Positions 1 to 64,000 of a stretch of 64,000 nucleotides of DNA are shown here, one piece after another. Under the pieces are notes generated by a model. The model worked only from the letters and a program-made list of their open reading frames with translations. It did no database searches and was not told the DNA's origin. The stretch comes from Sphaerisporangium rufum (lineage in GTDB: Bacteria; Actinomycetota; Actinomycetes; Streptosporangiales; Streptosporangiaceae). Each line of letters starts with the position of its first letter. Within the stretch, counting starts at the first letter, position 1. Position numbers and translations under genes: made by a program. The stretch spans positions 1 to 64,000 of the forward strand of contig NZ_BOOU01000059.1 of NCBI RefSeq assembly GCF_016863395.1, given 5' to 3'.

Positions 1-26
1 AATTGATTCCGCCTGCGGAACCAATT
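1..26. other. near-perfect inverted repeat
   Basis: The first 26 bases form an inverted repeat with arms AATTGNTTCCGC and GCGGAANCAATT around a 2-base centre, with one mismatched pair. It may be the terminator of a gene left of the window or an operator; the edge prevents a decision. Positions 27-188 hold nothing I can assign. Confidence 0.3.
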
Positions 27-188
27 GCCCAGCCGATAGCAACTGACCTGCCTATCAGAGATCGTCATTGCGCGCCGACCCGTGCGGGACATGCTCGCCT
101 CGCTGAAGGAGGGGCGGCGTCGTCCCGTTCGGCGGCGGGCCGACGGCCGGGGCGGGGTCGCCGGTGGATCGCCGGCGCGCGTCCGGGG

Positions 189-785
189 TCATCGAGGCGG
201 TGCGGGGGCGCGCAGGGCGGTGAGGACGGTGGTGAGGGCGGCCACCGCGTCGGGGAAAGCGGCCGGGTCGGAGGTGCGCGCCAGCCAGAGCGCTACCTCG
301 TTCATGGCGCCGGACAGCAGGTGGGTCAGCGGGGCGACCGGTTGCGGCGGGATCAGCCCCCGGTCGACCAGCGCGGCCAGCGCCTCGGCGAGGTGGCGGC
401 CGGCGGCGGCCTCGTCGATCGCCCGCCACTCGGTCCAGCCGAGTACGGCCGGCCCGTCGATCAGCATGATCTGCTGTACGTCCGGTGCGGTGCCGGCGGC
501 GAGGAACTCCCGGCAGCCGGCGGTGAACTGCTCCCACGGATCGTCCTCGGCGTCGGCGGCGGCGGCCACCCGCTGCGCCACCTCCTGCTGCACCTCCGTG
601 AGGACCGCCCGGAACAGCGCCTCCTTGCCGTCGAAGTGGTGGTAGAGCGCGCCCTTGGTGACCCCGGCGGTTCGCACGATCTCCGCCAGCCCGACGTCGG
701 CGTAGCCGACGTCGGCGAACAGCCGCCGGCTCACCCGGACCAGATCACGCCGGGTCCGTTCCCGCTGTTCGATCCTGCTGGGCAT
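189..785 (-). CDS. TetR/AcrR family transcriptional regulator
   Basis: A 198-residue repressor of the usual TetR size. The N-terminal helix-turn-helix covers about residues 10-55 and contains the family signature ITR-like [16 protein letters not shown] followed by KEALF; the rest is the helical ligand and dimer domain. The ATG at 785 is preceded at 3 bases by GGAGGT, and a GTG at 788 is an alternative start. It is divergent from a VOC protein, and the gap holds two copies of a CATACCGATGGTA palindrome (800-845). This suggests it represses itself and the VOC gene. The ligand is unknown. Confidence 0.92.
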
Positions 786-799
786 CACACCTCCATTGA

Positions 800-845
800 C
801 ATACCGATGGTACGCGAACTACCGTTCCCGCATACCGATGGTATG
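800..845. promoter_or_regulatory. paired TetR-type operators
   Basis: Two copies of a 15-bp sequence lie at 800-814 and 831-845. The second, CATACCGATGGTATG, is a perfect palindrome with 6-bp arms; the first differs at one position of the right arm. They are 31 bp apart, about three helical turns, so bound dimers would sit on one DNA face. They fill the gap between the divergent TetR and VOC genes. Confidence 0.75.
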
Positions 846-858
846 CGAAAGGACGATC

Positions 859-1275
859 ATGTTGCTGACCGGGTTCTATCCGGTGATCTGTACGAGCCGG
901 CCGGCCGAGTCGCGGGCGTTCTACACCGACCGGCTGGGCTTCGAGACGACGTTCGAGGCCGACTGGTACGTGAGCCTGCGCCACCCCGGCCCGCCCGGGT
1001 ACGAGCTGGCGCTGCTCGACCACACCCACCCGACCCTGCCCGCCGGCTACCGGCGGCCGGTTCAGGGCCTGCTGCTCAACTTCGAGGTCGAGGACGTCGA
1101 CGCGGAATGGGACCGGCTGGTCGTCCGCGGCGGGCTCCCGGTCGAGCTGGCGCTACGCGACGAGGAGTTCGGCCAGCGCCACTTCATCGTCGCCGGGCCG
1201 GACGGCGTCCTGATCGACGTGATCACGCCGATCCCGGCGACCGGGGAGTACGCCGGCGCGTACGTCGCTTCCTGA
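859..1275 (+). CDS. VOC family (glyoxalase/bleomycin-resistance fold) protein
   Basis: A 138-residue single-module VOC protein. The start at 859 is chosen because GAAAGGA lies 5 bases upstream; an in-frame ATG at 796 would run through the operators. The N-terminus ([20 protein letters not shown]) and the C-terminal [11 protein letters not shown] are typical of the paired beta-alpha-beta-beta-beta modules. Members include dioxygenases, glyoxalases and antibiotic-binding proteins, and nothing visible selects among these. The divergent TetR gene and shared operators suggest induction by the compound it binds or converts. Confidence 0.85.
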
Positions 1276-1425
1276 GCCGCGTCCCCACCGGCCCGGGTCC
1301 CGCCGGATCCGGGCGGCGGCGATGGCGTCCCTCTGGTCGCGGGACCGCCAGGCGAGGGCGGACACCGGCCCGGCCGGGCCACCGCCCCTCGCCGTGCGCC
1401 GGCAACCGGCGCGGGCGGTGGTCAG

Positions 1426-2586
1426 CTAGCGCACCAGGCGGAAGAAGGCGCGGAGGTCCTGGACGAACAGGTCGGGCTGCTCGAAGGCGGCGAAGTGTCC
1501 ACCCTTATCCGGTTCGTTCCAGTACCGGATGTCGGTGAAGCGCTTCTCGGCCCAGCGCCGGGAGGGCCGGGGGTTCTCCTTGGGGAAGACCGAGCAGCCG
1601 GCCGGGACGGTCACCACGTCCGGCGTCCCGGCGGTGAAGATCCGCTGGACCTCCGTGAAGCTCTCCCAGTAGAGCCGGGCGGCGGACGCGCCGGTCCCGG
1701 GCAGCCAGTAGAACATCAGGTTGTCCAGCAGCTCGTCGCGGGTGAGGGCGTTCTCCGGGTGGCCGTCGCAGTCGGTCCAGGAGCGGAACTTCTCCACGAT
1801 CCACGCGGCCAGCAGCGCCGGGGAGTCGACCAGCCCGTAGCCGATGGTCTGCGGCCGGGTGGACTGCTCCAGCGAGTAGCCGTCCTCGGTCCGCTGCGCC
1901 CTTTCCAGGTCGGCGAGCGCGGCGGCCTCGGCGGGGGTGAGGTCGCCGAAGGTGGCCGGGTCGGGGGCCGCGAGCGGCGGGGTGAGGTGGATGCCGGCCA
2001 CGTGATCGGGGTCCTGGCGGCCGACGAGGGTGGTGACGGTGGTGCCCCAGTCGGAGCCCTGCGCGCCGTAGCGGTGGTGGCCGAGGCGGTCCATCAGCCG
2101 GATCCACGCGCCGGCGATGCGTTCCACCCCCCAGCCGCCGCGGGCCGGCCGGTCGCTGAAGCCGTACCCGGGCAGCGACGGGCACACGACGTGGAACGCG
2201 TCGCGGGCGTCGCCGCCGTGGGCCACCGGGTCGGTGAGCGGGCCGATGACCTTGAGGAACTCCACGACCGACCCGGGCCAGCCGTGGGTGAGGACGAGCG
2301 GCAGCGCGTCCGGGTGCGGCGAGCGGACGTGCAGGAAGTGGATCCCGAGCCCGTCGATGGTGGTGCGGAACTGCGGCAGCGCGTTCAGGCGCCGTTCGGT
2401 GGCCCGCCAGTCGTAGTCCTCGGCCCAGTACCGGCACAGCTCCCGCAGGTAGTCCAGCGGGACGCCCTGCGACCAGTCCTCGACCGTCTGCGGTTCGGGC
2501 CACCGGGTGCGCCGCAGCCGTTCCCGCAGATCGTCCAGCGTGGCTTCCGGGACGTCGAGCCGGAACGGGGTCACCTCGCCGGTCAT
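1426..2586 (-). CDS. epoxide hydrolase (EHN/microsomal type)
   Basis: A 386-residue alpha/beta hydrolase with the N-terminal EHN domain (about residues 5-115). HGWPGS (101-106) is the oxyanion-hole motif, D179 in GSDWG is the expected nucleophile, and H364 in GGHFAAFE is the catalytic histidine. The family opens epoxides to trans-diols. The ATG at 2586 has GGGAGGA upstream and overlaps the stop of the HAD/GH13 gene by four bases (ATGA), so the two are translationally coupled. Why an epoxide hydrolase follows a glycosidase is not explained by the sequence. Confidence 0.93.
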   Translation of the reverse strand: MTGEVTPFRLDVPEATLDDLRERLRRTRWPEPQTVEDWSQGVPLDYLRELCRYWAEDYDWRATERRLNALPQFRTTIDGLGIHFLHVRSPHPDALPLVLTHGWPGSVVEFLKVIGPLTDPVAHGGDARDAFHVVCPSLPGYGFSDRPARGGWGVERIAGAWIRLMDRLGHHRYGAQGSDWGTTVTTLVGRQDPDHVAGIHLTPPLAAPDPATFGDLTPAEAAALADLERAQRTEDGYSLEQSTRPQTIGYGLVDSPALLAAWIVEKFRSWTDCDGHPENALTRDELLDNLMFYWLPGTGASAARLYWESFTEVQRIFTAGTPDVVTVPAGCSVFPKENPRPSRRWAEKRFTDIRYWNEPDKGGHFAAFEQPDLFVQDLRAFFRLVR

Positions 2587-4868
2587 GCCGTCCTCCCGGC
2601 CGGAGCGTCGCCGGCCGGCCCGGTCGCGGCGTCCGGCGTTGGTGGTGCCGTCGATCCCCCGGCCAGCAGGAGCGCCTGCTGGGGGGCGAGCCGGACGCGG
2701 CCGGTCCGCGGCCGGTCGGGGGTGACCGCGGGGTCGTCGCTGTCGAACACCGCGGGGGCGGGCAGTTCCAGCTCGGCCACCGTGGTGTCCCGCAGGTTCA
2801 CCACCGACCACAGCGCCCCCCGGCGGTAGGCGGTGACCGGTGCGCCGAGCGCGACCCGGTCCAGCCGGTCGGTGGCGGCCGGCAGGTGGGCCAGCCGGCG
2901 CCTGGTGGAGAGCAACCGGCCGACGGTGTTCAGATGGGAGGTCGGGTCGTCCTGTTGCCCCGCCACGGTGTCGCCGTCGCCGCGGGCGCCGTCCGGCAGC
3001 CAGGGGCGCCCGGTGGTGAATCCGAGGCCGGGGCCGGGGCGCCAGGGCATGGGGGTGCGCGCGCCGTCGCGGCTCTCCTCCGGCTGGGCGGCGCCCAGCG
3101 GGTCGGCGCCGTGGCCGGGCGGCACCCGCCCGTCGCCCAGGCCGAGTTCCTCACCCTGGTAGAGCCAGAACGTGCCCGGCAGCAACGCCATCAGCACGTG
3201 CAGCGCCAGCGCGCGCCGCCGGCCGCGCGGCCCGCCGCCGAACCGGGTGACGGCGCGGGAGCGGTCGTGGTTGCCCTGGACCCAGGAAAGCCGCGGTGAC
3301 GCCGCCACGGCGGCCTCGATCATGGTGTCGATCCGGTCGGCGTCCCAGCCGGTCTCCACCAGGCCGAACCAGAACGACGAGTGCAGCCGCTCGTCCTCGA
3401 CGAAACGCGCCAGCGCGACGGGGTCGAGCTCGTAGACCTCGCCGACGAGGAAGGCGTCGTGCCGGTCGGCGATCCGCCGCCACCGCTCGTGGACGGCGTG
3501 CACGCCGGGCTGGTGGATGTCATGGCGATGCTCCTGGCGGCGCCAGTCCAGGGTCACGCCGCGCGCCGGGAGGAGCTCGCCGGCGGGCAGCGGCGGGTTG
3601 TCCCGCAGGTCCGCGTCCTTGATCAGGTAGGCGGCGGTGTCGATGCGGAAGCCGTCCAGCCCGCGGGCGAGCCAGTACTCGATGACCGCGTCGATCTCCG
3701 CGACCAGTGCGGGATTGCGCCAGTTCAGGTCGGGCTGTTCCCGGCGGAACAGGTGCAGGTAGTACTGGCCGGTGGCCGGGCTCAGCGTCCAGGCCGGGCC
3801 GCCGAAGTGCGACAGCCAGTTGTTGGGCGGGCCGCCGTCCGGTGCCGGATCCCGCCAGATGTAGTAGTCGCGGTGCGGGTCCGCCGGCGAGGACGCGGCG
3901 GCGGCGAACCAGGGATGGGCGTCGCTGGTGTGGTTGACGACCAGATCGCCGATCACCCGCATCCCGCGGCGGTGCGCCTGCGCCAGCAACTCCGCCAGGG
4001 CGTCCTCCCCGCCGAAGGACGGATCGACGGCACGGTGGTCGGCGACGTCGTAGCCGTGGTCGCGCATCGGAGATCGGAAGAACGGGGTCAGCCAGACCAC
4101 GTCCACCCCCAGCCCGGCCAGGTAGTCCAGGCGCGCGCTCACCCCGGGCAGGTCGCCCCAGCCGTCCCCGTCGCCGTCCGCGAACGACGGGAGGTACACC
4201 TGGTAGCCGACGGCGTCCCGCCACCAGGGCCGGACCCGCGACCGGTCCAGCAGGTGGGCCAGCCGGCCGAGGTCGGGCGGCGACAGCTCGCCGGGCAGCC
4301 CGCGCAGCGCCGCGACCGGCATCCCGGCCGCGCGGCCGGCGGCCAGTCCCGGCTCGGAGTCCTCCACCACCAGGCAGGCGGGCGGGGCGATGCCCAGCCG
4401 GGCCGCGGCCGCCAGGTAGCCCTCCGGGTCGGGCTTGCCGGCCGCCACGTCGTCGTAGGTGAGCAGCAGCGGGGGGTCGATCCCCGCCGCGTGCAGGCGC
4501 GCCTTGGCCAGCCGGCCGTCGGCGCTGGTCACCACGGCCCACGGCAGTCCGAGCCGGTCGAGCACGGCGAGCAGCGCATGGGCGCCGGGCGCGGCGGTGA
4601 CGCCGGCGAGGTCGTCGTACTGCAGGGCGTGCTGCCGGCGCGCCGCCGCCTGGACCGCCTCCTCGACGAGGTGCGGCAGCAGCCGCCGGACGGTGTGCGC
4701 CGCCGGGTTGCCGTGCGCGATCGCGAGCACCTGCTCTGTGTCGACCCCGTACTCCTTCGCCCAGGTCGTCCAGGCGCGCTCGACCGCGGCGTCGGAGTCG
4801 ACCAGGGTGCCGTCCATGTCCAGCAGGACCGCTTCGATCGTGCCGAGATCCAGCCGTTGCCGCCGCAC
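2583..4868 (-). CDS. HAD phosphatase fused to GH13 alpha-glucosidase-like domain
   Basis: A 761-residue fusion. Residues 1 to about 205 are a HAD phosphatase like beta-phosphoglucomutase: D17 and D19 in LLDMDGTLVDSD, VVTSADG near 112, GKPDPEGY near 144, and VVEDSEPG near 167. From about 212 it is a GH13 barrel with DLVVNHTS, GFRIDTAAY (nucleophile Asp), GEVYELDP (acid/base Glu) and GNHD. GH13 enzymes act on alpha-glucosides such as maltose or trehalose. The GTG start at 4868 has AAGGGGG four bases upstream. It is divergent from a ROK regulator, so sugar control is likely. The substrate is unknown. Confidence 0.9.
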   Translation of the reverse strand: MRRQRLDLGTIEAVLLDMDGTLVDSDAAVERAWTTWAKEYGVDTEQVLAIAHGNPAAHTVRRLLPHLVEEAVQAAARRQHALQYDDLAGVTAAPGAHALLAVLDRLGLPWAVVTSADGRLAKARLHAAGIDPPLLLTYDDVAAGKPDPEGYLAAAARLGIAPPACLVVEDSEPGLAAGRAAGMPVAALRGLPGELSPPDLGRLAHLLDRSRVRPWWRDAVGYQVYLPSFADGDGDGWGDLPGVSARLDYLAGLGVDVVWLTPFFRSPMRDHGYDVADHRAVDPSFGGEDALAELLAQAHRRGMRVIGDLVVNHTSDAHPWFAAAASSPADPHRDYYIWRDPAPDGGPPNNWLSHFGGPAWTLSPATGQYYLHLFRREQPDLNWRNPALVAEIDAVIEYWLARGLDGFRIDTAAYLIKDADLRDNPPLPAGELLPARGVTLDWRRQEHRHDIHQPGVHAVHERWRRIADRHDAFLVGEVYELDPVALARFVEDERLHSSFWFGLVETGWDADRIDTMIEAAVAASPRLSWVQGNHDRSRAVTRFGGGPRGRRRALALHVLMALLPGTFWLYQGEELGLGDGRVPPGHGADPLGAAQPEESRDGARTPMPWRPGPGLGFTTGRPWLPDGARGDGDTVAGQQDDPTSHLNTVGRLLSTRRRLAHLPAATDRLDRVALGAPVTAYRRGALWSVVNLRDTTVAELELPAPAVFDSDDPAVTPDRPRTGRVRLAPQQALLLAGGSTAPPTPDAATGPAGDAPAGRTA

Positions 4869-4887
4869 CGCGCCCCCTTCGATTAAA

Positions 4888-4900
4888 CTCGTGCCACGAG
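4888..4900. promoter_or_regulatory. 13-bp palindrome, candidate ROK operator
   Basis: CTCGTGCCACGAG is a perfect palindrome (6-bp arms, one central base) in the 54-bp gap between the divergent HAD/GH13 and ROK genes, flanked by AT-rich bases (ATTAAA, ATAAAG) able to serve as -10 regions on both strands. Its position suggests the ROK protein controls both genes. Confidence 0.65.
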
Positions 4901-4922
4901 CATAAAGGAGAGGGAGGCGAGC

Positions 4923-6122
4923 ATGGCAAGCCCCGCGGGCCGGCCCCGGTCCCCGCGCGCCAGGGACGTCCGCTGGCGCGGCGCGCTGGCCGTGCTGGAG
5001 GAGATGCGCCGCGAGCCGGGCGTGACCCGGGCCGCCGTCGCGCGCCGGCTGGGTCTCAGCACCGGTTCGGCCACCGAGATCACCGCCCGGCTGCGCGACC
5101 TTCGGCTGCTCGCCGAGACGCCGGTCGCCGCGGCGGGCCGCGGCCGCCCGACGACCGCGCTCACCCCGCACCCGGACGGTCCGCTGGTGATCGCCGTGGA
5201 CCTGCGGCAGGAGGACTGGCGGTGCGCGGTCGCGCCGCTCGACGGGCGGCCCGAGGTCGCGGCGGCCGGCACGCACCACAGCCGTGACCCCGCGCGGGTG
5301 GCCGGCACGGTCGGGCGGGCGGTGCGCGACCTGCACCGCCGGCACGGCGACCGCGTCGTCGGGGTCTCGGTGGCGATCGCCGCGACCGTGCGGCACGGCC
5401 GCGTCGTGCAGTCCTCCGTGCTCGGCTGGGACGCGGTGGACCTGGCGGCGCTGGCACCCGATCCGCGGCTGCCGTTGCTGATCGGCAACGACGCCACCCT
5501 CGCCGGCCTGGCCGAGGCCCGGCGGGGCGTCGCCGCGGGAGCGGCGACCGTCCTGCACATCACCGTGGAGGTGGGCGTGGGCGGGACCCTGGTCGTCGAC
5601 GGCCGGCCGGTGGACGGCGCCGGCGGGGCCGGCGGGGAGTTCGGCCACCTGCCGTTCGGCGATCCCGGCCTGCGCTGCCCGTGCGGCGCCCGGGGCTGCT
5701 GGGACCTGGAGGTGGACGGCCGCGCGATCGCCCGCCATCTCGGCGACCCGCCGCCGGCCGACCCCCGCAGCTACGCCGAGCGGGTCCTCGCCCGGGCACC
5801 CGCCGACCCGGCCGCCCGGGCCGCCGTCGGCGCCGCCGCGCGCGGGCTGGCCGGCGGTATCGCGGGACTGGTCAACGCGCTGGATCCCGCCGTGGTCACC
5901 CTGGGCGGCCTGGCGGAGTCGCTGCGGGCCGCCGCCGAACCGGAGTTCGGCCGGACGCTGGCCGGCGGGCTGATGCGCTTCCGCCGCGCGGACCCGCCCG
6001 CCGTGGTCGCCGCCGCCCTCGGCCGCGACGGGCCGCTGCACGGGGCGGTGGTGACCGCGCTCGACCACGTCCTCACCGAGGCCGGCCTGGCCGCCTGGGC
6101 GGCCCACCGCTCGCCGGCGTAG
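4923..6122 (+). CDS. ROK family transcriptional regulator
   Basis: A 399-residue ROK protein. An N-terminal winged helix (about residues 25-75, including AAVARRLGLSTGSATEIT) precedes a sugar-kinase-fold domain with the ROK zinc motif CPCGARGC followed by WDLE. These proteins sense sugars or sugar phosphates and repress carbohydrate genes. GGAGG lies just upstream of the ATG at 4923. The divergent HAD/GH13 gene and the palindrome between them point to control of that glycosidase. Transcribed alone. Confidence 0.92.
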   Translation: MASPAGRPRSPRARDVRWRGALAVLEEMRREPGVTRAAVARRLGLSTGSATEITARLRDLRLLAETPVAAAGRGRPTTALTPHPDGPLVIAVDLRQEDWRCAVAPLDGRPEVAAAGTHHSRDPARVAGTVGRAVRDLHRRHGDRVVGVSVAIAATVRHGRVVQSSVLGWDAVDLAALAPDPRLPLLIGNDATLAGLAEARRGVAAGAATVLHITVEVGVGGTLVVDGRPVDGAGGAGGEFGHLPFGDPGLRCPCGARGCWDLEVDGRAIARHLGDPPPADPRSYAERVLARAPADPAARAAVGAAARGLAGGIAGLVNALDPAVVTLGGLAESLRAAAEPEFGRTLAGGLMRFRRADPPAVVAAALGRDGPLHGAVVTALDHVLTEAGLAAWAAHRSPA

Positions 6123-6185
6123 GCCGGTCCGGCGGTTCGGGCGGACCGCTGCGCGCTTCGTCCCTGGCGACACCGCGGCGACGGG

Positions 6186-7082
6186 TCAGCCGGACAGGGC
6201 GCGGCGCAGGGCCGCGGCCACTTCGGCGTTCTGCCGCTGGGAGACTTCGGCGGACAGCAGCGCCTGCGACCCGTGGAAGGTGCCCGACCACTGGTGCAGC
6301 TCGACCGATACGCCCGCCTCCAGCAGGCGCATCGCGTAGGCGATGCCCTCGTCGCGGAGCGGGTCGAACTCCGCGGTGGCGATGTAGGCGGGCGGCAGTC
6401 CGGACAGATCGGCGGCCCGCGCCGGAGCGGCGTACGGTGTCGCCGGCTCGGAGCCCAGCAGGTGCCGCCACGCCGCGGTGGCCTTCTCGCGGGTCATCCA
6501 GGGGGTGCCGGTGAAGTTCCGCTGCGACCAGGTCTCCTGCCGGTCGTCGAGTTGGGGCTGGTTGAGCAGCTGGAAGCGGATCGGCGGCCCCTGCCGGTCA
6601 CGCGCCCGCAACGCCACCGCGGCCGCGAGATTCGCGCCCGCGCTGTGCCCGCCGACCGCGATGCGCTCCGGGTCGAGGCCGAGGTCGGCCGCGTGCTCGG
6701 CCGTCCAGGTCAGCACGGCGTAGGCGTCGTCCAGGGCGGCCGGGAACGGGTTCTCGGGCGCCAGGCGGTAGTTCACCGAGATCACCACCGCCGCGGCGGT
6801 GCCGGCGATCCGGGCCGCCCACGGATGCTCGGTGGACAGGTCGCCCATGACGAACCCGCCGCCGTGCAACCACACGATGGCGCCCCGGGCCTGGTTCGGG
6901 CGGTAGATCCGTACCGCCACCTCCGGGTCGGCGGGGACCGTGCGCTCCTCGATCTCCATTCCGGTGGTGTCCGGTGCCGGTATCGCGGCGGCCAGACCGG
7001 CGAAGTTCTCGCGCTCGGCGAGCGGGTCGGTCAGGTCGGCCTTGGGGAACAACGGGATGAACGCTTCGAGTTCGGGATCCAT
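6186..7082 (-). CDS. alpha/beta hydrolase, HSL-family esterase
   Basis: A 298-residue hormone-sensitive-lipase-type esterase. HGGG (73-76) forms the oxyanion hole and S147 in GHSAG is the nucleophile; EFDPLRDEG and GTFHGS carry the Asp and His. There is no signal peptide, so it is cytoplasmic. The ATG at 7082 has GTGAGG nine bases upstream; an ATG at 7091 is directly adjacent to that site and less likely. Divergent from the PucR-type regulator at 7200, which may control it. The substrate is probably a short-chain ester. Confidence 0.92.
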   Translation of the reverse strand: MDPELEAFIPLFPKADLTDPLAERENFAGLAAAIPAPDTTGMEIEERTVPADPEVAVRIYRPNQARGAIVWLHGGGFVMGDLSTEHPWAARIAGTAAAVVISVNYRLAPENPFPAALDDAYAVLTWTAEHAADLGLDPERIAVGGHSAGANLAAAVALRARDRQGPPIRFQLLNQPQLDDRQETWSQRNFTGTPWMTREKATAAWRHLLGSEPATPYAAPARAADLSGLPPAYIATAEFDPLRDEGIAYAMRLLEAGVSVELHQWSGTFHGSQALLSAEVSQRQNAEVAAALRRALSG

Positions 7083-7199
7083 GCCGATCATCCTCACCGG
7101 CCCCGGCGTCGCGGTCATCCGCCAGCCGTCGGGCATCCGGCCCGGATCCCGCACCGATCGGCGCCTCGTTCCCGCCGCCGCGGGACCTATCCTCGGGCC

Positions 7200-8240
7200 A
7201 TGGAGGCACTGGCCGCCCGGCTGTCGCACCTGGACAGGCAGGCCGAAGGGGCATTGCGCGTCGTCATGTTCTACGACACGCTGATGCGCCGGCGGCTCGA
7301 TCTCACCGCGCTCGCCCGCGCCTCGGCCGGCCTGGCCGAATGCGTGGCCGGCATCCGGCTGCCCGGTGACGGGCAGGTCATCCGGATGTCCCCGGAGGGC
7401 AGGCCGGCCGGCGCCCCGCCGGCACCGGCGTCCGGCACGGCCCGCGTCATGCTCGACGAGGAGGAGATCGGCACGGTGTGGCTGGAGCGCGCCGGACCGG
7501 CCAATCCGCTCGACGAGGTGCTGCTGGACCGGCTCGCCATCGCCGCCGCGGCGTTCGCCGAGAGGTACGGCCCGGCCCGTACCACCATGGCCGACCCGGC
7601 ACTGGTGGAACTGGTGATCGCCTCCGGCGGCGACGAGGCGGCCCGCGCCCGGGCACTGCGCCTGCTGGGATTCGCCGCCGGCCGGCCGGTCCGGGTCGCC
7701 GCCGTGCGCTCCCGGTTACCGCTCGACCGGATCGGCGGCCTGATCTGCCCGGCGCGGCCGGTCAAGGCGGCACCGCTCGCGGACGCCGGCGTCATCCTGG
7801 CCGCCGCCATGGATCCGGGCCGCTTTCCTTCCGGCGTGCGCGCGGGCGTCGGTGCCGCGCAACGTCCGGACCAGGCCTGGTCCGAGGCCCGCATCGCGCT
7901 GCGCTTCACCACGCCACGGCAGCCGGTGGTCCGCTATGACGAGCTGGGGGCGCTGGCGCTGCTCGCCCAGACGCCCGAAGACGCCGTGCGCGGCAACGCC
8001 GACGTGGCGGCGATCGCCCGGCTCGCCGGCGACCCGGCGGATCTGGCGACGCTGGACGCCTACTGCGCCACCGGCTCGCTGCGCGGGGTCGCCGGCCGTC
8101 TTCACCTGCACCACAGCACCGTCGCCCGCCGGCTCGGCCGGATCGGCGAGAGCCTGGGCATCGACGTCACCGAGCCCGCCGGCCTGATCCGGGCCATGCT
8201 CGCCCTCACCGCCTGGCGGCTTCTCGACGATCCGGGCTGA
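7200..8240 (+). CDS. PucR/CdaR-type helix-turn-helix regulator
   Basis: A 346-residue regulator. The C-terminal helix-turn-helix (about 290-335, with GSLRGVAGRLHLHHSTVARR) is the PucR/CdaR type, and the N-terminal half is an unassigned sensory region. Codon 173 is a TTA (7716-7718). No Shine-Dalgarno precedes the ATG, but TATCCT lies six bases upstream, so a leaderless transcript is plausible. Divergent from the esterase gene, its likeliest target. Confidence 0.8.
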   Translation: MEALAARLSHLDRQAEGALRVVMFYDTLMRRRLDLTALARASAGLAECVAGIRLPGDGQVIRMSPEGRPAGAPPAPASGTARVMLDEEEIGTVWLERAGPANPLDEVLLDRLAIAAAAFAERYGPARTTMADPALVELVIASGGDEAARARALRLLGFAAGRPVRVAAVRSRLPLDRIGGLICPARPVKAAPLADAGVILAAAMDPGRFPSGVRAGVGAAQRPDQAWSEARIALRFTTPRQPVVRYDELGALALLAQTPEDAVRGNADVAAIARLAGDPADLATLDAYCATGSLRGVAGRLHLHHSTVARRLGRIGESLGIDVTEPAGLIRAMLALTAWRLLDDPG

Positions 8241-8276
8241 TCCGGCCTTCTCCTCGCACACCGCGTCTCCCCCGGG

Positions 8277-9056
8277 TCAGCGGTGATGCGCGGTGACCAG
8301 CCAGGCGCGGGCGTCGAAGCGGACGCCGTCGCCGGTCATCCGCGCCGCGAGGGCGTCGTGCAGCCGGGCCAGGGCGCCGGCCGCGGTGGCGCCGTCGAGG
8401 TGCTTGAGGGCCTCGTTCGTGCAGGTGAAGCCGCGTACCCACTCGAGGGCCGCAGCCGGGTCGGGGCCGTAGTGGACGGGTTCGCGGACGTCGGCGAGGT
8501 CCACGCCCGCGAACCCGGCGGCCCGCAGGATCTCCGTCACGGTCGCCGGGTCGGCCAGCGAGAACGGGTCCGGTCCGGCGCCGGCGTCCGGCGCCGGGTC
8601 GCCGGGACCGGCGAGCGCCCGGCGGATGGCGACGTCCCACTCGTTGCGGGCGGCGGCCTGCCAGACCAGCATGACCAGGCGTCCGCCCGGGCGCAGCGCC
8701 CGCCCGATGTTGCCGAACGCGGCGATCGGGTCGGCGAAGAACATCGTGCCGAACCGGCTGATCGCCAGGTCGAAGTGGCCCGGCGCGAATTGGTGGGTCT
8801 GCGCGTCGGCGTGCTCGAAGGTGACGTTGCGCAGGCCTTCGGCCCGGGCGAGCCCGCGGGCGCGCTCGACGGCGGCGGCGGAGGCGTCCACGCCGAGCGC
8901 GCCGCCCGGGAGTGCCAGGCGTGCGGCGTCCCGGGTCGTCCGCCCGGCGCCGCAGCCGATGTCGAGGACGCGGTCACCGGGGCGCACGTCCCATGCCCGG
9001 CACAGCACCGCGTGGTAGGCGGCCAGCTCGGCGTCGTAGTCGACCGGCCCGGTCAC
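8277..9056 (-). CDS. class I SAM-dependent methyltransferase
   Basis: A 259-residue methyltransferase with motif I DIGCGAGRT (about 32-40), an acidic residue ending beta-2 (LGVDAS) and a later GRLVMLVW strand. The acceptor is unknown. The GTG start at 9056 overlaps the stop of the upstream LLM oxidoreductase by four bases (GTGA), so the two are coupled and may act on one metabolite. Confidence 0.88.
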   Translation of the reverse strand: MTGPVDYDAELAAYHAVLCRAWDVRPGDRVLDIGCGAGRTTRDAARLALPGGALGVDASAAAVERARGLARAEGLRNVTFEHADAQTHQFAPGHFDLAISRFGTMFFADPIAAFGNIGRALRPGGRLVMLVWQAAARNEWDVAIRRALAGPGDPAPDAGAGPDPFSLADPATVTEILRAAGFAGVDLADVREPVHYGPDPAAALEWVRGFTCTNEALKHLDGATAAGALARLHDALAARMTGDGVRFDARAWLVTAHHR

Positions 9057-9793
9057 GGGCCCGCCTCGATGACCTCGCGCACCACGCTCTCCGGGGGCTG
9101 GGGGTCGAAGCTCGTCAGCACCCAGGTGGCGCCGGCGGCCGCCCACCGCTGGACGCCGGCTCCGGGGGGCACCTCCACCACCAGGTCGAAGTGGCCTTCG
9201 TCTTCACGCGCCTGGGCGACCTCCTCGGCGAGCACGGCCAGCTCCTCGGGGCCGGGCAGGCCGATGGGGAACAGCCCGTCCCACCGCGCCGCCCGGCGCA
9301 CCGGCCGGCGATGCGGCCAGCTCGCGGCGACCCAGACGGGGATGCGCGGGCGCTGGACCGGGAGCGGGTGGAACCCGCCGCGCCAGAACCCGTCGAGCCG
9401 GTCCAGGCTCTCGTCCAGCAGGCGCGCCCGCTCGCGCGGCTCGACGACCTCCCCGAACGGCCCGAGGTCGGCGGGGTCGCCCAGCCCGGCCCCCATGGTC
9501 AGCCGGCCGCCGCTGAGGTGGTCCAGGGTGACCGTCTCGCGGGCCACCTTCTGCGCCCGGCGGCGGGCCAGCGGGGTGACCATCGGCCCGATCCGCAGCG
9601 TCTCGGTCGTCATGGCGATGGCGCTCAACGCCACCCACGGATCGGCCACCGCGCGGCCCGGCGGCGGGTAGGCGATCCGGTCCCACAGGAACAGGCCGTC
9701 CCAACCGCACTGCTCGGCGCGGCCGGCGAGGTCCGCCAGCAGCCGCGGGTCGGCCAGCCGGTCGAACGGCGCCAGATACAGTCCCCGCTTGAT
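9053..9793 (-). CDS. LLM-class flavin-dependent oxidoreductase, non-canonical start
   Basis: A luciferase-like monooxygenase-fold protein; the frame is open from 9799 down. Homology-like sequence (KRGLYLAPFDRLADPRLL, GWDGLFLWD) extends well upstream of the first GTG at 9649, yet no ATG, GTG or TTG exists between the in-frame stop at 9802-9800 and that region. The best start is an ATC at 9793, giving 246 residues, with GAGGGG about nine bases before it; a CTG at 9781 is another option. Starting at the GTG would remove the first beta-alpha unit. Coupled to the methyltransferase downstream. Confidence 0.75.
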   Translation of the reverse strand: MKRGLYLAPFDRLADPRLLADLAGRAEQCGWDGLFLWDRIAYPPPGRAVADPWVALSAIAMTTETLRIGPMVTPLARRRAQKVARETVTLDHLSGGRLTMGAGLGDPADLGPFGEVVEPRERARLLDESLDRLDGFWRGGFHPLPVQRPRIPVWVAASWPHRRPVRRAARWDGLFPIGLPGPEELAVLAEEVAQAREDEGHFDLVVEVPPGAGVQRWAAAGATWVLTSFDPQPPESVVREVIEAGP

Positions 9794-9908
9794 CGCCCCT
9801 CACCCCTCACGATCCGGACGGCCCGTATCCAGCTCCCCGGCAGCCGCCAAATGTCGGTGCAAGCCCTCACAATAGCCACGAAGATCCGGTCGGAGCGAAG
9901 GAGTACAC

Positions 9909-10598
9909 ATGGCCACGTTCGGCTTGATCCACGGCGCCGGAGACGTCGGCTGGTACTGGCATCTCGTGCAGGCGGAACTGGCCCGGCGCGGCCACGACAG
10001 CGTGGCGCCGGATCTGCCCTGCACCGACGACTCGGCCGGTCTCGCCGAATACGCCGACACCATGGCCGGCGCGCTCGCCGGCCGGCCCGACGTGATCGTC
10101 GTCGGCCAGTCGCTCGGCGGGTTCGTCGCACCGCTGGTCTGCGACCGGCTGCCGGTGCGGCTGCTCGTGCTGGTCGCGCCGATGATCCCCGCACCCGGCG
10201 AGCCCCCGGCCGGCTACACGGCCGCCACCGGGTACGACGACGAGCCGCGGGAGCGGTACGACGACCCGATCGCCGTCTTCTACCAGGACGTCCCGCCCGA
10301 GCTGGCCGCCGAGGCGCTGAAGCGGTCCCCGGGACAGTCCGAGGCCCGGATGGCCGAACCGTCGCCGCTGGCGGCCTGGCCCGCCGTCCCCACCAAGGTC
10401 CTGCTCTGCCGGGACGACCGCATGTTCCCCGCGCCCTACGTGCGGCGGGTCGCCCGCGACCGCCTGGGCATCACCCCCGACGAGATCGACGGCGGGCACA
10501 CCCCCGCGCTGAGCCGCCCCGCCGAGCTGGCCGAGCGCCTGGCCGGCTACGCAGCCGAACAGGGCCTGTCCGCGACCGGCACCCGGCCGCCGGGATAG
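9909..10598 (+). CDS. alpha/beta fold hydrolase
   Basis: A 229-residue alpha/beta hydrolase. GQSLGG carries the nucleophilic serine, CRDDRMFP the acidic residue and DGGHTPAL the histidine; LIHGAGDVGWYW at the N-terminus is the oxyanion strand. It resembles the salicylate-esterase/hydroxynitrile-lyase-like group. A GAAGGAG Shine-Dalgarno supports the ATG at 9909. Monocistronic and cytoplasmic; substrate not evident. Confidence 0.9.
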   Translation: MATFGLIHGAGDVGWYWHLVQAELARRGHDSVAPDLPCTDDSAGLAEYADTMAGALAGRPDVIVVGQSLGGFVAPLVCDRLPVRLLVLVAPMIPAPGEPPAGYTAATGYDDEPRERYDDPIAVFYQDVPPELAAEALKRSPGQSEARMAEPSPLAAWPAVPTKVLLCRDDRMFPAPYVRRVARDRLGITPDEIDGGHTPALSRPAELAERLAGYAAEQGLSATGTRPPG

Positions 10599-10715
10599 CC
10601 CCCGGTGGTCACCCGCGGAGCGTCTTGACGGCGATGGCCATGATCTCCCCGGTACCGGGGGTGCGGGCGCCGGGTTCACCGAGAGGGTGAGCGAGCGCGG
10701 TCGACCTCAGGCCGC

Positions 10716-11360
10716 TCAGGAGCCGAGGTAGCGCAGGACGGCGAGGATGCGGCGGCTGTAGCCGGTGGCGTGCGACAGGTCGAGCTTGTCGAACAGGGCG
10801 TTGACGTGCTTCTCCACCGCGCTCAGCGACACGTGCAGCGACCGGGCGATCGAGGCGTTGGTCAGGCCCTGGGCCATCAGCTCCAGCACCTGGCGCTCGC
10901 GGGCGGTGAGCCGGGCCAGCGGATCGGTGTGGCTGGTGCGGGCGAGCAGCTGGCGGACCACCTGCGGGTCGAACGCCGTGCCGCCCGCGCCGACCCGCTC
11001 CAGCGCGGACAGGAAGTCACCGACCTCGGCCACGCGGTCCTTGAGCAGGTACCCGACGCCCTCGACGCTGCCGCCCAGCAGCTCGGTGGCGTACTTCTTC
11101 TCCACGTACTGCGACAGCACCAGCACCGCGACCCGCGGCCGGCGGCGGCGGATCTCCAGCGCGGCGCGCAGGCCCTCGTCGGTGTGGGTGGGCGGCATCC
11201 GCACGTCGACCACGACCGCGTCCGGCGGGTCGCGGTCCACCGCGGCCAGCAGTGCGGCGGCGTCGCCCACCGCGGCCAGGACGTCGTGGCCTTCCTCTTT
11301 CAGCAGCCGGACCAGGCCCTCGCGCAGCAGCGCCGAGTCCTCGGCCAGGGTCACCCGCAT
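10716..11360 (-). CDS. NarL/LuxR-type response regulator
   Basis: A 214-residue response regulator. The receiver has D7-D8-like acidic residues (LAEDSALL), the phosphorylated D52 in VVVDVRMPP and a conserved K in YLLKDR. The LuxR-type DNA-binding domain (about 150-210) contains LTARERQVLELMAQGLTN and a VEKHVN recognition helix. It starts at 11360 inside the 3' end of the kinase gene (10-base overlap), forming a coupled two-component pair. Target genes unknown. Confidence 0.95.
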   Translation of the reverse strand: MRVTLAEDSALLREGLVRLLKEEGHDVLAAVGDAAALLAAVDRDPPDAVVVDVRMPPTHTDEGLRAALEIRRRRPRVAVLVLSQYVEKKYATELLGGSVEGVGYLLKDRVAEVGDFLSALERVGAGGTAFDPQVVRQLLARTSHTDPLARLTARERQVLELMAQGLTNASIARSLHVSLSAVEKHVNALFDKLDLSHATGYSRRILAVLRYLGS

Positions 11361-12436
11361 GGCAGCTCCGCCTCGATCAGGGTGGGCCCGCCGGGCGGGC
11401 TGGTCACGGTGAACCGGCCGTCCAGCGCGGCCACCCGCCGGGCCAGCCCGGTCAGCCCGCCGCCGGCGGGGTCGGCGCCGCCCGCGCCGTCGTCCTGGAC
11501 GCGCACGACGACCATGGTGCCCTCCTGGCGGACCTCGATGGCGACCAGGGTGGCCGCGGCGTGCTTGACGGCGTTCGTCACCGCCTCGCCGGCCACGAAG
11601 TAGGCGGCGGTCTCCACCGGCGGCGGGGGCCGTTCCGGCAGGTCGCAGGCCACCGTGACCGGGACCGGGGCCCGCTCGGCCACCCCGGCCAGGGCCTCGG
11701 CCAGCCCGTGCGCGTCCAGCCCGGACGGGTACACCCGCCAGGCCACCTCGCGCAGCTCGATCAGTGCCTGCCGGGCCTGCTCGTGCAGGTCCGCCAGCAA
11801 CTCGGGACGGCCCCGGCGGGCCCGGCCGGCGAGCATGGACAGCGCCACCAGCCGCTGCTGCACCCCGTCGTGCAGGTCGCGCTCGATGCGCCGCCGCTCG
11901 GCGTCGACGGCGGCGACCACCCCGGCGCGGCTCTCGGTCAGCTCGGTGATCCGCCGGCGGAGCGCCTCGGCCGGGTCGGGGGCGAGCAGGCGCAGCGCCA
12001 GCCGCCGTTCGAGCGTCTCGACCCCCACCAGGCCGGACAGCACGAGGAACGCCGCGACAGCGCCGACGACCAGTATGTAAGCCAGCAGCGGCAGGGTGGG
12101 CGCCATGCCGTCGAACGGCTCCCCCCGGCTCCACGCCCAGCCGAGCCGGATCGCGGTGCCGGCGCCGACCACCAGTACCAGCAGCACCAGGCCACCGAGC
12201 AGGCCGACCGGCGCCCGGGCGGCCAGGAAGCGCGGTTCACCGTCCGCACGGCGGTCCGGCAGGTCCAGCCGGAGCCGCCACAGCTCCAGCCGGGTCAGCC
12301 ACCCGGCCGCCCGGCGGACCGCGGGACGGCCGGCGAACGGCGCGGCCAGCAGCACGAAGAGCAGGCCGACCAGGGCGGTCACCGCGCCCGCGGTCACCGC
12401 CCCGACCAGCTTCAACCCGTTGAACACCGACCGCAT
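11351..12436 (-). CDS. two-component sensor histidine kinase (NarX/DesK type)
   Basis: A 361-residue kinase starting at 12436, with GGAG upstream. It has four predicted membrane segments in about the first 170 residues, a HisKA_3 domain with the phosphoacceptor His in RRIERDLHDGVQQRL, then an HATPase domain with GEAVTNAVKHA (N box) and DDGAGGA (G box). Operon order kinase then regulator. The signal is unknown. Confidence 0.94.
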   Translation of the reverse strand: MRSVFNGLKLVGAVTAGAVTALVGLLFVLLAAPFAGRPAVRRAAGWLTRLELWRLRLDLPDRRADGEPRFLAARAPVGLLGGLVLLVLVVGAGTAIRLGWAWSRGEPFDGMAPTLPLLAYILVVGAVAAFLVLSGLVGVETLERRLALRLLAPDPAEALRRRITELTESRAGVVAAVDAERRRIERDLHDGVQQRLVALSMLAGRARRGRPELLADLHEQARQALIELREVAWRVYPSGLDAHGLAEALAGVAERAPVPVTVACDLPERPPPPVETAAYFVAGEAVTNAVKHAAATLVAIEVRQEGTMVVVRVQDDGAGGADPAGGGLTGLARRVAALDGRFTVTSPPGGPTLIEAELPCG

Positions 12437-12634
12437 ACGCTCTCCGCACCGCCCGGCGGAGCATCCGCCGGCAAGGCCGGCATGACCGGCCCGCGGCCCA
12501 GGGTATGGACGATCCGGCATGGGCGCCATGAGGTACCCATCCGTCCAGGGGTGCGGGAAACCACACCCGCCCGCGGCCGGGTGAAGCATGATTCGGCACC
12601 GAACCTGGCCGAACCGCCGACGACGGCCGCGCAC

Positions 12635-12646
12635 GATCACGTGATC
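12635..12646. promoter_or_regulatory. 12-bp palindrome upstream of PAP2 gene
   Basis: GATCACGTGATC is a perfect palindrome 32 bp before the PAP2 GTG, and TGATCACGTG recurs at the start codon itself (12672-12681). TAGATT at 12667-12672 lies six bases before the GTG and can be the -10 of a leaderless transcript. Confidence 0.45.
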
Positions 12647-12678
12647 GGTACCGGAACTCCGGCGGTTAGATTGATCAC

Positions 12679-13554
12679 GTGGCCTCATCATCCAAGGGCG
12701 ACGACCCGTCCCCGGCGTTACCCGGCGAGACGGCGCGCCCGCCGGGACCGGCCGCCGGCCGGGCTCAGCGCCTGGCCGGCCGGGTCCGCCCGGTCCTGCC
12801 CGGCGGAGGCGGGCGCGGGCGTCCCGCTGTGCTCGCCGAGCTGGCCATCCTGCTGCTGACGCTCTTCGTCTTCCAGCGGGTGCACGCCGCCACCGGCACC
12901 GACGCCGCGGTGGCCACCGCCAACGCCCGCGCGTTGCAGGCCGTGGAGAGCGCCCTACATCTGGACATCGTGCCGGGGATGAACCGGTGGCTCGTCGAGC
13001 ATCCTGCCCTCGTCAAGCCGGCGGTGTACTACTACCGCCTGTACTACGCGGTCGTCCTCGGGGTGCTGGTGTGGGTCTTCGTCCGGCATGCCGAGGTCTA
13101 CCGGCACGTCCGCCGGACGCTGGTGGCGATGTGCCTGCTGGTGCTGCCGGTCTACTGGGCGGTGCCCATGTCACCGCCACGGTTCGCGCTGCCGGGGGTC
13201 GTGGACGTCATCGCCGCCAACGACATCCTGGGCGCCCACGTCTCCAAGGAGATCACCGCCGGCCAGAACGTCTACTCGGCCATGCCCAGCATGCACACGG
13301 CCTGGTCGCTGTGGTGCGCCTACGCCGCCTGGTCCGCGCTGCGGGTCGGCAACCCGCGGTGGGCCCTGCTGCCGTGGCTCTTCCCGGCGGGCATGATCGC
13401 GGTGGTGTTCGCCACCGGCAACCACTACGTCCTCGACGTGGCGGGCAGCTTCGTCCTGCTCGGCCTCGCCGTCGCGGTCGCGGCGGCCTGGGGCTCCCTT
13501 TCCGCGCGCCGGCGCGGCGAACGGCCGCGTGCGGGCCGTCCGCTCTCCCCGTAG
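12679..13554 (+). CDS. PAP2-family membrane phosphatase
   Basis: A 291-residue integral membrane protein with about six hydrophobic segments. The PAP2 signature is PSMHTAW (after VYSAM) and GNHYVLDVAGS, so the catalytic histidines face outward and the enzyme should dephosphorylate a lipid phosphate or transfer a head group (PAP2_3/inositolphosphotransferase-like subgroup). It starts at GTG 12679, with no Shine-Dalgarno but a -10-like TAGATT six bases upstream. Codon 14 is TTA, implying bldA-type tRNA dependence. Monocistronic. Confidence 0.87.
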   Translation: MASSSKGDDPSPALPGETARPPGPAAGRAQRLAGRVRPVLPGGGGRGRPAVLAELAILLLTLFVFQRVHAATGTDAAVATANARALQAVESALHLDIVPGMNRWLVEHPALVKPAVYYYRLYYAVVLGVLVWVFVRHAEVYRHVRRTLVAMCLLVLPVYWAVPMSPPRFALPGVVDVIAANDILGAHVSKEITAGQNVYSAMPSMHTAWSLWCAYAAWSALRVGNPRWALLPWLFPAGMIAVVFATGNHYVLDVAGSFVLLGLAVAVAAAWGSLSARRRGERPRAGRPLSP

Positions 13555-13595
13555 GCGGGGAGGGAGACGACCCGCGACCGCCGGCCGGTCATCGG

Positions 13596-15050
13596 TCAGG
13601 ATCTGGCGAGCGGGCCGGCGGCGTCCGGGGCGGTGGTGCCCGTCATCGGCGGCGCGGCGGCCGGGGCGGCCGGACGACGGGCCGGCATGCCGAGGGCGAT
13701 GAGCATGCCGGTGAAGGCGAACGCCGCGACGGCCCCCATCGCCGCGGTGAACCCCCTGCCGAACTCCTGGGCCGACGCGTAACCGCCGGCGCCGGCGAAG
13801 ACGGCGACCGAGACCGCGACGCCGAACACTCCGCCGAAGATGCGGAGCATCATGAACGCGCCGGACGCCTGGCCGATCTCCTGGGGGCGGACCGCGCCGA
13901 CCACCGCCTTCTGGGCGGCGGGCATGGCCATGGTCACCCCGCCCCCACCGATGATCAGTGCCGGGAGGATCTCCAGGTAGCCGGTGCCGGGACCGGCGAC
14001 CAGCGCGATCCAGGCCGATCCGATGGCCTGCAGCAGCAGCCCGGCGACCACGAACCGCCGCTCGCCGACCCGGTCGGCCAGCCGGCCGGCGATCGGCGCG
14101 CAGATCATCAGCGTCGCGGTCCACGGCATCAGCCGCAGCCCGGCGCCGAGCGGTCCCACGCCGAGAATGATCTGGAAGTACTGGGCCAGGAAGAACAGCG
14201 TGCCGTACAGCGAGGCGAAGACCAGGAAGTTCGCCGGGTTGGCGGTGGCGAACGCCCGCAGCCGGAAGAACCGCATCGGCAGCATCGGGGTGGCGGTGTG
14301 CCGCTCCCAGTACACGAAGGCGATCACCAGCGCGACGCCGAGCAGCAGCGCGCCCGGCACCTCCGCGGCGGCCCAGCCCGCCGCGTTCCCCCGGACCAGG
14401 CCCCAGACGATGCCGAACGCGCCCAGGGTGACCAGCACCGTGCCGGCCAGGTCGAAGCGGCCGTTCGGGCCGGCGCTCTCCTCGACCCGGCGCAGGGTGA
14501 GCAGGATCGCGGCCATGCCGACCGGCAGGTTCAGCCAGAAGATCCACTGCCAGGCCAGTCCCTCGGCGACGACACCGCCGATGAACGGCCCGCTGAACGT
14601 CGCCAGGCCGGTGATGCCAAGGTATGTCCCCATGGCCTTGCCCCGCTGCGGGGGCGGGAACAACGCGCTGATCAGGGTGAGCGACAGCGGCAGCACCATC
14701 GCGGCGCCGGCGCCCTGCGCCGCCCGTGCGGCGATCAGTACCCCGATGCCTGGAGACAGCGCGCAGGCCACCGAGGCGGCGGTGAACACCGCCAGCCCGG
14801 CGGTGAACACGCGGCGCCGGCCGAACCGGTCGCCCAGCGCGGCACCGGTGAGCAACAGGACCGCGAACGTCAGGTTGTAGGCATTGACGGTCCATTCGAG
14901 GGTCTCGACCGACGCCGCCAGTTCCCGCCGGATCGTGCCGAGCGCCGTCGTCACCACCAGGCTGTCCAGCGCCATCATGAACGATGCCAATGACGCCAGG
15001 CCCAATCCCCAGGCCTGCCTGGAGGTCATCCGTCCTGCGTCGGAACTCAA
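13596..15050 (-). CDS. DHA2-family (EmrB/QacA) MFS drug exporter
   Basis: About 484 residues with 14 predicted membrane helices. Motif A is GDRFGRRRVF, the motif-C region is GPFIGGVVAEGL, and the start of helix 1 (MMALDSLVVTTALGTI) carries the DHA2 motif D1. These proteins export drugs or metabolites with proton import. TTG 15050 is chosen because GAGGAGG lies five bases upstream; ATG 15029 is the alternative. Its substrate cannot be read. Confidence 0.93.
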   Translation of the reverse strand: MSSDAGRMTSRQAWGLGLASLASFMMALDSLVVTTALGTIRRELAASVETLEWTVNAYNLTFAVLLLTGAALGDRFGRRRVFTAGLAVFTAASVACALSPGIGVLIAARAAQGAGAAMVLPLSLTLISALFPPPQRGKAMGTYLGITGLATFSGPFIGGVVAEGLAWQWIFWLNLPVGMAAILLTLRRVEESAGPNGRFDLAGTVLVTLGAFGIVWGLVRGNAAGWAAAEVPGALLLGVALVIAFVYWERHTATPMLPMRFFRLRAFATANPANFLVFASLYGTLFFLAQYFQIILGVGPLGAGLRLMPWTATLMICAPIAGRLADRVGERRFVVAGLLLQAIGSAWIALVAGPGTGYLEILPALIIGGGGVTMAMPAAQKAVVGAVRPQEIGQASGAFMMLRIFGGVFGVAVSVAVFAGAGGYASAQEFGRGFTAAMGAVAAFAFTGMLIALGMPARRPAAPAAAPPMTGTTAPDAAGPLARS

Positions 15051-15154
15051 CGGTTCCTCCTCATCGATGTGCGGCGAGGACCGCGCGGGCAGGCGCCGTC
15101 CCCGGTGGGATGTCCGCGGTCGCGCCGCGGGTCGTGGCCGGTCCACGGGCACGA

Positions 15155-15190
15155 CCGAGCGGCACGCCCGCGGGGCGTGCGGCCGCTCGG
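15155..15190 (-). terminator. GC-rich hairpin after ECF sigma gene
   Basis: An 8-bp stem (CCGAGCGG/CCGCTCGG) continues into a 7-bp stem (CACGCCC/GGGCGTG) with a 3-base bulge, between the sigma gene stop and the exporter start. There is no T-run, as is common in actinomycetes. Confidence 0.45.
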
Positions 15191-15210
15191 ATCGGTGCTC
15201 GGCCGGCCGG

Positions 15211-16272
15211 TCAGGCGTGCAGCGACCGGGGGAAGCCGAACGTCCGCATCAGCGAGTTGTCGACGAACCGGGTGATCGCCGCGATCCGGCCACCGGCCAG
15301 GGTCAGCACCAGCACGCCGTGCGCGCGCAGGAACGGGGTGTGCGGATCGCGGAGGTAGCAGCCGAACGCCGGCTGGCCGTTCGCCCGCGTCGGGATCAGC
15401 ACGTGGCGGACGCCCTCGCGCAGCGCGACGGTGGCCAGGAAGTTGCCGACGGCGTCCAGCCCCTGGTACTCCAGCGGCAGCGGCGGCATGGTCAGCAGCG
15501 CGTCGTCGGTCAGCAGCGACACCATCGCCTCGACGTCCCCGGCCTCGAACGCGCGGATGAAGTCGTTCACGATCCGCCGTTCCAGCGCGGAGTTCGGCAG
15601 CGGAGCGCCCTCCCGGCCGGGCCCCGGCGGCTCGCCGGCCAGCGCGCGCCGGGCACGTTTCAGCGCCCCGGTCACCGCGTTCTCGGTGGTGTCGAGGATG
15701 TCCGCCACCTCGGGCGCCCGCAGGCCGAGGACGTCCCGCAGCACCAGCACGGCCCGCTGCCGCGGCGGCAGGTGCTGCAGCGCGGCCAGGAACGCCAGCG
15801 ACACCGACTCCCTGGCCTCGTAGCGCGCCTCCGGGCCCGGCTCCCGGTCGGCGATCTCGTCCAGCAGCACGTCGGGGTAGGGCTCGAGCCAGCTCGGTTC
15901 CGCCCGGCGGTGCGACGGCTCGGGCAACGGGACCTCTGCTCGGTAGGCCGCCTGCTCGGGCGGCCGGCGGGCGCCGGCCCGCAGCGCGTTGAGGCATCGG
16001 TTGGTCGCGATCCGGTAGAGCCAGGTCCGGACCGAGGCGCGTTCCTGGTAGCCGCCGATGCCCCGCCAGGCCGCCAGCAGCGTCTCCTGAAGCAGGTCCT
16101 CGGCGTCCTGCACCGAGCCGAGCATGCGGTAGCAGTGCACCTGCAGCTCGTGCCGGTACGGCTCGACGAGCTCCTGGAACGCCGCGCCGTCCCCGGCGCG
16201 GGCCAGCGCCGCCAGCTCCCCGGCGGGCCGCCGCCCGCGGGCCGGGGAGGCCTCCGGTGGGTTCCCTCGCAT
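15211..16272 (-). CDS. ECF sigma factor with SnoaL-like C-terminal domain
   Basis: A 353-residue sigma-70 factor of the type carrying a SnoaL-like extension. Region 2 holds HCYRMLGSVQDAEDLLQETL, region 4 holds LPPRQRAVLVLRDVLGLRAPEVAD and the ENAVTGALKRAR recognition helix, and residues from about 215 form the NTF2/SnoaL-like domain thought to sense or autoregulate in place of a separate anti-sigma. AAGGAG precedes the ATG. No adjacent anti-sigma gene. It precedes the drug exporter on the same strand, but a hairpin separates them. Confidence 0.92.
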   Translation of the reverse strand: MRGNPPEASPARGRRPAGELAALARAGDGAAFQELVEPYRHELQVHCYRMLGSVQDAEDLLQETLLAAWRGIGGYQERASVRTWLYRIATNRCLNALRAGARRPPEQAAYRAEVPLPEPSHRRAEPSWLEPYPDVLLDEIADREPGPEARYEARESVSLAFLAALQHLPPRQRAVLVLRDVLGLRAPEVADILDTTENAVTGALKRARRALAGEPPGPGREGAPLPNSALERRIVNDFIRAFEAGDVEAMVSLLTDDALLTMPPLPLEYQGLDAVGNFLATVALREGVRHVLIPTRANGQPAFGCYLRDPHTPFLRAHGVLVLTLAGGRIAAITRFVDNSLMRTFGFPRSLHA

Positions 16273-16457
16273 GGTGGCTCCTTCTTCCCGGTGGTCCCTC
16301 TCGACTGGATGGACACCGCCGGAGCCGGAAAGTGGTCGCGCGCCGCTCATTCTCCCCGCGCCGGGGAGGCGTCGCCAGTGCCCTGCCGCCGCCCGCGGGC
16401 GCGGCGAACGGCACGGTCCCGCCGGCCATGAGCCGGCCGCAGGACCGTTCCCGCCGG

Positions 16458-17672
16458 CTAGGAGAAGGCGGCCAGGGCGATGCGCAGGGTCCGCTCGTTC
16501 TGACCGGACGCCTTGGCGTCGGTGGAGTTGACCGAGTAGACCAGGGTGCGGCTCAGGTCGCGGGTCGCGCCGACCCCGGCCGCGTAGCCGTACCGGGCGC
16601 CGGTCTTGCCGTACACGACGACGCCGTTCGGAAGCTCCATCCGGGCCATTCCGGAGGTGTAGACGGCGGGCCCGGCGCCGCACCCGCCGGACGGGTCGTA
16701 CATGGGCACGGCGGGGACGGTGAACATCGGCGCCAGCCGGGCCTTCGGCACCACCTTCCCGCGGAAGAGCGCCCTGATGAAGGTCTCCAGGTCGGCCGCC
16801 GTCGAGATGAGATCTCCGGATGCCCAGGTCGAGGTGACGCTCATCTCGGTCATGTTCACCACGTGACCGCCCTGGTAGGGCACCGCGTCGGGGAAGCCGG
16901 CGGGCACCGTCTGGTACCCCTGGTGGTGCGGGCCGCGGATGCGCGGCGAGACGCCGGGGAGGTAGGTGTCGCGCATGCCGAGCGGGCGCAGGATGCGGGT
17001 GGTGACCTCGTGCTCGTACGACCGTCCGGTGATCTTCTCGATGAGGAGCCCGGCCACGAACGTGTTGATGTTCAGGTAGTGCTGCCGGGTGCCGGGCCGG
17101 AACTCGATCGGGTTCCGCACGGCCTCCGCGACGAACTCCCGGGGCGTCCAGGTCCGGAACCGCGTCTGGTACACCCACTCCAGCCCGTCGGGGTGGTCGG
17201 GGGTGGGCAGGCCGCTGGTGTGGTTCAGCAGCTGGCCGACGCGTATCTCCGGGTATCCGGCGGGCAGCAGGCCGGGCAGCCGGCCCTGCACGGTGTCGTC
17301 CAGCGAGAGCCGGCCCTCGGCGACGAGCTGCAGCACGACCGCGGTGGTGAACATCTTGGTCACACTGCCCGCCCGGAACCGGACGCGCGCCGAGGCCGGG
17401 CGGCGGGTGGCGATGTCGGCCACGCCGGTCACGCCCTGCCAGGAGCCGCCGCCGCCGACCCGGACGATCGCGGCGGTGGCGTCGGGGGCGGGCAGGCCGC
17501 CGATCGTCTTCGCCAGCGCCGCCGGGTCAACCGGCGGGACGGGCGCCGGGGCGTCGGAGGGGATGGCCGTCGGGGTGGGACAGGCGGCCGGCGCGGCCGC
17601 GGCGGGCGCGGCGGGGCCGGTGACGAGGGTGGCGATGGTGGCGAGTGCGAGGCAGGCCACGGCTGGCTTCAT
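16458..17672 (-). CDS. secreted serine hydrolase (beta-lactamase/D,D-peptidase fold)
   Basis: A 404-residue class C beta-lactamase-fold protein with a Sec signal peptide (cleavage near AAA-AP, about 25-28). SVTK supplies the catalytic Ser and Lys, HYLNIN fills the Y-x-N position and YGKTG is the KTG box. All three motifs are intact, so it is likely active as a carboxypeptidase or esterase. GGAG lies eight bases before the ATG. Divergent from a sensor kinase. Confidence 0.92.
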   Translation of the reverse strand: MKPAVACLALATIATLVTGPAAPAAAAPAACPTPTAIPSDAPAPVPPVDPAALAKTIGGLPAPDATAAIVRVGGGGSWQGVTGVADIATRRPASARVRFRAGSVTKMFTTAVVLQLVAEGRLSLDDTVQGRLPGLLPAGYPEIRVGQLLNHTSGLPTPDHPDGLEWVYQTRFRTWTPREFVAEAVRNPIEFRPGTRQHYLNINTFVAGLLIEKITGRSYEHEVTTRILRPLGMRDTYLPGVSPRIRGPHHQGYQTVPAGFPDAVPYQGGHVVNMTEMSVTSTWASGDLISTAADLETFIRALFRGKVVPKARLAPMFTVPAVPMYDPSGGCGAGPAVYTSGMARMELPNGVVVYGKTGARYGYAAGVGATRDLSRTLVYSVNSTDAKASGQNERTLRIALAAFS

Positions 17673-17805
17673 CGGGACATCTCCAGGTCAGCGGGTTCGG
17701 TCGGCAGGCGCCCCATCCTGCCGATCACCGGGCCGCGGCGGATCGCCGGTGCGGGCGATCCGTACTCCTCCGGACGGGTGACCCGGAATATCCTTCGTAC
17801 CGGCG

Positions 17806-19182
17806 ATGCCCGACATCCCGGGCAGCGAGCAGGATCTCGGGTATGGACCTTCGCAGCGCGCCCGCCGCGCCCGGGCCCGGACCGGATGCCGCACCACGCC
17901 CGCCGGGCCGCGGGCTCCCGGACCGCGGGCTCTCGGACCGCGGGCTCTCGGACCGCGGGCTCCCGGACCGTCGCCGGCCGCGTCCGGCGTGACCGGCGGG
18001 ATCCGGCCCCTGGACGCCGGCCGATCGCTGGACCGGCTACGCCGGTGGGTGCGAGCGCTGCCGCCGGCCTGGCCGGACGCCGCGCTCGCCGCCCTGATGC
18101 TGGTCGCGCAGCTGTGGCCGCTGCTGAGCCGGGACAATCCCCGCGGCGGCCCCTGGCACTGGTGGGGCTTCGCGGTGGTGATCGCCGGCGCCGTCCCGCT
18201 GGTGTGGCGGCGGCGGGCGCCGGTGACCGTGCTGCTGATCGCCCTCGTCGCCGCCGCGTCCTACGACGCCGTCGAGGAGGTGGCCGCCCAGCCGGTCTGG
18301 TACATCGGGCTGGTGGCCCTCTACACCGTGGCCGCCCACTCCGCCCGATGGCCGCGGATGATCATGCTCGCCGTCACCGTGGTCGGCGGCCTGTCCATGG
18401 TCGGCTCATCGGAGACCGCCATGCGGGGCATCGTGCAGTTCGTCGCCGCCTACGCCGTCGGCCGGGCGGCCGCCTCCTCCCGGGCGCACGCCGCGGCCCT
18501 GGAGAAACGGGCCGCCCAGCTGGCCCGCGAACGCCAGGTCGAGGCCGAGCGGGCCGCCGAGCGCGAGCGGGCCAGGATCGCCCGCGACATGCACGACATC
18601 CTCGCCCACGCGGTCAGCCTCATGGTGGTCCAGGCCGAGGCCGGGCCGGTGGTGGTGGCCCGCGACCCGGCGCGGGCGGCGGCCGCGTTCGACGCGATCG
18701 CGGCGGCCGGCCGCGACGCGATGACGCAGCTCCGCCGGCTGCTGGACGTACTCAAGGAGGAGGACGGACCCCGCTCGCCCCAGCCGACGATCGCGGCGCT
18801 CGCCACCCTGGCCGACCAGGTGCGGGCCACCGGGCTGACCGTGACGTACTCCAGTTCGGGCGAGCCCGGGCGGCTGTCCCCGGACACCGAGATCGCCGCC
18901 TACCGGATCACCCAGGAGGCCCTCACCAACGTGGTCAAGCACGCGCACGCCACCCGGGCCGACGTCGGGCTGGCCTGGCAGAACGACAGCATCATGATCG
19001 ACATCACCGACGACGGCCGGGGCCCGGCGCCGGCCGGCGGCACCGGCGGCAACGGCCTGATCGGCATCCGGGAGCGGGCCGCCGCCTGCGGCGGCACCGC
19101 GATGGCCGGTCCGCGCACCGACGGGCCGGGCTTCCGGGTGCGCGCCCGGCTGCCGCGGCCCGGCCGGGCGGTGCCGGCATGA
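17806..19182 (+). CDS. two-component sensor histidine kinase (NarX/DesK type)
   Basis: Up to 458 residues. Several membrane segments (about 75-215) are followed by HisKA_3 with the His in RARIARDMHDILAHAVS, and HATPase motifs ITQEALTNVVKHAHA and DDGRGPAPAGG. The start is uncertain: ATG 17806 has no Shine-Dalgarno but TATCCT lies 11 bases upstream, and GTG 17989 would skip a repeat-encoded GPRAL/GPRAP tract. Its stop overlaps the regulator start (ATGA). Confidence 0.85.
   Translation: MPDIPGSEQDLGYGPSQRARRARARTGCRTTPAGPRAPGPRALGPRALGPRAPGPSPAASGVTGGIRPLDAGRSLDRLRRWVRALPPAWPDAALAALMLVAQLWPLLSRDNPRGGPWHWWGFAVVIAGAVPLVWRRRAPVTVLLIALVAAASYDAVEEVAAQPVWYIGLVALYTVAAHSARWPRMIMLAVTVVGGLSMVGSSETAMRGIVQFVAAYAVGRAAASSRAHAAALEKRAAQLARERQVEAERAAERERARIARDMHDILAHAVSLMVVQAEAGPVVVARDPARAAAAFDAIAAAGRDAMTQLRRLLDVLKEEDGPRSPQPTIAALATLADQVRATGLTVTYSSSGEPGRLSPDTEIAAYRITQEALTNVVKHAHATRADVGLAWQNDSIMIDITDDGRGPAPAGGTGGNGLIGIRERAAACGGTAMAGPRTDGPGFRVRARLPRPGRAVPA
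17912..17970. repeat. 15-bp tandem repeat, four copies
   Basis: Four head-to-tail copies of GGGCTCTCGGACCGC (outer copies have CCC instead of CTC) lie at the start of the kinase frame and encode a Gly-Pro-Arg-Ala-rich tract. The unit is a multiple of three, so copy-number change would keep the frame. Confidence 0.85.
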
Positions 19183-19862
19183 CGGCCGGCATGACGGCCG
19201 GCATGACGGTACGCGTCGTGGTGGCCGACGACCAGGAGCTGGTGCGGGCCGGCTTCGGCATGATCCTGGACGCCCAGCCGGACATCGAGGTGGTCGCCGA
19301 GGCGGGGGACGGCGCGCAGGCGGTCGCCGCCGTCCGCGCGCACCGCCCCGACGTGCTTCTGCTGGACATCCGCATGCCGGTCATGGACGGCATCGAGGCG
19401 GCCCGCGTGGTGTGCGCCGGCAGCGACTGCCGGGTGCTCATGCTGACCACGTTCGACCTGGACGACTACGTCTTCGACGCGCTGCGCGCCGGGGCGAGCG
19501 GGTTCCTGCTCAAGGACGTGCGCCGTGACGACCTCGTGCACGCGGTACGCGTGGTGGCGGCCGGCGAGTCCCTGCTCGCGCCCTCGGTCACCACCCGGCT
19601 GATCGCCCGGTTCGCCGCGTCGGCGCCGGTCGCGCCGCCGGCCGAGCGCCTCGCCATGCTGACCCCGCGCGAGCGGGAGACGCTGCGGATGGTCGCCCGC
19701 GGGCTGTCCAACGCCGAGATCGCCCGGGCCATGGTGGTCAGCGAGCACACGGTGAAGACGCATGTCAGCAACGTGCTGGCCAAGCTGGGGCTGCGCGACC
19801 GGGTACAGGCGGTGATCGCCGCCTACGAGACCGGCCTGACGGTCCCCGGCGATCCGCGCTGA
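19179..19862 (+). CDS. NarL/LuxR-type response regulator
   Basis: A 219-227 residue response regulator: VVADDQELVRAG acidic pocket, LLLDIRMPVMDG with the phosphorylated Asp (D55 from the third start), FLLKDVR lysine, and a LuxR domain with LTPRERETLRMVARGLSN and SEHTVKTHVSN. A duplicated 12-bp unit (ATGACGGCCGGC) gives three in-frame ATGs at 19179, 19191 and 19203; the first overlaps the kinase stop (ATGA). The third fits the conserved receiver start best. Confidence 0.94.
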   Translation: MTAGMTAGMTVRVVVADDQELVRAGFGMILDAQPDIEVVAEAGDGAQAVAAVRAHRPDVLLLDIRMPVMDGIEAARVVCAGSDCRVLMLTTFDLDDYVFDALRAGASGFLLKDVRRDDLVHAVRVVAAGESLLAPSVTTRLIARFAASAPVAPPAERLAMLTPRERETLRMVARGLSNAEIARAMVVSEHTVKTHVSNVLAKLGLRDRVQAVIAAYETGLTVPGDPR

Positions 19863-20054
19863 GCCCGCCCCGGCCTCCCCGGCCCGTCCGGCCCGCCTGG
19901 CCCGCCCCGGCCCGTCCCGCTCGCCACGGCCGGCCGACCGGCGGCGCACCGGTCGCCCGTCCCCCGGCGGTCCGGCGCGCCGCGGTTCGAGCGGTTCTCG
20001 AGCCGTCCTGGTGAAGCTTGGGGAACACACCGACCCCACCGATGGCAGGTAATC

Positions 20055-20492
20055 ATGATCGAGAAGTTACGGCCGGCGGCGTTGCTGGTCGCCCGGGTCG
20101 CCGTGGGCCTGATCTTCATCGCGCACGGCTGGCAGAAGCTGTTCACCCTGGGCACCGAGCGGATCACCGGGATGTTCGAGACGGCCGGCGTGCCGTTCGC
20201 CGCGCTGACCGCACCGGGCATCTCGGTGCTGGAGATGGTCGCCGGGACGGCCCTGGTGCTCGGGCTGCTGCTCCCGGTGGCCGGCACGCTGCTGGCGCTG
20301 GACATGATCGGGGCGATCATCTGGGTGCACGGCCCGAACGGCCTGTGGCTGGAGAACGGCGGCTACGAGTTCGTGCTCTCGTTGTGCGCCGCGTCCCTCG
20401 CCATCGCCTACTCCGGCGGCGGGCTGCTCGCCGCCGACGGCCTGTGGCGGAACCGCGACCGGCGGGTCACCAGCGGGGCGGACCCGTACTGA
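20055..20492 (+). CDS. DoxX family membrane protein
   Basis: A 145-residue protein with four predicted membrane helices and the DoxX N-terminal pattern (VARVAVGLIFIAHGWQKL). Related proteins are linked to oxidoreductase or thiol stress complexes, but the function here is not established. Codon 5 is TTA. GGCAGGT lies just upstream of the ATG. Monocistronic; the 19863-20054 gap is C/G-rich with no clear site. Confidence 0.85.
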   Translation: MIEKLRPAALLVARVAVGLIFIAHGWQKLFTLGTERITGMFETAGVPFAALTAPGISVLEMVAGTALVLGLLLPVAGTLLALDMIGAIIWVHGPNGLWLENGGYEFVLSLCAASLAIAYSGGGLLAADGLWRNRDRRVTSGADPY

Positions 20493-20591
20493 TCATGTGC
20501 CGCGTCCCGGCGGTCCGATGGTGGACCACCGGGACGCCGGCCGGCACGCCCCCGGCACCGTGCGGGGCCGGGGGCGCGTCCCGGGCGGAGG

Positions 20592-22904
20592 TCAGCTTCC
20601 GGTGCAGGCCGGCACCGGCCGGCCGGGGGTGCCGGTGGTCGAGCCGAGGAACCCGAAGGTGGTACTGGCACCGGCCGCCAGCGAGCCGTTGTGCGCGACG
20701 TTGCGGGCGGTGATCGCGCCCTGGCCGGTGACGGTCGCGTTCCAGGCCTGGCTGATCGTCTCGCCGCCGGTGAAGGACCAGGAGACGGTCCAGTTACCGA
20801 TCGCCGAGGCGCCCGCGGTGACCCGGACCTCGGCCTGGAACCCGCCGGGCCACTGGTTGACCACGGTGTAGGTCGCGGTGCACCGGGCGGCGCCGGTGGG
20901 GGTCGGAGTCGGCGTGGGGGTCGGCGTGGGCGTCGGCGTCGGTGTCGGTGTCGGAGTCGGGGTGGGGGTGGGGGTCGGAGTCGGCGTGGGCGTGGGGGTG
21001 GGGCTCGGGGACGGGGTGGCGATGGGACCGCCCCAGCCGGCGGTGGAGTCCAGCCAGGCGGCCCGGCGCAGCATCCAGTCCCGCATGTACTGCACCTGGC
21101 CCTGCCAGGTGGGCGCGGTCGGGGTGACGAAGAAACCGATCTGCCGGGTGGCCAGGTTCGGCCAGCGCTGGAAGTTGCGCTGCGCGCCGGCCGCCAGCGG
21201 CCGGGTCAGCGCGTCGATCCGGTTCTGCAGCGCGGTGTCGGACAGCGGGCCGCGGCGCAGGGCCTGCCAGCGCGTCCGCACCTCGTTGACGAAGGCGGGG
21301 TCGCGCAGCAGCTGGTTGAACCAGTCGTTGGCCACCGGCTGGCGGGTCTGCTGGTACTGCCAGCCCGAGGTCTGGTCGTTCTGGAAGAACCCGCCGACGC
21401 CGAACGAGAGGTTGTAGTCCCACACCGGCCCGGCGAAGATCTTGGTATCCCGGTCCTTGTAGAAGTAGGCGCTGCGGATGTAGGAGTCCATCTCCCGGCT
21501 CAGCTCGTTGACGATCAGCATGTCGACGAAGGAACCGGTGTCGATGTAGGCCCGGTAGCCGGTGGCCGGGTCGGCGAAGTTCGGGGCCCGCAACACGTCG
21601 TGGAAGGCCTGGACGTGCCCGCGCAGCCAGTCGCGCTGCTGGGGCGCCAGCGGCGAGGGGTCGGCCACCTCCAGGTAGTTCCAGCAGGTGGCGGCCGGCC
21701 CGGTGCAGGGCAGCGTCGGCTCCTCGGCGGCCATCCACTCGAACTTCCAGATGTACCCGCCGGTGATCTTCGGCAGGGTGAGGTCGTCCTCGTCGAGTTG
21801 CTTGAGGTTCAGCCGGTTCTTGGAGTTCTTGATCGTCTCGACGATCATGTAGACGCCCATGTAGTCGCTCGCGCCAACCGGCCCGGCGTCGGTGTTGAGG
21901 TACACCTCGGCGAAGGCGTAGCGCGGGGCCTTCAGCCCCATCTCCCGGGCGAGGTCGTAGACGAAGGCCTCCCGGATCAGCGCCTTGTCGGTGAACGGCC
22001 CGCGCAGCACCCAGTCGGAGTCGGCGGGCATGCCGAGCACCGGCAGGTCGGCGTCGTCGTCCGCGTTGTCGCGGAACTCCAGGCGGTAGGGGGTCTTTTC
22101 GAAGGTGGCCGACGACTGGCCGCGGAGTTTGAACCCGGCACGGGTGGCGACCGCCGGGGCCGCGGCCGGCGACGTCGTCCCGCCGGCACCCGGCTGGAAG
22201 ATCATGATGGCGGCGTCGAGGTACTCCCGGCCGGGCTTGCCGGCCCCGTAGGAGTCGATCACCATCAGCGGCAGGTCGTGCGCCGCGTCGGTGTCGCGGG
22301 CGACGTACATGGCGGTGCCGGGCGCGCCGGAGGGCGCGTCGCCGGCGAACGCCTGGGCGCGCAGCTGGGTGGTGCGGGTGAACTGCAGCGGCGTGTCCTG
22401 GTAGAGGGCCGACTGGGCGGTGGGCGGCCGGCCGTCGGTGGTGTACCGGATCCGCGCCCCGCTGACCGCGGTGCTCAGCGATACCGTCACCTGGCCCTGG
22501 AAGGTGCCGCTCGGCACCGAGAAGACGATGTCACCGGTCAGATCTGCCGCCGCGGCGGCGGCGTCACCGGCCGAAGCGGCCGAAGCGGCCGAAGCGGCCG
22601 CCGTCGTCGAGGTGGTGTCCGCCGCGGCGGCGGTCGACCCGGCGGGCCGGACGTGGCGTCCGGGCACCGCGCCGGCCGACGCCGGGGCCGGCGCGGCGAG
22701 CACGGCGGCGAGCACGGCGAGCACGGTCAGCACGGTCGGCACGGTGAGCAGCAGGCGGGGCCGCACGGCGGGCGGCGGGGTGGGCCGGACCGCGAGCGGC
22801 AGGGTGGGGCGCACGGCGGGTGGCGCGGCATGCGGCGCGGCGGCGACCGGGCCCCGGGGGCTGCGGCGGCTCGTCGCGCCGGCACCGCGATGGGTCAGAC
22901 GCAC
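20592..22904 (-). CDS. secreted CotH kinase-family protein with CBM2
   Basis: A 770-residue exported protein: a 50-residue Arg/Pro-rich leader and hydrophobic segment with cleavage near ASA (about 76), a chitobiase-like beta domain (about 105-180), a CotH domain (about 215-560) with MDSYIRSAYFYK and GPVWDYNLSFG, a Pro-Thr linker, and a C-terminal CBM2 (about 675-770). CotH proteins are atypical secreted protein kinases; the CBM2 predicts cellulose or chitin binding. GTG 22904 has AGGAGG upstream and overlaps the VTC stop by 10 bases. Confidence 0.9.
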   Translation of the reverse strand: MRLTHRGAGATSRRSPRGPVAAAPHAAPPAVRPTLPLAVRPTPPPAVRPRLLLTVPTVLTVLAVLAAVLAAPAPASAGAVPGRHVRPAGSTAAAADTTSTTAAASAASAASAGDAAAAAADLTGDIVFSVPSGTFQGQVTVSLSTAVSGARIRYTTDGRPPTAQSALYQDTPLQFTRTTQLRAQAFAGDAPSGAPGTAMYVARDTDAAHDLPLMVIDSYGAGKPGREYLDAAIMIFQPGAGGTTSPAAAPAVATRAGFKLRGQSSATFEKTPYRLEFRDNADDDADLPVLGMPADSDWVLRGPFTDKALIREAFVYDLAREMGLKAPRYAFAEVYLNTDAGPVGASDYMGVYMIVETIKNSKNRLNLKQLDEDDLTLPKITGGYIWKFEWMAAEEPTLPCTGPAATCWNYLEVADPSPLAPQQRDWLRGHVQAFHDVLRAPNFADPATGYRAYIDTGSFVDMLIVNELSREMDSYIRSAYFYKDRDTKIFAGPVWDYNLSFGVGGFFQNDQTSGWQYQQTRQPVANDWFNQLLRDPAFVNEVRTRWQALRRGPLSDTALQNRIDALTRPLAAGAQRNFQRWPNLATRQIGFFVTPTAPTWQGQVQYMRDWMLRRAAWLDSTAGWGGPIATPSPSPTPTPTPTPTPTPTPTPTPTPTPTPTPTPTPTPTPTGAARCTATYTVVNQWPGGFQAEVRVTAGASAIGNWTVSWSFTGGETISQAWNATVTGQGAITARNVAHNGSLAAGASTTFGFLGSTTGTPGRPVPACTGS
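20896..21016. repeat. Pro-Thr linker microsatellite
   Basis: About 120 bp of imperfect 6-bp repeats (GGCGTG/GGGGTC/GGTGTC on the + strand) encode an uninterrupted Pro-Thr linker between the CotH and CBM2 domains. Such linkers are flexible and often glycosylated; the tract is prone to length change in frame. Confidence 0.9.
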
Positions 22905-23728
22905 GATGCCTCCTGTTCGGGTCGGTGGAGAACGGCGGGCGCGGGCCCGGCGGGCCCGGCGGGGCGGTCACGGAAGTGGCGCCGCAGCGTCCGCCGCCAC
23001 GGCACGTCGGGCAGGTCCAGGCGCAGCGCGGCGAGCCCGGTGGCGTACTTGGAGATGCGGGCGGGCCGGACGCCGTCCCGCCACAGCATGCGGTCGGCCA
23101 TCGTGGCGGCCGAGGCGGTCTTGGTCTCGACCACGGCCAGGCCGGGCAGGCTCAGCGTGGCGTCACCGGCCCGCCAGGTGATGCCGGTGTCGATGGTGAC
23201 CCGGCCGGCGGCCGGGCGGAGCAGCAGGGTGGCCCGGTGGTACTCGGTGACCAGGATCGGGTCGAGGGATCGCCCGGCGGGCGGCACCAGCGACTCGCGG
23301 GCCAGGACGTCCTCGACGAAGTCGCGGCCCGGGTGCACCGAGTCGCAGTGGTCGGGGTGGTAGTCCAGCCGGTGCTTGGTGACGCTCCCCCGCGCTCCGC
23401 TGATCTTCACCTCCAGCCAGCAGCGGGCGGAGTCGAGGTAGGTGCGGGTGCGCACCTTGAAGCGCCGGCGCCGCCGGTGCACCGCGGCGTGATAGCTGTC
23501 CAGCAGCGGGGTGTCGAAGTACACCGACCGGTACCGGAAGGCGCGGGCGCCGTCGATGTCCAGGGCCCGGGCGTGCGGGACGAGCCGCTCCAGCAGGCCG
23601 GGCAGCGCGGCGACCGGGACGACGTACTTGCGGTCCACCCGGGTCTGCAGCGCGGCCCGCGCGACCAGCTCGGCCGGTCCGACCGGGTCCAGCCGGGCCA
23701 GGGCCGGCCAGGTGGGCGTCGCGGTCAT
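22895..23728 (-). CDS. VTC-domain (polyphosphate polymerase-like) protein
   Basis: A 277-residue soluble VTC/CYTH-like tunnel-fold protein. Basic strands FRYRSVYFDTP, RRRRRFKVRTRTY and CWLEVKI, and a late VVETKTASA, match the polyphosphate polymerase core (Lys/Arg lined, Glu for metal). In eukaryotes this domain makes polyphosphate from ATP; in bacteria it is often found beside CotH and DUF4956 genes. Start overlaps the DUF4956 stop (ATGA), end overlaps the CotH start. Confidence 0.88.
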   Translation of the reverse strand: MTATPTWPALARLDPVGPAELVARAALQTRVDRKYVVPVAALPGLLERLVPHARALDIDGARAFRYRSVYFDTPLLDSYHAAVHRRRRRFKVRTRTYLDSARCWLEVKISGARGSVTKHRLDYHPDHCDSVHPGRDFVEDVLARESLVPPAGRSLDPILVTEYHRATLLLRPAAGRVTIDTGITWRAGDATLSLPGLAVVETKTASAATMADRMLWRDGVRPARISKYATGLAALRLDLPDVPWRRTLRRHFRDRPAGPAGPAPAVLHRPEQEASCV

Positions 23729-24327
23729 CGGCGTGCCGCCGAGGGGACGGGCCGGCCGGGCTCGGCGGCCCGGTCGCGCCGGGTGAGCGCGTACCGGACG
23801 TCGACCACGGTGGTCTCGTTGGCCAGGTCCAGCCGCTGGACGGTGACGGCGTGCACCCGGGCGTCGAGCAGCCGTTCCAGGTGCGCCACCAGCGCGACCT
23901 GGTCGGTGAACGCCGAGTCCAGCACCATGATCTGGTGGCGGTAGTCGCGGAACAGCCGGCGATGGTCGCCGAGGTACATCACCAGCAGGATGAACATCAT
24001 CAGGCCCGCGCCGAGCCAGGTCGAGGTGGTGCCCATCGCGCCGAGGATGCCCAGGGCCAGCGCGGAGAAGTAGTAGGCGACCTCGTGCTGGTCGAGTTCG
24101 GTGGAGCGCAGCCGGATGATCGACAGCACGCCGAACAGCGCCAGGCCGAGGCCGAGCCCGCCGCCGCCGGCGCCGGAGTTCAGCGCGCCGGCCACCGCCA
24201 GCACGCCGACGTTGACCCCGAGGTAGGCGACGACCAGGTCGCGGCGGCGGTGCCGCGGGAAGTACAGCCCGAACACCAGCAGCGTCACCGCGCAGATGTC
24301 GAGGGCGAACAGCACGAGTTGTGACAT
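23725..24327 (-). CDS. DUF4956 membrane protein
   Basis: A 200-residue protein with about four membrane helices in the first 120 residues, including a Gly/Leu-rich GGGGLGLGLALFGVLSIIRL stretch typical of DUF4956, then a cytoplasmic ferredoxin-like tail. GGAGG precedes the start; GTG 24330 is an equally spaced alternative. First gene of the DUF4956-VTC-CotH operon. Role unknown; possibly a membrane partner of the VTC enzyme. Confidence 0.85.
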   Translation of the reverse strand: MSQLVLFALDICAVTLLVFGLYFPRHRRRDLVVAYLGVNVGVLAVAGALNSGAGGGGLGLGLALFGVLSIIRLRSTELDQHEVAYYFSALALGILGAMGTTSTWLGAGLMMFILLVMYLGDHRRLFRDYRHQIMVLDSAFTDQVALVAHLERLLDARVHAVTVQRLDLANETTVVDVRYALTRRDRAAEPGRPVPSAARR

Positions 24328-24631
24328 CACCGTCGTTCCTCCTGAGCCGTTGCCGGACGACGGCGGAGCACCACCCGCTCGCCGGCATGGGGGTACGCAT
24401 GAGTGTCGCGAAAATTTCATGCCATCCACAAAACTTTCGGGAGGGCGTGGGGAACGCTAGGTGTCCGGCGGATGGCTCGTCAATGAACACGTCCATTACG
24501 TCCGGGCGTATCCGCCCCCGCCGGGCGTCCCCCGGCCAGGCGGCGTCGCATGTCATCGGATGCCGGGTCCGCCCCGCGGGGTTTTCGGTCCTACCGCGAA
24601 AAGTCCCGGGGATCTGAAACTTTCCGGTGGA
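24328..24631. other. intergenic region upstream of DUF4956-VTC-CotH
   Basis: About 300 bp without a gene. It contains the least GC-rich DNA in this part of the window (near 24410-24440, GCGAAAATTTCATG), the likely promoter zone of the leftward operon. GAAAAGTCCCGGG and GAAACTTTCCGG near 24597-24625 look like related sequences of unknown meaning. Confidence 0.4.
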
Positions 24632-26968
24632 TCACGGCCGGCTGAGGTATCCCGACGCCGGACCCGGGACAACCGTCTCCACCGGGCCGGGCGGCTCCGG
24701 CGGCCGGGAGCGCGGGCGCGGCGCCTCCGGATCGTGCCGGCGGGCCGCCTCGTCCTGGCCGGCGTGCCGCCGGGCGCGCGCCAGGCTGAGACGCATGGAC
24801 GCGATCGCGTTCCGGTCACCGGCCCGGCGGGCCGCGGTCAGGCCCGCCTCGGCGGCGGCCAGCCAGTCGCCGCCGAACGGCCGGACGCGGAAGTAGCCGC
24901 CCATGGTGTCCGCGATGCGCCACGCCGCCTCGTACGGGCCGTGGTCGGCGCATTCGTGCACCGTCGCCAGCAGATTGGCGCGTTCCCGTTCGAACCAGAG
25001 CAGCGCGTCCGACACCGTCGGCACCGCCGGCCGGCCGTCCCGCGGGCCGCCCGCCGCCGGTCGCGGCCGGCCGGTCCCGGTGCGCAGCGCGGACGCCGCG
25101 GCGCCGCTGGTGTCGAGATACCACGACAGCAGCCGGTCCCGGGCGGCGGCCGCCCGGTCCGGCGCCTCCTGCTCGCGCAGCCGCTGCAACGCGAACAGCC
25201 GCAGCAGGTCGTGCAGGCGGTAACGCCCGTCGGTGTGCTGCTCGATCATGTTGGCGGCCTGTAATCGGGACAGCAACGCCCGCGTCCGCGGTTCCGGCAG
25301 GTCGGCGAGCACCGCGGCGTGGCGGACGGTGAAATCCGGGCCGACCAGCAGGCCGAGAGTGCGGTACAGCTCCCGGGACGCCTCGTCCAGCACCCGGTAC
25401 GACATGTCGAACGCGCGCTGGATCGCCAGGCCCTCGTCGTCGGTGGCGAGCGCGGTGAGCCGGTCGCTGGAGGCCAGGTCCTCGACGGCGCCCGCCAGGC
25501 CGCGCCCGGCGGTGGCCGAGACGTTGGCGGCCACGATCCGCAGGGCCAGCGGCAGCCCGGCGCACAGCTCGACCAGCGCCCGGGTGGCCCGCGGCTCCCG
25601 TTCCACCGGCCGGTCGCCGAGGACCGCCCGCAGCAGGGCGACGCTGTGCGCGGCGGTCAGCGGGCGCACCGAGAGCATGGCGGCGCCGTCCTGGGCGACC
25701 AGCCCGGTGAGCCGCGTCCGGCTGGTCACCAGGACCAGGCAGGACGCACTGCCGGGCAGCAACGGGCGCACCTGGTCGGCGGTGGCGGCGTTGTCCAGCA
25801 GCAGGAGCAGCCGCCGGCCGGCGGTCACCGAGCGGAACAGCGCCGACAGCTCGCCCGGCTCGGCCGGCAGCCGGTGCGGCGGCACGTTCAGCGACCGCAG
25901 CAGGGTGGCCAGCGCGTCCGCCGGGGGCAGCGGCGGCCGTTCCTCGTCGTAGCCGCGCAGGTCCAGGTAGAGCTGGCCGTCGGGGTGGCCGGCGGCCAGC
26001 CGGTGGGCGCAGTGCAGGGCGAGCGCCGTCTTCCCCACCCCCGGCAGGCCCTGCATGACCACCACCCGGGCCGCGGCGTCCCCGCCGACGAGGCGGTCGA
26101 GGGCGCGCAGCTCGTCGTCGCGGCCGGCGAAGCAGCGGGGGCCGGCGGGCAGCTGCGCCGGTCGCGGCGGGGCCGCCGGGCCGGCCAGGGCGGCCGCGGT
26201 GCGCGGCTCGCGCAAGGGGTCGGCGCGCAGGATCGTCAGGTAGGTCCGTTCGAGCTCGCCGCTCGGGCCGATGCCGAGTTGCTCGGCGAGGATCCGGCGG
26301 GTGCGCGCGTATCGGTCGAGTGCCTCGGCCCGCCGCTCGGAGCGCTCCAATGCGATCATCAGGTGCCGGACGGTGATCTCGTCCGTGGGGTGTTCTTCGG
26401 CCAGCAGTTCCAGCTCGGCGACCAGTTCATGGTGCCGGCCCAGCCGGAGTTCCAGCTCGTGGCAGCGCCGGAGCGCGGCCAGCCGGTCCCGCTCGGCGGC
26501 GACCGCCACGGCGGCCAGCCGCCGGCAGTCGAGCCCGGCGAACGGCCGGCCGCGCCACAACCGGAGCGCCGCGCGGATGGTGGCCGAGATCTCGGCGTCG
26601 CCGGCGCGGTCCCGGCTTTCGCCGAGTAATCGCTCGAACCGGTGCAGATCCACCAGGTCCCGGTCCAGGTCCAGCACGTAGCCGCCGGACCGGCGGCCCA
26701 GCGCGACGTCGGGGATGCCGGCCAGGCACCGTCGCAGCCGGCCGATGTACCCGTACAGCACGTTGTGCGCCGTCGGCGGCGGCGCGCCGTCCCACACCAG
26801 GTCGATGAGGTGACCGGTCGGGTGCACCACGCCGGGTTCCACCAGCAGCAGCGCCAGCACGGTCCGCTGCCGGGCGTGGCCGAGCTCGACGGGGCGGCCG
26901 CGATGCCGGACCTCCACCGGGCCGAAGACGTCGAATCGCGCCGGCGCCCCGGAAAGCGAGTCAGCGAT
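24632..26968 (-). CDS. AfsR/SARP-type regulator with NB-ARC ATPase domain
   Basis: About 778 residues: winged helix and bacterial transcriptional activation domain (1-260), then NB-ARC with P-loop LPGVGKTALAL, Walker B LLLLLDNA and GLPLALRI, then a helical tail. The conserved first strand (RFDVFGPVEV) lies upstream of GTG 26917, but no ATG, GTG or TTG is in frame there; ATC 26968, eight bases after GGAGGAGTGG, is the best start. Two TTA codons (26629-26627 and 25264-25262) suggest bldA control. It faces a second AfsR-like gene across a 523-bp gap. Confidence 0.88.
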   Translation of the reverse strand: MADSLSGAPARFDVFGPVEVRHRGRPVELGHARQRTVLALLLVEPGVVHPTGHLIDLVWDGAPPPTAHNVLYGYIGRLRRCLAGIPDVALGRRSGGYVLDLDRDLVDLHRFERLLGESRDRAGDAEISATIRAALRLWRGRPFAGLDCRRLAAVAVAAERDRLAALRRCHELELRLGRHHELVAELELLAEEHPTDEITVRHLMIALERSERRAEALDRYARTRRILAEQLGIGPSGELERTYLTILRADPLREPRTAAALAGPAAPPRPAQLPAGPRCFAGRDDELRALDRLVGGDAAARVVVMQGLPGVGKTALALHCAHRLAAGHPDGQLYLDLRGYDEERPPLPPADALATLLRSLNVPPHRLPAEPGELSALFRSVTAGRRLLLLLDNAATADQVRPLLPGSASCLVLVTSRTRLTGLVAQDGAAMLSVRPLTAAHSVALLRAVLGDRPVEREPRATRALVELCAGLPLALRIVAANVSATAGRGLAGAVEDLASSDRLTALATDDEGLAIQRAFDMSYRVLDEASRELYRTLGLLVGPDFTVRHAAVLADLPEPRTRALLSRLQAANMIEQHTDGRYRLHDLLRLFALQRLREQEAPDRAAAARDRLLSWYLDTSGAAASALRTGTGRPRPAAGGPRDGRPAVPTVSDALLWFERERANLLATVHECADHGPYEAAWRIADTMGGYFRVRPFGGDWLAAAEAGLTAARRAGDRNAIASMRLSLARARRHAGQDEAARRHDPEAPRPRSRPPEPPGPVETVVPGPASGYLSRP

Positions 26969-27026
26969 AGTTCCACTCCTCCATCGCGGTTCCCGGGCGG
27001 CCGCGGGCCGGACGACAGATTACATT

Positions 27027-27044
27027 TTCATTCCACGTTCACTC
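27027..27044. promoter_or_regulatory. SARP-like direct repeat, 11-bp period
   Basis: TTCATTC (27027-27033) and TTCACTC (27038-27044) are heptamers 11 bp apart, one helical turn, the arrangement SARP activators recognise. On the minus strand TAATCT follows, a possible -10 for the leftward AfsR-type gene. Confidence 0.45.
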
Positions 27045-27299
27045 CATACCCACCGCTAACAATCAAGACACGGCGGGCCGGCGAAGCGGCCGGCCGGAGA
27101 ACTCGGCGCCCGGTGGGCGCCGGTGCAGCTTCGGCGCGCGTCCGGGATCGGCCCGTCGCGCGCCCGTCCACCCGGTCCGGCCGGGCCTGTCGCCGCCGGT
27201 ATCACGGCTTTGGAATTCACATTTCCCCGCACCCCGCCCTTAATTGACATTCGGCCCGAAGACCGCTTCCGCCGCCGAAGTCAAAACGTTTCGATGGGC

Positions 27300-27338
27300 A
27301 TTGTCCAGGGGCCGGGCGACTGTCACGTCAATTGTCCA
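27300..27338. promoter_or_regulatory. ATTGTCCA direct repeats upstream of rightward SARP
   Basis: ATTGTCCA occurs at 27300-27307 and 27331-27338, 31 bp apart (three turns). ATCAGTAA is also repeated at 27356-27363 and 27427-27434. Both pairs lie in the leader of the 27492 gene and could be regulator sites. Confidence 0.35.
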
Positions 27339-27491
27339 CCGCGCAGGCGGGTTTTATCAGTAAGGCTCATATTCCCTTGAGGGGAGTACCGGGTGGCGCC
27401 GGCTCCCCGGACCATAAGTCCGGCAAATCAGTAAACATATGCATTTGTACGTTTCATCGCGGTGAACGCCGGCGCGGTAAGGGTGGTGGGC

Positions 27492-29396
27492 ATGGATTTC
27501 AAGATCCTGGGTCCGATCGAGGTCCGTACCTCCCATGGACGGCCGATCCCGCTGGGACGGCGCAAGCAGCGGGTCCTGCTCGCCGCCCTGCTGCTCAACG
27601 CGGGCCGGGCGATCCCGAGCAAGCGGATGCTGGACTGGCTGTGGGGCGAGCGGGCCCCGGCCACCGCCGAGTCCAACCTCTACACCTACATCTCCGCGCT
27701 GCGCCGGGCGCTCGGCGCGCCCTCCCGGATCGAGGCGGGCTCCACCGGGTACGTGCTGCGGGTCGCGCCCGGCGAGATCGACGTGACGCAGTTCGAGGAG
27801 CTGGCGGCGCAGGGCCGCCGGACGCTGGCCGAGGGCCGCCACGACCTGGCGCTCGACCGGCTGACCCGGGCCCTCGGGCTGTGGCGTGCCGAGTCGGTGC
27901 TGGAAGGGCTGCCGCTGCCCGCCCCGCTGCGCGGCGAGGCGGCCCGGCTGGAGCGGCTGCGCGCGACCGTCGTGGAGGCCTCGCTGGAGGCCCGGCTCGC
28001 CCTCGGCCGGCACGGCGAGATGCTCGCCGACCTGGAGGCGCTGGCCGGCCGGGACCCGCTGAACGAGCGGCTGCGCGAGCAGCTCATGCTCGCCCTCTAC
28101 CGCTCGGGCCGCCGGGCCGACGCGCTCGAGGTCTACCAGCGGGCGCGCGGGCTGCTGGCCGCCGAGCTCGGCATCGACCCCGGGCCGGAGTTACGGCGCA
28201 TGCACCAGCGGGTGCTCGCCGACGACCCCGGCCTGGCGCCGCCGGAGACCGGCACCGCCCGCCGGGCCGTCGCCCCGGCCGAGCTGCCCATCGGCCACTC
28301 CGCCTTCAGCGGCCGGACCACCGAGGTCGCCGGGCTGCGCCGGGCGCTGACCTCGACCGGCCCGGAGGCGACCACCGTCGCGGCGATCACCGGCGCGGCG
28401 GGGTCCGGCAAGTCCGCGCTGGCCCTGCATGTCGCCCACCAGGTCGCCGACCGGTTCCCCGACGGGCGGTTCTACGTGGATCTGCACGGTTTCACCCCCG
28501 GCGTCGCCCCGCTGGACCCGGCCGACGTGCTGGCCCGCCTGCTGCGTTCCCTCGGCGACGACCTGGCCGGCCGGGCCGGCGTGGACGAGGCCGCGGCGCG
28601 GTTCCGCTCGCTGACCGACGGCCGGCACCTGCTGTTCCTGCTGGACAACGCCCGCGACGCCGCGCAGGTGCGCCCGCTGCTGCCGGCCAGCCCCACCTGC
28701 CGGGTGCTGATCACCGCCCGCGGGATGCTCACCTCGCTGGACGCGGTGTCGCACCTGCATCTCGGCCTGCTGGCCGAGGACGAGGCCGCCACGCTGCTCG
28801 AGCGCCTGGCCGGGGCGGAGCGCGTCGCCGCCGACCGGCGGGCGGCCCGGGCGATCGTGCGGCTGTGCGGCGGCCTGCCGCTGGCGATCCGCATCGCCGC
28901 CGCCCGGCTGGCCGCCCAGCCGGGGCTGTCGCTGCGCGCGCTGGCCGACCGGCTGGCGGTGGCCGAGCACCGCCTGTCGGAGCTCCAGGCCGGCGACCGG
29001 GCGGTGCGGCCGTGCTTCATGATGAGCTACCGGAGCCTGGACGCCGAGTCGTCCCGGGTGTTCCGGCTGCTCGGCCTGCTCGGCGCCTTCTCCTTCACCG
29101 TGGCGACCGCCGCGGCGCTCGCCGGCCGCCCGCGGCCGGCCGCCACCGACCTGCTGGACCGCCTCGTCGAGGCCCGGCTCGTCGAGGCCTTCGACCACGA
29201 CCGGTACGGCATGCACGACCTGGTGCGCCTGTTCGCCCGGGAGCGGGTCCGGGAGGAGGAGACCGCCGAGGACCGGGCCCGGGCGCTGCGGCGGGTGATC
29301 CGCGATCAGCCGCCCGCGCCGGAGGCCGCGCCCGCGCCGGTCGCCCGCGCCAGCACGCCGGCCACCTGTGCGACGGCAGCGACGGCGGTCCACTGA
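27492..29396 (+). CDS. AfsR/SARP-type regulator with NB-ARC ATPase domain
   Basis: A 634-residue activator. Winged helix and BTAD at about 1-250 (MDFKILGPIEV, GRRKQRVLLAALLL, ELGIDPGPELRRMH), then NB-ARC with P-loop GAAGSGKSALAL, LLFLLDNARD and GGLPLAIRIAA. It ends soon after the winged-helix part of NB-ARC and lacks the TPR tail of classical AfsR. Codon 234 is TTA (28191-28193). ATG 27492 is preceded by GGTGG; an upstream in-frame ATG at 27462 lacks a site. It precedes the aminotransferase-epimerase-UbiA genes and is a probable pathway activator. Confidence 0.92.
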   Translation: MDFKILGPIEVRTSHGRPIPLGRRKQRVLLAALLLNAGRAIPSKRMLDWLWGERAPATAESNLYTYISALRRALGAPSRIEAGSTGYVLRVAPGEIDVTQFEELAAQGRRTLAEGRHDLALDRLTRALGLWRAESVLEGLPLPAPLRGEAARLERLRATVVEASLEARLALGRHGEMLADLEALAGRDPLNERLREQLMLALYRSGRRADALEVYQRARGLLAAELGIDPGPELRRMHQRVLADDPGLAPPETGTARRAVAPAELPIGHSAFSGRTTEVAGLRRALTSTGPEATTVAAITGAAGSGKSALALHVAHQVADRFPDGRFYVDLHGFTPGVAPLDPADVLARLLRSLGDDLAGRAGVDEAAARFRSLTDGRHLLFLLDNARDAAQVRPLLPASPTCRVLITARGMLTSLDAVSHLHLGLLAEDEAATLLERLAGAERVAADRRAARAIVRLCGGLPLAIRIAAARLAAQPGLSLRALADRLAVAEHRLSELQAGDRAVRPCFMMSYRSLDAESSRVFRLLGLLGAFSFTVATAAALAGRPRPAATDLLDRLVEARLVEAFDHDRYGMHDLVRLFARERVREEETAEDRARALRRVIRDQPPAPEAAPAPVARASTPATCATAATAVH

Positions 29397-29566
29397 GACC
29401 TCCGCTCCCGGAAATCCTTCGCGAATAACGCGGCATCCACCGGTTCATTCACGGCGGGCCGCCGTCGTGCGCTTTCTTTCTTCACCGCCGCCGCCCGGTG
29501 CGGGACCTACACGGATTTGTATGGCACGGGGTGTAGCCGCGTTCAACACCATTGACGGGTGTCACC

Positions 29567-29589
29567 CCTTCTCCGCACCGCGGAGAAGG
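29567..29589 (+). promoter_or_regulatory. hairpin in leader of aminotransferase gene
   Basis: CCTTCTCCGC and GCGGAGAAGG form a perfect 10-bp stem with a 3-base loop 47 bp before the GTG at 29637. No T-run follows, so a leader structure or attenuator is as likely as a terminator. Confidence 0.45.
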
Positions 29590-29636
29590 CCGGCATCCGG
29601 CGAAATTCGCGCCAACACCTAAAGGGATGGGCGGAC

Positions 29637-31070
29637 GTGTCTGAGCTGATCGGCGTCGACGAGTGCGAAAACCTCACCGTGAAACAGGTCCAGGACCTGT
29701 ACCGAAAGTACGTCAGCCGTAGCCAGGTCAACCTGATGACCTCCTTCGGCTTCGGCCGCGAACTCGTCGAAAGCGCGGAGGGCGCCTGGATACGGCTGCG
29801 GGACGGCCGCCGGATCCTGGACGTCACCGGCGGGGTGGGCGTGCTCAACCACGGCCACAACCACCCGCGCATCCTGCGGGCGCGGCAGCGCTTCGCCGAG
29901 CTGCGGCGGATGGAGGTGCACAAGGCGTTCTTCTCGCCTTACGTGGCCGCGCTCAGCCACAACATCGCCGAGCTGCTGCCGGGTGATCTGAACATCTCCT
30001 ACTTCCCGAATTCCGGCGCGGAGGCCAACGAGGGCGCCGTCAAGCTGGCGTACAAGTACCACGAGGGGCGGCGCGGCACCATCCTGCGCTCCGACATCAG
30101 CTTCCACGGCAAGACCCTCGGCGCGGGCAGCCTGACCGGTTCGGCGGAGAACTCGTTCCGCTTCCCCGGCCTGCCCGGCATCGTCGTGTACCCCTACGGC
30201 GACATCGCGGCGGTCCGGGCCGCGGTCGAGGCGGCCCGCACCCCGGACGGCGGGTGCGACATCTACGCGATCATGGCCGAGCCGTACAGCGCGTCCAGCA
30301 TGCGCTGCTGGTCGGAGCCCGACCTGTACGAGCTGCGGCGGCTGTGCGACGCGAACGACATCATCCTCGTCTTCGACGAGGTCTACACCGGATGGGGCAA
30401 GACGGGCAGCCTCTTCTATTTCATGCGATATCCCGACCTGCTGCCCGACATCCTGGTGTACTCCAAGTCGCTGGGCGGCGGCAAGGCGTCGATCTCCGGG
30501 TACACCGCGCGCGAACCGGTCTTCCGCAAGGCCTACGACCGGCTGTCGGACGTCATCCTGCACAGCACGACCTACTACGGGTTCGGCGAGGAGACCGTCA
30601 CCGCCATCGAGGCCGTCAACATCGCCGTCGAGGACGACTATCCCGGCCGGGCACGGCAGATCGAGCGCGTCCTGCGGCCCGGCCTGGAGAACGTCCACAA
30701 GCGCCACCCCGACGTGGTCGGCCGGGTGAGCGGCGTGGGCGCGCTGTGGGGGGTGTTCCTGGACGGCGGCCCCAAGGTGCTCGACCTGGCGGCCAGGCTG
30801 GCGCCCGGCTTCTCGCACGACCCGCGGTTCCGCACCAAGCTCATCACCCTGTCGGTGATCGCCCACCTGTACCGGGAGCACGGGATCGTCTCCTACTACA
30901 GCCCGAACGCCGACAACCCGCTGGTCGTCGCGCCGACCCTCGCCATCGAGCCCGCGGACCTGGAGTACTTCCTGGACGCCCTGGACCAGACGCTGGCCAA
31001 GGGCCTGCCCCGGCTGCTCGCCGGCTTCGTCCGGGAGAAGGTGGGATCGCGATGGTCCTCCGGGTCGTAG
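29637..31070 (+). CDS. class III PLP-dependent aminotransferase
   Basis: A 477-residue fold-type I aminotransferase. PNSGAEANEGAVKLA binds the phosphate, VFDEVYTGWGKTG carries the Asp that pairs with the PLP nitrogen, and the Lys in LVYSKSLGGGKAS forms the Schiff base. The family moves amino groups from omega-amino donors to aldehydes or ketones. The GTG at 29637 follows AAAGGGATGGGCGGAC. Its 3' end overlaps the epimerase start by 19 bases. In this context it may aminate a sugar or lipid-linked ketone made by the epimerase, which is inference. Confidence 0.92.
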   Translation: MSELIGVDECENLTVKQVQDLYRKYVSRSQVNLMTSFGFGRELVESAEGAWIRLRDGRRILDVTGGVGVLNHGHNHPRILRARQRFAELRRMEVHKAFFSPYVAALSHNIAELLPGDLNISYFPNSGAEANEGAVKLAYKYHEGRRGTILRSDISFHGKTLGAGSLTGSAENSFRFPGLPGIVVYPYGDIAAVRAAVEAARTPDGGCDIYAIMAEPYSASSMRCWSEPDLYELRRLCDANDIILVFDEVYTGWGKTGSLFYFMRYPDLLPDILVYSKSLGGGKASISGYTAREPVFRKAYDRLSDVILHSTTYYGFGEETVTAIEAVNIAVEDDYPGRARQIERVLRPGLENVHKRHPDVVGRVSGVGALWGVFLDGGPKVLDLAARLAPGFSHDPRFRTKLITLSVIAHLYREHGIVSYYSPNADNPLVVAPTLAIEPADLEYFLDALDQTLAKGLPRLLAGFVREKVGSRWSSGS

Positions 31071-32092
31071 TCACCGGCAGCGCCGGGATGCTCGGCGGCA
31101 ACCTCACCCGCCGGCTGCTGCGCGAGGGGCACGACGTGCTCGGGGTGGACGTGCGCCCGCCGGCCGACCCGCTGCCGGCCGGCCGGCACCGGGTGGGCGA
31201 CGTGCGCGATCTGTCGCTGATGGCGGAGGTGATGGCCGGGGCGGACGCGGTGGTGCACTGCGCCGGCGCGCTGCCCAGCTACCCGGCCGAGCAGATCCAC
31301 GACCTGATCGTCGGCGGCACCCGCGCCGTGCTGGCGGCCGGGCGGCTGGCCGGCGTGCCGCGGGTGGTGCACATCTCCTCCACCGCCGTGTACGGGCTGC
31401 CGAAGCTGGTGCCGACCCCGGAGGACCACCCGCGCGAGCCGGTCGACCCTTACACCCGGGCCAAGGCCGAGGCGGAGGAGCTGGCCGAGAAGTGCCGGGC
31501 CGACGGCATGTGCGTGCCCATCCTGCGGCCCAAGACCTTCCTCGGCCCGGGCCGGATGGGCCTGTTCGCCATGCTCTTCGAGTGGGCCGAGGAGGGCCGC
31601 GACTTTCCCGTGCTCGGCGCCGGGGACAAGCGCATCCAGATGCTCGCCGTCGAGGACCTGGTGGACGCGCTGGCCGGGGTGCTGGACGCGCCGGCCGAGG
31701 TGGCCAACGACACCTACAACCTGGCGGCCGCCGAGTTCGGCACGCTGCGCGAGGACTTCCAGGCGGTGCTGGACGCGGCCGGGCACGGCGGGCGCGTCCG
31801 GTCGGTGCCGGCCGGCCCGGCGCTGGCCGGGCTGCGGCTGCTGGAACGCGGCCGGCTGTCCCCGGTGTACGGGCGGCTGGTGCACAAGCTGCTCGCCGAC
31901 TCCTACGTCAGCATCGACAAGGCCCGCGACCGGCTCGGCTTCCGCCCGCGGCTGTCCAACCGGGACGCGATCCTGCGCACCTACGCCTGGTGGCGGGAAC
32001 GGCGCACCGCCGGAGCGGCGCGCGGCGCCGGGCGGACCAGCCGCGACGCCTGGCGGCAGGGCGCGCTGTCGCTGGCGAAAGTCTTCTTCTGA
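31052..32092 (+). CDS. NAD-dependent epimerase/dehydratase (extended SDR)
   Basis: A 346-residue extended short-chain dehydrogenase. The Rossmann motif is TGSAGMLGG (9-17), HCAGALP holds the active-site loop, SSTAVYG supplies Ser and DPYTRAKAE the catalytic Tyr-x3-Lys. It resembles sugar epimerases and 3-beta-HSD-like enzymes that oxidise a secondary alcohol. Translationally coupled to the aminotransferase. In this operon it could create the ketone that is aminated or epimerise the ribosyl unit made by the next gene. Confidence 0.9.
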   Translation: MVLRVVVTGSAGMLGGNLTRRLLREGHDVLGVDVRPPADPLPAGRHRVGDVRDLSLMAEVMAGADAVVHCAGALPSYPAEQIHDLIVGGTRAVLAAGRLAGVPRVVHISSTAVYGLPKLVPTPEDHPREPVDPYTRAKAEAEELAEKCRADGMCVPILRPKTFLGPGRMGLFAMLFEWAEEGRDFPVLGAGDKRIQMLAVEDLVDALAGVLDAPAEVANDTYNLAAAEFGTLREDFQAVLDAAGHGGRVRSVPAGPALAGLRLLERGRLSPVYGRLVHKLLADSYVSIDKARDRLGFRPRLSNRDAILRTYAWWRERRTAGAARGAGRTSRDAWRQGALSLAKVFF

Positions 32093-32109
32093 GCTGACGG
32101 GACCCAAGC

Positions 32110-33093
32110 ATGCACGTCGTCGAATCGGCAGACGTACCAGACAGCCCGCAGCGCCCGGAGCCGGCGCCGGATCGGCCGGCGGAGCCGCCGAGCCGGCTGC
32201 TCGCGGACCTGGCCGGCCTGGTACGCCCGTCGCACGCGGTCAAGGCGGTCCTGCTGGTGCCGGTGGCGCTGGTCGGCGCCCCCGCCTACCGCCCGGCCGA
32301 GCTGCTCGGCATCGTCTCGGCCACCGTGGCCTTCGTGGTGGCCTCCGCCGCCGTCTACATCGCCAACGACATCGCCGACCGGCACCGCGACCGCCACCAT
32401 CCGGTGAAGCGCCACCGTCCCATCGCGGCCGGCCGGGTGGGGGTGGTGACGGCGGGCGCCTGCTGCGCCGGCCTGCTGGCGCTGCTGGCCGCCATCGTCG
32501 CCCGGTCGCCGGCGTCGTACTGGCCGCTGCTGGTGTACCTGGTGCTCAACGTCGCCTACAGCCGGTCCCTCAAGCACATCCCGCTGATCGACGTGGGCAC
32601 GGTGGCGACCGGTTTCGTGCTGCGCGTCATGCAAGGGTACGCGGTGACCGGCGGCCGGGCGCCCGCCTGGCTGCTGATCACCGTGTTCTCGATGTCCCTG
32701 CTGCTGCTGCTCGGCAAGCGCCGGCAGGAGCTGCTGGACATCGGCGCGGTGCACCGGCCCGCGCTGCGCGGTTACTCGATGGAGCTGACCAACTGGCTGC
32801 TGCAGATCGCCGCGGTGCTCGCGCTGGTCTCCGGCCTGATGTACCTGCGGGACGAGGGGCCGTTCGGCCCGCAGCACGGCCAGACGGCGATGATGCTGTC
32901 CACGCCGTTCGCGCTGTTCGCGCTGTTCCGGTACCTGCAGATCCAGGCGGTGGGCAAGGGCGACGGTGACCCGGTCCGCATCCTGCTGCGCGACCGGGTC
33001 ATGGTCGCGAACTCGGCGTTGTGGGCCGTCACCCTGGGCGTGACGCTCGTGCTCGTCCACCACCCGGCCTTGGCGGCCGCCGTCCCCCGGTGA
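32110..33093 (+). CDS. UbiA-family membrane transferase, DPPR-synthase-like
   Basis: A 327-residue membrane protein with eight or nine helices. The first aspartate motif reads YIANDIADRHRDRHHP followed by VKRHRPIAAG, and the second region reads YSRSLKHIPLIDV, ATGFVLRVM and LLGKRRQEL. These match decaprenyl-phosphate 5-phosphoribosyltransferase (Rv3806c type) rather than quinone prenyltransferases, so PRPP and polyprenyl phosphate are the expected substrates. It starts 18 bases after the epimerase. The Shine-Dalgarno is weak (GGGAC). Confidence 0.87.
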   Translation: MHVVESADVPDSPQRPEPAPDRPAEPPSRLLADLAGLVRPSHAVKAVLLVPVALVGAPAYRPAELLGIVSATVAFVVASAAVYIANDIADRHRDRHHPVKRHRPIAAGRVGVVTAGACCAGLLALLAAIVARSPASYWPLLVYLVLNVAYSRSLKHIPLIDVGTVATGFVLRVMQGYAVTGGRAPAWLLITVFSMSLLLLLGKRRQELLDIGAVHRPALRGYSMELTNWLLQIAAVLALVSGLMYLRDEGPFGPQHGQTAMMLSTPFALFALFRYLQIQAVGKGDGDPVRILLRDRVMVANSALWAVTLGVTLVLVHHPALAAAVPR

Positions 33094-33151
33094 GCCCGCG
33101 GTCCACGGCCGTCCCGCGACGGCGCCGCGGTGCCCCTTCGCGGTGCCCCCG

Positions 33152-33197
33152 GCAGTGACCAACCGCAGTGACCACCCGCAGTGACCAACCGCAGTGC
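33152..33197. repeat. 13-bp tandem repeat upstream of SARP
   Basis: GCAGTGACCAACC is repeated head to tail at 33152, 33165 (one change) and 33178, with a partial fourth copy at 33191, ending 36 bp before the SARP ATG. It may be a regulator-binding array. The period is not a whole helical turn. Confidence 0.75.
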
Positions 33198-33232
33198 CCG
33201 CGGTGCCCCCGCGGCGACACGGAAGGAAGGCG

Positions 33233-34015
33233 ATGGACGTCCGACTACTGGGACCGGTCGAGGTGACCTGCGACGGTCGCCGCGTCCCCCTCGGCCCCCC
33301 GCAGCGACGGGCGGTGCTGGCCGCCCTGGCGGTCGACGCCGGTCGCCCGGTGCCGCTGGACACGATGATCGAGCGGGTCTGGGACGAGCCGCCGGACCGG
33401 GCGACCGACTCGCTGTACGCGCACATCGCCCGGCTGCGGCGGGCGCTGGCGGTGACCGGGGCCGGCATCGGGCGCCGGGGCGGGGGTTACGCGCTGGAGG
33501 TCGACCCCGAACGGGTGGACGCCCACCGGTTCCGCCGGCTGGCCGGGCGGGCCCGGGACACCGGCGACGACGCCGCGCGGGCCGCCCTGCTGGCCGAGGC
33601 GATGGAGCTGTGGCGCGGCGTACCGCTCGCGGGCGTCCCGGGAGACTGGGCCGCCCGCATGCGGTACGGCATCGAGCAGCAGCTCCTCGACGGCGTCGTC
33701 ACCTGGTCGCAGGCGCAGCTGCGCTTGGGCCGCCCGGACCTGGTGGTCGCCGAGCTGGCCGCGCTGGTGCCGCACCATCCGCTCGCCGAGCCGCTGGCGG
33801 ACATGCTGATGCGCGGCCTGTGGGCGCTTGGGCGCGCCGCCGAGGCGGTCGCCCTGTACGCCCGGCTGCGCGGGTACCTCGCCGACCGGCTGGGCATCGA
33901 GCCGGGGCCGGGGCTGCGCGCGCTGCACATGATGATCCTGCGCGGCGACGCCGGGACCCCGCCGCGCCCGGCGCGCCGGCGGGTGCTCGCCGAGGTCAGC
34001 GCGCCAGGGAGATGA
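33233..34015 (+). CDS. SARP-family transcriptional activator (short form)
   Basis: A 260-residue short SARP: winged helix (VRLLGPVEVTCDGRRVPLG, PPQRRAVLAALAV) and BTAD (about 100-245, ending RLGIEPGPGLRALHMMIL). It has no ATPase domain and no TTA codon. GGAAGG precedes the ATG. It follows the aminotransferase-epimerase-UbiA operon and is convergent with, and overlaps by 20 bases, the first EEP gene. Likely a pathway-specific activator. Confidence 0.93.
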   Translation: MDVRLLGPVEVTCDGRRVPLGPPQRRAVLAALAVDAGRPVPLDTMIERVWDEPPDRATDSLYAHIARLRRALAVTGAGIGRRGGGYALEVDPERVDAHRFRRLAGRARDTGDDAARAALLAEAMELWRGVPLAGVPGDWAARMRYGIEQQLLDGVVTWSQAQLRLGRPDLVVAELAALVPHHPLAEPLADMLMRGLWALGRAAEAVALYARLRGYLADRLGIEPGPGLRALHMMILRGDAGTPPRPARRRVLAEVSAPGR

Positions 34016-35168
34016 CCAGGTGCTGGCCGCTGTGGTCGGATCGGCCCAGCGAGCGGACCAGCCGGTACCGGTGCACGGCGATCTCCGGGCTGGTGAACGC
34101 CCAGTCGATCCGCCACCACGGCCACCGCTCGTCCCAGGTGGCGGGGTACAGCGACGGCAGCGCGGGCACCGCGTCGGCCATCCGCTCCGGCACCAGGCGC
34201 ATGATGCCCATCGCCGGCGAGGCGTTGAAGTCACCGGCCAGCACGGCCGGCAGCGGGTTCGCCCGGATGTCGGCCGCCAGCGCGCGCAGATTCGCCCGGC
34301 GCGCCTCGTGCTGGACCCGGTCCAGCCGCCCGGGGCTCAGGCCGCGCGAGGAGGGGTCGACCGGCGAGTTGATGTGCGCGTTGTAGAAGGAGATGGTCCG
34401 GCCGCCGGCCCGCACGTCGGTGCGCAGCGTCTTGACCGTGTAGAACTCCGGCCAGCCGGCGCCGGGCGGCACCGGGGTATCCCGAGGGTCGGCCGCCCAG
34501 GGGCGCAGGTCCATGCCCTGCTGCCGCACGATGGGGAACCGCGACAGCGTCACCAGCTCGCTCGCCGTGGCGATCTGGTACCCGGGGAACTCCCGGCGCA
34601 GCCGGTCCCGGTCGTCCACCCGGATCGGCCGCGCGTCGGGGCCGAAGTAGACGTACTCCTGCAACAGCAGCACGTCGGCGTGCTGGTCCCGCAGGTAGCG
34701 GTAGAAGGCGTCGGCGTCCCGGGCCGGCGTGCCGGCCGGCGGGGGCATCGACCGGCCGCCCGCGGCCGGCTGGTCCCAGTACCAGGTGTTCCAGGAGAAC
34801 ACGGTGATCGCGCCCGGCGGGGCCGGGGCGGCCCGGTGCCACAGCGCGGCGAGGTTGAGCCCGCCGGCGCCCCCGCCCAGCACCAGCGACGCCAGGCCCA
34901 TCACGGCGGCCGTCACGGCGGCCGTCCGGCGGGCCCGGCGGGCGGCGGCGACCGCCGCGAGCAGCAGCACCGGGACGGCCACGAACGCGAGCGGCGGGAC
35001 GAGCTCGGGGACCTGCCACCACCACACCCGGCCGGACAGCACCCGGTGCAGCGCGACGAACGCCAGCCAGCCGGCCGCCGCCGGCAGCACCACCGGGACG
35101 CGCCGGCCCGCCCGGGCGGCGCGCCGGGCGTCCCGGGGCCGGGTCGCCGTCCCGGTGCCGCCGGTCAT
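33996..35168 (-). CDS. membrane EEP-fold phosphatase/phosphodiesterase, intact active site
   Basis: About 390 residues. Three N-terminal membrane helices precede an endonuclease/exonuclease/phosphatase domain facing outward. Motifs: FSWNTWYW, LLLQEYVYF (metal Glu), FYNAHINSP (His), AGDFNASPAM, RIDWAFTS and SDHSGQH. The family cleaves phosphodiesters or phosphomonoesters of lipids, sugars or nucleic acids. Here a lipid-phosphate substrate is likely from the context. Last gene of the leftward GT2 operon, 13 bases after GT2; GTG 35177 is an alternative start. Confidence 0.88.
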   Translation of the reverse strand: MTGGTGTATRPRDARRAARAGRRVPVVLPAAAGWLAFVALHRVLSGRVWWWQVPELVPPLAFVAVPVLLLAAVAAARRARRTAAVTAAVMGLASLVLGGGAGGLNLAALWHRAAPAPPGAITVFSWNTWYWDQPAAGGRSMPPPAGTPARDADAFYRYLRDQHADVLLLQEYVYFGPDARPIRVDDRDRLRREFPGYQIATASELVTLSRFPIVRQQGMDLRPWAADPRDTPVPPGAGWPEFYTVKTLRTDVRAGGRTISFYNAHINSPVDPSSRGLSPGRLDRVQHEARRANLRALAADIRANPLPAVLAGDFNASPAMGIMRLVPERMADAVPALPSLYPATWDERWPWWRIDWAFTSPEIAVHRYRLVRSLGRSDHSGQHLVISLAR

Positions 35169-35181
35169 CCGCCGCACCCCG

Positions 35182-36222
35182 TCACGCGGGCTCCCCCGTG
35201 GCCGCGGCGCGCAGCGGCAGGTGATGGTCGTACAGCCGGCGGAACCGCGCCGAGCACAGCCACCGCACCGCCCCGGCGGCCACCCCGGCGGCGATGGTCA
35301 CGTTCACCAGGAAGTGCACGGCGCCGAAGTAGAGCAGGAAGAGCGGGCCGCGCCGGCGCAGCACGAAGCGGTACATGCCGAGGTCGGCCAGCAGCGAGAC
35401 GGCCAGCGCCAGCAGCGGCAACGCGGCGCCGGCCGGGCCGAACGGCACCACCGCCGGCAGCGTGGCCACCGCCGCCAGCGCGGCCAGGCTGCCGCCGGCC
35501 CGGCCGGCGGTCTCGAACCCCTGGGCGAACCGCCGGCGCCGGGCGTACAGCGGCACCCGGTCGCGGCCGCGCCGGTACAGCTTGCGCAGCAGCCGGCCCA
35601 GCCGGTGGTCGTGGTCGTGCCGCGAGCGCACCGCGGTGGTGAGCACCATCCCGTACCGCTGGGTGAGGCGGTGCCCGTAGTCGACCTCCTCGGTCTCGCG
35701 CAGCCGGGTGTTGAACGGCCCGACGTCGTCGAAGACCCGGCGGGGCATCGCCATCAGCGCCGGGAACAGGAACGAGATCGGCCCCTCCGAGCCGGCCGTC
35801 CAGTGGTGGTACTGCAGCGCGCGGTACTCCTCGACCAGGCTGTCGCGGATCAGCGGCTCGGGGTCGTGCACGCTGCACACCGCGCCGAGGCCCGGGTCGG
35901 CGGCGAGCATGCCGACCGCCACCTCGACGGCGTCGGGATAGGGCGCCACGTCGGAGTCCACGAACACCAGGATCTCACCGCGGGCGTGCTCGACGCCGAG
36001 GTTCCGCGCCCCGGCCACGCCGAGGTTGCGCCCGGTGCGCACGACCCGCACGCCGAGCCGCCGGGCGACCTCGACCGAGCCGTCGGTGCTGCCGTCGTCC
36101 ACGACGATCAGCTCGGCCGGCCGGTAGGTCTGCGCGAGCAGCGCGCGCAGGCACAGCTCCAGCGAGGTGGCGTAGTTGTAGTTGGGCACGATCACCGACA
36201 CCAGGGGCGGCTGTCCGGTCAT
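35182..36222 (-). CDS. family 2 glycosyltransferase with C-terminal membrane helices
   Basis: A 346-residue GT2: VSVIVPNYNYATSLELCLRA, VVDDGSTDGS, GARNLGVEHARGE and FVDSD (the D-x-D metal site), then a conserved RHDHDHRLGRLLRKLYRRGRD basic helix and two or three C-terminal membrane helices with LYFGAVHFLVNVT. Paralogous to the next two GT2s. It begins 3 bases after the upstream GT2. The sugar and acceptor are unknown; the membrane tail suggests a lipid acceptor. Confidence 0.91.
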   Translation of the reverse strand: MTGQPPLVSVIVPNYNYATSLELCLRALLAQTYRPAELIVVDDGSTDGSVEVARRLGVRVVRTGRNLGVAGARNLGVEHARGEILVFVDSDVAPYPDAVEVAVGMLAADPGLGAVCSVHDPEPLIRDSLVEEYRALQYHHWTAGSEGPISFLFPALMAMPRRVFDDVGPFNTRLRETEEVDYGHRLTQRYGMVLTTAVRSRHDHDHRLGRLLRKLYRRGRDRVPLYARRRRFAQGFETAGRAGGSLAALAAVATLPAVVPFGPAGAALPLLALAVSLLADLGMYRFVLRRRGPLFLLYFGAVHFLVNVTIAAGVAAGAVRWLCSARFRRLYDHHLPLRAAATGEPA

Positions 36223-36225
36223 CCC

Positions 36226-37257
36226 TCACACCTCCGCCGGCGCCGGCCGGGCGGGCAGGTCGTAGGTGTGGCGGAACCGGCGGGACAGCAGGCACTGGGC
36301 CGCCCCGGCGAACACCGCCACCGCGACGGTGACGTTCACCAGGAAGTGGACCGCGGTGAAGTAGAGGGTGAACGGGATGCCGGCGTAGCGCCGGACGAAG
36401 CGGTACATCCCGAGGTCCGCCGCGATGGAGGCGGCCAGCAGCGCGGCCGGCGCCGCCAGCCAGGCCGGCCCGAGCAGCACCGGCAGGGGTACGGCGAGCA
36501 CCGCGAACAGCGCGGCCAGCGACCCCCAGCCGCGGCTGCTGTCGGCGGGCCCGCCGTTGAAGTCCGGGCGGCGCAGGTACAGCGGGATGTGCAGCCGGGC
36601 GCGGTGGAAGAACTTCGACAGCACCACGCCGAGCCGGTCGTCGTGGTCGTGCCGGCCGCGGATCCGGTTGTCCAGCACGATGCGGTACCGCTGGGTGACC
36701 CGGTGGCCGTACTCGGCGTTCTCGCTGTGCCGCAGCGCGGGGTTGAGCGGGCCGACCTCCCGGAAGACCTCGGCCCGCATGGCGAACAGCGCGGAGTAGA
36801 TGGTGGTGATCTCGCCCTCGTCGCCGGAGATCCAGTGGTGCAGCTGCAGGCTGCGGTACCGCTCCACCAGGCTGTCGGGGATCAGCGGCTCCGGGTCGTA
36901 GGTGCCGCACACCACGCCCAGGGTGGGGTCGGCGGCGAGCAGGTCCACCGCGTACTCCACCACGTCCTCGGCCAGGGCGAGATCGGAGTCGACGAAGAAC
37001 AGCACCTCGCCGCGGGCGTGCTCGACGCCGAGGTTGCGCGCCGCCGGGGCGCCGATGTTGGTCGCGGTCTCCACGACCCGCGCCCCGTGCCGGCGGGCGA
37101 TCTCCACCGAGTCGTCGGTGCTGCGGTCGTCGACCACGATGACCTCGATGCGCGGGTAGGTCTGCCGGGCCAGCGCGGCCAGGCACAGGCCGAGCGTGCG
37201 GGCGTAGTTGTGGTTGGGGACGATGACCGACACCAGCGGTCGTGGCTGCGGCGTCAT
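36226..37257 (-). CDS. family 2 glycosyltransferase with C-terminal membrane helices
   Basis: A 343-residue GT2 paralogue: VSVIVPNHNYARTLGLCLAA, VVDDRSTDDS, FVDSDLAL, RHDHDDRLGVVLSKFFHRAR and LYFTAVHFLVNVT in the membrane tail. The start overlaps the sulfotransferase stop (ATGA). Closest in sequence to the GT2 downstream, which fits recent duplication. Confidence 0.91.
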   Translation of the reverse strand: MTPQPRPLVSVIVPNHNYARTLGLCLAALARQTYPRIEVIVVDDRSTDDSVEIARRHGARVVETATNIGAPAARNLGVEHARGEVLFFVDSDLALAEDVVEYAVDLLAADPTLGVVCGTYDPEPLIPDSLVERYRSLQLHHWISGDEGEITTIYSALFAMRAEVFREVGPLNPALRHSENAEYGHRVTQRYRIVLDNRIRGRHDHDDRLGVVLSKFFHRARLHIPLYLRRPDFNGGPADSSRGWGSLAALFAVLAVPLPVLLGPAWLAAPAALLAASIAADLGMYRFVRRYAGIPFTLYFTAVHFLVNVTVAVAVFAGAAQCLLSRRFRHTYDLPARPAPAEV

Positions 37258-37991
37258 CGGCGGCTCCCTTCTCTCGTGCGGTCCGCCGTCCGGTGCCCGG
37301 CCCGGTCCCTGGTCCGGCGCAGCAGCAGCGGCAGCGGCCGGCCCAGGCCGCTGCGGGTGAAGTCGGAGGCGCCGTTCACCCGGGGGAACGGCTCGGCCGG
37401 CACCGGCACCTCAAGGAACTCGCACAGCGGGCCCCAGCCGTCGGCCACGTCGAAGACGAGCAGCCGCCCGGCCGGGATGGCGGCGACCACCCGGGCGGTG
37501 TGCTCGTGGAACAGCCGGATGGCCCGTTCGGGCTCCCGGTCGGCCGCGGTGGCGAACGTCCGCGCGTCCAGGGTGGTGTCGACCATCCGGACGAAGGCCG
37601 CCAGGTCGGTGCCGAGCAGCGACGACAGCAGCACGGCGGCCCGGCCGGGCACCGATTCGATGCGCCGCCGCTGGGCGAACAGCGTCCGCCGCATGCTGGC
37701 CACCCACCGGTCCGGGTCGCGGGTGGTGAGGATGACCTTGGCCTTGGGGTAGTGCTCGGCGAGTCGCCGCCAGTGCACGGAGGTCGGGCCGTCCACGCAC
37801 GATTCGTAGCCGAGCAGCAGCCGGTCCCAGTCCACCTCGGGCGCCGTGGCGGCGGCCAGCCATCCCCTGATCTGCCGGGGGTCGGCGAACACGTCCACCA
37901 TGTGGTGGCACGGCCCGAAGCCGAGCCGCTCCAGCGCCGTCTTCAGCGACAGCGTTCCCGTCCGGCCGAAGCCGGTGCCGATGATCCGCAT
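37254..37991 (-). CDS. sulfotransferase family protein
   Basis: A 245-residue P-loop sulfotransferase. GTGFGRTGTLSLKTAL is the 5'-phosphosulfate loop of PAPS-binding enzymes and VILTTRDPDRWVAS is the 3'-phosphate site. It would transfer sulfate from PAPS to a hydroxyl or amine. Placed between GT2 genes in one operon, the likely acceptor is the glycan or lipid they build, which is inference. Six-base gap from the upstream GT2. Confidence 0.87.
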   Translation of the reverse strand: MRIIGTGFGRTGTLSLKTALERLGFGPCHHMVDVFADPRQIRGWLAAATAPEVDWDRLLLGYESCVDGPTSVHWRRLAEHYPKAKVILTTRDPDRWVASMRRTLFAQRRRIESVPGRAAVLLSSLLGTDLAAFVRMVDTTLDARTFATAADREPERAIRLFHEHTARVVAAIPAGRLLVFDVADGWGPLCEFLEVPVPAEPFPRVNGASDFTRSGLGRPLPLLLRRTRDRAGHRTADRTREGSRR

Positions 37992-37997
37992 CGCCGG

Positions 37998-39005
37998 TCA
38001 GTCCTGCGCCACGAGCGTGCGGGCGGGCTTCTCCAGGCGGGAGACCGCCAGGCGCTGCAGGACGCCGAGCGCGCCGCCGAGCGCGCCGGTGAAGGTGACG
38101 GCCAGGTGGACGCCGGAGAAGTACAGGCCGAACGGGACGCCGCGCCGGGCGTAGGCGAAGCGGTGGGTGCCGCCGTCCAGCGCGATCGCGGCGGCGACCA
38201 GCCCGGCCGGGACCAGCGCGCCGGTCCGGCCGGCCACCAGGGGCAGCGCGAGCGCGGGCACCGCGGCCAGCAGCAGGACGCCGCCGAGCGCGCGGGGCAC
38301 CGAGTCGCCGGGCGTCTCGCCGCGCCGCCAGTCCATCGCGCTGATGCGGGCGCGGCGGAACACCTTGCGCAGGATGGTCCGCACGGTCGGGTCGTGGTCC
38401 TTGCGGCCACGGATCGCGTCGCTCAGCTTCACCCGGTAGTGCCGGGTCACCCGGACGCGGTAGTCGGAGGAGACGGTCTCGCGCAGCGCCGGGTCGAACG
38501 GGCCGATCTCGGCGAAGATCTTGGCCGGGACGGCGAGCACCGCCGCGTGCAGCTCCAGGGTGGGCCGGTGCGCGGGCATCCACCAGCGGTGCATCTGCAC
38601 GGCGCGGTACTGCGCGGCCAGGCTCTGGCACACCAGCGACTCCGGCCGCAGCACGCCGCCCAGCGCGCCGATCTCCGGATGGTCCTGCAGGATCCGCACC
38701 GCGTTCTCCACCGCGTCCGGGTCGAGGGCGATGTCGGCGTCGAGGAAGAAGAAGATCTCCCCGGTGGCGTGCTCGGCGCCGAGGTTGCGGGCGGGGGTCG
38801 GGCCGCCGTTGACCTCGGTGCGCACCACCTTGGCCCCGGCGGACCTGGCCACCTGGGCCACGTCCTCGGTGCTGTGGTCGTCCACCACGATGATCTCGAG
38901 GTGCGGGTAGGTCTGCTCGCGCAGCGCGGCGAGGCACAGCCGCAGCACGTCGGACCGGTCGTGGCTGGGGATGATCACGGAGACTGGCGGATGCTCCCGG
39001 CTCAT
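37998..39005 (-). CDS. family 2 glycosyltransferase with C-terminal membrane helices
   Basis: A 335-residue GT2: VSVIIPSHDRSDVLRLCLAA, VVDDHSTEDV, FLDADIAL, RKDHDPTVRTILRKVFRRAR, and membrane tail LYFSGVHLAVTFT. It is the most diverged of the three leftward paralogues. GGAG lies seven bases before the ATG. First gene of the leftward operon (GT2, sulfotransferase, GT2, GT2, EEP). Confidence 0.9.
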   Translation of the reverse strand: MSREHPPVSVIIPSHDRSDVLRLCLAALREQTYPHLEIIVVDDHSTEDVAQVARSAGAKVVRTEVNGGPTPARNLGAEHATGEIFFFLDADIALDPDAVENAVRILQDHPEIGALGGVLRPESLVCQSLAAQYRAVQMHRWWMPAHRPTLELHAAVLAVPAKIFAEIGPFDPALRETVSSDYRVRVTRHYRVKLSDAIRGRKDHDPTVRTILRKVFRRARISAMDWRRGETPGDSVPRALGGVLLLAAVPALALPLVAGRTGALVPAGLVAAAIALDGGTHRFAYARRGVPFGLYFSGVHLAVTFTGALGGALGVLQRLAVSRLEKPARTLVAQD

Positions 39006-39080
39006 GATGTGCTCCAGTGGCTGGAGGTCGCTTTCGAACCCCTGTCGGACCTCGTGTCCGGCTCACGCTAGGCACCACGG

Positions 39081-39098
39081 CTTGTCCCATTCTTGTCG
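39081..39098. promoter_or_regulatory. 11-bp-spaced direct repeat, candidate SARP site
   Basis: CTTGTCC (39081-39087) and CTTGTCG (39092-39098) are heptamers 11 bp apart. Read on the minus strand, the last GACAAG ends about 10 bp before TAGCGT, a plausible -10 for the leftward GT2 operon. This matches SARP promoter layout. Confidence 0.5.
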
Positions 39099-39146
39099 CG
39101 CCCGCCGGCCCGGCCGCGGCCCCGGCGCGGACCGCCCCGCGGCGCC

Positions 39147-39204
39147 GTACTCGCAAGGCGGGCCGTACTCGCGGCGCGGTACTCGCAAGGCGGGCCGTAC
39201 TCGC
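39147..39204. repeat. duplicated 32-bp unit with GTACTCGC octamers
   Basis: GTACTCGC occurs at 39147, 39165, 39179 and 39197 (spacings 18, 14, 18), forming two tandem copies of a 32-bp unit in the gap between the divergent GT2 and EEP genes. It may bind a regulator. Confidence 0.7.
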
Positions 39205-39283
39205 GGCGTGGGCCGGTCGACAAGGACCCGACAAGGCCCGCTCGGTACGTTCGGCGCCGGCCCACTGACCGAGGACGGAACCA

Positions 39284-40483
39284 ATGAGCGATCGGGACGC
39301 CCCGGCCGGCACGCGGACCGCCGCCGTGCCGCCGCCCGCCGGGCCGGCGGGTCGCCCCCGGCGCCGCTGGTGCCTGGGCACCAGGCTGGTGGTGGCGGCC
39401 TCGGCCGGCTGGCTGGCCTTCGTGCTCTGCCACCTGCTGGCGAGCGGGCGGACGCCGCTGTGGGCGCCGCTCGACCTGATCCCGCCGGTGCTGTTCCTGG
39501 CGGTGCCGGCGCTGCTGATGGTGGTGGCGCCGCTGGCCCGGCCGGTCCGCTGGCGGATCATGACCGTGCTGGCGGTCGCCCTGGTGCTGGGCGCCGGGCG
39601 CAGCGGCGTCAACTACGCCGCGCTGTGGCACAGCCCGCCACCGGTCCGCCCGGGTGCCATCACCGTGGTCGCCTGGAACACCGAGTTCTGGGACCAGGAC
39701 TGGCGCACCGCCGAGGGCGACCGGTACTCGCCGGAGTTCTACGACCACCTGCGCGGCCTGCGCGCCGACGTCTACCTGCTGATGGAGTACCTGTACGTGG
39801 ACACCCGGGCCGGGGACATGCGCCGTCAGCGCTGGACGGCCGGCCTGGCGATGCGCATCGACCGGCTGGCCGAGCTGCGCCGCGCGTTCCCCGGCTACCA
39901 CGTGGCGGTGTCCGGCGAGCAGATCACGCTGTCCCGGTTCCCGATCGCCGGGCACCGCGGCCTGGACCTGCGCCCCTGGCTGCCGGCCGACCAGCGGGAG
40001 ATCCCCGGGGAGCTGCGCGGCTGGCCGGAGGGCTACACCGTCGAGACGCTGCGCACCGACATCGAGGTGAACGGCCGGGTGGTCTCCTTCTACGACGGGC
40101 AGGTCGCCCAGCCGCCGCTGGAGTGGCGGCTGGACCGCGCCGAGTCCCGCGACATCGACCGCGCCCGGACGCTGCGGCGGGAGGCGAGCTTCCGGGCGAT
40201 CGGCGCGGACGTCGCGGCCAACCCCAACCCCGTGGTGCTCGCCGGCGACCTGAACACCTCCCCCGCGATGGGCATCCGCCGGCTGCTCCCCGAGCGGCTG
40301 GTGGACCGGACGCCCGAGCTGTCGTCCCTGTACCCGGCGACGTACCCGGCCGGCGGCACCGTGCTCTGGCGGATCGACTGGGTCTACACCAGCCGCGAGG
40401 TGGCCGTGCACCGGTACGAGCTGCTCGACCCCGCGGGACTGTCCGACCACCGGGCCCAGCGTGTGATCATGTCGCTGTCCTGA
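39284..40483 (+). CDS. membrane EEP-fold protein lacking a catalytic histidine
   Basis: A 399-residue paralogue of the EEP protein at 33996-35168: three N-terminal membrane helices, then VAWNTEFW, LLMEYLYVD, AGDLNTSPAMG, RIDWVYTS and SDHRAQR. Where the other copy has FYNAHINSP this one has FYDGQVAQPP, so the histidine of that strand is Gln. Reduced or altered activity is expected. It starts the rightward arm (EEP, GT2, UPF0104). GAGGACGG precedes the ATG. Confidence 0.87.
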   Translation: MSDRDAPAGTRTAAVPPPAGPAGRPRRRWCLGTRLVVAASAGWLAFVLCHLLASGRTPLWAPLDLIPPVLFLAVPALLMVVAPLARPVRWRIMTVLAVALVLGAGRSGVNYAALWHSPPPVRPGAITVVAWNTEFWDQDWRTAEGDRYSPEFYDHLRGLRADVYLLMEYLYVDTRAGDMRRQRWTAGLAMRIDRLAELRRAFPGYHVAVSGEQITLSRFPIAGHRGLDLRPWLPADQREIPGELRGWPEGYTVETLRTDIEVNGRVVSFYDGQVAQPPLEWRLDRAESRDIDRARTLRREASFRAIGADVAANPNPVVLAGDLNTSPAMGIRRLLPERLVDRTPELSSLYPATYPAGGTVLWRIDWVYTSREVAVHRYELLDPAGLSDHRAQRVIMSLS

Positions 40484-40528
40484 CCGGCGCGGGCCCCGCC
40501 GGTGACCTGACCTACGAAGGGAATGGAC

Positions 40529-41614
40529 ATGCCTGACGAGTCGCCCTGGCAGCCTGACGTCGCGGTCATCGTGCCGAACTACAACAAGAGGAAGACGCTG
40601 CGGGCCTGCCTGGAGTCGGTGTACGCGCAGACCTACCGGCCGGCCGAGGTCATCGTGGTGGACGACGTCAGCACCGACGGCTCGCTGGAGATCGCGCGGG
40701 AGTTCCCGTGCACGATCGTCGAGTCGCCGCGCAACCAGGGCCCGGCCGGGGCCCGCAACCTGGGCGTGGCCCGCAGCTCGGCGCCGCTGCTGTTCTTCGT
40801 CGACTCCGACACCGCGCTGGCGCCGGACGCGATCGCCAACGCGGTCCGGGAGTACCGCGCGACGCCGGACTGCGGCATGGTGCAGGGCATCTACGCCGCC
40901 GAGCCGCTGTACGACGACGGCCCGGTCGAGCGGTACCGGGTGCTGTGCGAGCACTACGAGCGCAGCCGGACCACCGCGACGTTCCTGTCCTGCACGCTGG
41001 TCCCGCGGCGGGTCTTCCAGGAGGCGGGCGGGCTGGACGAGCGGCTGCGCGACGGCGAGGACTTCGAGTTCGGCACCCGCGTCCCGGCCCGCTACCGGCT
41101 GGTGGTGTCCACCGCGGTCGTCACCAGGGCCGACGACGAGGACCGGTTCTGGGGGTGCCTGGCCGAGCGGTTCGTCCGGTCCACCACGCTTCCGGTGATC
41201 ATGGTGCGGGCCCGCCGGCTCCGCGAGGAGGGGAAGGTGGGCTTCCAGCTCCACATGATCGGGACCGGCCAGCACCGGCGCCGCAAACCGCCCCGGGTCT
41301 CCTCGGCGTCGGCGACCGCCACCTTCCTGACCCTGCCGCTCGTGCTCGCCTCCCCCTGGCTGTCGGCCGTGCCGGCGGCGACGCTCGGGGTGTTCCTGTG
41401 GAAGAACCGCGGGTTCCTGGGGTTCGCCCGCCGGCACCGGGGCGCCGGGTTCGCGTCATGGGTCGCCTGGATGCAGCTCTGCTTCCACACCGCCTTCTTC
41501 ACCGGCGCCTGCGTGGGGCTGGTGCGGGCCGCCTGGACGCTGGGCCGCGGGCGGGGCGAGCCGGTGCGGACCGGCATGTCCCCGGTGCCGTCGGCCGGCC
41601 GGGCCGGCGAGTGA
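40529..41614 (+). CDS. family 2 glycosyltransferase with C-terminal membrane helices
   Basis: A 361-residue GT2: VAVIVPNYNKRKTLRACLES, VVDDVSTDGS, FVDSDTAL, an EDFEFG acidic motif, and a C-terminal membrane region from about 265. It is less similar to the other three (ADDEDRFWGCLAERF replaces the RHDHD helix). ATG 40529 is six bases after AAGGGA; ATG 40523 abuts it. The stop overlaps the next gene (GTGA). Confidence 0.9.
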   Translation: MPDESPWQPDVAVIVPNYNKRKTLRACLESVYAQTYRPAEVIVVDDVSTDGSLEIAREFPCTIVESPRNQGPAGARNLGVARSSAPLLFFVDSDTALAPDAIANAVREYRATPDCGMVQGIYAAEPLYDDGPVERYRVLCEHYERSRTTATFLSCTLVPRRVFQEAGGLDERLRDGEDFEFGTRVPARYRLVVSTAVVTRADDEDRFWGCLAERFVRSTTLPVIMVRARRLREEGKVGFQLHMIGTGQHRRRKPPRVSSASATATFLTLPLVLASPWLSAVPAATLGVFLWKNRGFLGFARRHRGAGFASWVAWMQLCFHTAFFTGACVGLVRAAWTLGRGRGEPVRTGMSPVPSAGRAGE

Positions 41615-42711
41615 GGGCCGTCCGGCGGCTGCGGGCCGTCCGGCTCCCCCGGCTGCCGCGGCCGGTGCGGCGGGCGCTGGCCGCCGCGTTCGCCCTGGCC
41701 GTGGTGGCGGCGATCGCGCTGACGCTGTCCCGGCTGGACTGGTCGGTGCTGCCGGTCCTGTTCGCCCGGTCCGACCCCGGGCGGATGGCCCTGCTGCTGG
41801 GCGGCGCGCTGCTGGCCGGCATGGCGGGGCTGTCGTTCGGGTTCCTGTCCTGGCGGGTGGTGCTCCTGGAGACCGGCCCGCCGGTCAGCGAGCCGCGGCT
41901 GGTGCGGATCTTCTTCGTCGGCTTCCTGGCCAAGTACGTCCCCGGGCGGGTGCCCGGCATGATCGCCATCACCCGGGTCGCCGCGGCCAACGGCGTCGGC
42001 TTCGGCCGACTGATGAGCACGGCGGCGCTCGTCATGAGCCTGGTGCTGCTCAGCGGGTTCACCGTCGGGCTGCTGGCGGGCGTGCAGATGCTGGGCGCCC
42101 GGTCGGTGTGGCTGGCCGGCGCCGCGGTGCTGATCGTGGTGGTCCTGGTGCGCCCGCAGGTGATCAACCGCAGCTCGGCCCTGCTGCTGCGGCTGCTGCG
42201 CCGCCCCACCGCGGAGCGGGCCGCCTCGGTGCGCGGGGTGCGGCTGGCGATCGGCTGGCAGACCCTGTCGTGGGTGGTCACCGGGCTGCACCTGTGGCCG
42301 CTGGCCGTCGCGGTCGGCGCGCCGCCGTCCCGCTCGCTGGCGCTGTGCGTCGGCGCGTTCACCCTGGCCACCTCGGCCGGCATCGCCAGCGTGTTCGTCC
42401 CGGACGGCATCGGCGTCCGGGAGGCGGTGCTGACCGCCGCGCTCAGCCTGGTGCTGCCCGCCCCGGCGGCCGCGGTGGTGGCGCTGGCCAGCCGGCTGGT
42501 CTGCACGATCGGCGAGGTGCTGCTCGGCGCGGCCGCGCTGGGCACCGCCGAGTTCCTCATCCGCCGCGGCCGGGCGGGCCGGCCGCGGACCGCCGGGCCC
42601 GCCGCCGCACTCGCCACCGGGCCCACCGCCGGGCCTATTGCCGGGCCTATTGCCGGGCCCGCCACCGGCCTCGACCGGCTCAGCGAGGCGGGCGAGCCGC
42701 CCCGGCGCTGA
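41611..42711 (+). CDS. UPF0104/LPG-synthase-type membrane protein, flippase-like
   Basis: A 366-residue protein with about eight membrane helices and the family motifs GFLAKYVPGRVPG and PDGIGVREAVL. It lacks the aminoacyl-transferase domain of MprF, so only the flippase-like half is present. GTG 41611 overlaps the GT2 stop. It may move the finished glycolipid across the membrane (inference). The tail carries a 12-bp repeat (GCCGGGCCTATT, twice) giving AGPIAGPIAGPA. Confidence 0.86.
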   Translation: MRAVRRLRAVRLPRLPRPVRRALAAAFALAVVAAIALTLSRLDWSVLPVLFARSDPGRMALLLGGALLAGMAGLSFGFLSWRVVLLETGPPVSEPRLVRIFFVGFLAKYVPGRVPGMIAITRVAAANGVGFGRLMSTAALVMSLVLLSGFTVGLLAGVQMLGARSVWLAGAAVLIVVVLVRPQVINRSSALLLRLLRRPTAERAASVRGVRLAIGWQTLSWVVTGLHLWPLAVAVGAPPSRSLALCVGAFTLATSAGIASVFVPDGIGVREAVLTAALSLVLPAPAAAVVALASRLVCTIGEVLLGAAALGTAEFLIRRGRAGRPRTAGPAAALATGPTAGPIAGPIAGPATGLDRLSEAGEPPRR

Positions 42712-42751
42712 CCCGGGCCCGCCGGGTCCGGCCGGCCGGCGGGGCGGGCGC

Positions 42752-44206
<1,455 letters not shown>

Positions 44207-44268
44207 TCAATTGTATACACAACCCTGCATGAGTTTGCACCCCCTTCCGTAAATCCCGGCCGGGCCGG

Positions 44269-45258
44269 TCAGGAGGGGCGGGGCAGGGCGACGCCGGCCA
44301 GCAGCTCGACGGAGCGGAACCAGACCTTGCGGTCCGGCGCCATGAAGGCGACGATCAGCTCGTCCGCCCGGGCCAGCTCGGCGAACCGGTCGAGATGCTC
44401 CTTGACCTCCGGCGGGGTGCCGACAGCGGAGTGCCTGGTCATCGCGGCGATCTGCCGGCCGGCCGGCGACTTTAGGATCATGTCGGCCTCCTCGGGGGTG
44501 AAGGTCCGCCCCCGGCCGATGAACCGACTCACCCGCAGCCGCTTGGCCGCCAGGAACTGCTCCTGCGCCTCCTCGGCGCTGTCGGCGGCGATGACGTTGA
44601 CGCCGGCGATGACGTACGGCCGGTCCAGCTGCGCGGACGGGCGGAACTCGCGCCGGTAGAGGTCGACGGCCTCCTCCAGCGCGTCCGGCGCGAAGTGCGA
44701 GGCGAAGGCGTACGGGAGGCCGAGCGCGGCGGCGAGCCGGGCGCCGAACAGCGAGGAGCCGAGGATGTACAGCGGCACGCCGGTACCGTTGCCCAGGGTG
44801 GCGTTCACCCCGGGGATCCGGGTCTCGCCGGTCAGATAGCCCTGCAGTTCCAGGACGTCCTGCGGGAAGGTGTCGGCGGCGGCGGGATCGCGGCGCAGCG
44901 CGCGCATGGTCTGCTGGTCGCTGCCCGGCGCCCGGCCGAGGCCGAGGTCGATGCGCCCGGGGTGCAGCGTCGCAAGGGTGCCGAACTGCTCGGCGATGGT
45001 CAGCGGGGCGTGGTTGGGCAGCATGACGCCGCCGGCGCCCAGCCGGATCGTCCGGGTGTGTGCCGCCACGTGAGCGATGAGCACGCTGGTCGCCGAGGAG
45101 GCGATGCCGTCCATGTTGTGGTGCTCGGCGTACCAGACGCGCCGGTAGCCGAGCTCCTCGGCGCGGCGGGCCAGGGCCACGCTGGCCTGGAGGCTGTCCC
45201 CCGCCGTCTCTCCGGGCCCGATGACGGCCAGATCGAGGATGGACAGTGCGGGAGCCAT
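44269..45258 (-). CDS. LLM-class flavin-dependent oxidoreductase
   Basis: A 329-residue luciferase-like protein of the YhbW/MsnO8-like group: [57 protein letters not shown]. It would use reduced FMN or F420 on an unknown substrate. AAAGG lies 11 bases before the ATG. Divergent from the 45450 operon, with which it shares the operator region. Confidence 0.92.
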
Positions 45259-45369
45259 GGGGAACCGGCCTTTCGCTGCGGGTACGCGCCGGACGGCGCC
45301 TTCCGTGCAACCACCGCACCCCGCCGGTTATTCGGGCGCTCCCCCACGAGCGGCCTCCTCGATGGCGGC

Positions 45370-45391
45370 GATGTAAAAGAATCTGTACATC
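45370..45391. promoter_or_regulatory. operator copy 1 (GATGTA...TACATC)
   Basis: A 22-bp palindromic site with arms GATGTA and TACATC and interior AAAGAATCTG. It matches copy 2 at 20 of 22 positions and lies between the divergent LLM and membrane-protein genes. Confidence 0.75.
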
Positions 45392-45415
45392 GGGTCAAGG
45401 ATGGGTTACATTGCT

Positions 45416-45437
45416 GATGTAAAGGATTCTGTACATC
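45416..45437. promoter_or_regulatory. operator copy 2 (GATGTA...TACATC)
   Basis: A second 22-bp copy, 46 bp from the first and ending 12 bp before the ATG at 45450. It fits the symmetric consensus GATGTAnAGnATnCTnTACATC apart from two mismatched pairs. The XRE protein of the operon is the natural binder. Confidence 0.75.
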
Positions 45438-45449
45438 GAAGGGCTCGTC

Positions 45450-45878
45450 ATGACGCATGAAGAGAAGCGCTCGTGGATCCATCTGGTCGTCACGGTGCTG
45501 GCGTACACCGGCTACGTGATCGTCGTCACCGGCCGCGCCGAGGGGCGCCCGTTACCCGAGGTCCCGTACGCGGCCGCCCTGCTGTGGACGATCGGCGGCG
45601 CCATCGTCGCGTCGATGGCGGCCGAGATCGGGATGGCGGTGATCCAGCCGCGGGCGTCCCGCGCGGTGGACGTGCGCGACCGGGAGATCGGGCGGTACGG
45701 CGAGCACGTGGGCCAGTCGTTCGTGGTCATCGGCGCGGTCGCCGCCATGCTCATGGCGGTGGCCGGCTGGGACCGGTTCTGGATCGCCAACGTGGTCTAC
45801 CTGTGCTTCGTGCTGGCGTCGATCCTCGGCTCGGTCACGAAGGTCGTCCTCTACCGCAGGAGCGTCCCGCAGTGGTGA
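45450..45878 (+). CDS. small membrane protein paired with an XRE regulator
   Basis: A 142-residue protein with four predicted membrane helices and a loop RDREIGRYGEHVGQS. Such proteins commonly precede YozG-like HTH genes; the function is unknown. Codon 35 is TTA. GAAGGG lies upstream of the ATG. Stop overlaps the HTH start (GTGA). First gene of a three-gene operon. Confidence 0.82.
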   Translation: MTHEEKRSWIHLVVTVLAYTGYVIVVTGRAEGRPLPEVPYAAALLWTIGGAIVASMAAEIGMAVIQPRASRAVDVRDREIGRYGEHVGQSFVVIGAVAAMLMAVAGWDRFWIANVVYLCFVLASILGSVTKVVLYRRSVPQW

Positions 45879-46105
45879 AGCCGACGCGGGTCACCAACCG
45901 CATCCGCGCGCTGCGCTTCGGGCAGGGCGAGATGACCCAGGCGGAACTCGCCGACCACATCGGGGTGACCCGGCAGACCATCATCGCGATCGAGCAGGGC
46001 CGGTACTCCCCCTCGCTGGAGATGGCCTTCCGCATCGCCCGGGTGTTCGGCGTGCCGCTCGACGACGTGTTCCAGTATCCCGAGACCCCGGAGGGGGAGA
46101 AATGA
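45875..46105 (+). CDS. XRE/Cro-type helix-turn-helix regulator (YozG-like)
   Basis: A 76-residue single-domain regulator: MTQAELADHIGVTRQTIIAI and EQGRYSPSLEMAFRIARVF form the five-helix XRE fold. It starts at GTG 45875, overlapping the membrane-protein stop, and overlaps the dehydrogenase start (ATGA). It likely represses its own operon through the two 22-bp palindromes. Confidence 0.93.
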   Translation: MKPTRVTNRIRALRFGQGEMTQAELADHIGVTRQTIIAIEQGRYSPSLEMAFRIARVFGVPLDDVFQYPETPEGEK

Positions 46106-47076
46106 AAGCGATCGTCCAGGACAGGTACGGCGCGGCCGAGGTCTTACGGCTGCGGGACATCGACCGGCCGGTGCCCGGGGACGGCGAGGTGCTCGTCCAG
46201 GTGCGGGCCGCCGGCGTCGACCCGGGCGTGTGGGTCTTCATGACCGGCCGGCCCTACATCGTGCGCGCCGGCCTCGGGCTGCGCCGGCCCCGGGTGCGGG
46301 TACGCGGCCGGGACGTCGCCGGGGTGGTGACGGCGGTGGGCGCCGGCGTCACCCGCTTCCGGCCCGGCGACGAGGTGTACGGCACCACCACCAGGGGCGC
46401 GTACGCCGAGTACGCGGTGGCCCGGGCGGACCGGCTGGCGCCCAAGCCGGCCGGCCTGACGTTCGAGCAGGCCGCGGCGGCGCCGGTCTCCGGCCAGACC
46501 GCGGTGCAGGCCCTGCGCGACGTCGCCCGGGTCCGGGAGGGGCAGCGGGTGCTGGTGATCGGGGCGGCCGGCGGCGTCGGATCGTTCGCCGTGCAGATCG
46601 CCAGGGCGTACGGCGCGACGGTCACCGCGGTGTGCGGCCCGGACAAGGCGGACCTGGTCCGCTCCCTGGGCGCCGCCCGCGTCGTCGACTACACCCGGCA
46701 GGAGGTGGACGGCGAGGGGCCGGTCTACGACGTGGTCGTCGACACCGCCGGCTGCCGCCCGCTGTCGACGCTACGCCGGGCCATGGCACCGGGCGGCACG
46801 CTGGTGCTGGTGGGCGGCGGGCACGCCACCGGCCCCCTGCTCGGCGGCATGGAGCGCGGCCTGCGGGCGCTGCTGCTCAGCCCTTTCACCCGCCACCGGC
46901 TGCGCATGCTGATGGCCCTGGAGCGTTCCGAGGTGCTGGCGGAGCTGACCCGGCTGATCGAGTCCGGCCACGTCACCCCGGCGGTGGGCCGGGTCCATCC
47001 GCTGGCCGAGGCGCCGGCGGCGCTGCACCACCTGGCCGAGGGCCACCCGGCCGGCAAGATCGTCATCACCGTCTGA
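46102..47076 (+). CDS. zinc-less MDR alcohol dehydrogenase/quinone reductase family
   Basis: A 324-residue medium-chain dehydrogenase. VIGAAGGVGSFAVQIA is the NADPH-binding Rossmann loop; zinc-binding Cys/His residues are absent, as in quinone oxidoreductases. GRDVAGVVTAVG and FRPGDEVYG are family motifs. Codon 15 is TTA. Coupled to the XRE gene by ATGA. A probable NADPH-dependent enone or quinone reductase. Confidence 0.9.
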   Translation: MKAIVQDRYGAAEVLRLRDIDRPVPGDGEVLVQVRAAGVDPGVWVFMTGRPYIVRAGLGLRRPRVRVRGRDVAGVVTAVGAGVTRFRPGDEVYGTTTRGAYAEYAVARADRLAPKPAGLTFEQAAAAPVSGQTAVQALRDVARVREGQRVLVIGAAGGVGSFAVQIARAYGATVTAVCGPDKADLVRSLGAARVVDYTRQEVDGEGPVYDVVVDTAGCRPLSTLRRAMAPGGTLVLVGGGHATGPLLGGMERGLRALLLSPFTRHRLRMLMALERSEVLAELTRLIESGHVTPAVGRVHPLAEAPAALHHLAEGHPAGKIVITV

Positions 47077-47123
47077 GACCCGCGGCCGGGGGCAGGGGGA
47101 ACGCCCGGCCCCGGCTCCGGCCT

Positions 47124-47147
47124 CCCGCACCCGGACCCGGGTGCGGG
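47124..47147. terminator. bidirectional hairpin terminator
   Basis: CCCGCACCCGG and CCGGGTGCGGG form a perfect 11-bp stem with a 2-base loop between two convergent genes (dehydrogenase and DUF1761). Confidence 0.65.
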
Positions 47148-47190
47148 ATCAGCCGTGACCGGCCGCCTCTCCGGTGCGGCCAGGGCGGCG

Positions 47191-47574
47191 TCAGCGCCAG
47201 AGCGCGGTGATCAGCGCCACGGCGACCAGCTTCAGCAGCCAGTCGCCGGCGTGCAGGACGGCGCGCCGCTTGGGCGCGTCGTCCCAGAGCACCGAGCCGG
47301 TGATGAGCACGAGCGGAAACCCGGCCCACAGCACCAGGCCGAGCAGTACGGCGGCGCGCCACTCGGTGATCTGCAGCCGGGTGGCCAGCCAGGCGATCAC
47401 CAGGGCGACGACCAGGCCCCGTCCCAGCTCGGCGCCCACCTTCCAGATCGGCATGGCGGCACCGGTGCTCGCCTCGCCGCCGGTGGCGGGCCGGTCGAGA
47501 ACGGCGTACCAGGTCGCGCTGATCAGGAAGGCGGCGGCGACGGCCGCGGCCAGGGCCCAGGGGGCGATGTCCAT
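47191..47574 (-). CDS. DUF1761-like membrane protein
   Basis: A 127-residue protein with four predicted helices (WALAAAVAAAFLISATWYAV, VVALVIAWLATRL, VLLGLVLWAGFPLVLITGSV, LLKLVAVALITALW), matching the DUF1761 layout. ATG 47574 has GGAG nine bases upstream; ATG 47589 lies within that site. Function unknown. The 47575-47845 gap shows nothing else. Confidence 0.78.
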   Translation of the reverse strand: MDIAPWALAAAVAAAFLISATWYAVLDRPATGGEASTGAAMPIWKVGAELGRGLVVALVIAWLATRLQITEWRAAVLLGLVLWAGFPLVLITGSVLWDDAPKRRAVLHAGDWLLKLVAVALITALWR

Positions 47575-47845
47575 GAGATCTGTCTCCATAGTTCGCAGGG
47601 ATGAGTGCCCGGCGGATCGCCGGGTGAGATGAAGGCACCGCCTGAGGTCGCCGCGGCGGGGCGCCCGGGCCGGGCCGGTAAGAGGCGGCCGGCCATCTCG
47701 TCCCGCCCGCTTCCAGGCGGGCAGGCGGCTCTCGGCCAAGTGAGGACCCGCCGCGCCGGCACCCTCGCGAACGTCCTCCGCGTCATGTCTTCCGCGTCAG
47801 GTCGTCCGCGCCAGGTCCGGCCGGGGAGGCGGCGGGCGCGGGTGC

Positions 47846-48520
47846 TCAGGGGGTGAGCAGCGCCTTCAGGGCGGCGAGGCGTTCGCGCCAGAAGGCGGCG
47901 AGCCGGGCGGCGTCCGCCGGATCGGTCACCTTCTCGTGCGCCACCGCGACCACGGCCTTGGACTCGCCCTTGGCGGTGAAACCGGCGACGACCCGGGTCG
48001 AGCCGTCCGGCCAGCCGGCCCGGAACGTCTTGGCGGCGGTGGCGGTTCGGACGTCGACGTCGACGGGCAGCCACCGCGCGCGGATCTCGGGGTCGGCGAA
48101 CGCCCGGTAGAGGACCTCCACCGGGACGTGGATCGTCTTACCGGCGGAGACACCGTAGTGACCGGCGGCGTTCTGGCCGGGCACGCGCATGCCGCGCTCT
48201 TGCTCGTAGGCCACCGTTATGTTCTGCGACGACCAGCTGTCGACCTGGTGCTCCTCGCGCAGCCGGCGCGCGATCTCGGTGTGCGAGTGTCCGGTGGCGC
48301 CCCAGGCGTCCAGCAGCGCGAACCATTCGTCCCAGCCGCGCGAGGTCCGCGCCCGGATGGTGGCCTCCGACACCTTGCTCCGCCTGACCTCGGCTCCGGC
48401 CGGACGGACGGGTGGCGCACCGCCGTCGGCCAGCAGCCGGCGGCGGGCCGTGGTGTAACTCTCGCCGGTCTTCGCGGCACGCGCCCGGACCCGGGACTTG
48501 AACGACTTTCGGCTCGTCAT
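47846..48520 (-). CDS. DUF4287/SRPBCC (AHSA1-like) protein
   Basis: A 224-residue two-part protein. Residues 45-115 (IRARTSRGWDEWFALLDAWG, ITVAYEQERGMR) form a DUF4287-like region, and 125-224 are an SRPBCC/AHSA1-like half with VEVLYRAFADPEIRARWLP. The basic N-terminus (SFKSRVRARAAKTGESYTTA) may bind nucleic acid. AAGGGAAA precedes the ATG. Role unknown; likely cytoplasmic lipid or small-molecule binding. Confidence 0.8.
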   Translation of the reverse strand: MTSRKSFKSRVRARAAKTGESYTTARRRLLADGGAPPVRPAGAEVRRSKVSEATIRARTSRGWDEWFALLDAWGATGHSHTEIARRLREEHQVDSWSSQNITVAYEQERGMRVPGQNAAGHYGVSAGKTIHVPVEVLYRAFADPEIRARWLPVDVDVRTATAAKTFRAGWPDGSTRVVAGFTAKGESKAVVAVAHEKVTDPADAARLAAFWRERLAALKALLTP

Positions 48521-48850
48521 CACGGCTTTCCCTTATGGCACGGCCGCGGGACCCACGCTCCCGTCGACCCCGCCGGAAAGGTCGTGTGTGCCGGCGTCCC
48601 GAGAGCTCGCGGCTCCCTTTGCCTCCGCTGCGCCGGTGGCGTGAGCACCGGAATGGAGGTGAGGCGCGGGACGGCGCCGGGACAACCGTAACCCAGGCGT
48701 CCGCGGCACCGCAATGAGCGCGGGAACCGGGCACGACACTCGATATACGGCACTCGATTCAGCCGCCATCGACCTGCCCCGGGGACGGACGTCAGCCGGT
48801 GCGGCGAGCGGTGGATCGCCGGACGGGCGCCCGGGGTCCCGGGCGCGGGA
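48521..48850. other. intergenic region, no gene seen
   Basis: 330 bp without a credible reading frame. CACTCGAT occurs at 48737 and 48751 (14 bp apart) near the only AT-richer stretch (CGATATACGG), a possible leftward promoter for the DUF4287 gene. Confidence 0.4.
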
Positions 48851-49219
48851 TCAGCCGAGGGCGGCGGTGACGCGGGCGCGCAGCGCGGGCTCGTGGGCGG
48901 AGTCGGTGCGCAGCGTCACCGGCAGGCCCGCGCCGCCGAGGACGTCCAGGAGCATCGCGAACCGGTCGGCGGGCTCGGCGGCCAGCAGTTCCTCGGCGTG
49001 CGCGACGACCAGGTGAACGCCCTGGCCGGCGGCGACATCGCGCAGCGCGTCGGTGAGGGCGTCCCAGTTGTGGCCGAAGTAGCCGGGGAGGCGGAGCGCC
49101 CGCGCCGCCTCGGTGAAGAAGGCGGCGCGGGTGCGGCACGCGCGCCCGTCCAGGACCACCGGCACCGGGCCGGTGGACACGGTCAGCCAGGACGGCGACG
49201 GGCGCGCGGCCGTGGTCAT
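48851..49219 (-). CDS. barstar-family RNase inhibitor
   Basis: A 122-residue barstar-like protein: LDGRACRTRAAFFTEAARAL, then the signature LPGYFGHNWDALTDALRD in the barnase-contacting helix region, and LVVAHAEEL. Barstars bind and block barnase-type RNases in the cytoplasm. It begins 10 bases after the RNase gene, so it is the probable cognate immunity protein. Confidence 0.93.
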   Translation of the reverse strand: MTTAARPSPSWLTVSTGPVPVVLDGRACRTRAAFFTEAARALRLPGYFGHNWDALTDALRDVAAGQGVHLVVAHAEELLAAEPADRFAMLLDVLGGAGLPVTLRTDSAHEPALRARVTAALG

Positions 49220-49229
49220 CGGCGGATCC

Positions 49230-49643
49230 TCACAGGCGGTAGAAGTCGGTGTAGTGGTTCGGCGAGAACCAGGTCACGCCGGCGGCGCGGTCCACCACGA
49301 TCCGGTAGGCGTCCCGCGCGGCGCCCTTGGCTCGCGAGTACACGTCGTACTCGTAGTAGGTGCGGCCGGCCGGCAGCTGTCCCTCCCGGTTGTAGAAGCG
49401 GCCTCCGGTGTAGTTGTACCGGCCGTCCGGCCACGAGTACCAGCCGGCACCGGTCGGGTATCCCTTGCCGGCCCAGACGCTGTCGGCGTAGCGCGCGTCG
49501 GCGCACCGGGACAGCGAGCAGGTGTCGTACACCGCCGCCCGCGCGGGGGTGATCCCCCCGAAGCCGGTCAGGGTGCTGAGCGCGGTGAGCAGGGTGATGA
49601 GCCGGACCGGCCACGAGGGGCGGGGGCGTCGCGGTGCGGGCAC
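49230..49643 (-). CDS. secreted guanyl-specific ribonuclease (barnase/RNase Sa type)
   Basis: A 137-residue precursor with a signal peptide (LITLLTALSTLTGF, cleavage near ARA, about 31). The mature part contains YYEYDVYS (catalytic Glu), DAYRIVVDR (Arg residues) and SPNHYTDFYRL (catalytic His), the RNase N1/T1 set, plus a likely disulfide in DTCSLSRCA. GTG 49643 has GGAGG four bases upstream. Barstar follows directly. Confidence 0.93.
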   Translation of the reverse strand: MPAPRRPRPSWPVRLITLLTALSTLTGFGGITPARAAVYDTCSLSRCADARYADSVWAGKGYPTGAGWYSWPDGRYNYTGGRFYNREGQLPAGRTYYEYDVYSRAKGAARDAYRIVVDRAAGVTWFSPNHYTDFYRL

Positions 49644-49961
49644 GGTGCCTCCTTGCTGGTTGGTACGAGGTACGGGCAGAGGTACGGACATTCGCCAGGT
49701 TGAGCGATGGACGTTCCGGGTGGCGGCATCGCCGCGCAACGGGACGGTGAACTCTTCGCCCGGGGTCGGGAACGGGGGTACGGATCCGGTCCGGGCCGGC
49801 CCGGACCGGACCGGCCTGGTCTTGGCCGGTCCTGGCCGGTCCTGGCCGGATGGCGCCCGGCGGCCGGCCGGGCCGGCCGGAAACGGCCATCCGCCGGCCC
49901 GGCCAGGTGCCGCTTTCCCGCACCCTGGCCGTGACTTTGTGTAATCATTGGCTACGCACGG
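49644..49961. other. intergenic region upstream of RNase gene
   Basis: 318 bp without a gene. GGTACG is repeated at 49662, 49669 and 49681 just upstream of the RNase start, and TCCTGGCCGG is repeated near 49835-49855. The RNase promoter must lie here, but no clear -10/-35 is seen. Confidence 0.4.
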
Positions 49962-51218
49962 TCATTTCGGCTGGATGGCCGACCGGCGCCCGCGCTCCGG
50001 CGGGCCGGCTCCTTCCCCCCGGGGGAACCGGCCCGCCGGTCTCGGCCCCCGGGGAACCGGCCCGCCCGTCTCAGTCCCCGGGGGCCGACCTCCTTGCCGG
50101 GACCCGCCTACCGGTCTCCCTCCGCGGACCATTGCCGAGGCCCGGCCCCATCGTGCGGCGGCGATCCCGGCCCGGGGCCGGTTGGTGATGATGCCGTCCA
50201 CCCGGTAGGACAGCAGGCGGCGGATCGCCCGCGGGTCGTCCACCGTCCAGGCCAGGACCTGCATGTGCAGGCGGTGCACCCGGCGGACGTACGCCGCGCC
50301 GAGGTGGCGGTAGGGCACGTTGATCTGGTCGGCGAAGCGGGCCAGACCGGCCAGCCGGGCGGGCGCCGGGGTGCCGAGCAGGCCGATGGGCACGCGGGGC
50401 AGCAGCCGGTGGAACCGGCGCATCGAAACCCAGTCGAACGACTGCACGGTGAGCCGGCCGGGCGCCAGCCAGAAGGGGTCACGCCGCAGCTCGGCGGCGA
50501 CCCGGGCCTCGATGCCCGGCTGCCGGGCCGGATCCTTGATCTCCAGCAGCAGCCCCATCCCCCGGCCGCGCATCGCGCGCAGCACCTCGCCGAGCGTGGG
50601 CACCCGCTCGCCCCGGTACCTGGCGGCGAACCAGGAGCCGGCGTCCACCTTGCGGATCTGGGCGAGCGTCAGGTCGCGGACCCGCCAGGGCGCCCGGCCG
50701 GGCAGGACGCGCTCGGCGTTCGTGGTGCGGGTCAGCGTCGCGTCGTGCATCAGGACCAGCCTGCCGTCCCTGGTCTGCCGGACGTCCAGCTCGAACCGGT
50801 CGGCGCCCTGCCGCGCCGCCAGCCGGAACGCCGCGATGGTGTTCTCCGGGGCGTACGCCGAGGCGCCGCGATGCGCCACGATGACGGCCGCCCGCCGCGC
50901 GGCGGCCGTCGACGCGACGGCGGCCGGCGACGCGACGGCGACCGTCGACGCGACGGCGACCGTCGACGCGACGGCGACCGGCGACGCGACGGCGACCGGC
51001 GACGTGGGTGCAACCGGGGAGGTGGGGGCAACCGGGGACGTGGCGGCGACCGGGTATGTGCCGGTCGCCAGGGGCGCGGCGGCGGCCGGCGCGCGGGCGG
51101 CCGGGCCGGCGGCCCGGGCCGCCGGGAACGGCAGCGCCGCGATGGCCATGATGGCCGCGCCGGCCGCCAGGGCCATGGCCGGCAGCATCGGTGCCGTCAG
51201 GCCGGATCGTCGGAACAT
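49962..51218 (-). CDS. secreted glycerophosphodiester phosphodiesterase
   Basis: A 418-residue exported GDPD. Signal peptide to about 36 (AARAAG); a Val-Ala-Ser-Pro-Thr repeat spacer (about 50-105); a catalytic barrel from about 112 with IVAHRGASAYAPENT (His and Glu), FELDVRQTRDG and LVLMHD; ends near VDGIITNRPRAG. It hydrolyses glycerophosphodiesters outside the cell. GAGGAG precedes the ATG. The last 60 residues run through a non-triplet GC repeat and look unconserved. Confidence 0.9.
   Translation of the reverse strand: MFRRSGLTAPMLPAMALAAGAAIMAIAALPFPAARAAGPAARAPAAAAPLATGTYPVAATSPVAPTSPVAPTSPVAVASPVAVASTVAVASTVAVASPAAVASTAAARRAAVIVAHRGASAYAPENTIAAFRLAARQGADRFELDVRQTRDGRLVLMHDATLTRTTNAERVLPGRAPWRVRDLTLAQIRKVDAGSWFAARYRGERVPTLGEVLRAMRGRGMGLLLEIKDPARQPGIEARVAAELRRDPFWLAPGRLTVQSFDWVSMRRFHRLLPRVPIGLLGTPAPARLAGLARFADQINVPYRHLGAAYVRRVHRLHMQVLAWTVDDPRAIRRLLSYRVDGIITNRPRAGIAAARWGRASAMVRGGRPVGGSRQGGRPPGTETGGPVPRGPRPAGRFPRGEGAGPPERGRRSAIQPK
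50019..50080. repeat. imperfect direct repeat of about 30 bp
   Basis: Two copies of a unit containing GGGAACCGGCCCGCC (near 50024 and 50053) and part of a third lie in the 3' end of the GDPD frame. The period is not a multiple of three, so the protein tail is not repeated. Internal CCCCGG runs can form hairpins. Confidence 0.6.
50928..51060. repeat. 18-bp repeats encoding Val-Ala-rich spacer
   Basis: About seven imperfect 18-bp units (GCGACGGCGACCGTCGAC type) encode TSPVAP/VASTVA hexads between the signal peptide and the phosphodiesterase domain, probably a wall-spanning spacer. Confidence 0.8.
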
Positions 51219-51465
51219 GCGAGTCTCCTCAGGCGTCGGAGGCGGCCTACGCCCTGAACCTGAGCGCTCTTCGCGACTGCCGGTGAAGCACCAAGTAAAG
51301 CCAGCATGCCGACCGAATGGCCATTTCGACCTTGGTGTCCGCATATATCCGGGTAAACGTTGTCCTAATCTGAGAAAGCCGCCGGGATGGCCGTCCGGAT
51401 CCGCCGGCCGGTTTCGACGTCGCGGATGTGCGGCACCACCGGGGCGCCGCCGGAGGGAGAGACCC

Positions 51466-51875
51466 GTGAAGTACATGATCTTGACCTATGCCTCGCAGCG
51501 CGACTACGACGCCATGGCCGGCGACCCGGAGGGCACCCCCTGGTCGGCCGAGGACTTCGCGGCCATGCACGAGTTCATGACCACCCTCAACCAGGAGCTG
51601 GCCGAGTCCGGCGAGCTGGTGGAGACCCGCGGCCTGGCCGCCCCGGTGCACACCCGCCGGGTGGGCAACCGGGACGGCGTCCCGGTGGTCACCGACGGGC
51701 CCTACGCCGAGACCCAGGAGGTGCTGGCCGGCTACTGGATCGTGGAGTGCGCCGACTTCGATCGGGCGACCGAGATCGCCGGCCGGCTCGCCGGGTGCCC
51801 CGGCCCGGCCGAGATCACCAGCACGGCGGTGGCCGACGTGCGGCCGATCGCCGACGAGGCCGCCGACCTGGGCAT

Positions 51876-51879
<4 letters not shown>
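51466..51879 (+). CDS. DGPF/YCII-domain protein
   Basis: A 137-residue YciI-like protein with the TDGPYAETQEVLAGYWIVE core of DGPF proteins. The GTG at 51466 has GGAGG upstream. Its stop overlaps the sigma-factor start (GTGA). DGPF proteins are standard partners of ECF42 sigma factors, apparently in place of an anti-sigma factor; their biochemical role is not settled. Confidence 0.92.
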
Positions 51880-53138
<1,259 letters not shown>

Positions 53139-53152
53139 GGCGGTGGCCCGCG

Positions 53153-54343
53153 TCAGGAGGCCCGGCGGGCGAGCGGGAACAGCAACGCCAGCGCCGCCGC
53201 CAGGCACAGCACGCTGACCGGCACCAGCGCCGGCCAGCCGTAGGAGTTCGCGACCAGGCCGAACAGCGGCGCGCCCAGCAGCGAGCCCAGGCTGCCCATC
53301 TGGGCCACCACCCCGTTGCCCACGTCCGCGTGGTCCAGCCGGGCCAGCAACATGGGCAGCACGGCGAAGACCACCGCCCCGAGCAGGCCGCTCGCCAGCG
53401 AGATGACCGCCGCCCCGGTGATCGAGGCGGCCGCCGAGCCCGCGATGCCGTAGGCGGGCCAGGCCGCCGGCAGCATGATCACTCCAGCTGCGACCAGCGC
53501 GGCGGGCCGCACGCCCCGGCGCAGCAGCACGCCCGCGGCCAGGCCGCCGGGCACCCCGAACAGCGAGATGATCGACGTGGCCGCCCCGGCCGGCCCGGCC
53601 GCCCACCCGTGCTCCTCGATCAGGTAGGTCGGCAGCAGCGCCACCACCGGGGCGGCGATCAGCACCATCAGGCAGAACCCGGCGGACAGCAACACCGGCC
53701 CGCGCAGGTCCGCGGCCCCCGGCCGGGCGGCCGGGGTCAGGCCGCCGTCCGCCGCCGGGGGCGGCAGCATCGGCCGGGCCGCGACCGCCGCCAGCAGGGA
53801 CAGCGCGGCCATCACCCCGATCCAGCCACGCCAGCCCAGCGCCTCGCCGAGCAGGCCGCCGGCCAGCGTGCTCAGGCCGATGCCGGTCGGGACGTACGTC
53901 GCCCACAGCGACATCGCGACCCCGCGGTCCCGGCCGTGCGCGAGCCGGATCATCAGCGCCGGGCAGGCGACGATGATCAGCAGGAAGCCGGCGCCCTCCA
54001 CCACCCGGGCGGCCAGCGCCCAGCCGAAGCCGCCGGCCGGCAGGGCGGCCGCGCCGGCCAGCGCGGTGAGGACCAGGCCGATCACCAGCGAGCGCTCGGC
54101 GCCGATCCGGCGGACGGCGTATCCGGCCGGCAGTCCCACGACGGCGCCCACCGCGAGCGCCGCCGAGATGATCCAGCCGAGCCGGGCCAGCGAGAGCCCG
54201 AGATCGGCCGCGACCGCCGGGCCCACCGGGGCGTACTTGCCGAGGTTCATCGCCCCGACCACGCCGGCCAGGTAGAGGACCCCGATCGTCCGCCAGGGCG
54301 ATCGGTCCCCCGGGGTGCCGTCCGGGGATGGGAGGCGTGCCAT
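53153..54343 (-). CDS. MFS transporter (CynX/NarK-like, 12 helices)
   Basis: A 396-residue transporter with about 12 membrane helices; GYAVRRIGAERSLV fits motif A between helices 2 and 3 and RVVEGAGFLLIIV helix 4. It resembles CynX/NimT-type permeases. GGAGGAACG precedes the ATG at 54343. Convergent with the sigma gene. The substrate cannot be read. Confidence 0.9.
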   Translation of the reverse strand: MARLPSPDGTPGDRSPWRTIGVLYLAGVVGAMNLGKYAPVGPAVAADLGLSLARLGWIISAALAVGAVVGLPAGYAVRRIGAERSLVIGLVLTALAGAAALPAGGFGWALAARVVEGAGFLLIIVACPALMIRLAHGRDRGVAMSLWATYVPTGIGLSTLAGGLLGEALGWRGWIGVMAALSLLAAVAARPMLPPPAADGGLTPAARPGAADLRGPVLLSAGFCLMVLIAAPVVALLPTYLIEEHGWAAGPAGAATSIISLFGVPGGLAAGVLLRRGVRPAALVAAGVIMLPAAWPAYGIAGSAAASITGAAVISLASGLLGAVVFAVLPMLLARLDHADVGNGVVAQMGSLGSLLGAPLFGLVANSYGWPALVPVSVLCLAAALALLFPLARRAS

Positions 54344-54709
54344 CGTTCCTCCTCGCGCGCGGGGGGCCGGGGAGACCGCGCCGCCCGGGCGGTGGCGGTG
54401 GCGCCCGACGCGCCACGACCCGGGCGGCCGCGAGGGCCCGCCGCGTGCCGCCGATCCCGCCGGGCACCCGCATGATCGCACCCATTCCGGCCCGGCGGAA
54501 GGTACGGTGACGGCCGTCCCCCGCCGCGCCGCCGCCGGCCGCTCCGGGGGCCGCACGCGCTCCGGTGGCCGCATCCGGCCACGCTGCAGGCCTCTGACCA
54601 GGCAGATCACCAGGGAATGTCCACCGATAGAGAGCGGATAGCGGTGCCTTCTAGCTTTTTCAGTACGGCCCGGGCATTGGCACCGGCCAGAAGAGCGAGG
54701 GGCTCGGCA
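54344..54709. other. promoter region of the MFS gene and the rightward peptide gene
   Basis: 366 bp without a gene. The left part is very GC-rich and the last 85 bp is AT-richer, carrying the element described at 54625-54665. No other site is evident. Confidence 0.5.
54625..54665 (+). promoter_or_regulatory. upstream element shared by both NTPWG peptide genes
   Basis: CGATAGAGAGCGGATAGC (54625-54642), nine bases, then TAGCTTTTTCAGTA (54652-54665). It aligns without gaps to 55382-55342 on the other strand (16 of 18 in the first block). GATAG occurs twice 11 bp apart. It ends 44 bp before the peptide ATG. Confidence 0.7.
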
Positions 54710-54877
54710 ATGACGAAGCGCATCCAGATCGCCACTCGGTTCACCATCATGGCGATCTTCGCCGTGGGCGGCATCGTCCTCGGCACCACCGCGCAGGCCG
54801 ACTCGGCCCCCGCGACCGCCATCCGCGTCAGCGCCGGCTCCGCCGCGACGATGTACGGCAACACCCCCTGGGGCTGA
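54710..54877 (+). CDS. small secreted peptide precursor ending NTPWG
   Basis: A 55-residue precursor: basic start (MTKRIQIATRF), hydrophobic core, predicted cleavage after TTAQA (about 30), leaving a 25-residue peptide that begins DSAPA and ends YGNTPWG. GAGGGG lies seven bases before ATG 54710; an in-frame ATG at 54617 overlaps the promoter element and is unlikely. A hairpin with TTTT follows. The convergent gene at 55104-55286 encodes a clear paralogue. I do not recognise the family. No modification enzymes lie beside it. Confidence 0.8.
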   Translation: MTKRIQIATRFTIMAIFAVGGIVLGTTAQADSAPATAIRVSAGSAATMYGNTPWG

Positions 54878-54893
54878 TACCCGAAGACACGCG

Positions 54894-54935
54894 GAACGCG
54901 GTCGTGGCCGAAAGGCCCCGGCCGCGTTCGCTTTT
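54894..54935 (+). terminator. intrinsic terminator of the first peptide gene
   Basis: GAACGCGG and CCGCGTTC form the outer stem of a hairpin, with inner GGCC/GGCC pairing, followed by CTTTT, 17 bases after the peptide stop. Confidence 0.75.
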
Positions 54936-54966
54936 CATCATCGGCCAATCCTCGGTGATCGGAGTT

Positions 54967-54986
54967 CCGTCCGGCCGGCCGGACGG
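54967..54986. other. 20-bp perfect palindrome
   Basis: CCGTCCGGCCGGCCGGACGG is fully self-complementary and lies between the two convergent peptide genes. It is followed by a run of seven A (55005-55011). It may be an extra terminator for either gene. Confidence 0.5.
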
Positions 54987-55047
54987 CGATTGGACCGGCA
55001 CAACAAAAAAAGGCCGTCAAGGTGAATGGAAAAGGACCACGAAAATG

Positions 55048-55083
55048 CCGCACGGCCGGAGGCGGTCGCCTCCGGCCGTGCGG
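55048..55083 (-). terminator. strong hairpin terminator of the second peptide gene
   Basis: Two 17-base arms (55048-55064 and 55067-55083) pair perfectly around a 2-base loop; on the minus strand CATTTTC follows. It begins 20 bases after the stop of the leftward peptide gene. Confidence 0.8.
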
Positions 55084-55103
55084 CGGGCCACCGGCCCGTA
55101 CCG

Positions 55104-55286
55104 TCAGCCCCAAGGGGTGTTGGAGTCCTGGGTGGGCGTGGGGGTCGGCGTTGGGACGCCGCTGACCACGGGGTTCGCCGGCACGGAGTCGGCCGTCGCC
55201 GCACCGGCCAGGGCCAGGCCGCCGCCGGTGGCGATGATGGCGAAAAGGGCGATCCTGGCGGTGGCGGACTTGATGTTCTTCGACAT
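55104..55286 (-). CDS. small secreted peptide precursor ending NTPWG
   Basis: A 60-residue precursor: MSKNIKSATARIALFAII, cleavage predicted after AATA (about 32), leaving a 28-residue peptide that begins DSVPA, contains a Pro-Thr repeat (VPTPTPTPT) and ends DSNTPWG. AGGGGA lies seven bases before the ATG. It shares both termini, signal-peptide style and upstream element with the peptide at 54710-54877. The middle part differs, so the ends appear to be the functional part. No known family recognised. Confidence 0.82.
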   Translation of the reverse strand: MSKNIKSATARIALFAIIATGGGLALAGAATADSVPANPVVSGVPTPTPTPTQDSNTPWG

Positions 55287-55341
55287 TTCCCTGTCCCCTG
55301 TCATTCGCCGGCGGCCCGTTTCCGTGCCGTGTTCCTGCTGC

Positions 55342-55382
55342 TGATGACAAAGCTATTAGGGGTTGCTATCCGCCCCCTATCG
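55342..55382 (-). promoter_or_regulatory. upstream element shared by both NTPWG peptide genes
   Basis: On the minus strand: CGATAGGGGGCGGATAGC (55382-55365), nine bases, then TAGCTTTGTCATCA (55355-55342), matching the element at 54625-54665. A further CGATA...TATCG inverted repeat lies at 55421-55435. Confidence 0.7.
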
Positions 55383-55563
55383 CCTCGCTTCCACCCCGCT
55401 ACCGGAAAACCCGGGTGAGGCGATAGCGCTTATCGGCCCCGGCAATGGACCGGCCGGCGCCGCCCCCGCGTCCGCGCGCAAGAAAGGCCGGCCGGGCCGA
55501 TCCGCTCAGCCCCGGGAGGCGGAGCCCGAATCCGCGTCACCCCCGCCTCGGAACGGCCGGGCG

Positions 55564-56055
55564 TCAGGTCACCGGGACGATCTCCGCGGACAGCAGCCGG
55601 CCACCGGCGATCCGCAGCACGCCGACGGTGCCCTGCGGCTGCCGGCGCCGGTCGGTCGGCGAGCCGGGGTTGAAGATGCGCAATCCGTCCTCGTGGTGGT
55701 CCAGCGGGATGTGCGAGTGCCCGAAGACCACCAGGTCCGCCTCCGGGAAGCGGCGGCGCAGCCGGGCCCACCGGCCCGTCCGCGGGCCGCTGTCATGGAT
55801 CATGGCCACCCTGAGCCCGCCGATGTCCAGCTCCAGGGTCTCCGGGGCGGTCACGTCCGGGCCGTCGTTGTTGCCCTTCACCACGTGCACCGGCGCGTAG
55901 CCGGCCAGTTCCTCGATCACCCCGGCCGTGCACACGTCCCCGGCGTGCAGGATGGCGTCCGCGCCGCGCAGGTGCCCGGCCACCGCGGGCGGACACCCCT
56001 TCCACCGGCGCGGCGCGTGCGTGTCCGCCAGCGCGACCACCTTCAGCGTCCCCAT
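55564..56055 (-). CDS. YfcE/MJ0936-type metallophosphoesterase
   Basis: A 163-residue calcineurin-like phosphoesterase of the small YfcE class. ADTHA, LHAGDV, GNND, MIHDSG and FGHSHIP provide the full two-metal ligand set. Such enzymes hydrolyse phosphodiesters in vitro; the natural substrate is unknown. Cytoplasmic. The ATG at 56055 is 32 bases after the HTH gene stop, so they may be co-transcribed. Confidence 0.92.
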   Translation of the reverse strand: MGTLKVVALADTHAPRRWKGCPPAVAGHLRGADAILHAGDVCTAGVIEELAGYAPVHVVKGNNDGPDVTAPETLELDIGGLRVAMIHDSGPRTGRWARLRRRFPEADLVVFGHSHIPLDHHEDGLRIFNPGSPTDRRRQPQGTVGVLRIAGGRLLSAEIVPVT

Positions 56056-56086
56056 GCGAGGTCCCTGCCCCGCCGGGGCGGGCCGG

Positions 56087-57331
56087 TCACCCGGACGCGG
56101 CCGGTGAAGAGTGCGGCGGGCCGCCGGACGGGGTTTCCGCCGGGGGGTGGACGTCCGGCGGCGGCTCGTAGAGCACCGGCCCGTGTCCGCGGTAGCAGCT
56201 GGTCTTGGCCGACCTGGTCCGGGTGGCGCCGATCTGCAGGTACGCCTCGATCTGCACGCAGCCCTTGCGGGCGATCAGCATGTTGCCCCAGCTGTTCGGC
56301 CGGGCGTCGGCCTTGTAATAGGCGGGTGCGACGGCGCCGTCGACCGGGCGGCGGGTGATGATGTGCACGCTCCAGGTGGCGGAGTTGGGCCCGTAGACGT
56401 AGCCCCAGACCGCATCACACCGCGCCGAGTAGTACAGGGCGAGCGAGCCGTAGGGCTCCTCGTCCGGCCAGAACATGCCCTGCCGCTCGATGAGCCGCTG
56501 GTCGGGCCCGCAGTTGGCGATGTAGGGGTCGACACCGTCATCCGGGACGGGCGGGCCGCCGACCGATCTCCCGGCCAGCCAGGGCGGCTCATCCGGGTGC
56601 AGCAGCCAGCCGCCGGCGCCGCCCGCCAGCAACAGCACCAGCGCGACCGCCAGCAGCCGGCCCGCCGCCCGCCGGCGACCGCCGGACCACCCGGCGCCGC
56701 CCGCGCCGGCCCAGCCACCGGCACCGGCCCAGCCATCGGTGTCGCCCCAGCCGCCCGCGCCGGTCCAGCCGCCGGTGCCGAACCAGCCCGCCCCCGGGCC
56801 GCCGGGCCGCGGCCGGACCGCCCCGTCCAGCGGCCTCTCCCGCGTCCCGGCCGGCCAGAACGCCATCCGTGGCAGCACCATCCCGCGCCGGAGCGGGACC
56901 GGCAGCGCCCGGCCCGGCTCACCGGGCAGGTCTGCCGGGATCCCGCTGCCACCCGGCGCCTCCGTCCCGGCCGCGTCATCGGTGGCCTGGCCATCGGAGC
57001 CCGCCGGCCCGGCGCCGGGCGGCGGGCCGGCGGGGCCGTCCAGTTCCTCCCTGCCATCGCCGTGCGGGTGCCCGGCGGCCGCCTCGCGGGCCGCCGCCCG
57101 CCACCGGTCGCGCCACCAGGGCCAGTCGCCACCGCAGACCCGGACGAACTCGTGCAGCACCCGCTCGGACGGCAACCCCCGCCCGGCGACCGCCGCGGCC
57201 AGTGCGCTCTTGGACACGCCGCACCGGCGCGCCATCCTGCCGAACGGCATCTCCCCCGCCGCCGCGCGCAGGGCGCGTAACTCGCAGGCGAACCGCTCGA
57301 CCGGCCCCCAGGCCGGGTCGAGCGGGCGCAT
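56087..57331 (-). CDS. HTH - single-pass membrane - DUF2690-like protein
   Basis: A 414-residue protein. An XRE-like N-terminal domain (MPFGRMARRCGVSKSALAAA at about 28-50), a Pro/Gly linker, a Gly-Trp-rich repeat (GAGGW units, about 190-225), one membrane helix (LLAVALVLLLAGGAGGWLL) and an outer domain beginning DDGVDPYIANC with CDAVWGYVYG, similar to DUF2690. The topology suggests a membrane-anchored regulator. ATG 57331 is chosen; GTGs upstream are possible. It is divergent from a secreted protein with the same outer domain. Confidence 0.82.
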   Translation of the reverse strand: MRPLDPAWGPVERFACELRALRAAAGEMPFGRMARRCGVSKSALAAAVAGRGLPSERVLHEFVRVCGGDWPWWRDRWRAAAREAAAGHPHGDGREELDGPAGPPPGAGPAGSDGQATDDAAGTEAPGGSGIPADLPGEPGRALPVPLRRGMVLPRMAFWPAGTRERPLDGAVRPRPGGPGAGWFGTGGWTGAGGWGDTDGWAGAGGWAGAGGAGWSGGRRRAAGRLLAVALVLLLAGGAGGWLLHPDEPPWLAGRSVGGPPVPDDGVDPYIANCGPDQRLIERQGMFWPDEEPYGSLALYYSARCDAVWGYVYGPNSATWSVHIITRRPVDGAVAPAYYKADARPNSWGNMLIARKGCVQIEAYLQIGATRTRSAKTSCYRGHGPVLYEPPPDVHPPAETPSGGPPHSSPAASG

Positions 57332-57358
57332 ATGCCGGCCCACCGCCACCACCTCGAC

Positions 57359-57419
57359 TTCTGGACAAAGAAGACAACGAACCTGGTGGCGATTGTCCAG
57401 AAATGTGGCGACTGGACAA
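57359..57419. promoter_or_regulatory. three CTGGACAA sites between divergent DUF2690 genes
   Basis: TTCTGGACAA (57359-57368) and TTGTCCAGAA (57393-57402) are exact inverted copies 24 bases apart, and CTGGACAA recurs at 57412-57419. They cover the shared promoter of the HTH membrane protein and the secreted protein. Confidence 0.75.
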
Positions 57420-57553
57420 TACCGACCGCATACAGGTTCCACGGCGGAAGGTCTGTGACCAAGACCGCTCCGGACCTGGTCCGTCCTGGGCCGGGTCCGC
57501 CCATGTCCACCGCCGAGCCGCACTATTGCGGCGCACCTGGAATCGGAGGTTCC

Positions 57554-58054
57554 ATGCGCAAGTTCATCACCGCCATCGCCTGCGCGCTCATGGCCGTCGG
57601 GGTGACCACCATCACCCAGGCACCGGCCCACGCGGCGTCCGCGGACGCCTGCCTGGCCGCGCCCAGTGCCGCCAACTGTGACGGCGTCGACCCGAGCGAC
57701 GGGCGTGTCCCCTGCCGGAACGGCGCCTGGATGGTGGGGACGGCCTACGGCTATCCGGTCGTCCCCAAGGACAGCCTCGGGGTGCCGGTGAAGGTGCAGA
57801 TCCAGCTGTGGTGGTCGCCGGCCTGCAAGAGCAACTGGGCCCGGATCGTGGCGAACGGGTTGACCGAGACGCTGCCCAACGTCTACCTGCGGGTGCAGGC
57901 GAGCGACGGCCGCACCCAGGGGCTGGTGCACAACGTGGATCCCAGCGGCCTGTGGTCGATCATGTACACCGACCTCGTCTACGCCCCCTCACCGCTGAGC
58001 GCGCGGGCCTGCGCCTCCAACGCGTTCTTCTCCGCCTGCGGGCGATACGTCTGA
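57554..58054 (+). CDS. secreted DUF2690-like protein
   Basis: A 166-residue protein with a signal peptide (MRKFITAIACALMAVGVTT, cleavage after AHA near 27). The mature part has paired cysteines and the DUF2690 pattern CDGVDPSD, IQLWWSPACKSNWARI. GGAGG precedes ATG 57554. It shares its domain with the HTH membrane protein encoded divergently, so it may be its extracellular partner or target (inference). Confidence 0.85.
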   Translation: MRKFITAIACALMAVGVTTITQAPAHAASADACLAAPSAANCDGVDPSDGRVPCRNGAWMVGTAYGYPVVPKDSLGVPVKVQIQLWWSPACKSNWARIVANGLTETLPNVYLRVQASDGRTQGLVHNVDPSGLWSIMYTDLVYAPSPLSARACASNAFFSACGRYV

Positions 58055-58069
58055 CCACGTCAGCCGATA

Positions 58070-58101
58070 GGCGTCCCCGCCCGATCGCGGGCGGGGACGC
58101 C
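58070..58101. terminator. bidirectional hairpin terminator
   Basis: Arms GGCGTCCCCGCCCG and CGGGCGGGGACGCC (14 bp, perfect) with loop ATCG lie between the convergent secreted-protein and GntR genes. Confidence 0.8.
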
Positions 58102-58112
58102 GTCGCACGGGT

Positions 58113-58802
58113 TCAGGAGTGGGCCTCGACGAGCTGTCGTTCGGCCTCGGCGAGGTAGCCCTCCAGCAGCCGGGCCGCGCCCTCGGCGTCTCCCTCGGTG
58201 AGGCGGCCGAGGATCTCCCGGTTGCGGGCCAGGTACGGCTCGTGGAAGGCGCGCGGGTTGCGCATGGCGAGGAAGACCAGGCGCAGCTCGGCCAGCGTCT
58301 GGCGCATCATCTGGTCCAGCCGCTCGCTGCCGGCCAGCGCGACCACGGCCCGGTGGAAGCCCATGTTGGCGGTGCCCACGTCCTCCCAGCGGCCCTCGGC
58401 GGCGGCCCGCTCGGCGGCGTGCACGGCCTCGCGCAGCGCGGCGAGGCCGTCGGGGGACGAGCCGGCCGCCTGGCGCACCGCGGCGCACTCGACCAGCCGG
58501 CGCAGGCGGTAGAGATCGGTGACGTCGGCCGCGGTGAGCCGGCGGACGAACACCCCGCGGTTGAGCTCGTGCACCAGCAGGCGCTCGTGGGACAGCAGCC
58601 GGAACGCCTCGCGCACGGTGTTGCGGGAGACGTCCAGGTCGTCGACGATCGGCCCCTCCGAGAGCCGCTCGCCCGGCTCGTACACGCCCTCGGTGATGCG
58701 CTGGCGCAGCACCCAGGCCACCCGCTCGGCGGTGCTGGTGCGGTCCAGCATCGCGCGCTCGGCGGCGAGGCGATCCGCCGCCCGCACGCCGGTCTCGGTC
58801 AC
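58113..58802 (-). CDS. GntR-family regulator, FCD (FadR-like) type
   Basis: A 229-residue regulator. Winged helix about 25-90 with EGPIVDDLDVSRNTVREAF and HELNRGVFVR; the C-terminal FCD helical domain carries RLVECAAV, FHRAVV and YLARNREIL metal/ligand residues. Starts at GTG 58802, with AAGGAG about 10 bases upstream. Divergent from the pxp operon with a palindrome between them, so it probably controls 5-oxoproline use. Confidence 0.92.
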   Translation of the reverse strand: MTETGVRAADRLAAERAMLDRTSTAERVAWVLRQRITEGVYEPGERLSEGPIVDDLDVSRNTVREAFRLLSHERLLVHELNRGVFVRRLTAADVTDLYRLRRLVECAAVRQAAGSSPDGLAALREAVHAAERAAAEGRWEDVGTANMGFHRAVVALAGSERLDQMMRQTLAELRLVFLAMRNPRAFHEPYLARNREILGRLTEGDAEGAARLLEGYLAEAERQLVEAHS

Positions 58803-58862
58803 GACGGTACGGCTCCTTCTCCGGCCTGGGACTCCCGGATCTTAGCACGAGCCTATTGTCAA

Positions 58863-58875
58863 ATCGTTCAACGAT
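58863..58875. promoter_or_regulatory. 13-bp palindrome, candidate GntR operator
   Basis: ATCGTTCAACGAT is a perfect palindrome (6-bp arms, one central base) in the AT-rich centre of the gap between the divergent GntR and MFS genes. Confidence 0.7.
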
Positions 58876-58990
58876 CCTTATGTTGAAGCAATCGGCTCCT
58901 CCGGAGCCGTGAGACGTCGGGGGCACCCGGCCGGGCCCCAGGCCCGGCCCGGCGCCGTCTCTGTCCGGCAGAAGGCAGTGAGGTGCGCGA

Positions 58991-60271
58991 ATGACGACAT
59001 CGCCCACGTCCCAACCGACCGGAACCACCGAAGAGCGGCCCGGCCCGGCGCTGTTCGCCTGGTACACGTCGCTGACCCGCCAGGGCCGCAAGGCGTTCAA
59101 GGGCGCCTTCCTCGGCTACGGCCTCGACTCCTACGACTTCTGGGTCCTGCCGCTCGGCCTGGTCGCCATCGCCGCGACCTTCGGCCTGGACAAGGCGCAG
59201 ACCGGCCTGCTGGCCACCACCACGCTCGTCTGCTCGGCCATCGGCGGCATCGCCGCCGGCGTGCTAGCCGACCGGGTCGGCCGGGCCACCACGCTCATGA
59301 TCACCGTGATCACGTACGCGGTGTTCACCGCGCTGTGCGGGATCGCGCCGAACTACGAGACGCTGCTGGTCTTCCGCGCGCTGCAGGGGCTCGGCTTCGG
59401 CGGCGAGTGGGCGGCCGGCGCCATCCTGGTCGCCGAGTACGCCGAGGCGCGGCACCGCGGCCGGGCGGTCGCGGTGATCCAGAGCTCCTGGGCGGTCGGC
59501 TGGGGGCTGGCGGTCCTCGTCTACACGCTGGTCTTCCAGCTCGCCGACCCCGGCCTGGCCTGGCGGGTGCTCTTCCTCACCGGCGCGCTGCCCGCCCTGG
59601 CGCTGATCTACCTTCGCCGCAACGTGGCGGACGCCCCGCTGTTCACCGAGCACCGGCGCACCGCCGCCCGGGTCCCGGTGTCGGCGATCTTCCGCGGCGG
59701 CCTGCTGCGCACCACGCTGTTCGCCACCCTGCTGGCCACCGGCACGCAGGGCGGCTACTACACCCTGGCCACCTGGCTGCCCACCTACCTCAAGACCGAG
59801 CGCGGCCTGTCGGTGATCGGCACCGGCGGCTACCTGGCCTTCCTCATCACCGGGGCGTTCTGCGGGTACCTGACCGGCGGGCACTTCACCGACCGGATCG
59901 GCCGCAAGAAGACCATCGCGCTGTTCGCCGTGCTCAGCGGCGGGTTGATCCTGCTCTACACCATGCTGCCGCCGGCGGCGAACGCCTACGTGATGTTCCT
60001 CGGCTTCCCGCTCGGGTTCTGCTCCTCGGCCATATTCTCGGGCTTCGGCGCCTACCTGTCCGAGCTCTACCCGAGCGGCGTCCGGGGCACCGGCCAGGGC
60101 TTCACCTACAACGTGGGGCGCGGGATCGGGGCGTTCTTCCCCACGGTGATCGGATTCCTGGCCACCACCTACAGCGTGGGCGGCGCGATGGCGTTCGGCG
60201 CGCTCGCGTACGGCATCGCGGTGGTGGCCCTGTTCGGCCTGCCGGAGACGCGCGCCCGGCGGCTCGCCTGA
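58991..60271 (+). CDS. MFS transporter, metabolite:proton symporter type
   Basis: A 426-residue transporter with 12 predicted helices. GYGLDSYDFW in helix 1, ADRVGRATTL (motif A), GLGFGGEWAAGAILVAEY in helix 4 and TDRIGRKKT (second motif A) are typical of sugar-acid/aromatic acid symporters. First gene of the operon with pxpA, pxpB and pxpC, so 5-oxoproline or a related acid is the expected substrate (inference). Confidence 0.92.
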   Translation: MTTSPTSQPTGTTEERPGPALFAWYTSLTRQGRKAFKGAFLGYGLDSYDFWVLPLGLVAIAATFGLDKAQTGLLATTTLVCSAIGGIAAGVLADRVGRATTLMITVITYAVFTALCGIAPNYETLLVFRALQGLGFGGEWAAGAILVAEYAEARHRGRAVAVIQSSWAVGWGLAVLVYTLVFQLADPGLAWRVLFLTGALPALALIYLRRNVADAPLFTEHRRTAARVPVSAIFRGGLLRTTLFATLLATGTQGGYYTLATWLPTYLKTERGLSVIGTGGYLAFLITGAFCGYLTGGHFTDRIGRKKTIALFAVLSGGLILLYTMLPPAANAYVMFLGFPLGFCSSAIFSGFGAYLSELYPSGVRGTGQGFTYNVGRGIGAFFPTVIGFLATTYSVGGAMAFGALAYGIAVVALFGLPETRARRLA

Positions 60272-60307
60272 CCTCGACCGCGCGCGAACAGCACCTTGGA
60301 GCCTGAC

Positions 60308-61114
60308 ATGACCCCGGCGTCCCGCCCGTCCAGAAGCATCGACCTCAACTCCGACCTCGGCGAAGGCTACGGCCGCTGGGAGCTCGGGGACGACGAGGCG
60401 CTGCTGTCCATCGTCACCAGCGCCAACGTGGCCTGCGGGTTCCACGCCGGCGACCCGTCGATCATGCGCCGCACCTGCGAGACGGCCGCCGCGCGGGGCG
60501 TGGCGATCGGCGCCCAGGTCGGCTACAGCGATCTGGCCGGGTTCGGGCGGCGCTTCATCGAGGTGGCCCCGGAGACGCTGGCCGACGAGATCATCTACCA
60601 GATCGGCGCGCTGGACGCCTTCGCCCGGCTGGCCGGCGGCCGGGTGGGCTACGTCAAGCCGCACGGCGCGCTCTACAACGCGATCGTGCACCACGAGGAA
60701 CAGGCCGCGGCGGTCGTCGCCGCGGTCCGGGCGTACGACCCGGGGCTGCCGGTGCTCGGCCTGCCCGGCTCGGAGTGGCTGAGGCAGGCCGAGGCCGCCG
60801 GGCTGACCGTGGTCACCGAGGCCTTCGCCGACCGCGCCTACACCCGCGAGGGCCGGCTGGTGCCGCGGAACCGGCCCGGCGCGGTGCTGCACGACCCCGA
60901 ACAGGTGGCCGAACGGTGCCTGCGGATGGCCACCGGCGAGCCGATCGAGGCGGTGGACGGCACCGAGCTGCACGTGCGGGCCGCGTCGATCTGCGTGCAC
61001 GGCGACAGCCCGGGCGCGGTGGACATGGCGCGCCGGGTGCGGGCCGCGCTCACCGCGCACGGCATCGAGCTGGCCCCGTTCACCGGCGGCGGCGCCTCCG
61101 GAGCCGGCCGGTGA
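60308..61114 (+). CDS. pxpA: 5-oxoprolinase subunit A
   Basis: A 268-residue LamB/YcsF family protein: [60 protein letters not shown]. With PxpB and PxpC it opens 5-oxoproline to glutamate using ATP. GGAG lies six bases before ATG 60308. Its stop overlaps pxpB (GTGA). Confidence 0.96.
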
Positions 61115-61731
61115 GCCCGCGCGTCCGGCGGTGCGGCGAGAGCGCGGTGCTGGTGGAGGTGGCCGGGGTGGCGGAGGTGCTGGCGCTGTACGAGACGCTG
61201 GCCGCCGACCCGCCGCCCGGCGTCACCGACATCCTGCCGGCGGCCCGCACCCTGCTGCTCCGCTTCGGCCCGCCCGCCCGGCACGACACCGTGGCGTCCG
61301 CAGTGCGGGCCGCCCGGCCGGCCACCGGCGAGCGGGACGCGGCGGCGGAGGTGACCGTCCCGGTGGTGTACGACGGCGCCGACCTCGCCGAGGTGGCCGC
61401 GCTCACCGGGATGTCCGAACGCGAGGTGGTGGACGCGCACACCGGCACGCCGTGGACCGTGGCGTTCACCGGATTCGCCCCGGGCTTCGGCTATCTGGTC
61501 GGCGGGCATCCACGGCTGCGGGTGCCCCGGCGCCGCGAGTCCCGGGTGCGGGTGCCGGCCGGCTCGGTGGCGCTGGCCGCCGGGTACAGCGCGGTCTACC
61601 CCGGCGAGTCGCCGGGCGGCTGGCAGCTCATCGGCCGGACCGGGTTGGCGGTGTGGGACCTGGCCGCCGACCCGCCCGCGCTGCTGCGCCCGGGCACCCG
61701 GGTGCGGTTCACCGAGGCGTCCGGTGGCTGA
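61111..61731 (+). CDS. pxpB: 5-oxoprolinase subunit B
   Basis: A 206-residue KipI/PxpB protein: [10 protein letters not shown] at the N-terminus, [27 protein letters not shown], and [25 protein letters not shown]. The cyclophilin-like fold is the family standard. GTG 61111 overlaps the pxpA stop; its 3' end overlaps pxpC by eight bases. Confidence 0.95.
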
Positions 61732-62635
61732 GCCCGCGCCGCCGGGCGCGCGGAGGTTCCTGGAGGTCCTGGCGACCGGTCCGCTGGCGACCGTGCAGGA
61801 CCTCGGCCGGCCCGGCCGCGGCGCCCTCGGCGTGGGCCGGTCCGGCGCGGCCGACCGGGGGGCGCTGCGGCTGGCCAACCGGCTGCTGGCCAACCCCGGC
61901 GACGCCGCCGCGCTGGAGGTCACCCTGGGCGGGCTGCAGGTGCGCGCCCGGGGCGAGCTGCTGGTCGCGCTGGCCGGCGCCCCGTGCCCTGCCACGGTCA
62001 CCGGCCCGGACGGGCGCAGCCGGGTGATCGGCCACCAGTCGGTCGAGCGGCTGCCGGACGGCGCGACGCTGCGCCTCGGCGTGCCGCGGCACGGCCTGCG
62101 CACCTACCTGGCGGTGCGCGGCGGGCTGGACGTGCCGCCGGTGCTGGGGTCGCGGGCGACCGACGTCCTGGCCGGGCTCGGCCCGGCCCGCCCCGAACCC
62201 GGCTCGCTGCTGCCGGTCGGCCCGCCGCCGCGGCGCTTCCCGGTCGTCGACCAGGTGCCGGCCCCCGGCCCGCCGTCCGGCACCCCGGTGCTGGCGGTGC
62301 TGCCCGGCCCGCGCGACGACTGGTTCGTCCCGGACGCGCTGCGGCTGCTGTGCTCGGCGGCCTACGAGGTGACCGTGGACAGCAACCGGGTCGGCATCCG
62401 GCTGCGCGGCCCGGAACTGGTCCGGGCCCGCGACGGCGAGCTGCCGCCGGAGGGCATGGTGCCCGGGGCGCTGCAGGTGCCGCCCGCCGGGCAGCCCACC
62501 CTGTTCCTGGCCGACCATCCGATCACCGGCGGCTACCCGGTGATCGCCGTGGTCACGGCCCGGGACGTCGACCTCGCCGCCCAGCTCCGCCCGGGGCAGC
62601 GAGTCCGCTTCCGCCTGTGCCTGGACGCGCGGTGA
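61724..62635 (+). CDS. pxpC: 5-oxoprolinase subunit C
   Basis: A 303-residue KipA/PxpC protein: [74 protein letters not shown]. It completes the ATP-dependent 5-oxoprolinase. Starts at GTG 61724 inside pxpB. Confidence 0.95.
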
Positions 62636-62673
62636 CCCCGCCCGTCCGGCCGTACCGAAGGGAACGCGATCCG

Positions 62674-63498
62674 ATGAACACGACCTCCCCCACCTTCCCC
62701 GGCCCGACGCCCGACGAGGCGGCCCGGCTGACGCCCCCGCAGGCGCGGGCGCTGTTCCGCCGGGGCCACGTCTCGCAGACCTCCGGGTGGTCGGCCGGCT
62801 GGACCCAGGCCAACCTGATCGCGCTGCCCCGCGATCGGGCGTACGAGTTCCTGCTGTTCGCGCAGCGCAACCCGCTGCCCTGCCCGGTGCTGGACGTCAC
62901 CGAGCCGGGCGAGGTCGCCGCGTCCATCTTCGACGGCGACCTGCGCACCGACCTGCCCGCCTACCGGATCTACGAGAACGGCAGGCAGGTGGCGGAGGTC
63001 ACCGACGTCGTCGCCCACTGGCGGGACGACATGGTGTGCTTCCTGCTCGGCTGCAGCTTCACCTTCGAGTCGGCACTGCTGGCCGCCGGGGTGCCGGTGC
63101 GGCACATCGAGAACGGCACGAACGTACCGATGTACCGCACCTCGCGGCCGTGCCGGCCGGCCGGCGGGCTGGCCGGGCCACTGGTGGTCACCATGCGCCC
63201 GATCCCCGCCGAGCTGGTGGCGACCGCGGTCGGGGTCACCGCCCGCTATCCGGCGGTGCACGGCGCGCCGGTGCACGTGGGCGACCCGGCGGAGCTCGGC
63301 ATCGCCGACCTCGACCGGCCCGACTTCGGCGACCCGGTCGAGGTCCGTACGGGAGAGGTACCGGTGTTCTGGGCCTGCGGGGTGACGCCGCAGGCGGCGG
63401 TGATGCGCTCCCGGCCGCCGTTCGCGATCGGGCACGCGCCCGGCCACATGGCCATCACCGACGCCCGCGACCACGACTACAAGCTGGCCGGGCTGTAG
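62674..63498 (+). CDS. DUF1445 putative hydro-lyase (YcsI/D-glutamate cyclase-like)
   Basis: A 274-residue DUF1445 protein: [73 protein letters not shown]. Bacterial relatives sit beside pxp genes (YcsI in Bacillus), and a related mammalian enzyme converts D-glutamate to 5-oxo-D-proline, so it may link D-glutamate to this pathway. GAAGGGA lies 11 bases before the ATG. Confidence 0.92.
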
Positions 63499-63502
63499 CG
63501 GG

Positions 63503-64000
63503 CTACCACCCGTATCCGGCGGCGTAGGTCACCTCGGCCAGCACCCGCTGGCCGGTGGTGTTGGGGTGGAAGTAGTCCCAGGTGCTGATCTGGGACAGCG
63601 CGAAGGGGTAGCCGAAGACGGCTCCGCCGTCGTACTTGCAGGCCGGGTGCTCGCCGCACACCCTGGCGAGCACCTGGTTGAAGTCGGCGACCCGCTGCCG
63701 CACCCGGTCGCGCCGGGCGACGTCGGCGTCGGCCGTCGAGGTGGGCTTGGCGAGCATCGACTGGCAGATGCCGAACAGCGACCAGGCGCTGCGCGCGGAG
63801 GAGCTGCCCTTGCCGACCTCCCAGAGCCGCTTGATGTCCGGCACGCTGGCCACGAAGACCAGCGCGTCCGGCAGCCCGGTCCGCAGCCGGTCCATCCCGG
63901 CGCGGAACCGGGTCTCGAAGTCGGCGACCGAGGTCATGCTCGACTCCGAGGAGGTGCAGGCGTCGTTGGCGCCGATCAGAATGGTCACGTAGTCGACGCC
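63503..64000 (-). CDS. SGNH/GDSL hydrolase, C-terminal part (cut by window edge)
   Basis: The last 166 or so residues of an SGNH hydrolase; the start lies beyond 64000. VTILIGANDACTS is block III (oxyanion Asn) and DYFHPNTTGQ is block V (Asp and His); Cys residues suggest a secreted lipase or esterase with disulfides. Block I with the serine is outside the window. Convergent with the DUF1445 gene, four bases apart. Confidence 0.9.
   Translation of the reverse strand, partial: GVDYVTILIGANDACTSSESSMTSVADFETRFRAGMDRLRTGLPDALVFVASVPDIKRLWEVGKGSSSARSAWSLFGICQSMLAKPTSTADADVARRDRVRQRVADFNQVLARVCGEHPACKYDGGAVFGYPFALSQISTWDYFHPNTTGQRVLAEVTYAAGYGW

Follow-up and report, generated by a model that had tools for sequence, protein, structure and literature searches.

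The window (the whole 64,000-nucleotide stretch analyzed here, part of contig C59 of the 7.8-Mb genome of Sphaerisporangium rufum) contains two short genes that face each other, each predicted to encode an exported peptide precursor with the C-terminus NTPWG. Gene 1 (positions 54710 to 54877, plus strand, 55 codons) yields a 55-aa product ending in ...QADSAPATAIRVSAGSAATMYGNTPWG, and gene 2 (55104 to 55286, minus strand, 60 codons) a 60-aa product with a Pro-Thr linker, ending in ...TADSVPANPVVSGVPTPTPTPTQDSNTPWG; both assignments draw on the open reading frame and hydropathy, along with conservation of the end within the genus for gene 1 and homologues for gene 2. An initial annotation, made from the letters alone, had described this arrangement together with good ribosome sites, strong terminators, and hydrophobic cores, and each of these features can be recovered: a G-rich stretch lies 5′ of each start (GAGGGG for gene 1, AGGGAA for gene 2), a terminator-like hairpin can be read 3′ of each gene (54903 to 54926, plus strand, for gene 1; 55047 to 55084, minus strand, with a 17-pair stem, for gene 2), and a hydrophobic core, as judged by hydropathy, is clear in the n-region of both peptides.

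Each gene is preceded by a SARP-type box of 7-nt repeats spaced 11 bp apart. The box of gene 1 (GATAGAG-4 nt-GATAGCG; 54626 to 54643, plus strand) scores 33.5 bits in our box model and that of gene 2 (GATAGGG-4 nt-GATAGCA; 55364 to 55381, minus strand) 46.7 bits, the latter with a third, weaker repeat (GGAAGCG) 11 bp further upstream. From the promoter layout, the same −10 element, TAGCTT, follows 8 bp after the last repeat in both (54652 to 54657, plus strand; 55350 to 55355, minus strand). Both genes are copies unlinked to a SARP gene; the linked copy of this genome resides on contig C53 (locus L111). Elsewhere in the window, the frame of an HTH_31 protein (56087 to 57931, minus strand) overlaps that of a secreted DUF2690-type protein (57548 to 58054, plus strand), and one of these two starts may be miscalled.

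A peptide family defined by its C-terminal end

The two genes belong to a family that spans Sphaerisporangium and other Streptosporangiaceae, the groups from which relatives were fetched by name. A DNA pattern for NTPWG followed by a stop, AAYACNCCNTGGGGNTRA, has three matches in the S. rufum genome, all of them family members, and none in the reversed control. The pattern also occurs in 10 of the 11 genomes of the genus (reversed control, 0) and in 11 of 330 further genomes from the family scan (12 matches, against 1 in the control). Counting as a member any frame with a leader and/or the common promoter, and every other frame as chance, we read the 12 matches outside the genus as seven members and five chance occurrences, and one match within the genus (G001, contig C14) likewise proved to be chance. 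Codon matches to TPWG that had no leader, no box, and no conservation were likewise discounted as chance (L034, L035, L041-L043, L045-L048, L050, L052, L058-L060, L063, L064, L066, L068, L070, L071, L086, and L126-L135).

Across 30 family genes ending in NTPWG, the Thr, Pro, and Gly residues are constant while the third codon positions vary, and 9 of 10 pairwise comparisons give a dN/dS below 1 (0.23 to 0.78; the tenth is 1.36), which together indicate that the frames are coding and that their end is under protein-level constraint. The initial annotation had named loss of the NTPWG end in relatives, or a lack of coding constraint, as the findings that would undo its proposal; instead, the end is kept and the substitution pattern is mostly that of constrained genes. 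Its view of a paralogous family of exported peptides is also borne out, in that most members appear to be exported and both orthologues and paralogues keep the C-terminal end. The further suggestion that both termini are fixed holds for one of them only: the C-terminal end is kept, and some precursors contain tandem copies of the unit, but the start of the mature peptide varies, and the DS(A/V)PA motif common to the window pair is not kept across the 60 peptides that we tabulated and was rejected as a family feature.

Single-protein similarity searches within the genus recovered few members, since only the end and the leader are alike, and DNA patterns and the promoter model performed better. 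Pfam holds no family for the two window peptides (E ≤ 1) or for seven relatives (E ≤ 0.1), the only two matches being below threshold and to unrelated families, and NCBIfam likewise returned only subthreshold matches for the tested peptides. Searches of open-license PMC full text listed no paper whose title or abstract deals with this peptide family or with the pairing of a SARP with a secreted peptide pheromone. Propeptides are small: 58 of the 60 measure 31 to 74 aa, and two multicopy ones measure 102 and 109 aa. The initial annotation did not foresee that the promoters carry a SARP box, that a partner SARP gene exists on another contig, that some copies are leaderless, or that the ends are lineage specific.

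A common SARP-type promoter

Fitting 35 peptide promoters to a consensus that we wrote ourselves (best ungapped fit), we found in all 35 GATA and (G/A)AT repeats with a spacing of 11 bp, together with a TANNNT −10 element; the −10 element is TANNTT in 33, and the last heptamer always ends 8 bp before it. The common form of SARP boxes described in PMC10936776 is one of 11-bp direct repeats, the last of which lies 8 bp before the −10 element, and the peptide promoters match it in 35/35 cases.

A box model built from sequence alone has 29 matches at E ≤ 2.7e-7 in the 11 genus genomes, of which 27 precede peptides ending in TPWG, one precedes a peptide ending in GPPWA (L157), and one precedes a decayed copy (L140). 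A 30th match (L260, E = 0.011) again leads into a peptide gene, with the end NGDQPWG. Among the 338 family genomes, 36 contain a match at E ≤ 0.001, for a total of 55 matches, 26 of them outside the genus; this survey covered the Streptosporangiaceae only, and many of its loci are from the same species as the named loci. Of these extrageneric matches, 19 were read, and a peptide gene of this kind follows every one (in one case truncated by a contig end short of the C-terminus); the set used to build the model had included 6 of these 19 loci. The other seven matches include one known member (L121). Because the box model, like the divergent-box pattern described below, was derived from some of the tested sequences, recovery of the model-set loci is circular, and the informative part of the scans is the absence of other strong sites, together with the loci outside the model set.

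The partner SARP gene and its neighbors

In all 11 genus genomes, a peptide copy is located just 5′ of a large AfsR-like SARP gene and has the same orientation. Eight of these cases were seen in 16-kb loci and three (G003, G005, and G007) in shorter loci with the first 243 to 307 matched residues of the SARP, whose linked SARPs were confirmed on recheck. Pfam assigns Trans_reg_C, BTAD, NB-ARC, and TPR domains to the SARP of L111, the architecture of AfsR-type large SARPs, and the 14 aligned full-length proteins span 1025 to 1094 aa. The top match in a PDB search is AfsR itself (E = 1e-170), the alignment ending before the TPR region (profile positions 5 to 737). At L119, L120, and L121, a second, small SARP-like protein (357 to 423 aa) is encoded divergently on the minus strand, ~0.3 to 1.6 kb upstream of the peptide.

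Genes adjacent to the SARP recur as well. Within 5 kb on each side, the only genes found in more than 5 of 32 named loci are the SARP and genes for a transthyretin-like protein (23 loci), a 2-isopropylmalate synthase (leuA)-like protein (21 loci), and a LuxR-type AAA (LAL) regulator (20 loci), in a survey that took the 12 largest gene clusters and named small ones by eye. Genes for transporters or proteases are conserved next to the SARP in at most a few of these 32 loci. A box of the same plan is positioned 5′ of the LAL gene in all 15 located cases, with scores of 4 to 21 bits versus 33 to 54 bits for the peptide promoters, and in no case did any of 500 shuffles reach the box score. On the divergent transthyretin-like/leuA side, 40 of 48 regions carry a box with at most three mismatches, versus 0 of 1,440 shuffles; five species occur twice among these regions, and 35 of 43 remain without the repeats. 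Both sets of shuffles preserve letters only. Two Streptosporangium loci additionally display a three-repeat box of the same plan 5′ of a DUF885 gene. This gene (L166, positions 8247 to 9884, minus strand, with a counterpart in the matching place of L164) lies ~2 kb from the SARP, and its product, which has an HEGVPGHH motif and looks metallopeptidase-like by eye, is conceivably a peptidase with the signal as its substrate.

Leaders and leaderless copies

By hydropathy, most of the 60 tabulated peptides possess a clear hydrophobic core, and in every one of the 11 genus genomes a leader is present on at least one of the unlinked copies. Among the SARP-linked copies of Sphaerisporangium, 7 of the 10 intact ones have no hydrophobic leader and 3 have a weak or intermediate one, and the unlinked copies at L106 and L109 also lack a hydrophobic core. 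In the eleventh genome, that of S. melleum (G005), the linked peptide gene has lost its frame, leaving an out-of-frame PPWG stretch (L140, identical to part of L162). With the leader mostly lost and this last copy decayed, export of the SARP-linked copy in Sphaerisporangium is doubtful. The leaderless copies still carry TPWG; this end may have an intracellular role, or these copies may leave the cell by some other export route. S. melleum also has an unlinked exported copy with the altered end GPPWA (L157), perhaps a drifted signal.

The wider SARP clade

A wider scan by SARP alignment found 175 relatives, the best 80 of which were kept as named loci. Among these, 43 (L159-L200 and L221; identity ≥ 53%) form a related clade; 41 of them are in the SARP tree, and seven are Sphaerisporangium genomes again. 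In 36 of the 43 loci, the SARP gene is preceded by a small peptide gene, and 34 of these 36 peptides have Pro-Trp at or near the end, the exceptions being L187 (CCGFP) and L192 (CCGSWP). No peptide was seen upstream of L162 (where it is decayed), L191, L193, L196, or L221, nor at L163 or L197, where the upstream sequence is short. Two of these loci, L191 and L221, are from Streptomyces and hold a clade SARP (57% identity) with no recognizable peptide or box upstream, reflecting either another signal or a lost one. At the 37 more distant SARP loci (L201-L238 without L221), the 1.3 kb upstream of the SARP revealed no exported peptide of the PW type; two of these loci, L215 and L226, offer less than 600 bp of upstream sequence. 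Two ORFs ending in PW at such loci lack leaders and were dismissed as chance, and other exported-looking ORFs are present at L220 and L236.

Peptide ends track the SARP phylogeny. Scored as the residue before PW or as a Cys-Cys class, the end type changes 10 times over 36 rows of the SARP tree, compared with a mean of 17.1 for shuffled labels (0/300 as few), and 10 times versus 14.1 after thinning to 26 rows (0/300 as few). The correspondence is not strict, in that the sisters L174 (PTPWG) and L175 (FGTPWGQG) differ, and it can arise from common descent alone. Cys-Cys ends (CCNPWG, CCSPWP, CCGFP, and CCGSWP, at L172, L180, L167, L187, and L192) appear in two separate SARP clades, which suggests a convergent disulfide variant. 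In four species, the precursor holds tandem units (five GDPWD in L183, three GDPWG in L182, four GQDPW in L188, and four AEPWG in L195), the strongest hint in these sequences that processing frees the short PW unit.

The TPR region of the SARP

The TPR part of the SARP of L189, modeled with 34 aligned sequences (pLDDT, 93.1; pTM, 0.89), retrieves LGN/Pins TPRs first in Foldseek, many of them in complexes with peptide partners, with Rap-pheromone complexes at ranks 36, 44, and 48. VIA-align Z scores are 30.9 for APPBP2 with its degron, 30.7 for an anaphase-promoting-complex subunit, 30.3 for Rap with pheromone, 30.1 for RapF with its peptide, 27.2 for both NprR and MalT, 25.4 for NprR-NprX, and 22.3 for AimR-arbitrium. 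Eukaryotic TPRs match the model as well as or better than the Rap-pheromone complexes; since TPR folds match so widely, the model permits peptide sensing and does not prove it.

A proposed pheromone circuit and its alternatives

The reading that we consider most likely, with a probability of roughly 0.6, is an autoinducing loop in which a secreted peptide acts as a pheromone and activates its SARP. What leads to it is the conjunction of a peptide predicted to be secreted and conserved at its C-terminus, an adjacent TPR regulator, boxes of the regulator's type on every gene copy that was read, tandem units, and a correspondence between peptide ends and the SARP tree. The sequences demonstrate a peptide family, its linked SARP, common boxes, tandem units, and tree-following ends; we infer export, cleavage, uptake, TPR binding, the identity of the SARP as the box binder, the direction of control, and the output. 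In the proposed circuit, the two window genes would encode secreted propeptides whose active unit is a short C-terminal xPWx segment (here, NTPWG), in some species cut from tandem copies. Once exported by Sec and released, the peptide would reenter the cell through an oligopeptide transporter and bind to the TPR domain of the large SARP (BTAD, NB-ARC, and TPR), whose gene occupies a fixed locus in another part of the genome. This binding would open the NB-ARC switch and allow the SARP to engage the 11-bp direct-repeat boxes, driving the linked and unlinked peptide genes (autoinduction), as well as the divergent transthyretin-like/2-isopropylmalate synthase genes and the LAL regulator, which would carry the output. 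Of the two arrows in this loop, that from the SARP to the peptide genes is well supported by the boxes, and that from the peptide to the SARP is conjectural. The broader proposition, that the clade's large AfsR-like SARPs are intracellular receptors for encoded, secreted xPWx pheromones with clade-specific pherotypes, strikes us as evenly balanced. Under it, the signal of Sphaerisporangium would be distributed over the unlinked exported copies and the leaderless, possibly intracellular, copy.

AfsS, the small protein controlled by AfsR, is not known to have an export leader, unlike most copies of the peptide family. The comparison matters for the main rival, itself unlikely, in which the peptides are output and not input: the SARP would sense another cue, and the peptides would be AfsS-like intracellular effectors or secreted bioactive products. 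In its favor, AfsR activates the small gene afsS, its best studied target (PMC10936776); the leaderless copies preserve NTPWG with no export signals, and the boxes speak for control of the peptide by the SARP, the reverse arrow being the conjectural one. Such an assignment sits poorly with the export leaders of most copies, with ends that follow the SARP tree, with tandem units typical of processed ligands, and with a TPR domain that resembles peptide-sensing TPRs.

The tandem units and the Cys-Cys variants CCNPWG, CCSPWP, and CCGSWP also look like multicore precursors, and the PW(G/D) core might be enzymatically modified (cyclized or disulfide bonded) into a secreted product of the RiPP type. 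We regard this as improbable: no modification enzyme stands out among the conserved neighbors (32 named loci, ≤5 kb on each side), the leader is Sec-like in place of a RiPP leader, and the tested peptides belong to no curated Pfam or NCBIfam family. Wall-associated or structural exported peptides that merely happen to be SARP controlled would account for the export leaders, the Pro-Thr linkers, and a below-cutoff match of peptide 2 to an NCBIfam sorting signal (E = 0.013), but the predicted single-copy products of ~25 to 40 residues with no visible anchor, the dedicated common promoter, and the leaderless members make this explanation very improbable indeed. Among the three ideas in the initial annotation (signaling, wall-associated, or peptidase-processed peptides), signaling fares best.

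Relation to known systems and significance

One of the closest known systems is RRNPP(A) quorum sensing (Rap-Phr, NprR-NprX, PlcR-PapR, and AimR-AimP), with which the present pair has in common a small propeptide predicted to be exported, a short C-terminal unit, and an adjacent TPR regulator. Five criteria are listed for RRNPP in PMC10075063: a propeptide of 10 to 100 aa, Sec secretion, a receptor of 250 to 500 aa, peptide-binding TPRs, and adjacent genes. Propeptide length agrees here, with two multicopy forms just above 100 aa, and so does gene adjacency, the two window copies being unlinked, whereas the SARPs, at ~1030 aa and with both a SARP DNA-binding and an NB-ARC domain, far exceed the receptor size; for this reason, we do not file the pair under RRNPP, although it may work like one by analogy. 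The tandem xPWx precursors likewise recall the multiple pheromones that some RRNPP propeptides carry (PMC11343458). Further differences are the occurrence in Actinomycetota, whose signals are typically small molecules according to the RRNPP literature cited above, and the presence of several unlinked propeptide genes under one box type.

Compared with AfsR-AfsS of Streptomyces coelicolor, the regulator architecture is the same, and AfsR too activates a small gene through 11-bp repeats, which overlap the −35 region (PMC10936776); the peptides here differ in mostly having export leaders, ending in xPWx, and sitting upstream of the SARP. NosP, the SARP of nosiheptide biosynthesis, is reported to respond to ligands that originate from a ribosomal precursor peptide (Li et al. 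2018, as summarized in PMC10972967 and PMC6930871). These ligands are nosiheptide and an intermediate, NosP belongs to an antibiotic cluster, and those summaries describe no dedicated pheromone gene.

Whether any inducer binds the TPR domain of AfsR remains elusive, as PMC10936776 states. For this question of large-SARP inducers, the family provides candidate short ligands with naturally occurring specificity variants, the gene of a cognate regulator, and a defined promoter, so that the question becomes testable with synthetic pentapeptides. If the pheromone reading is true, TPR-based peptide signaling would extend to the Actinomycetota as a class of peptide quorum sensing, and regulators of the SARP/NB-ARC/TPR type would have peptide inducers, offering a simple chemical handle on a type of regulator that activates antibiotic production.
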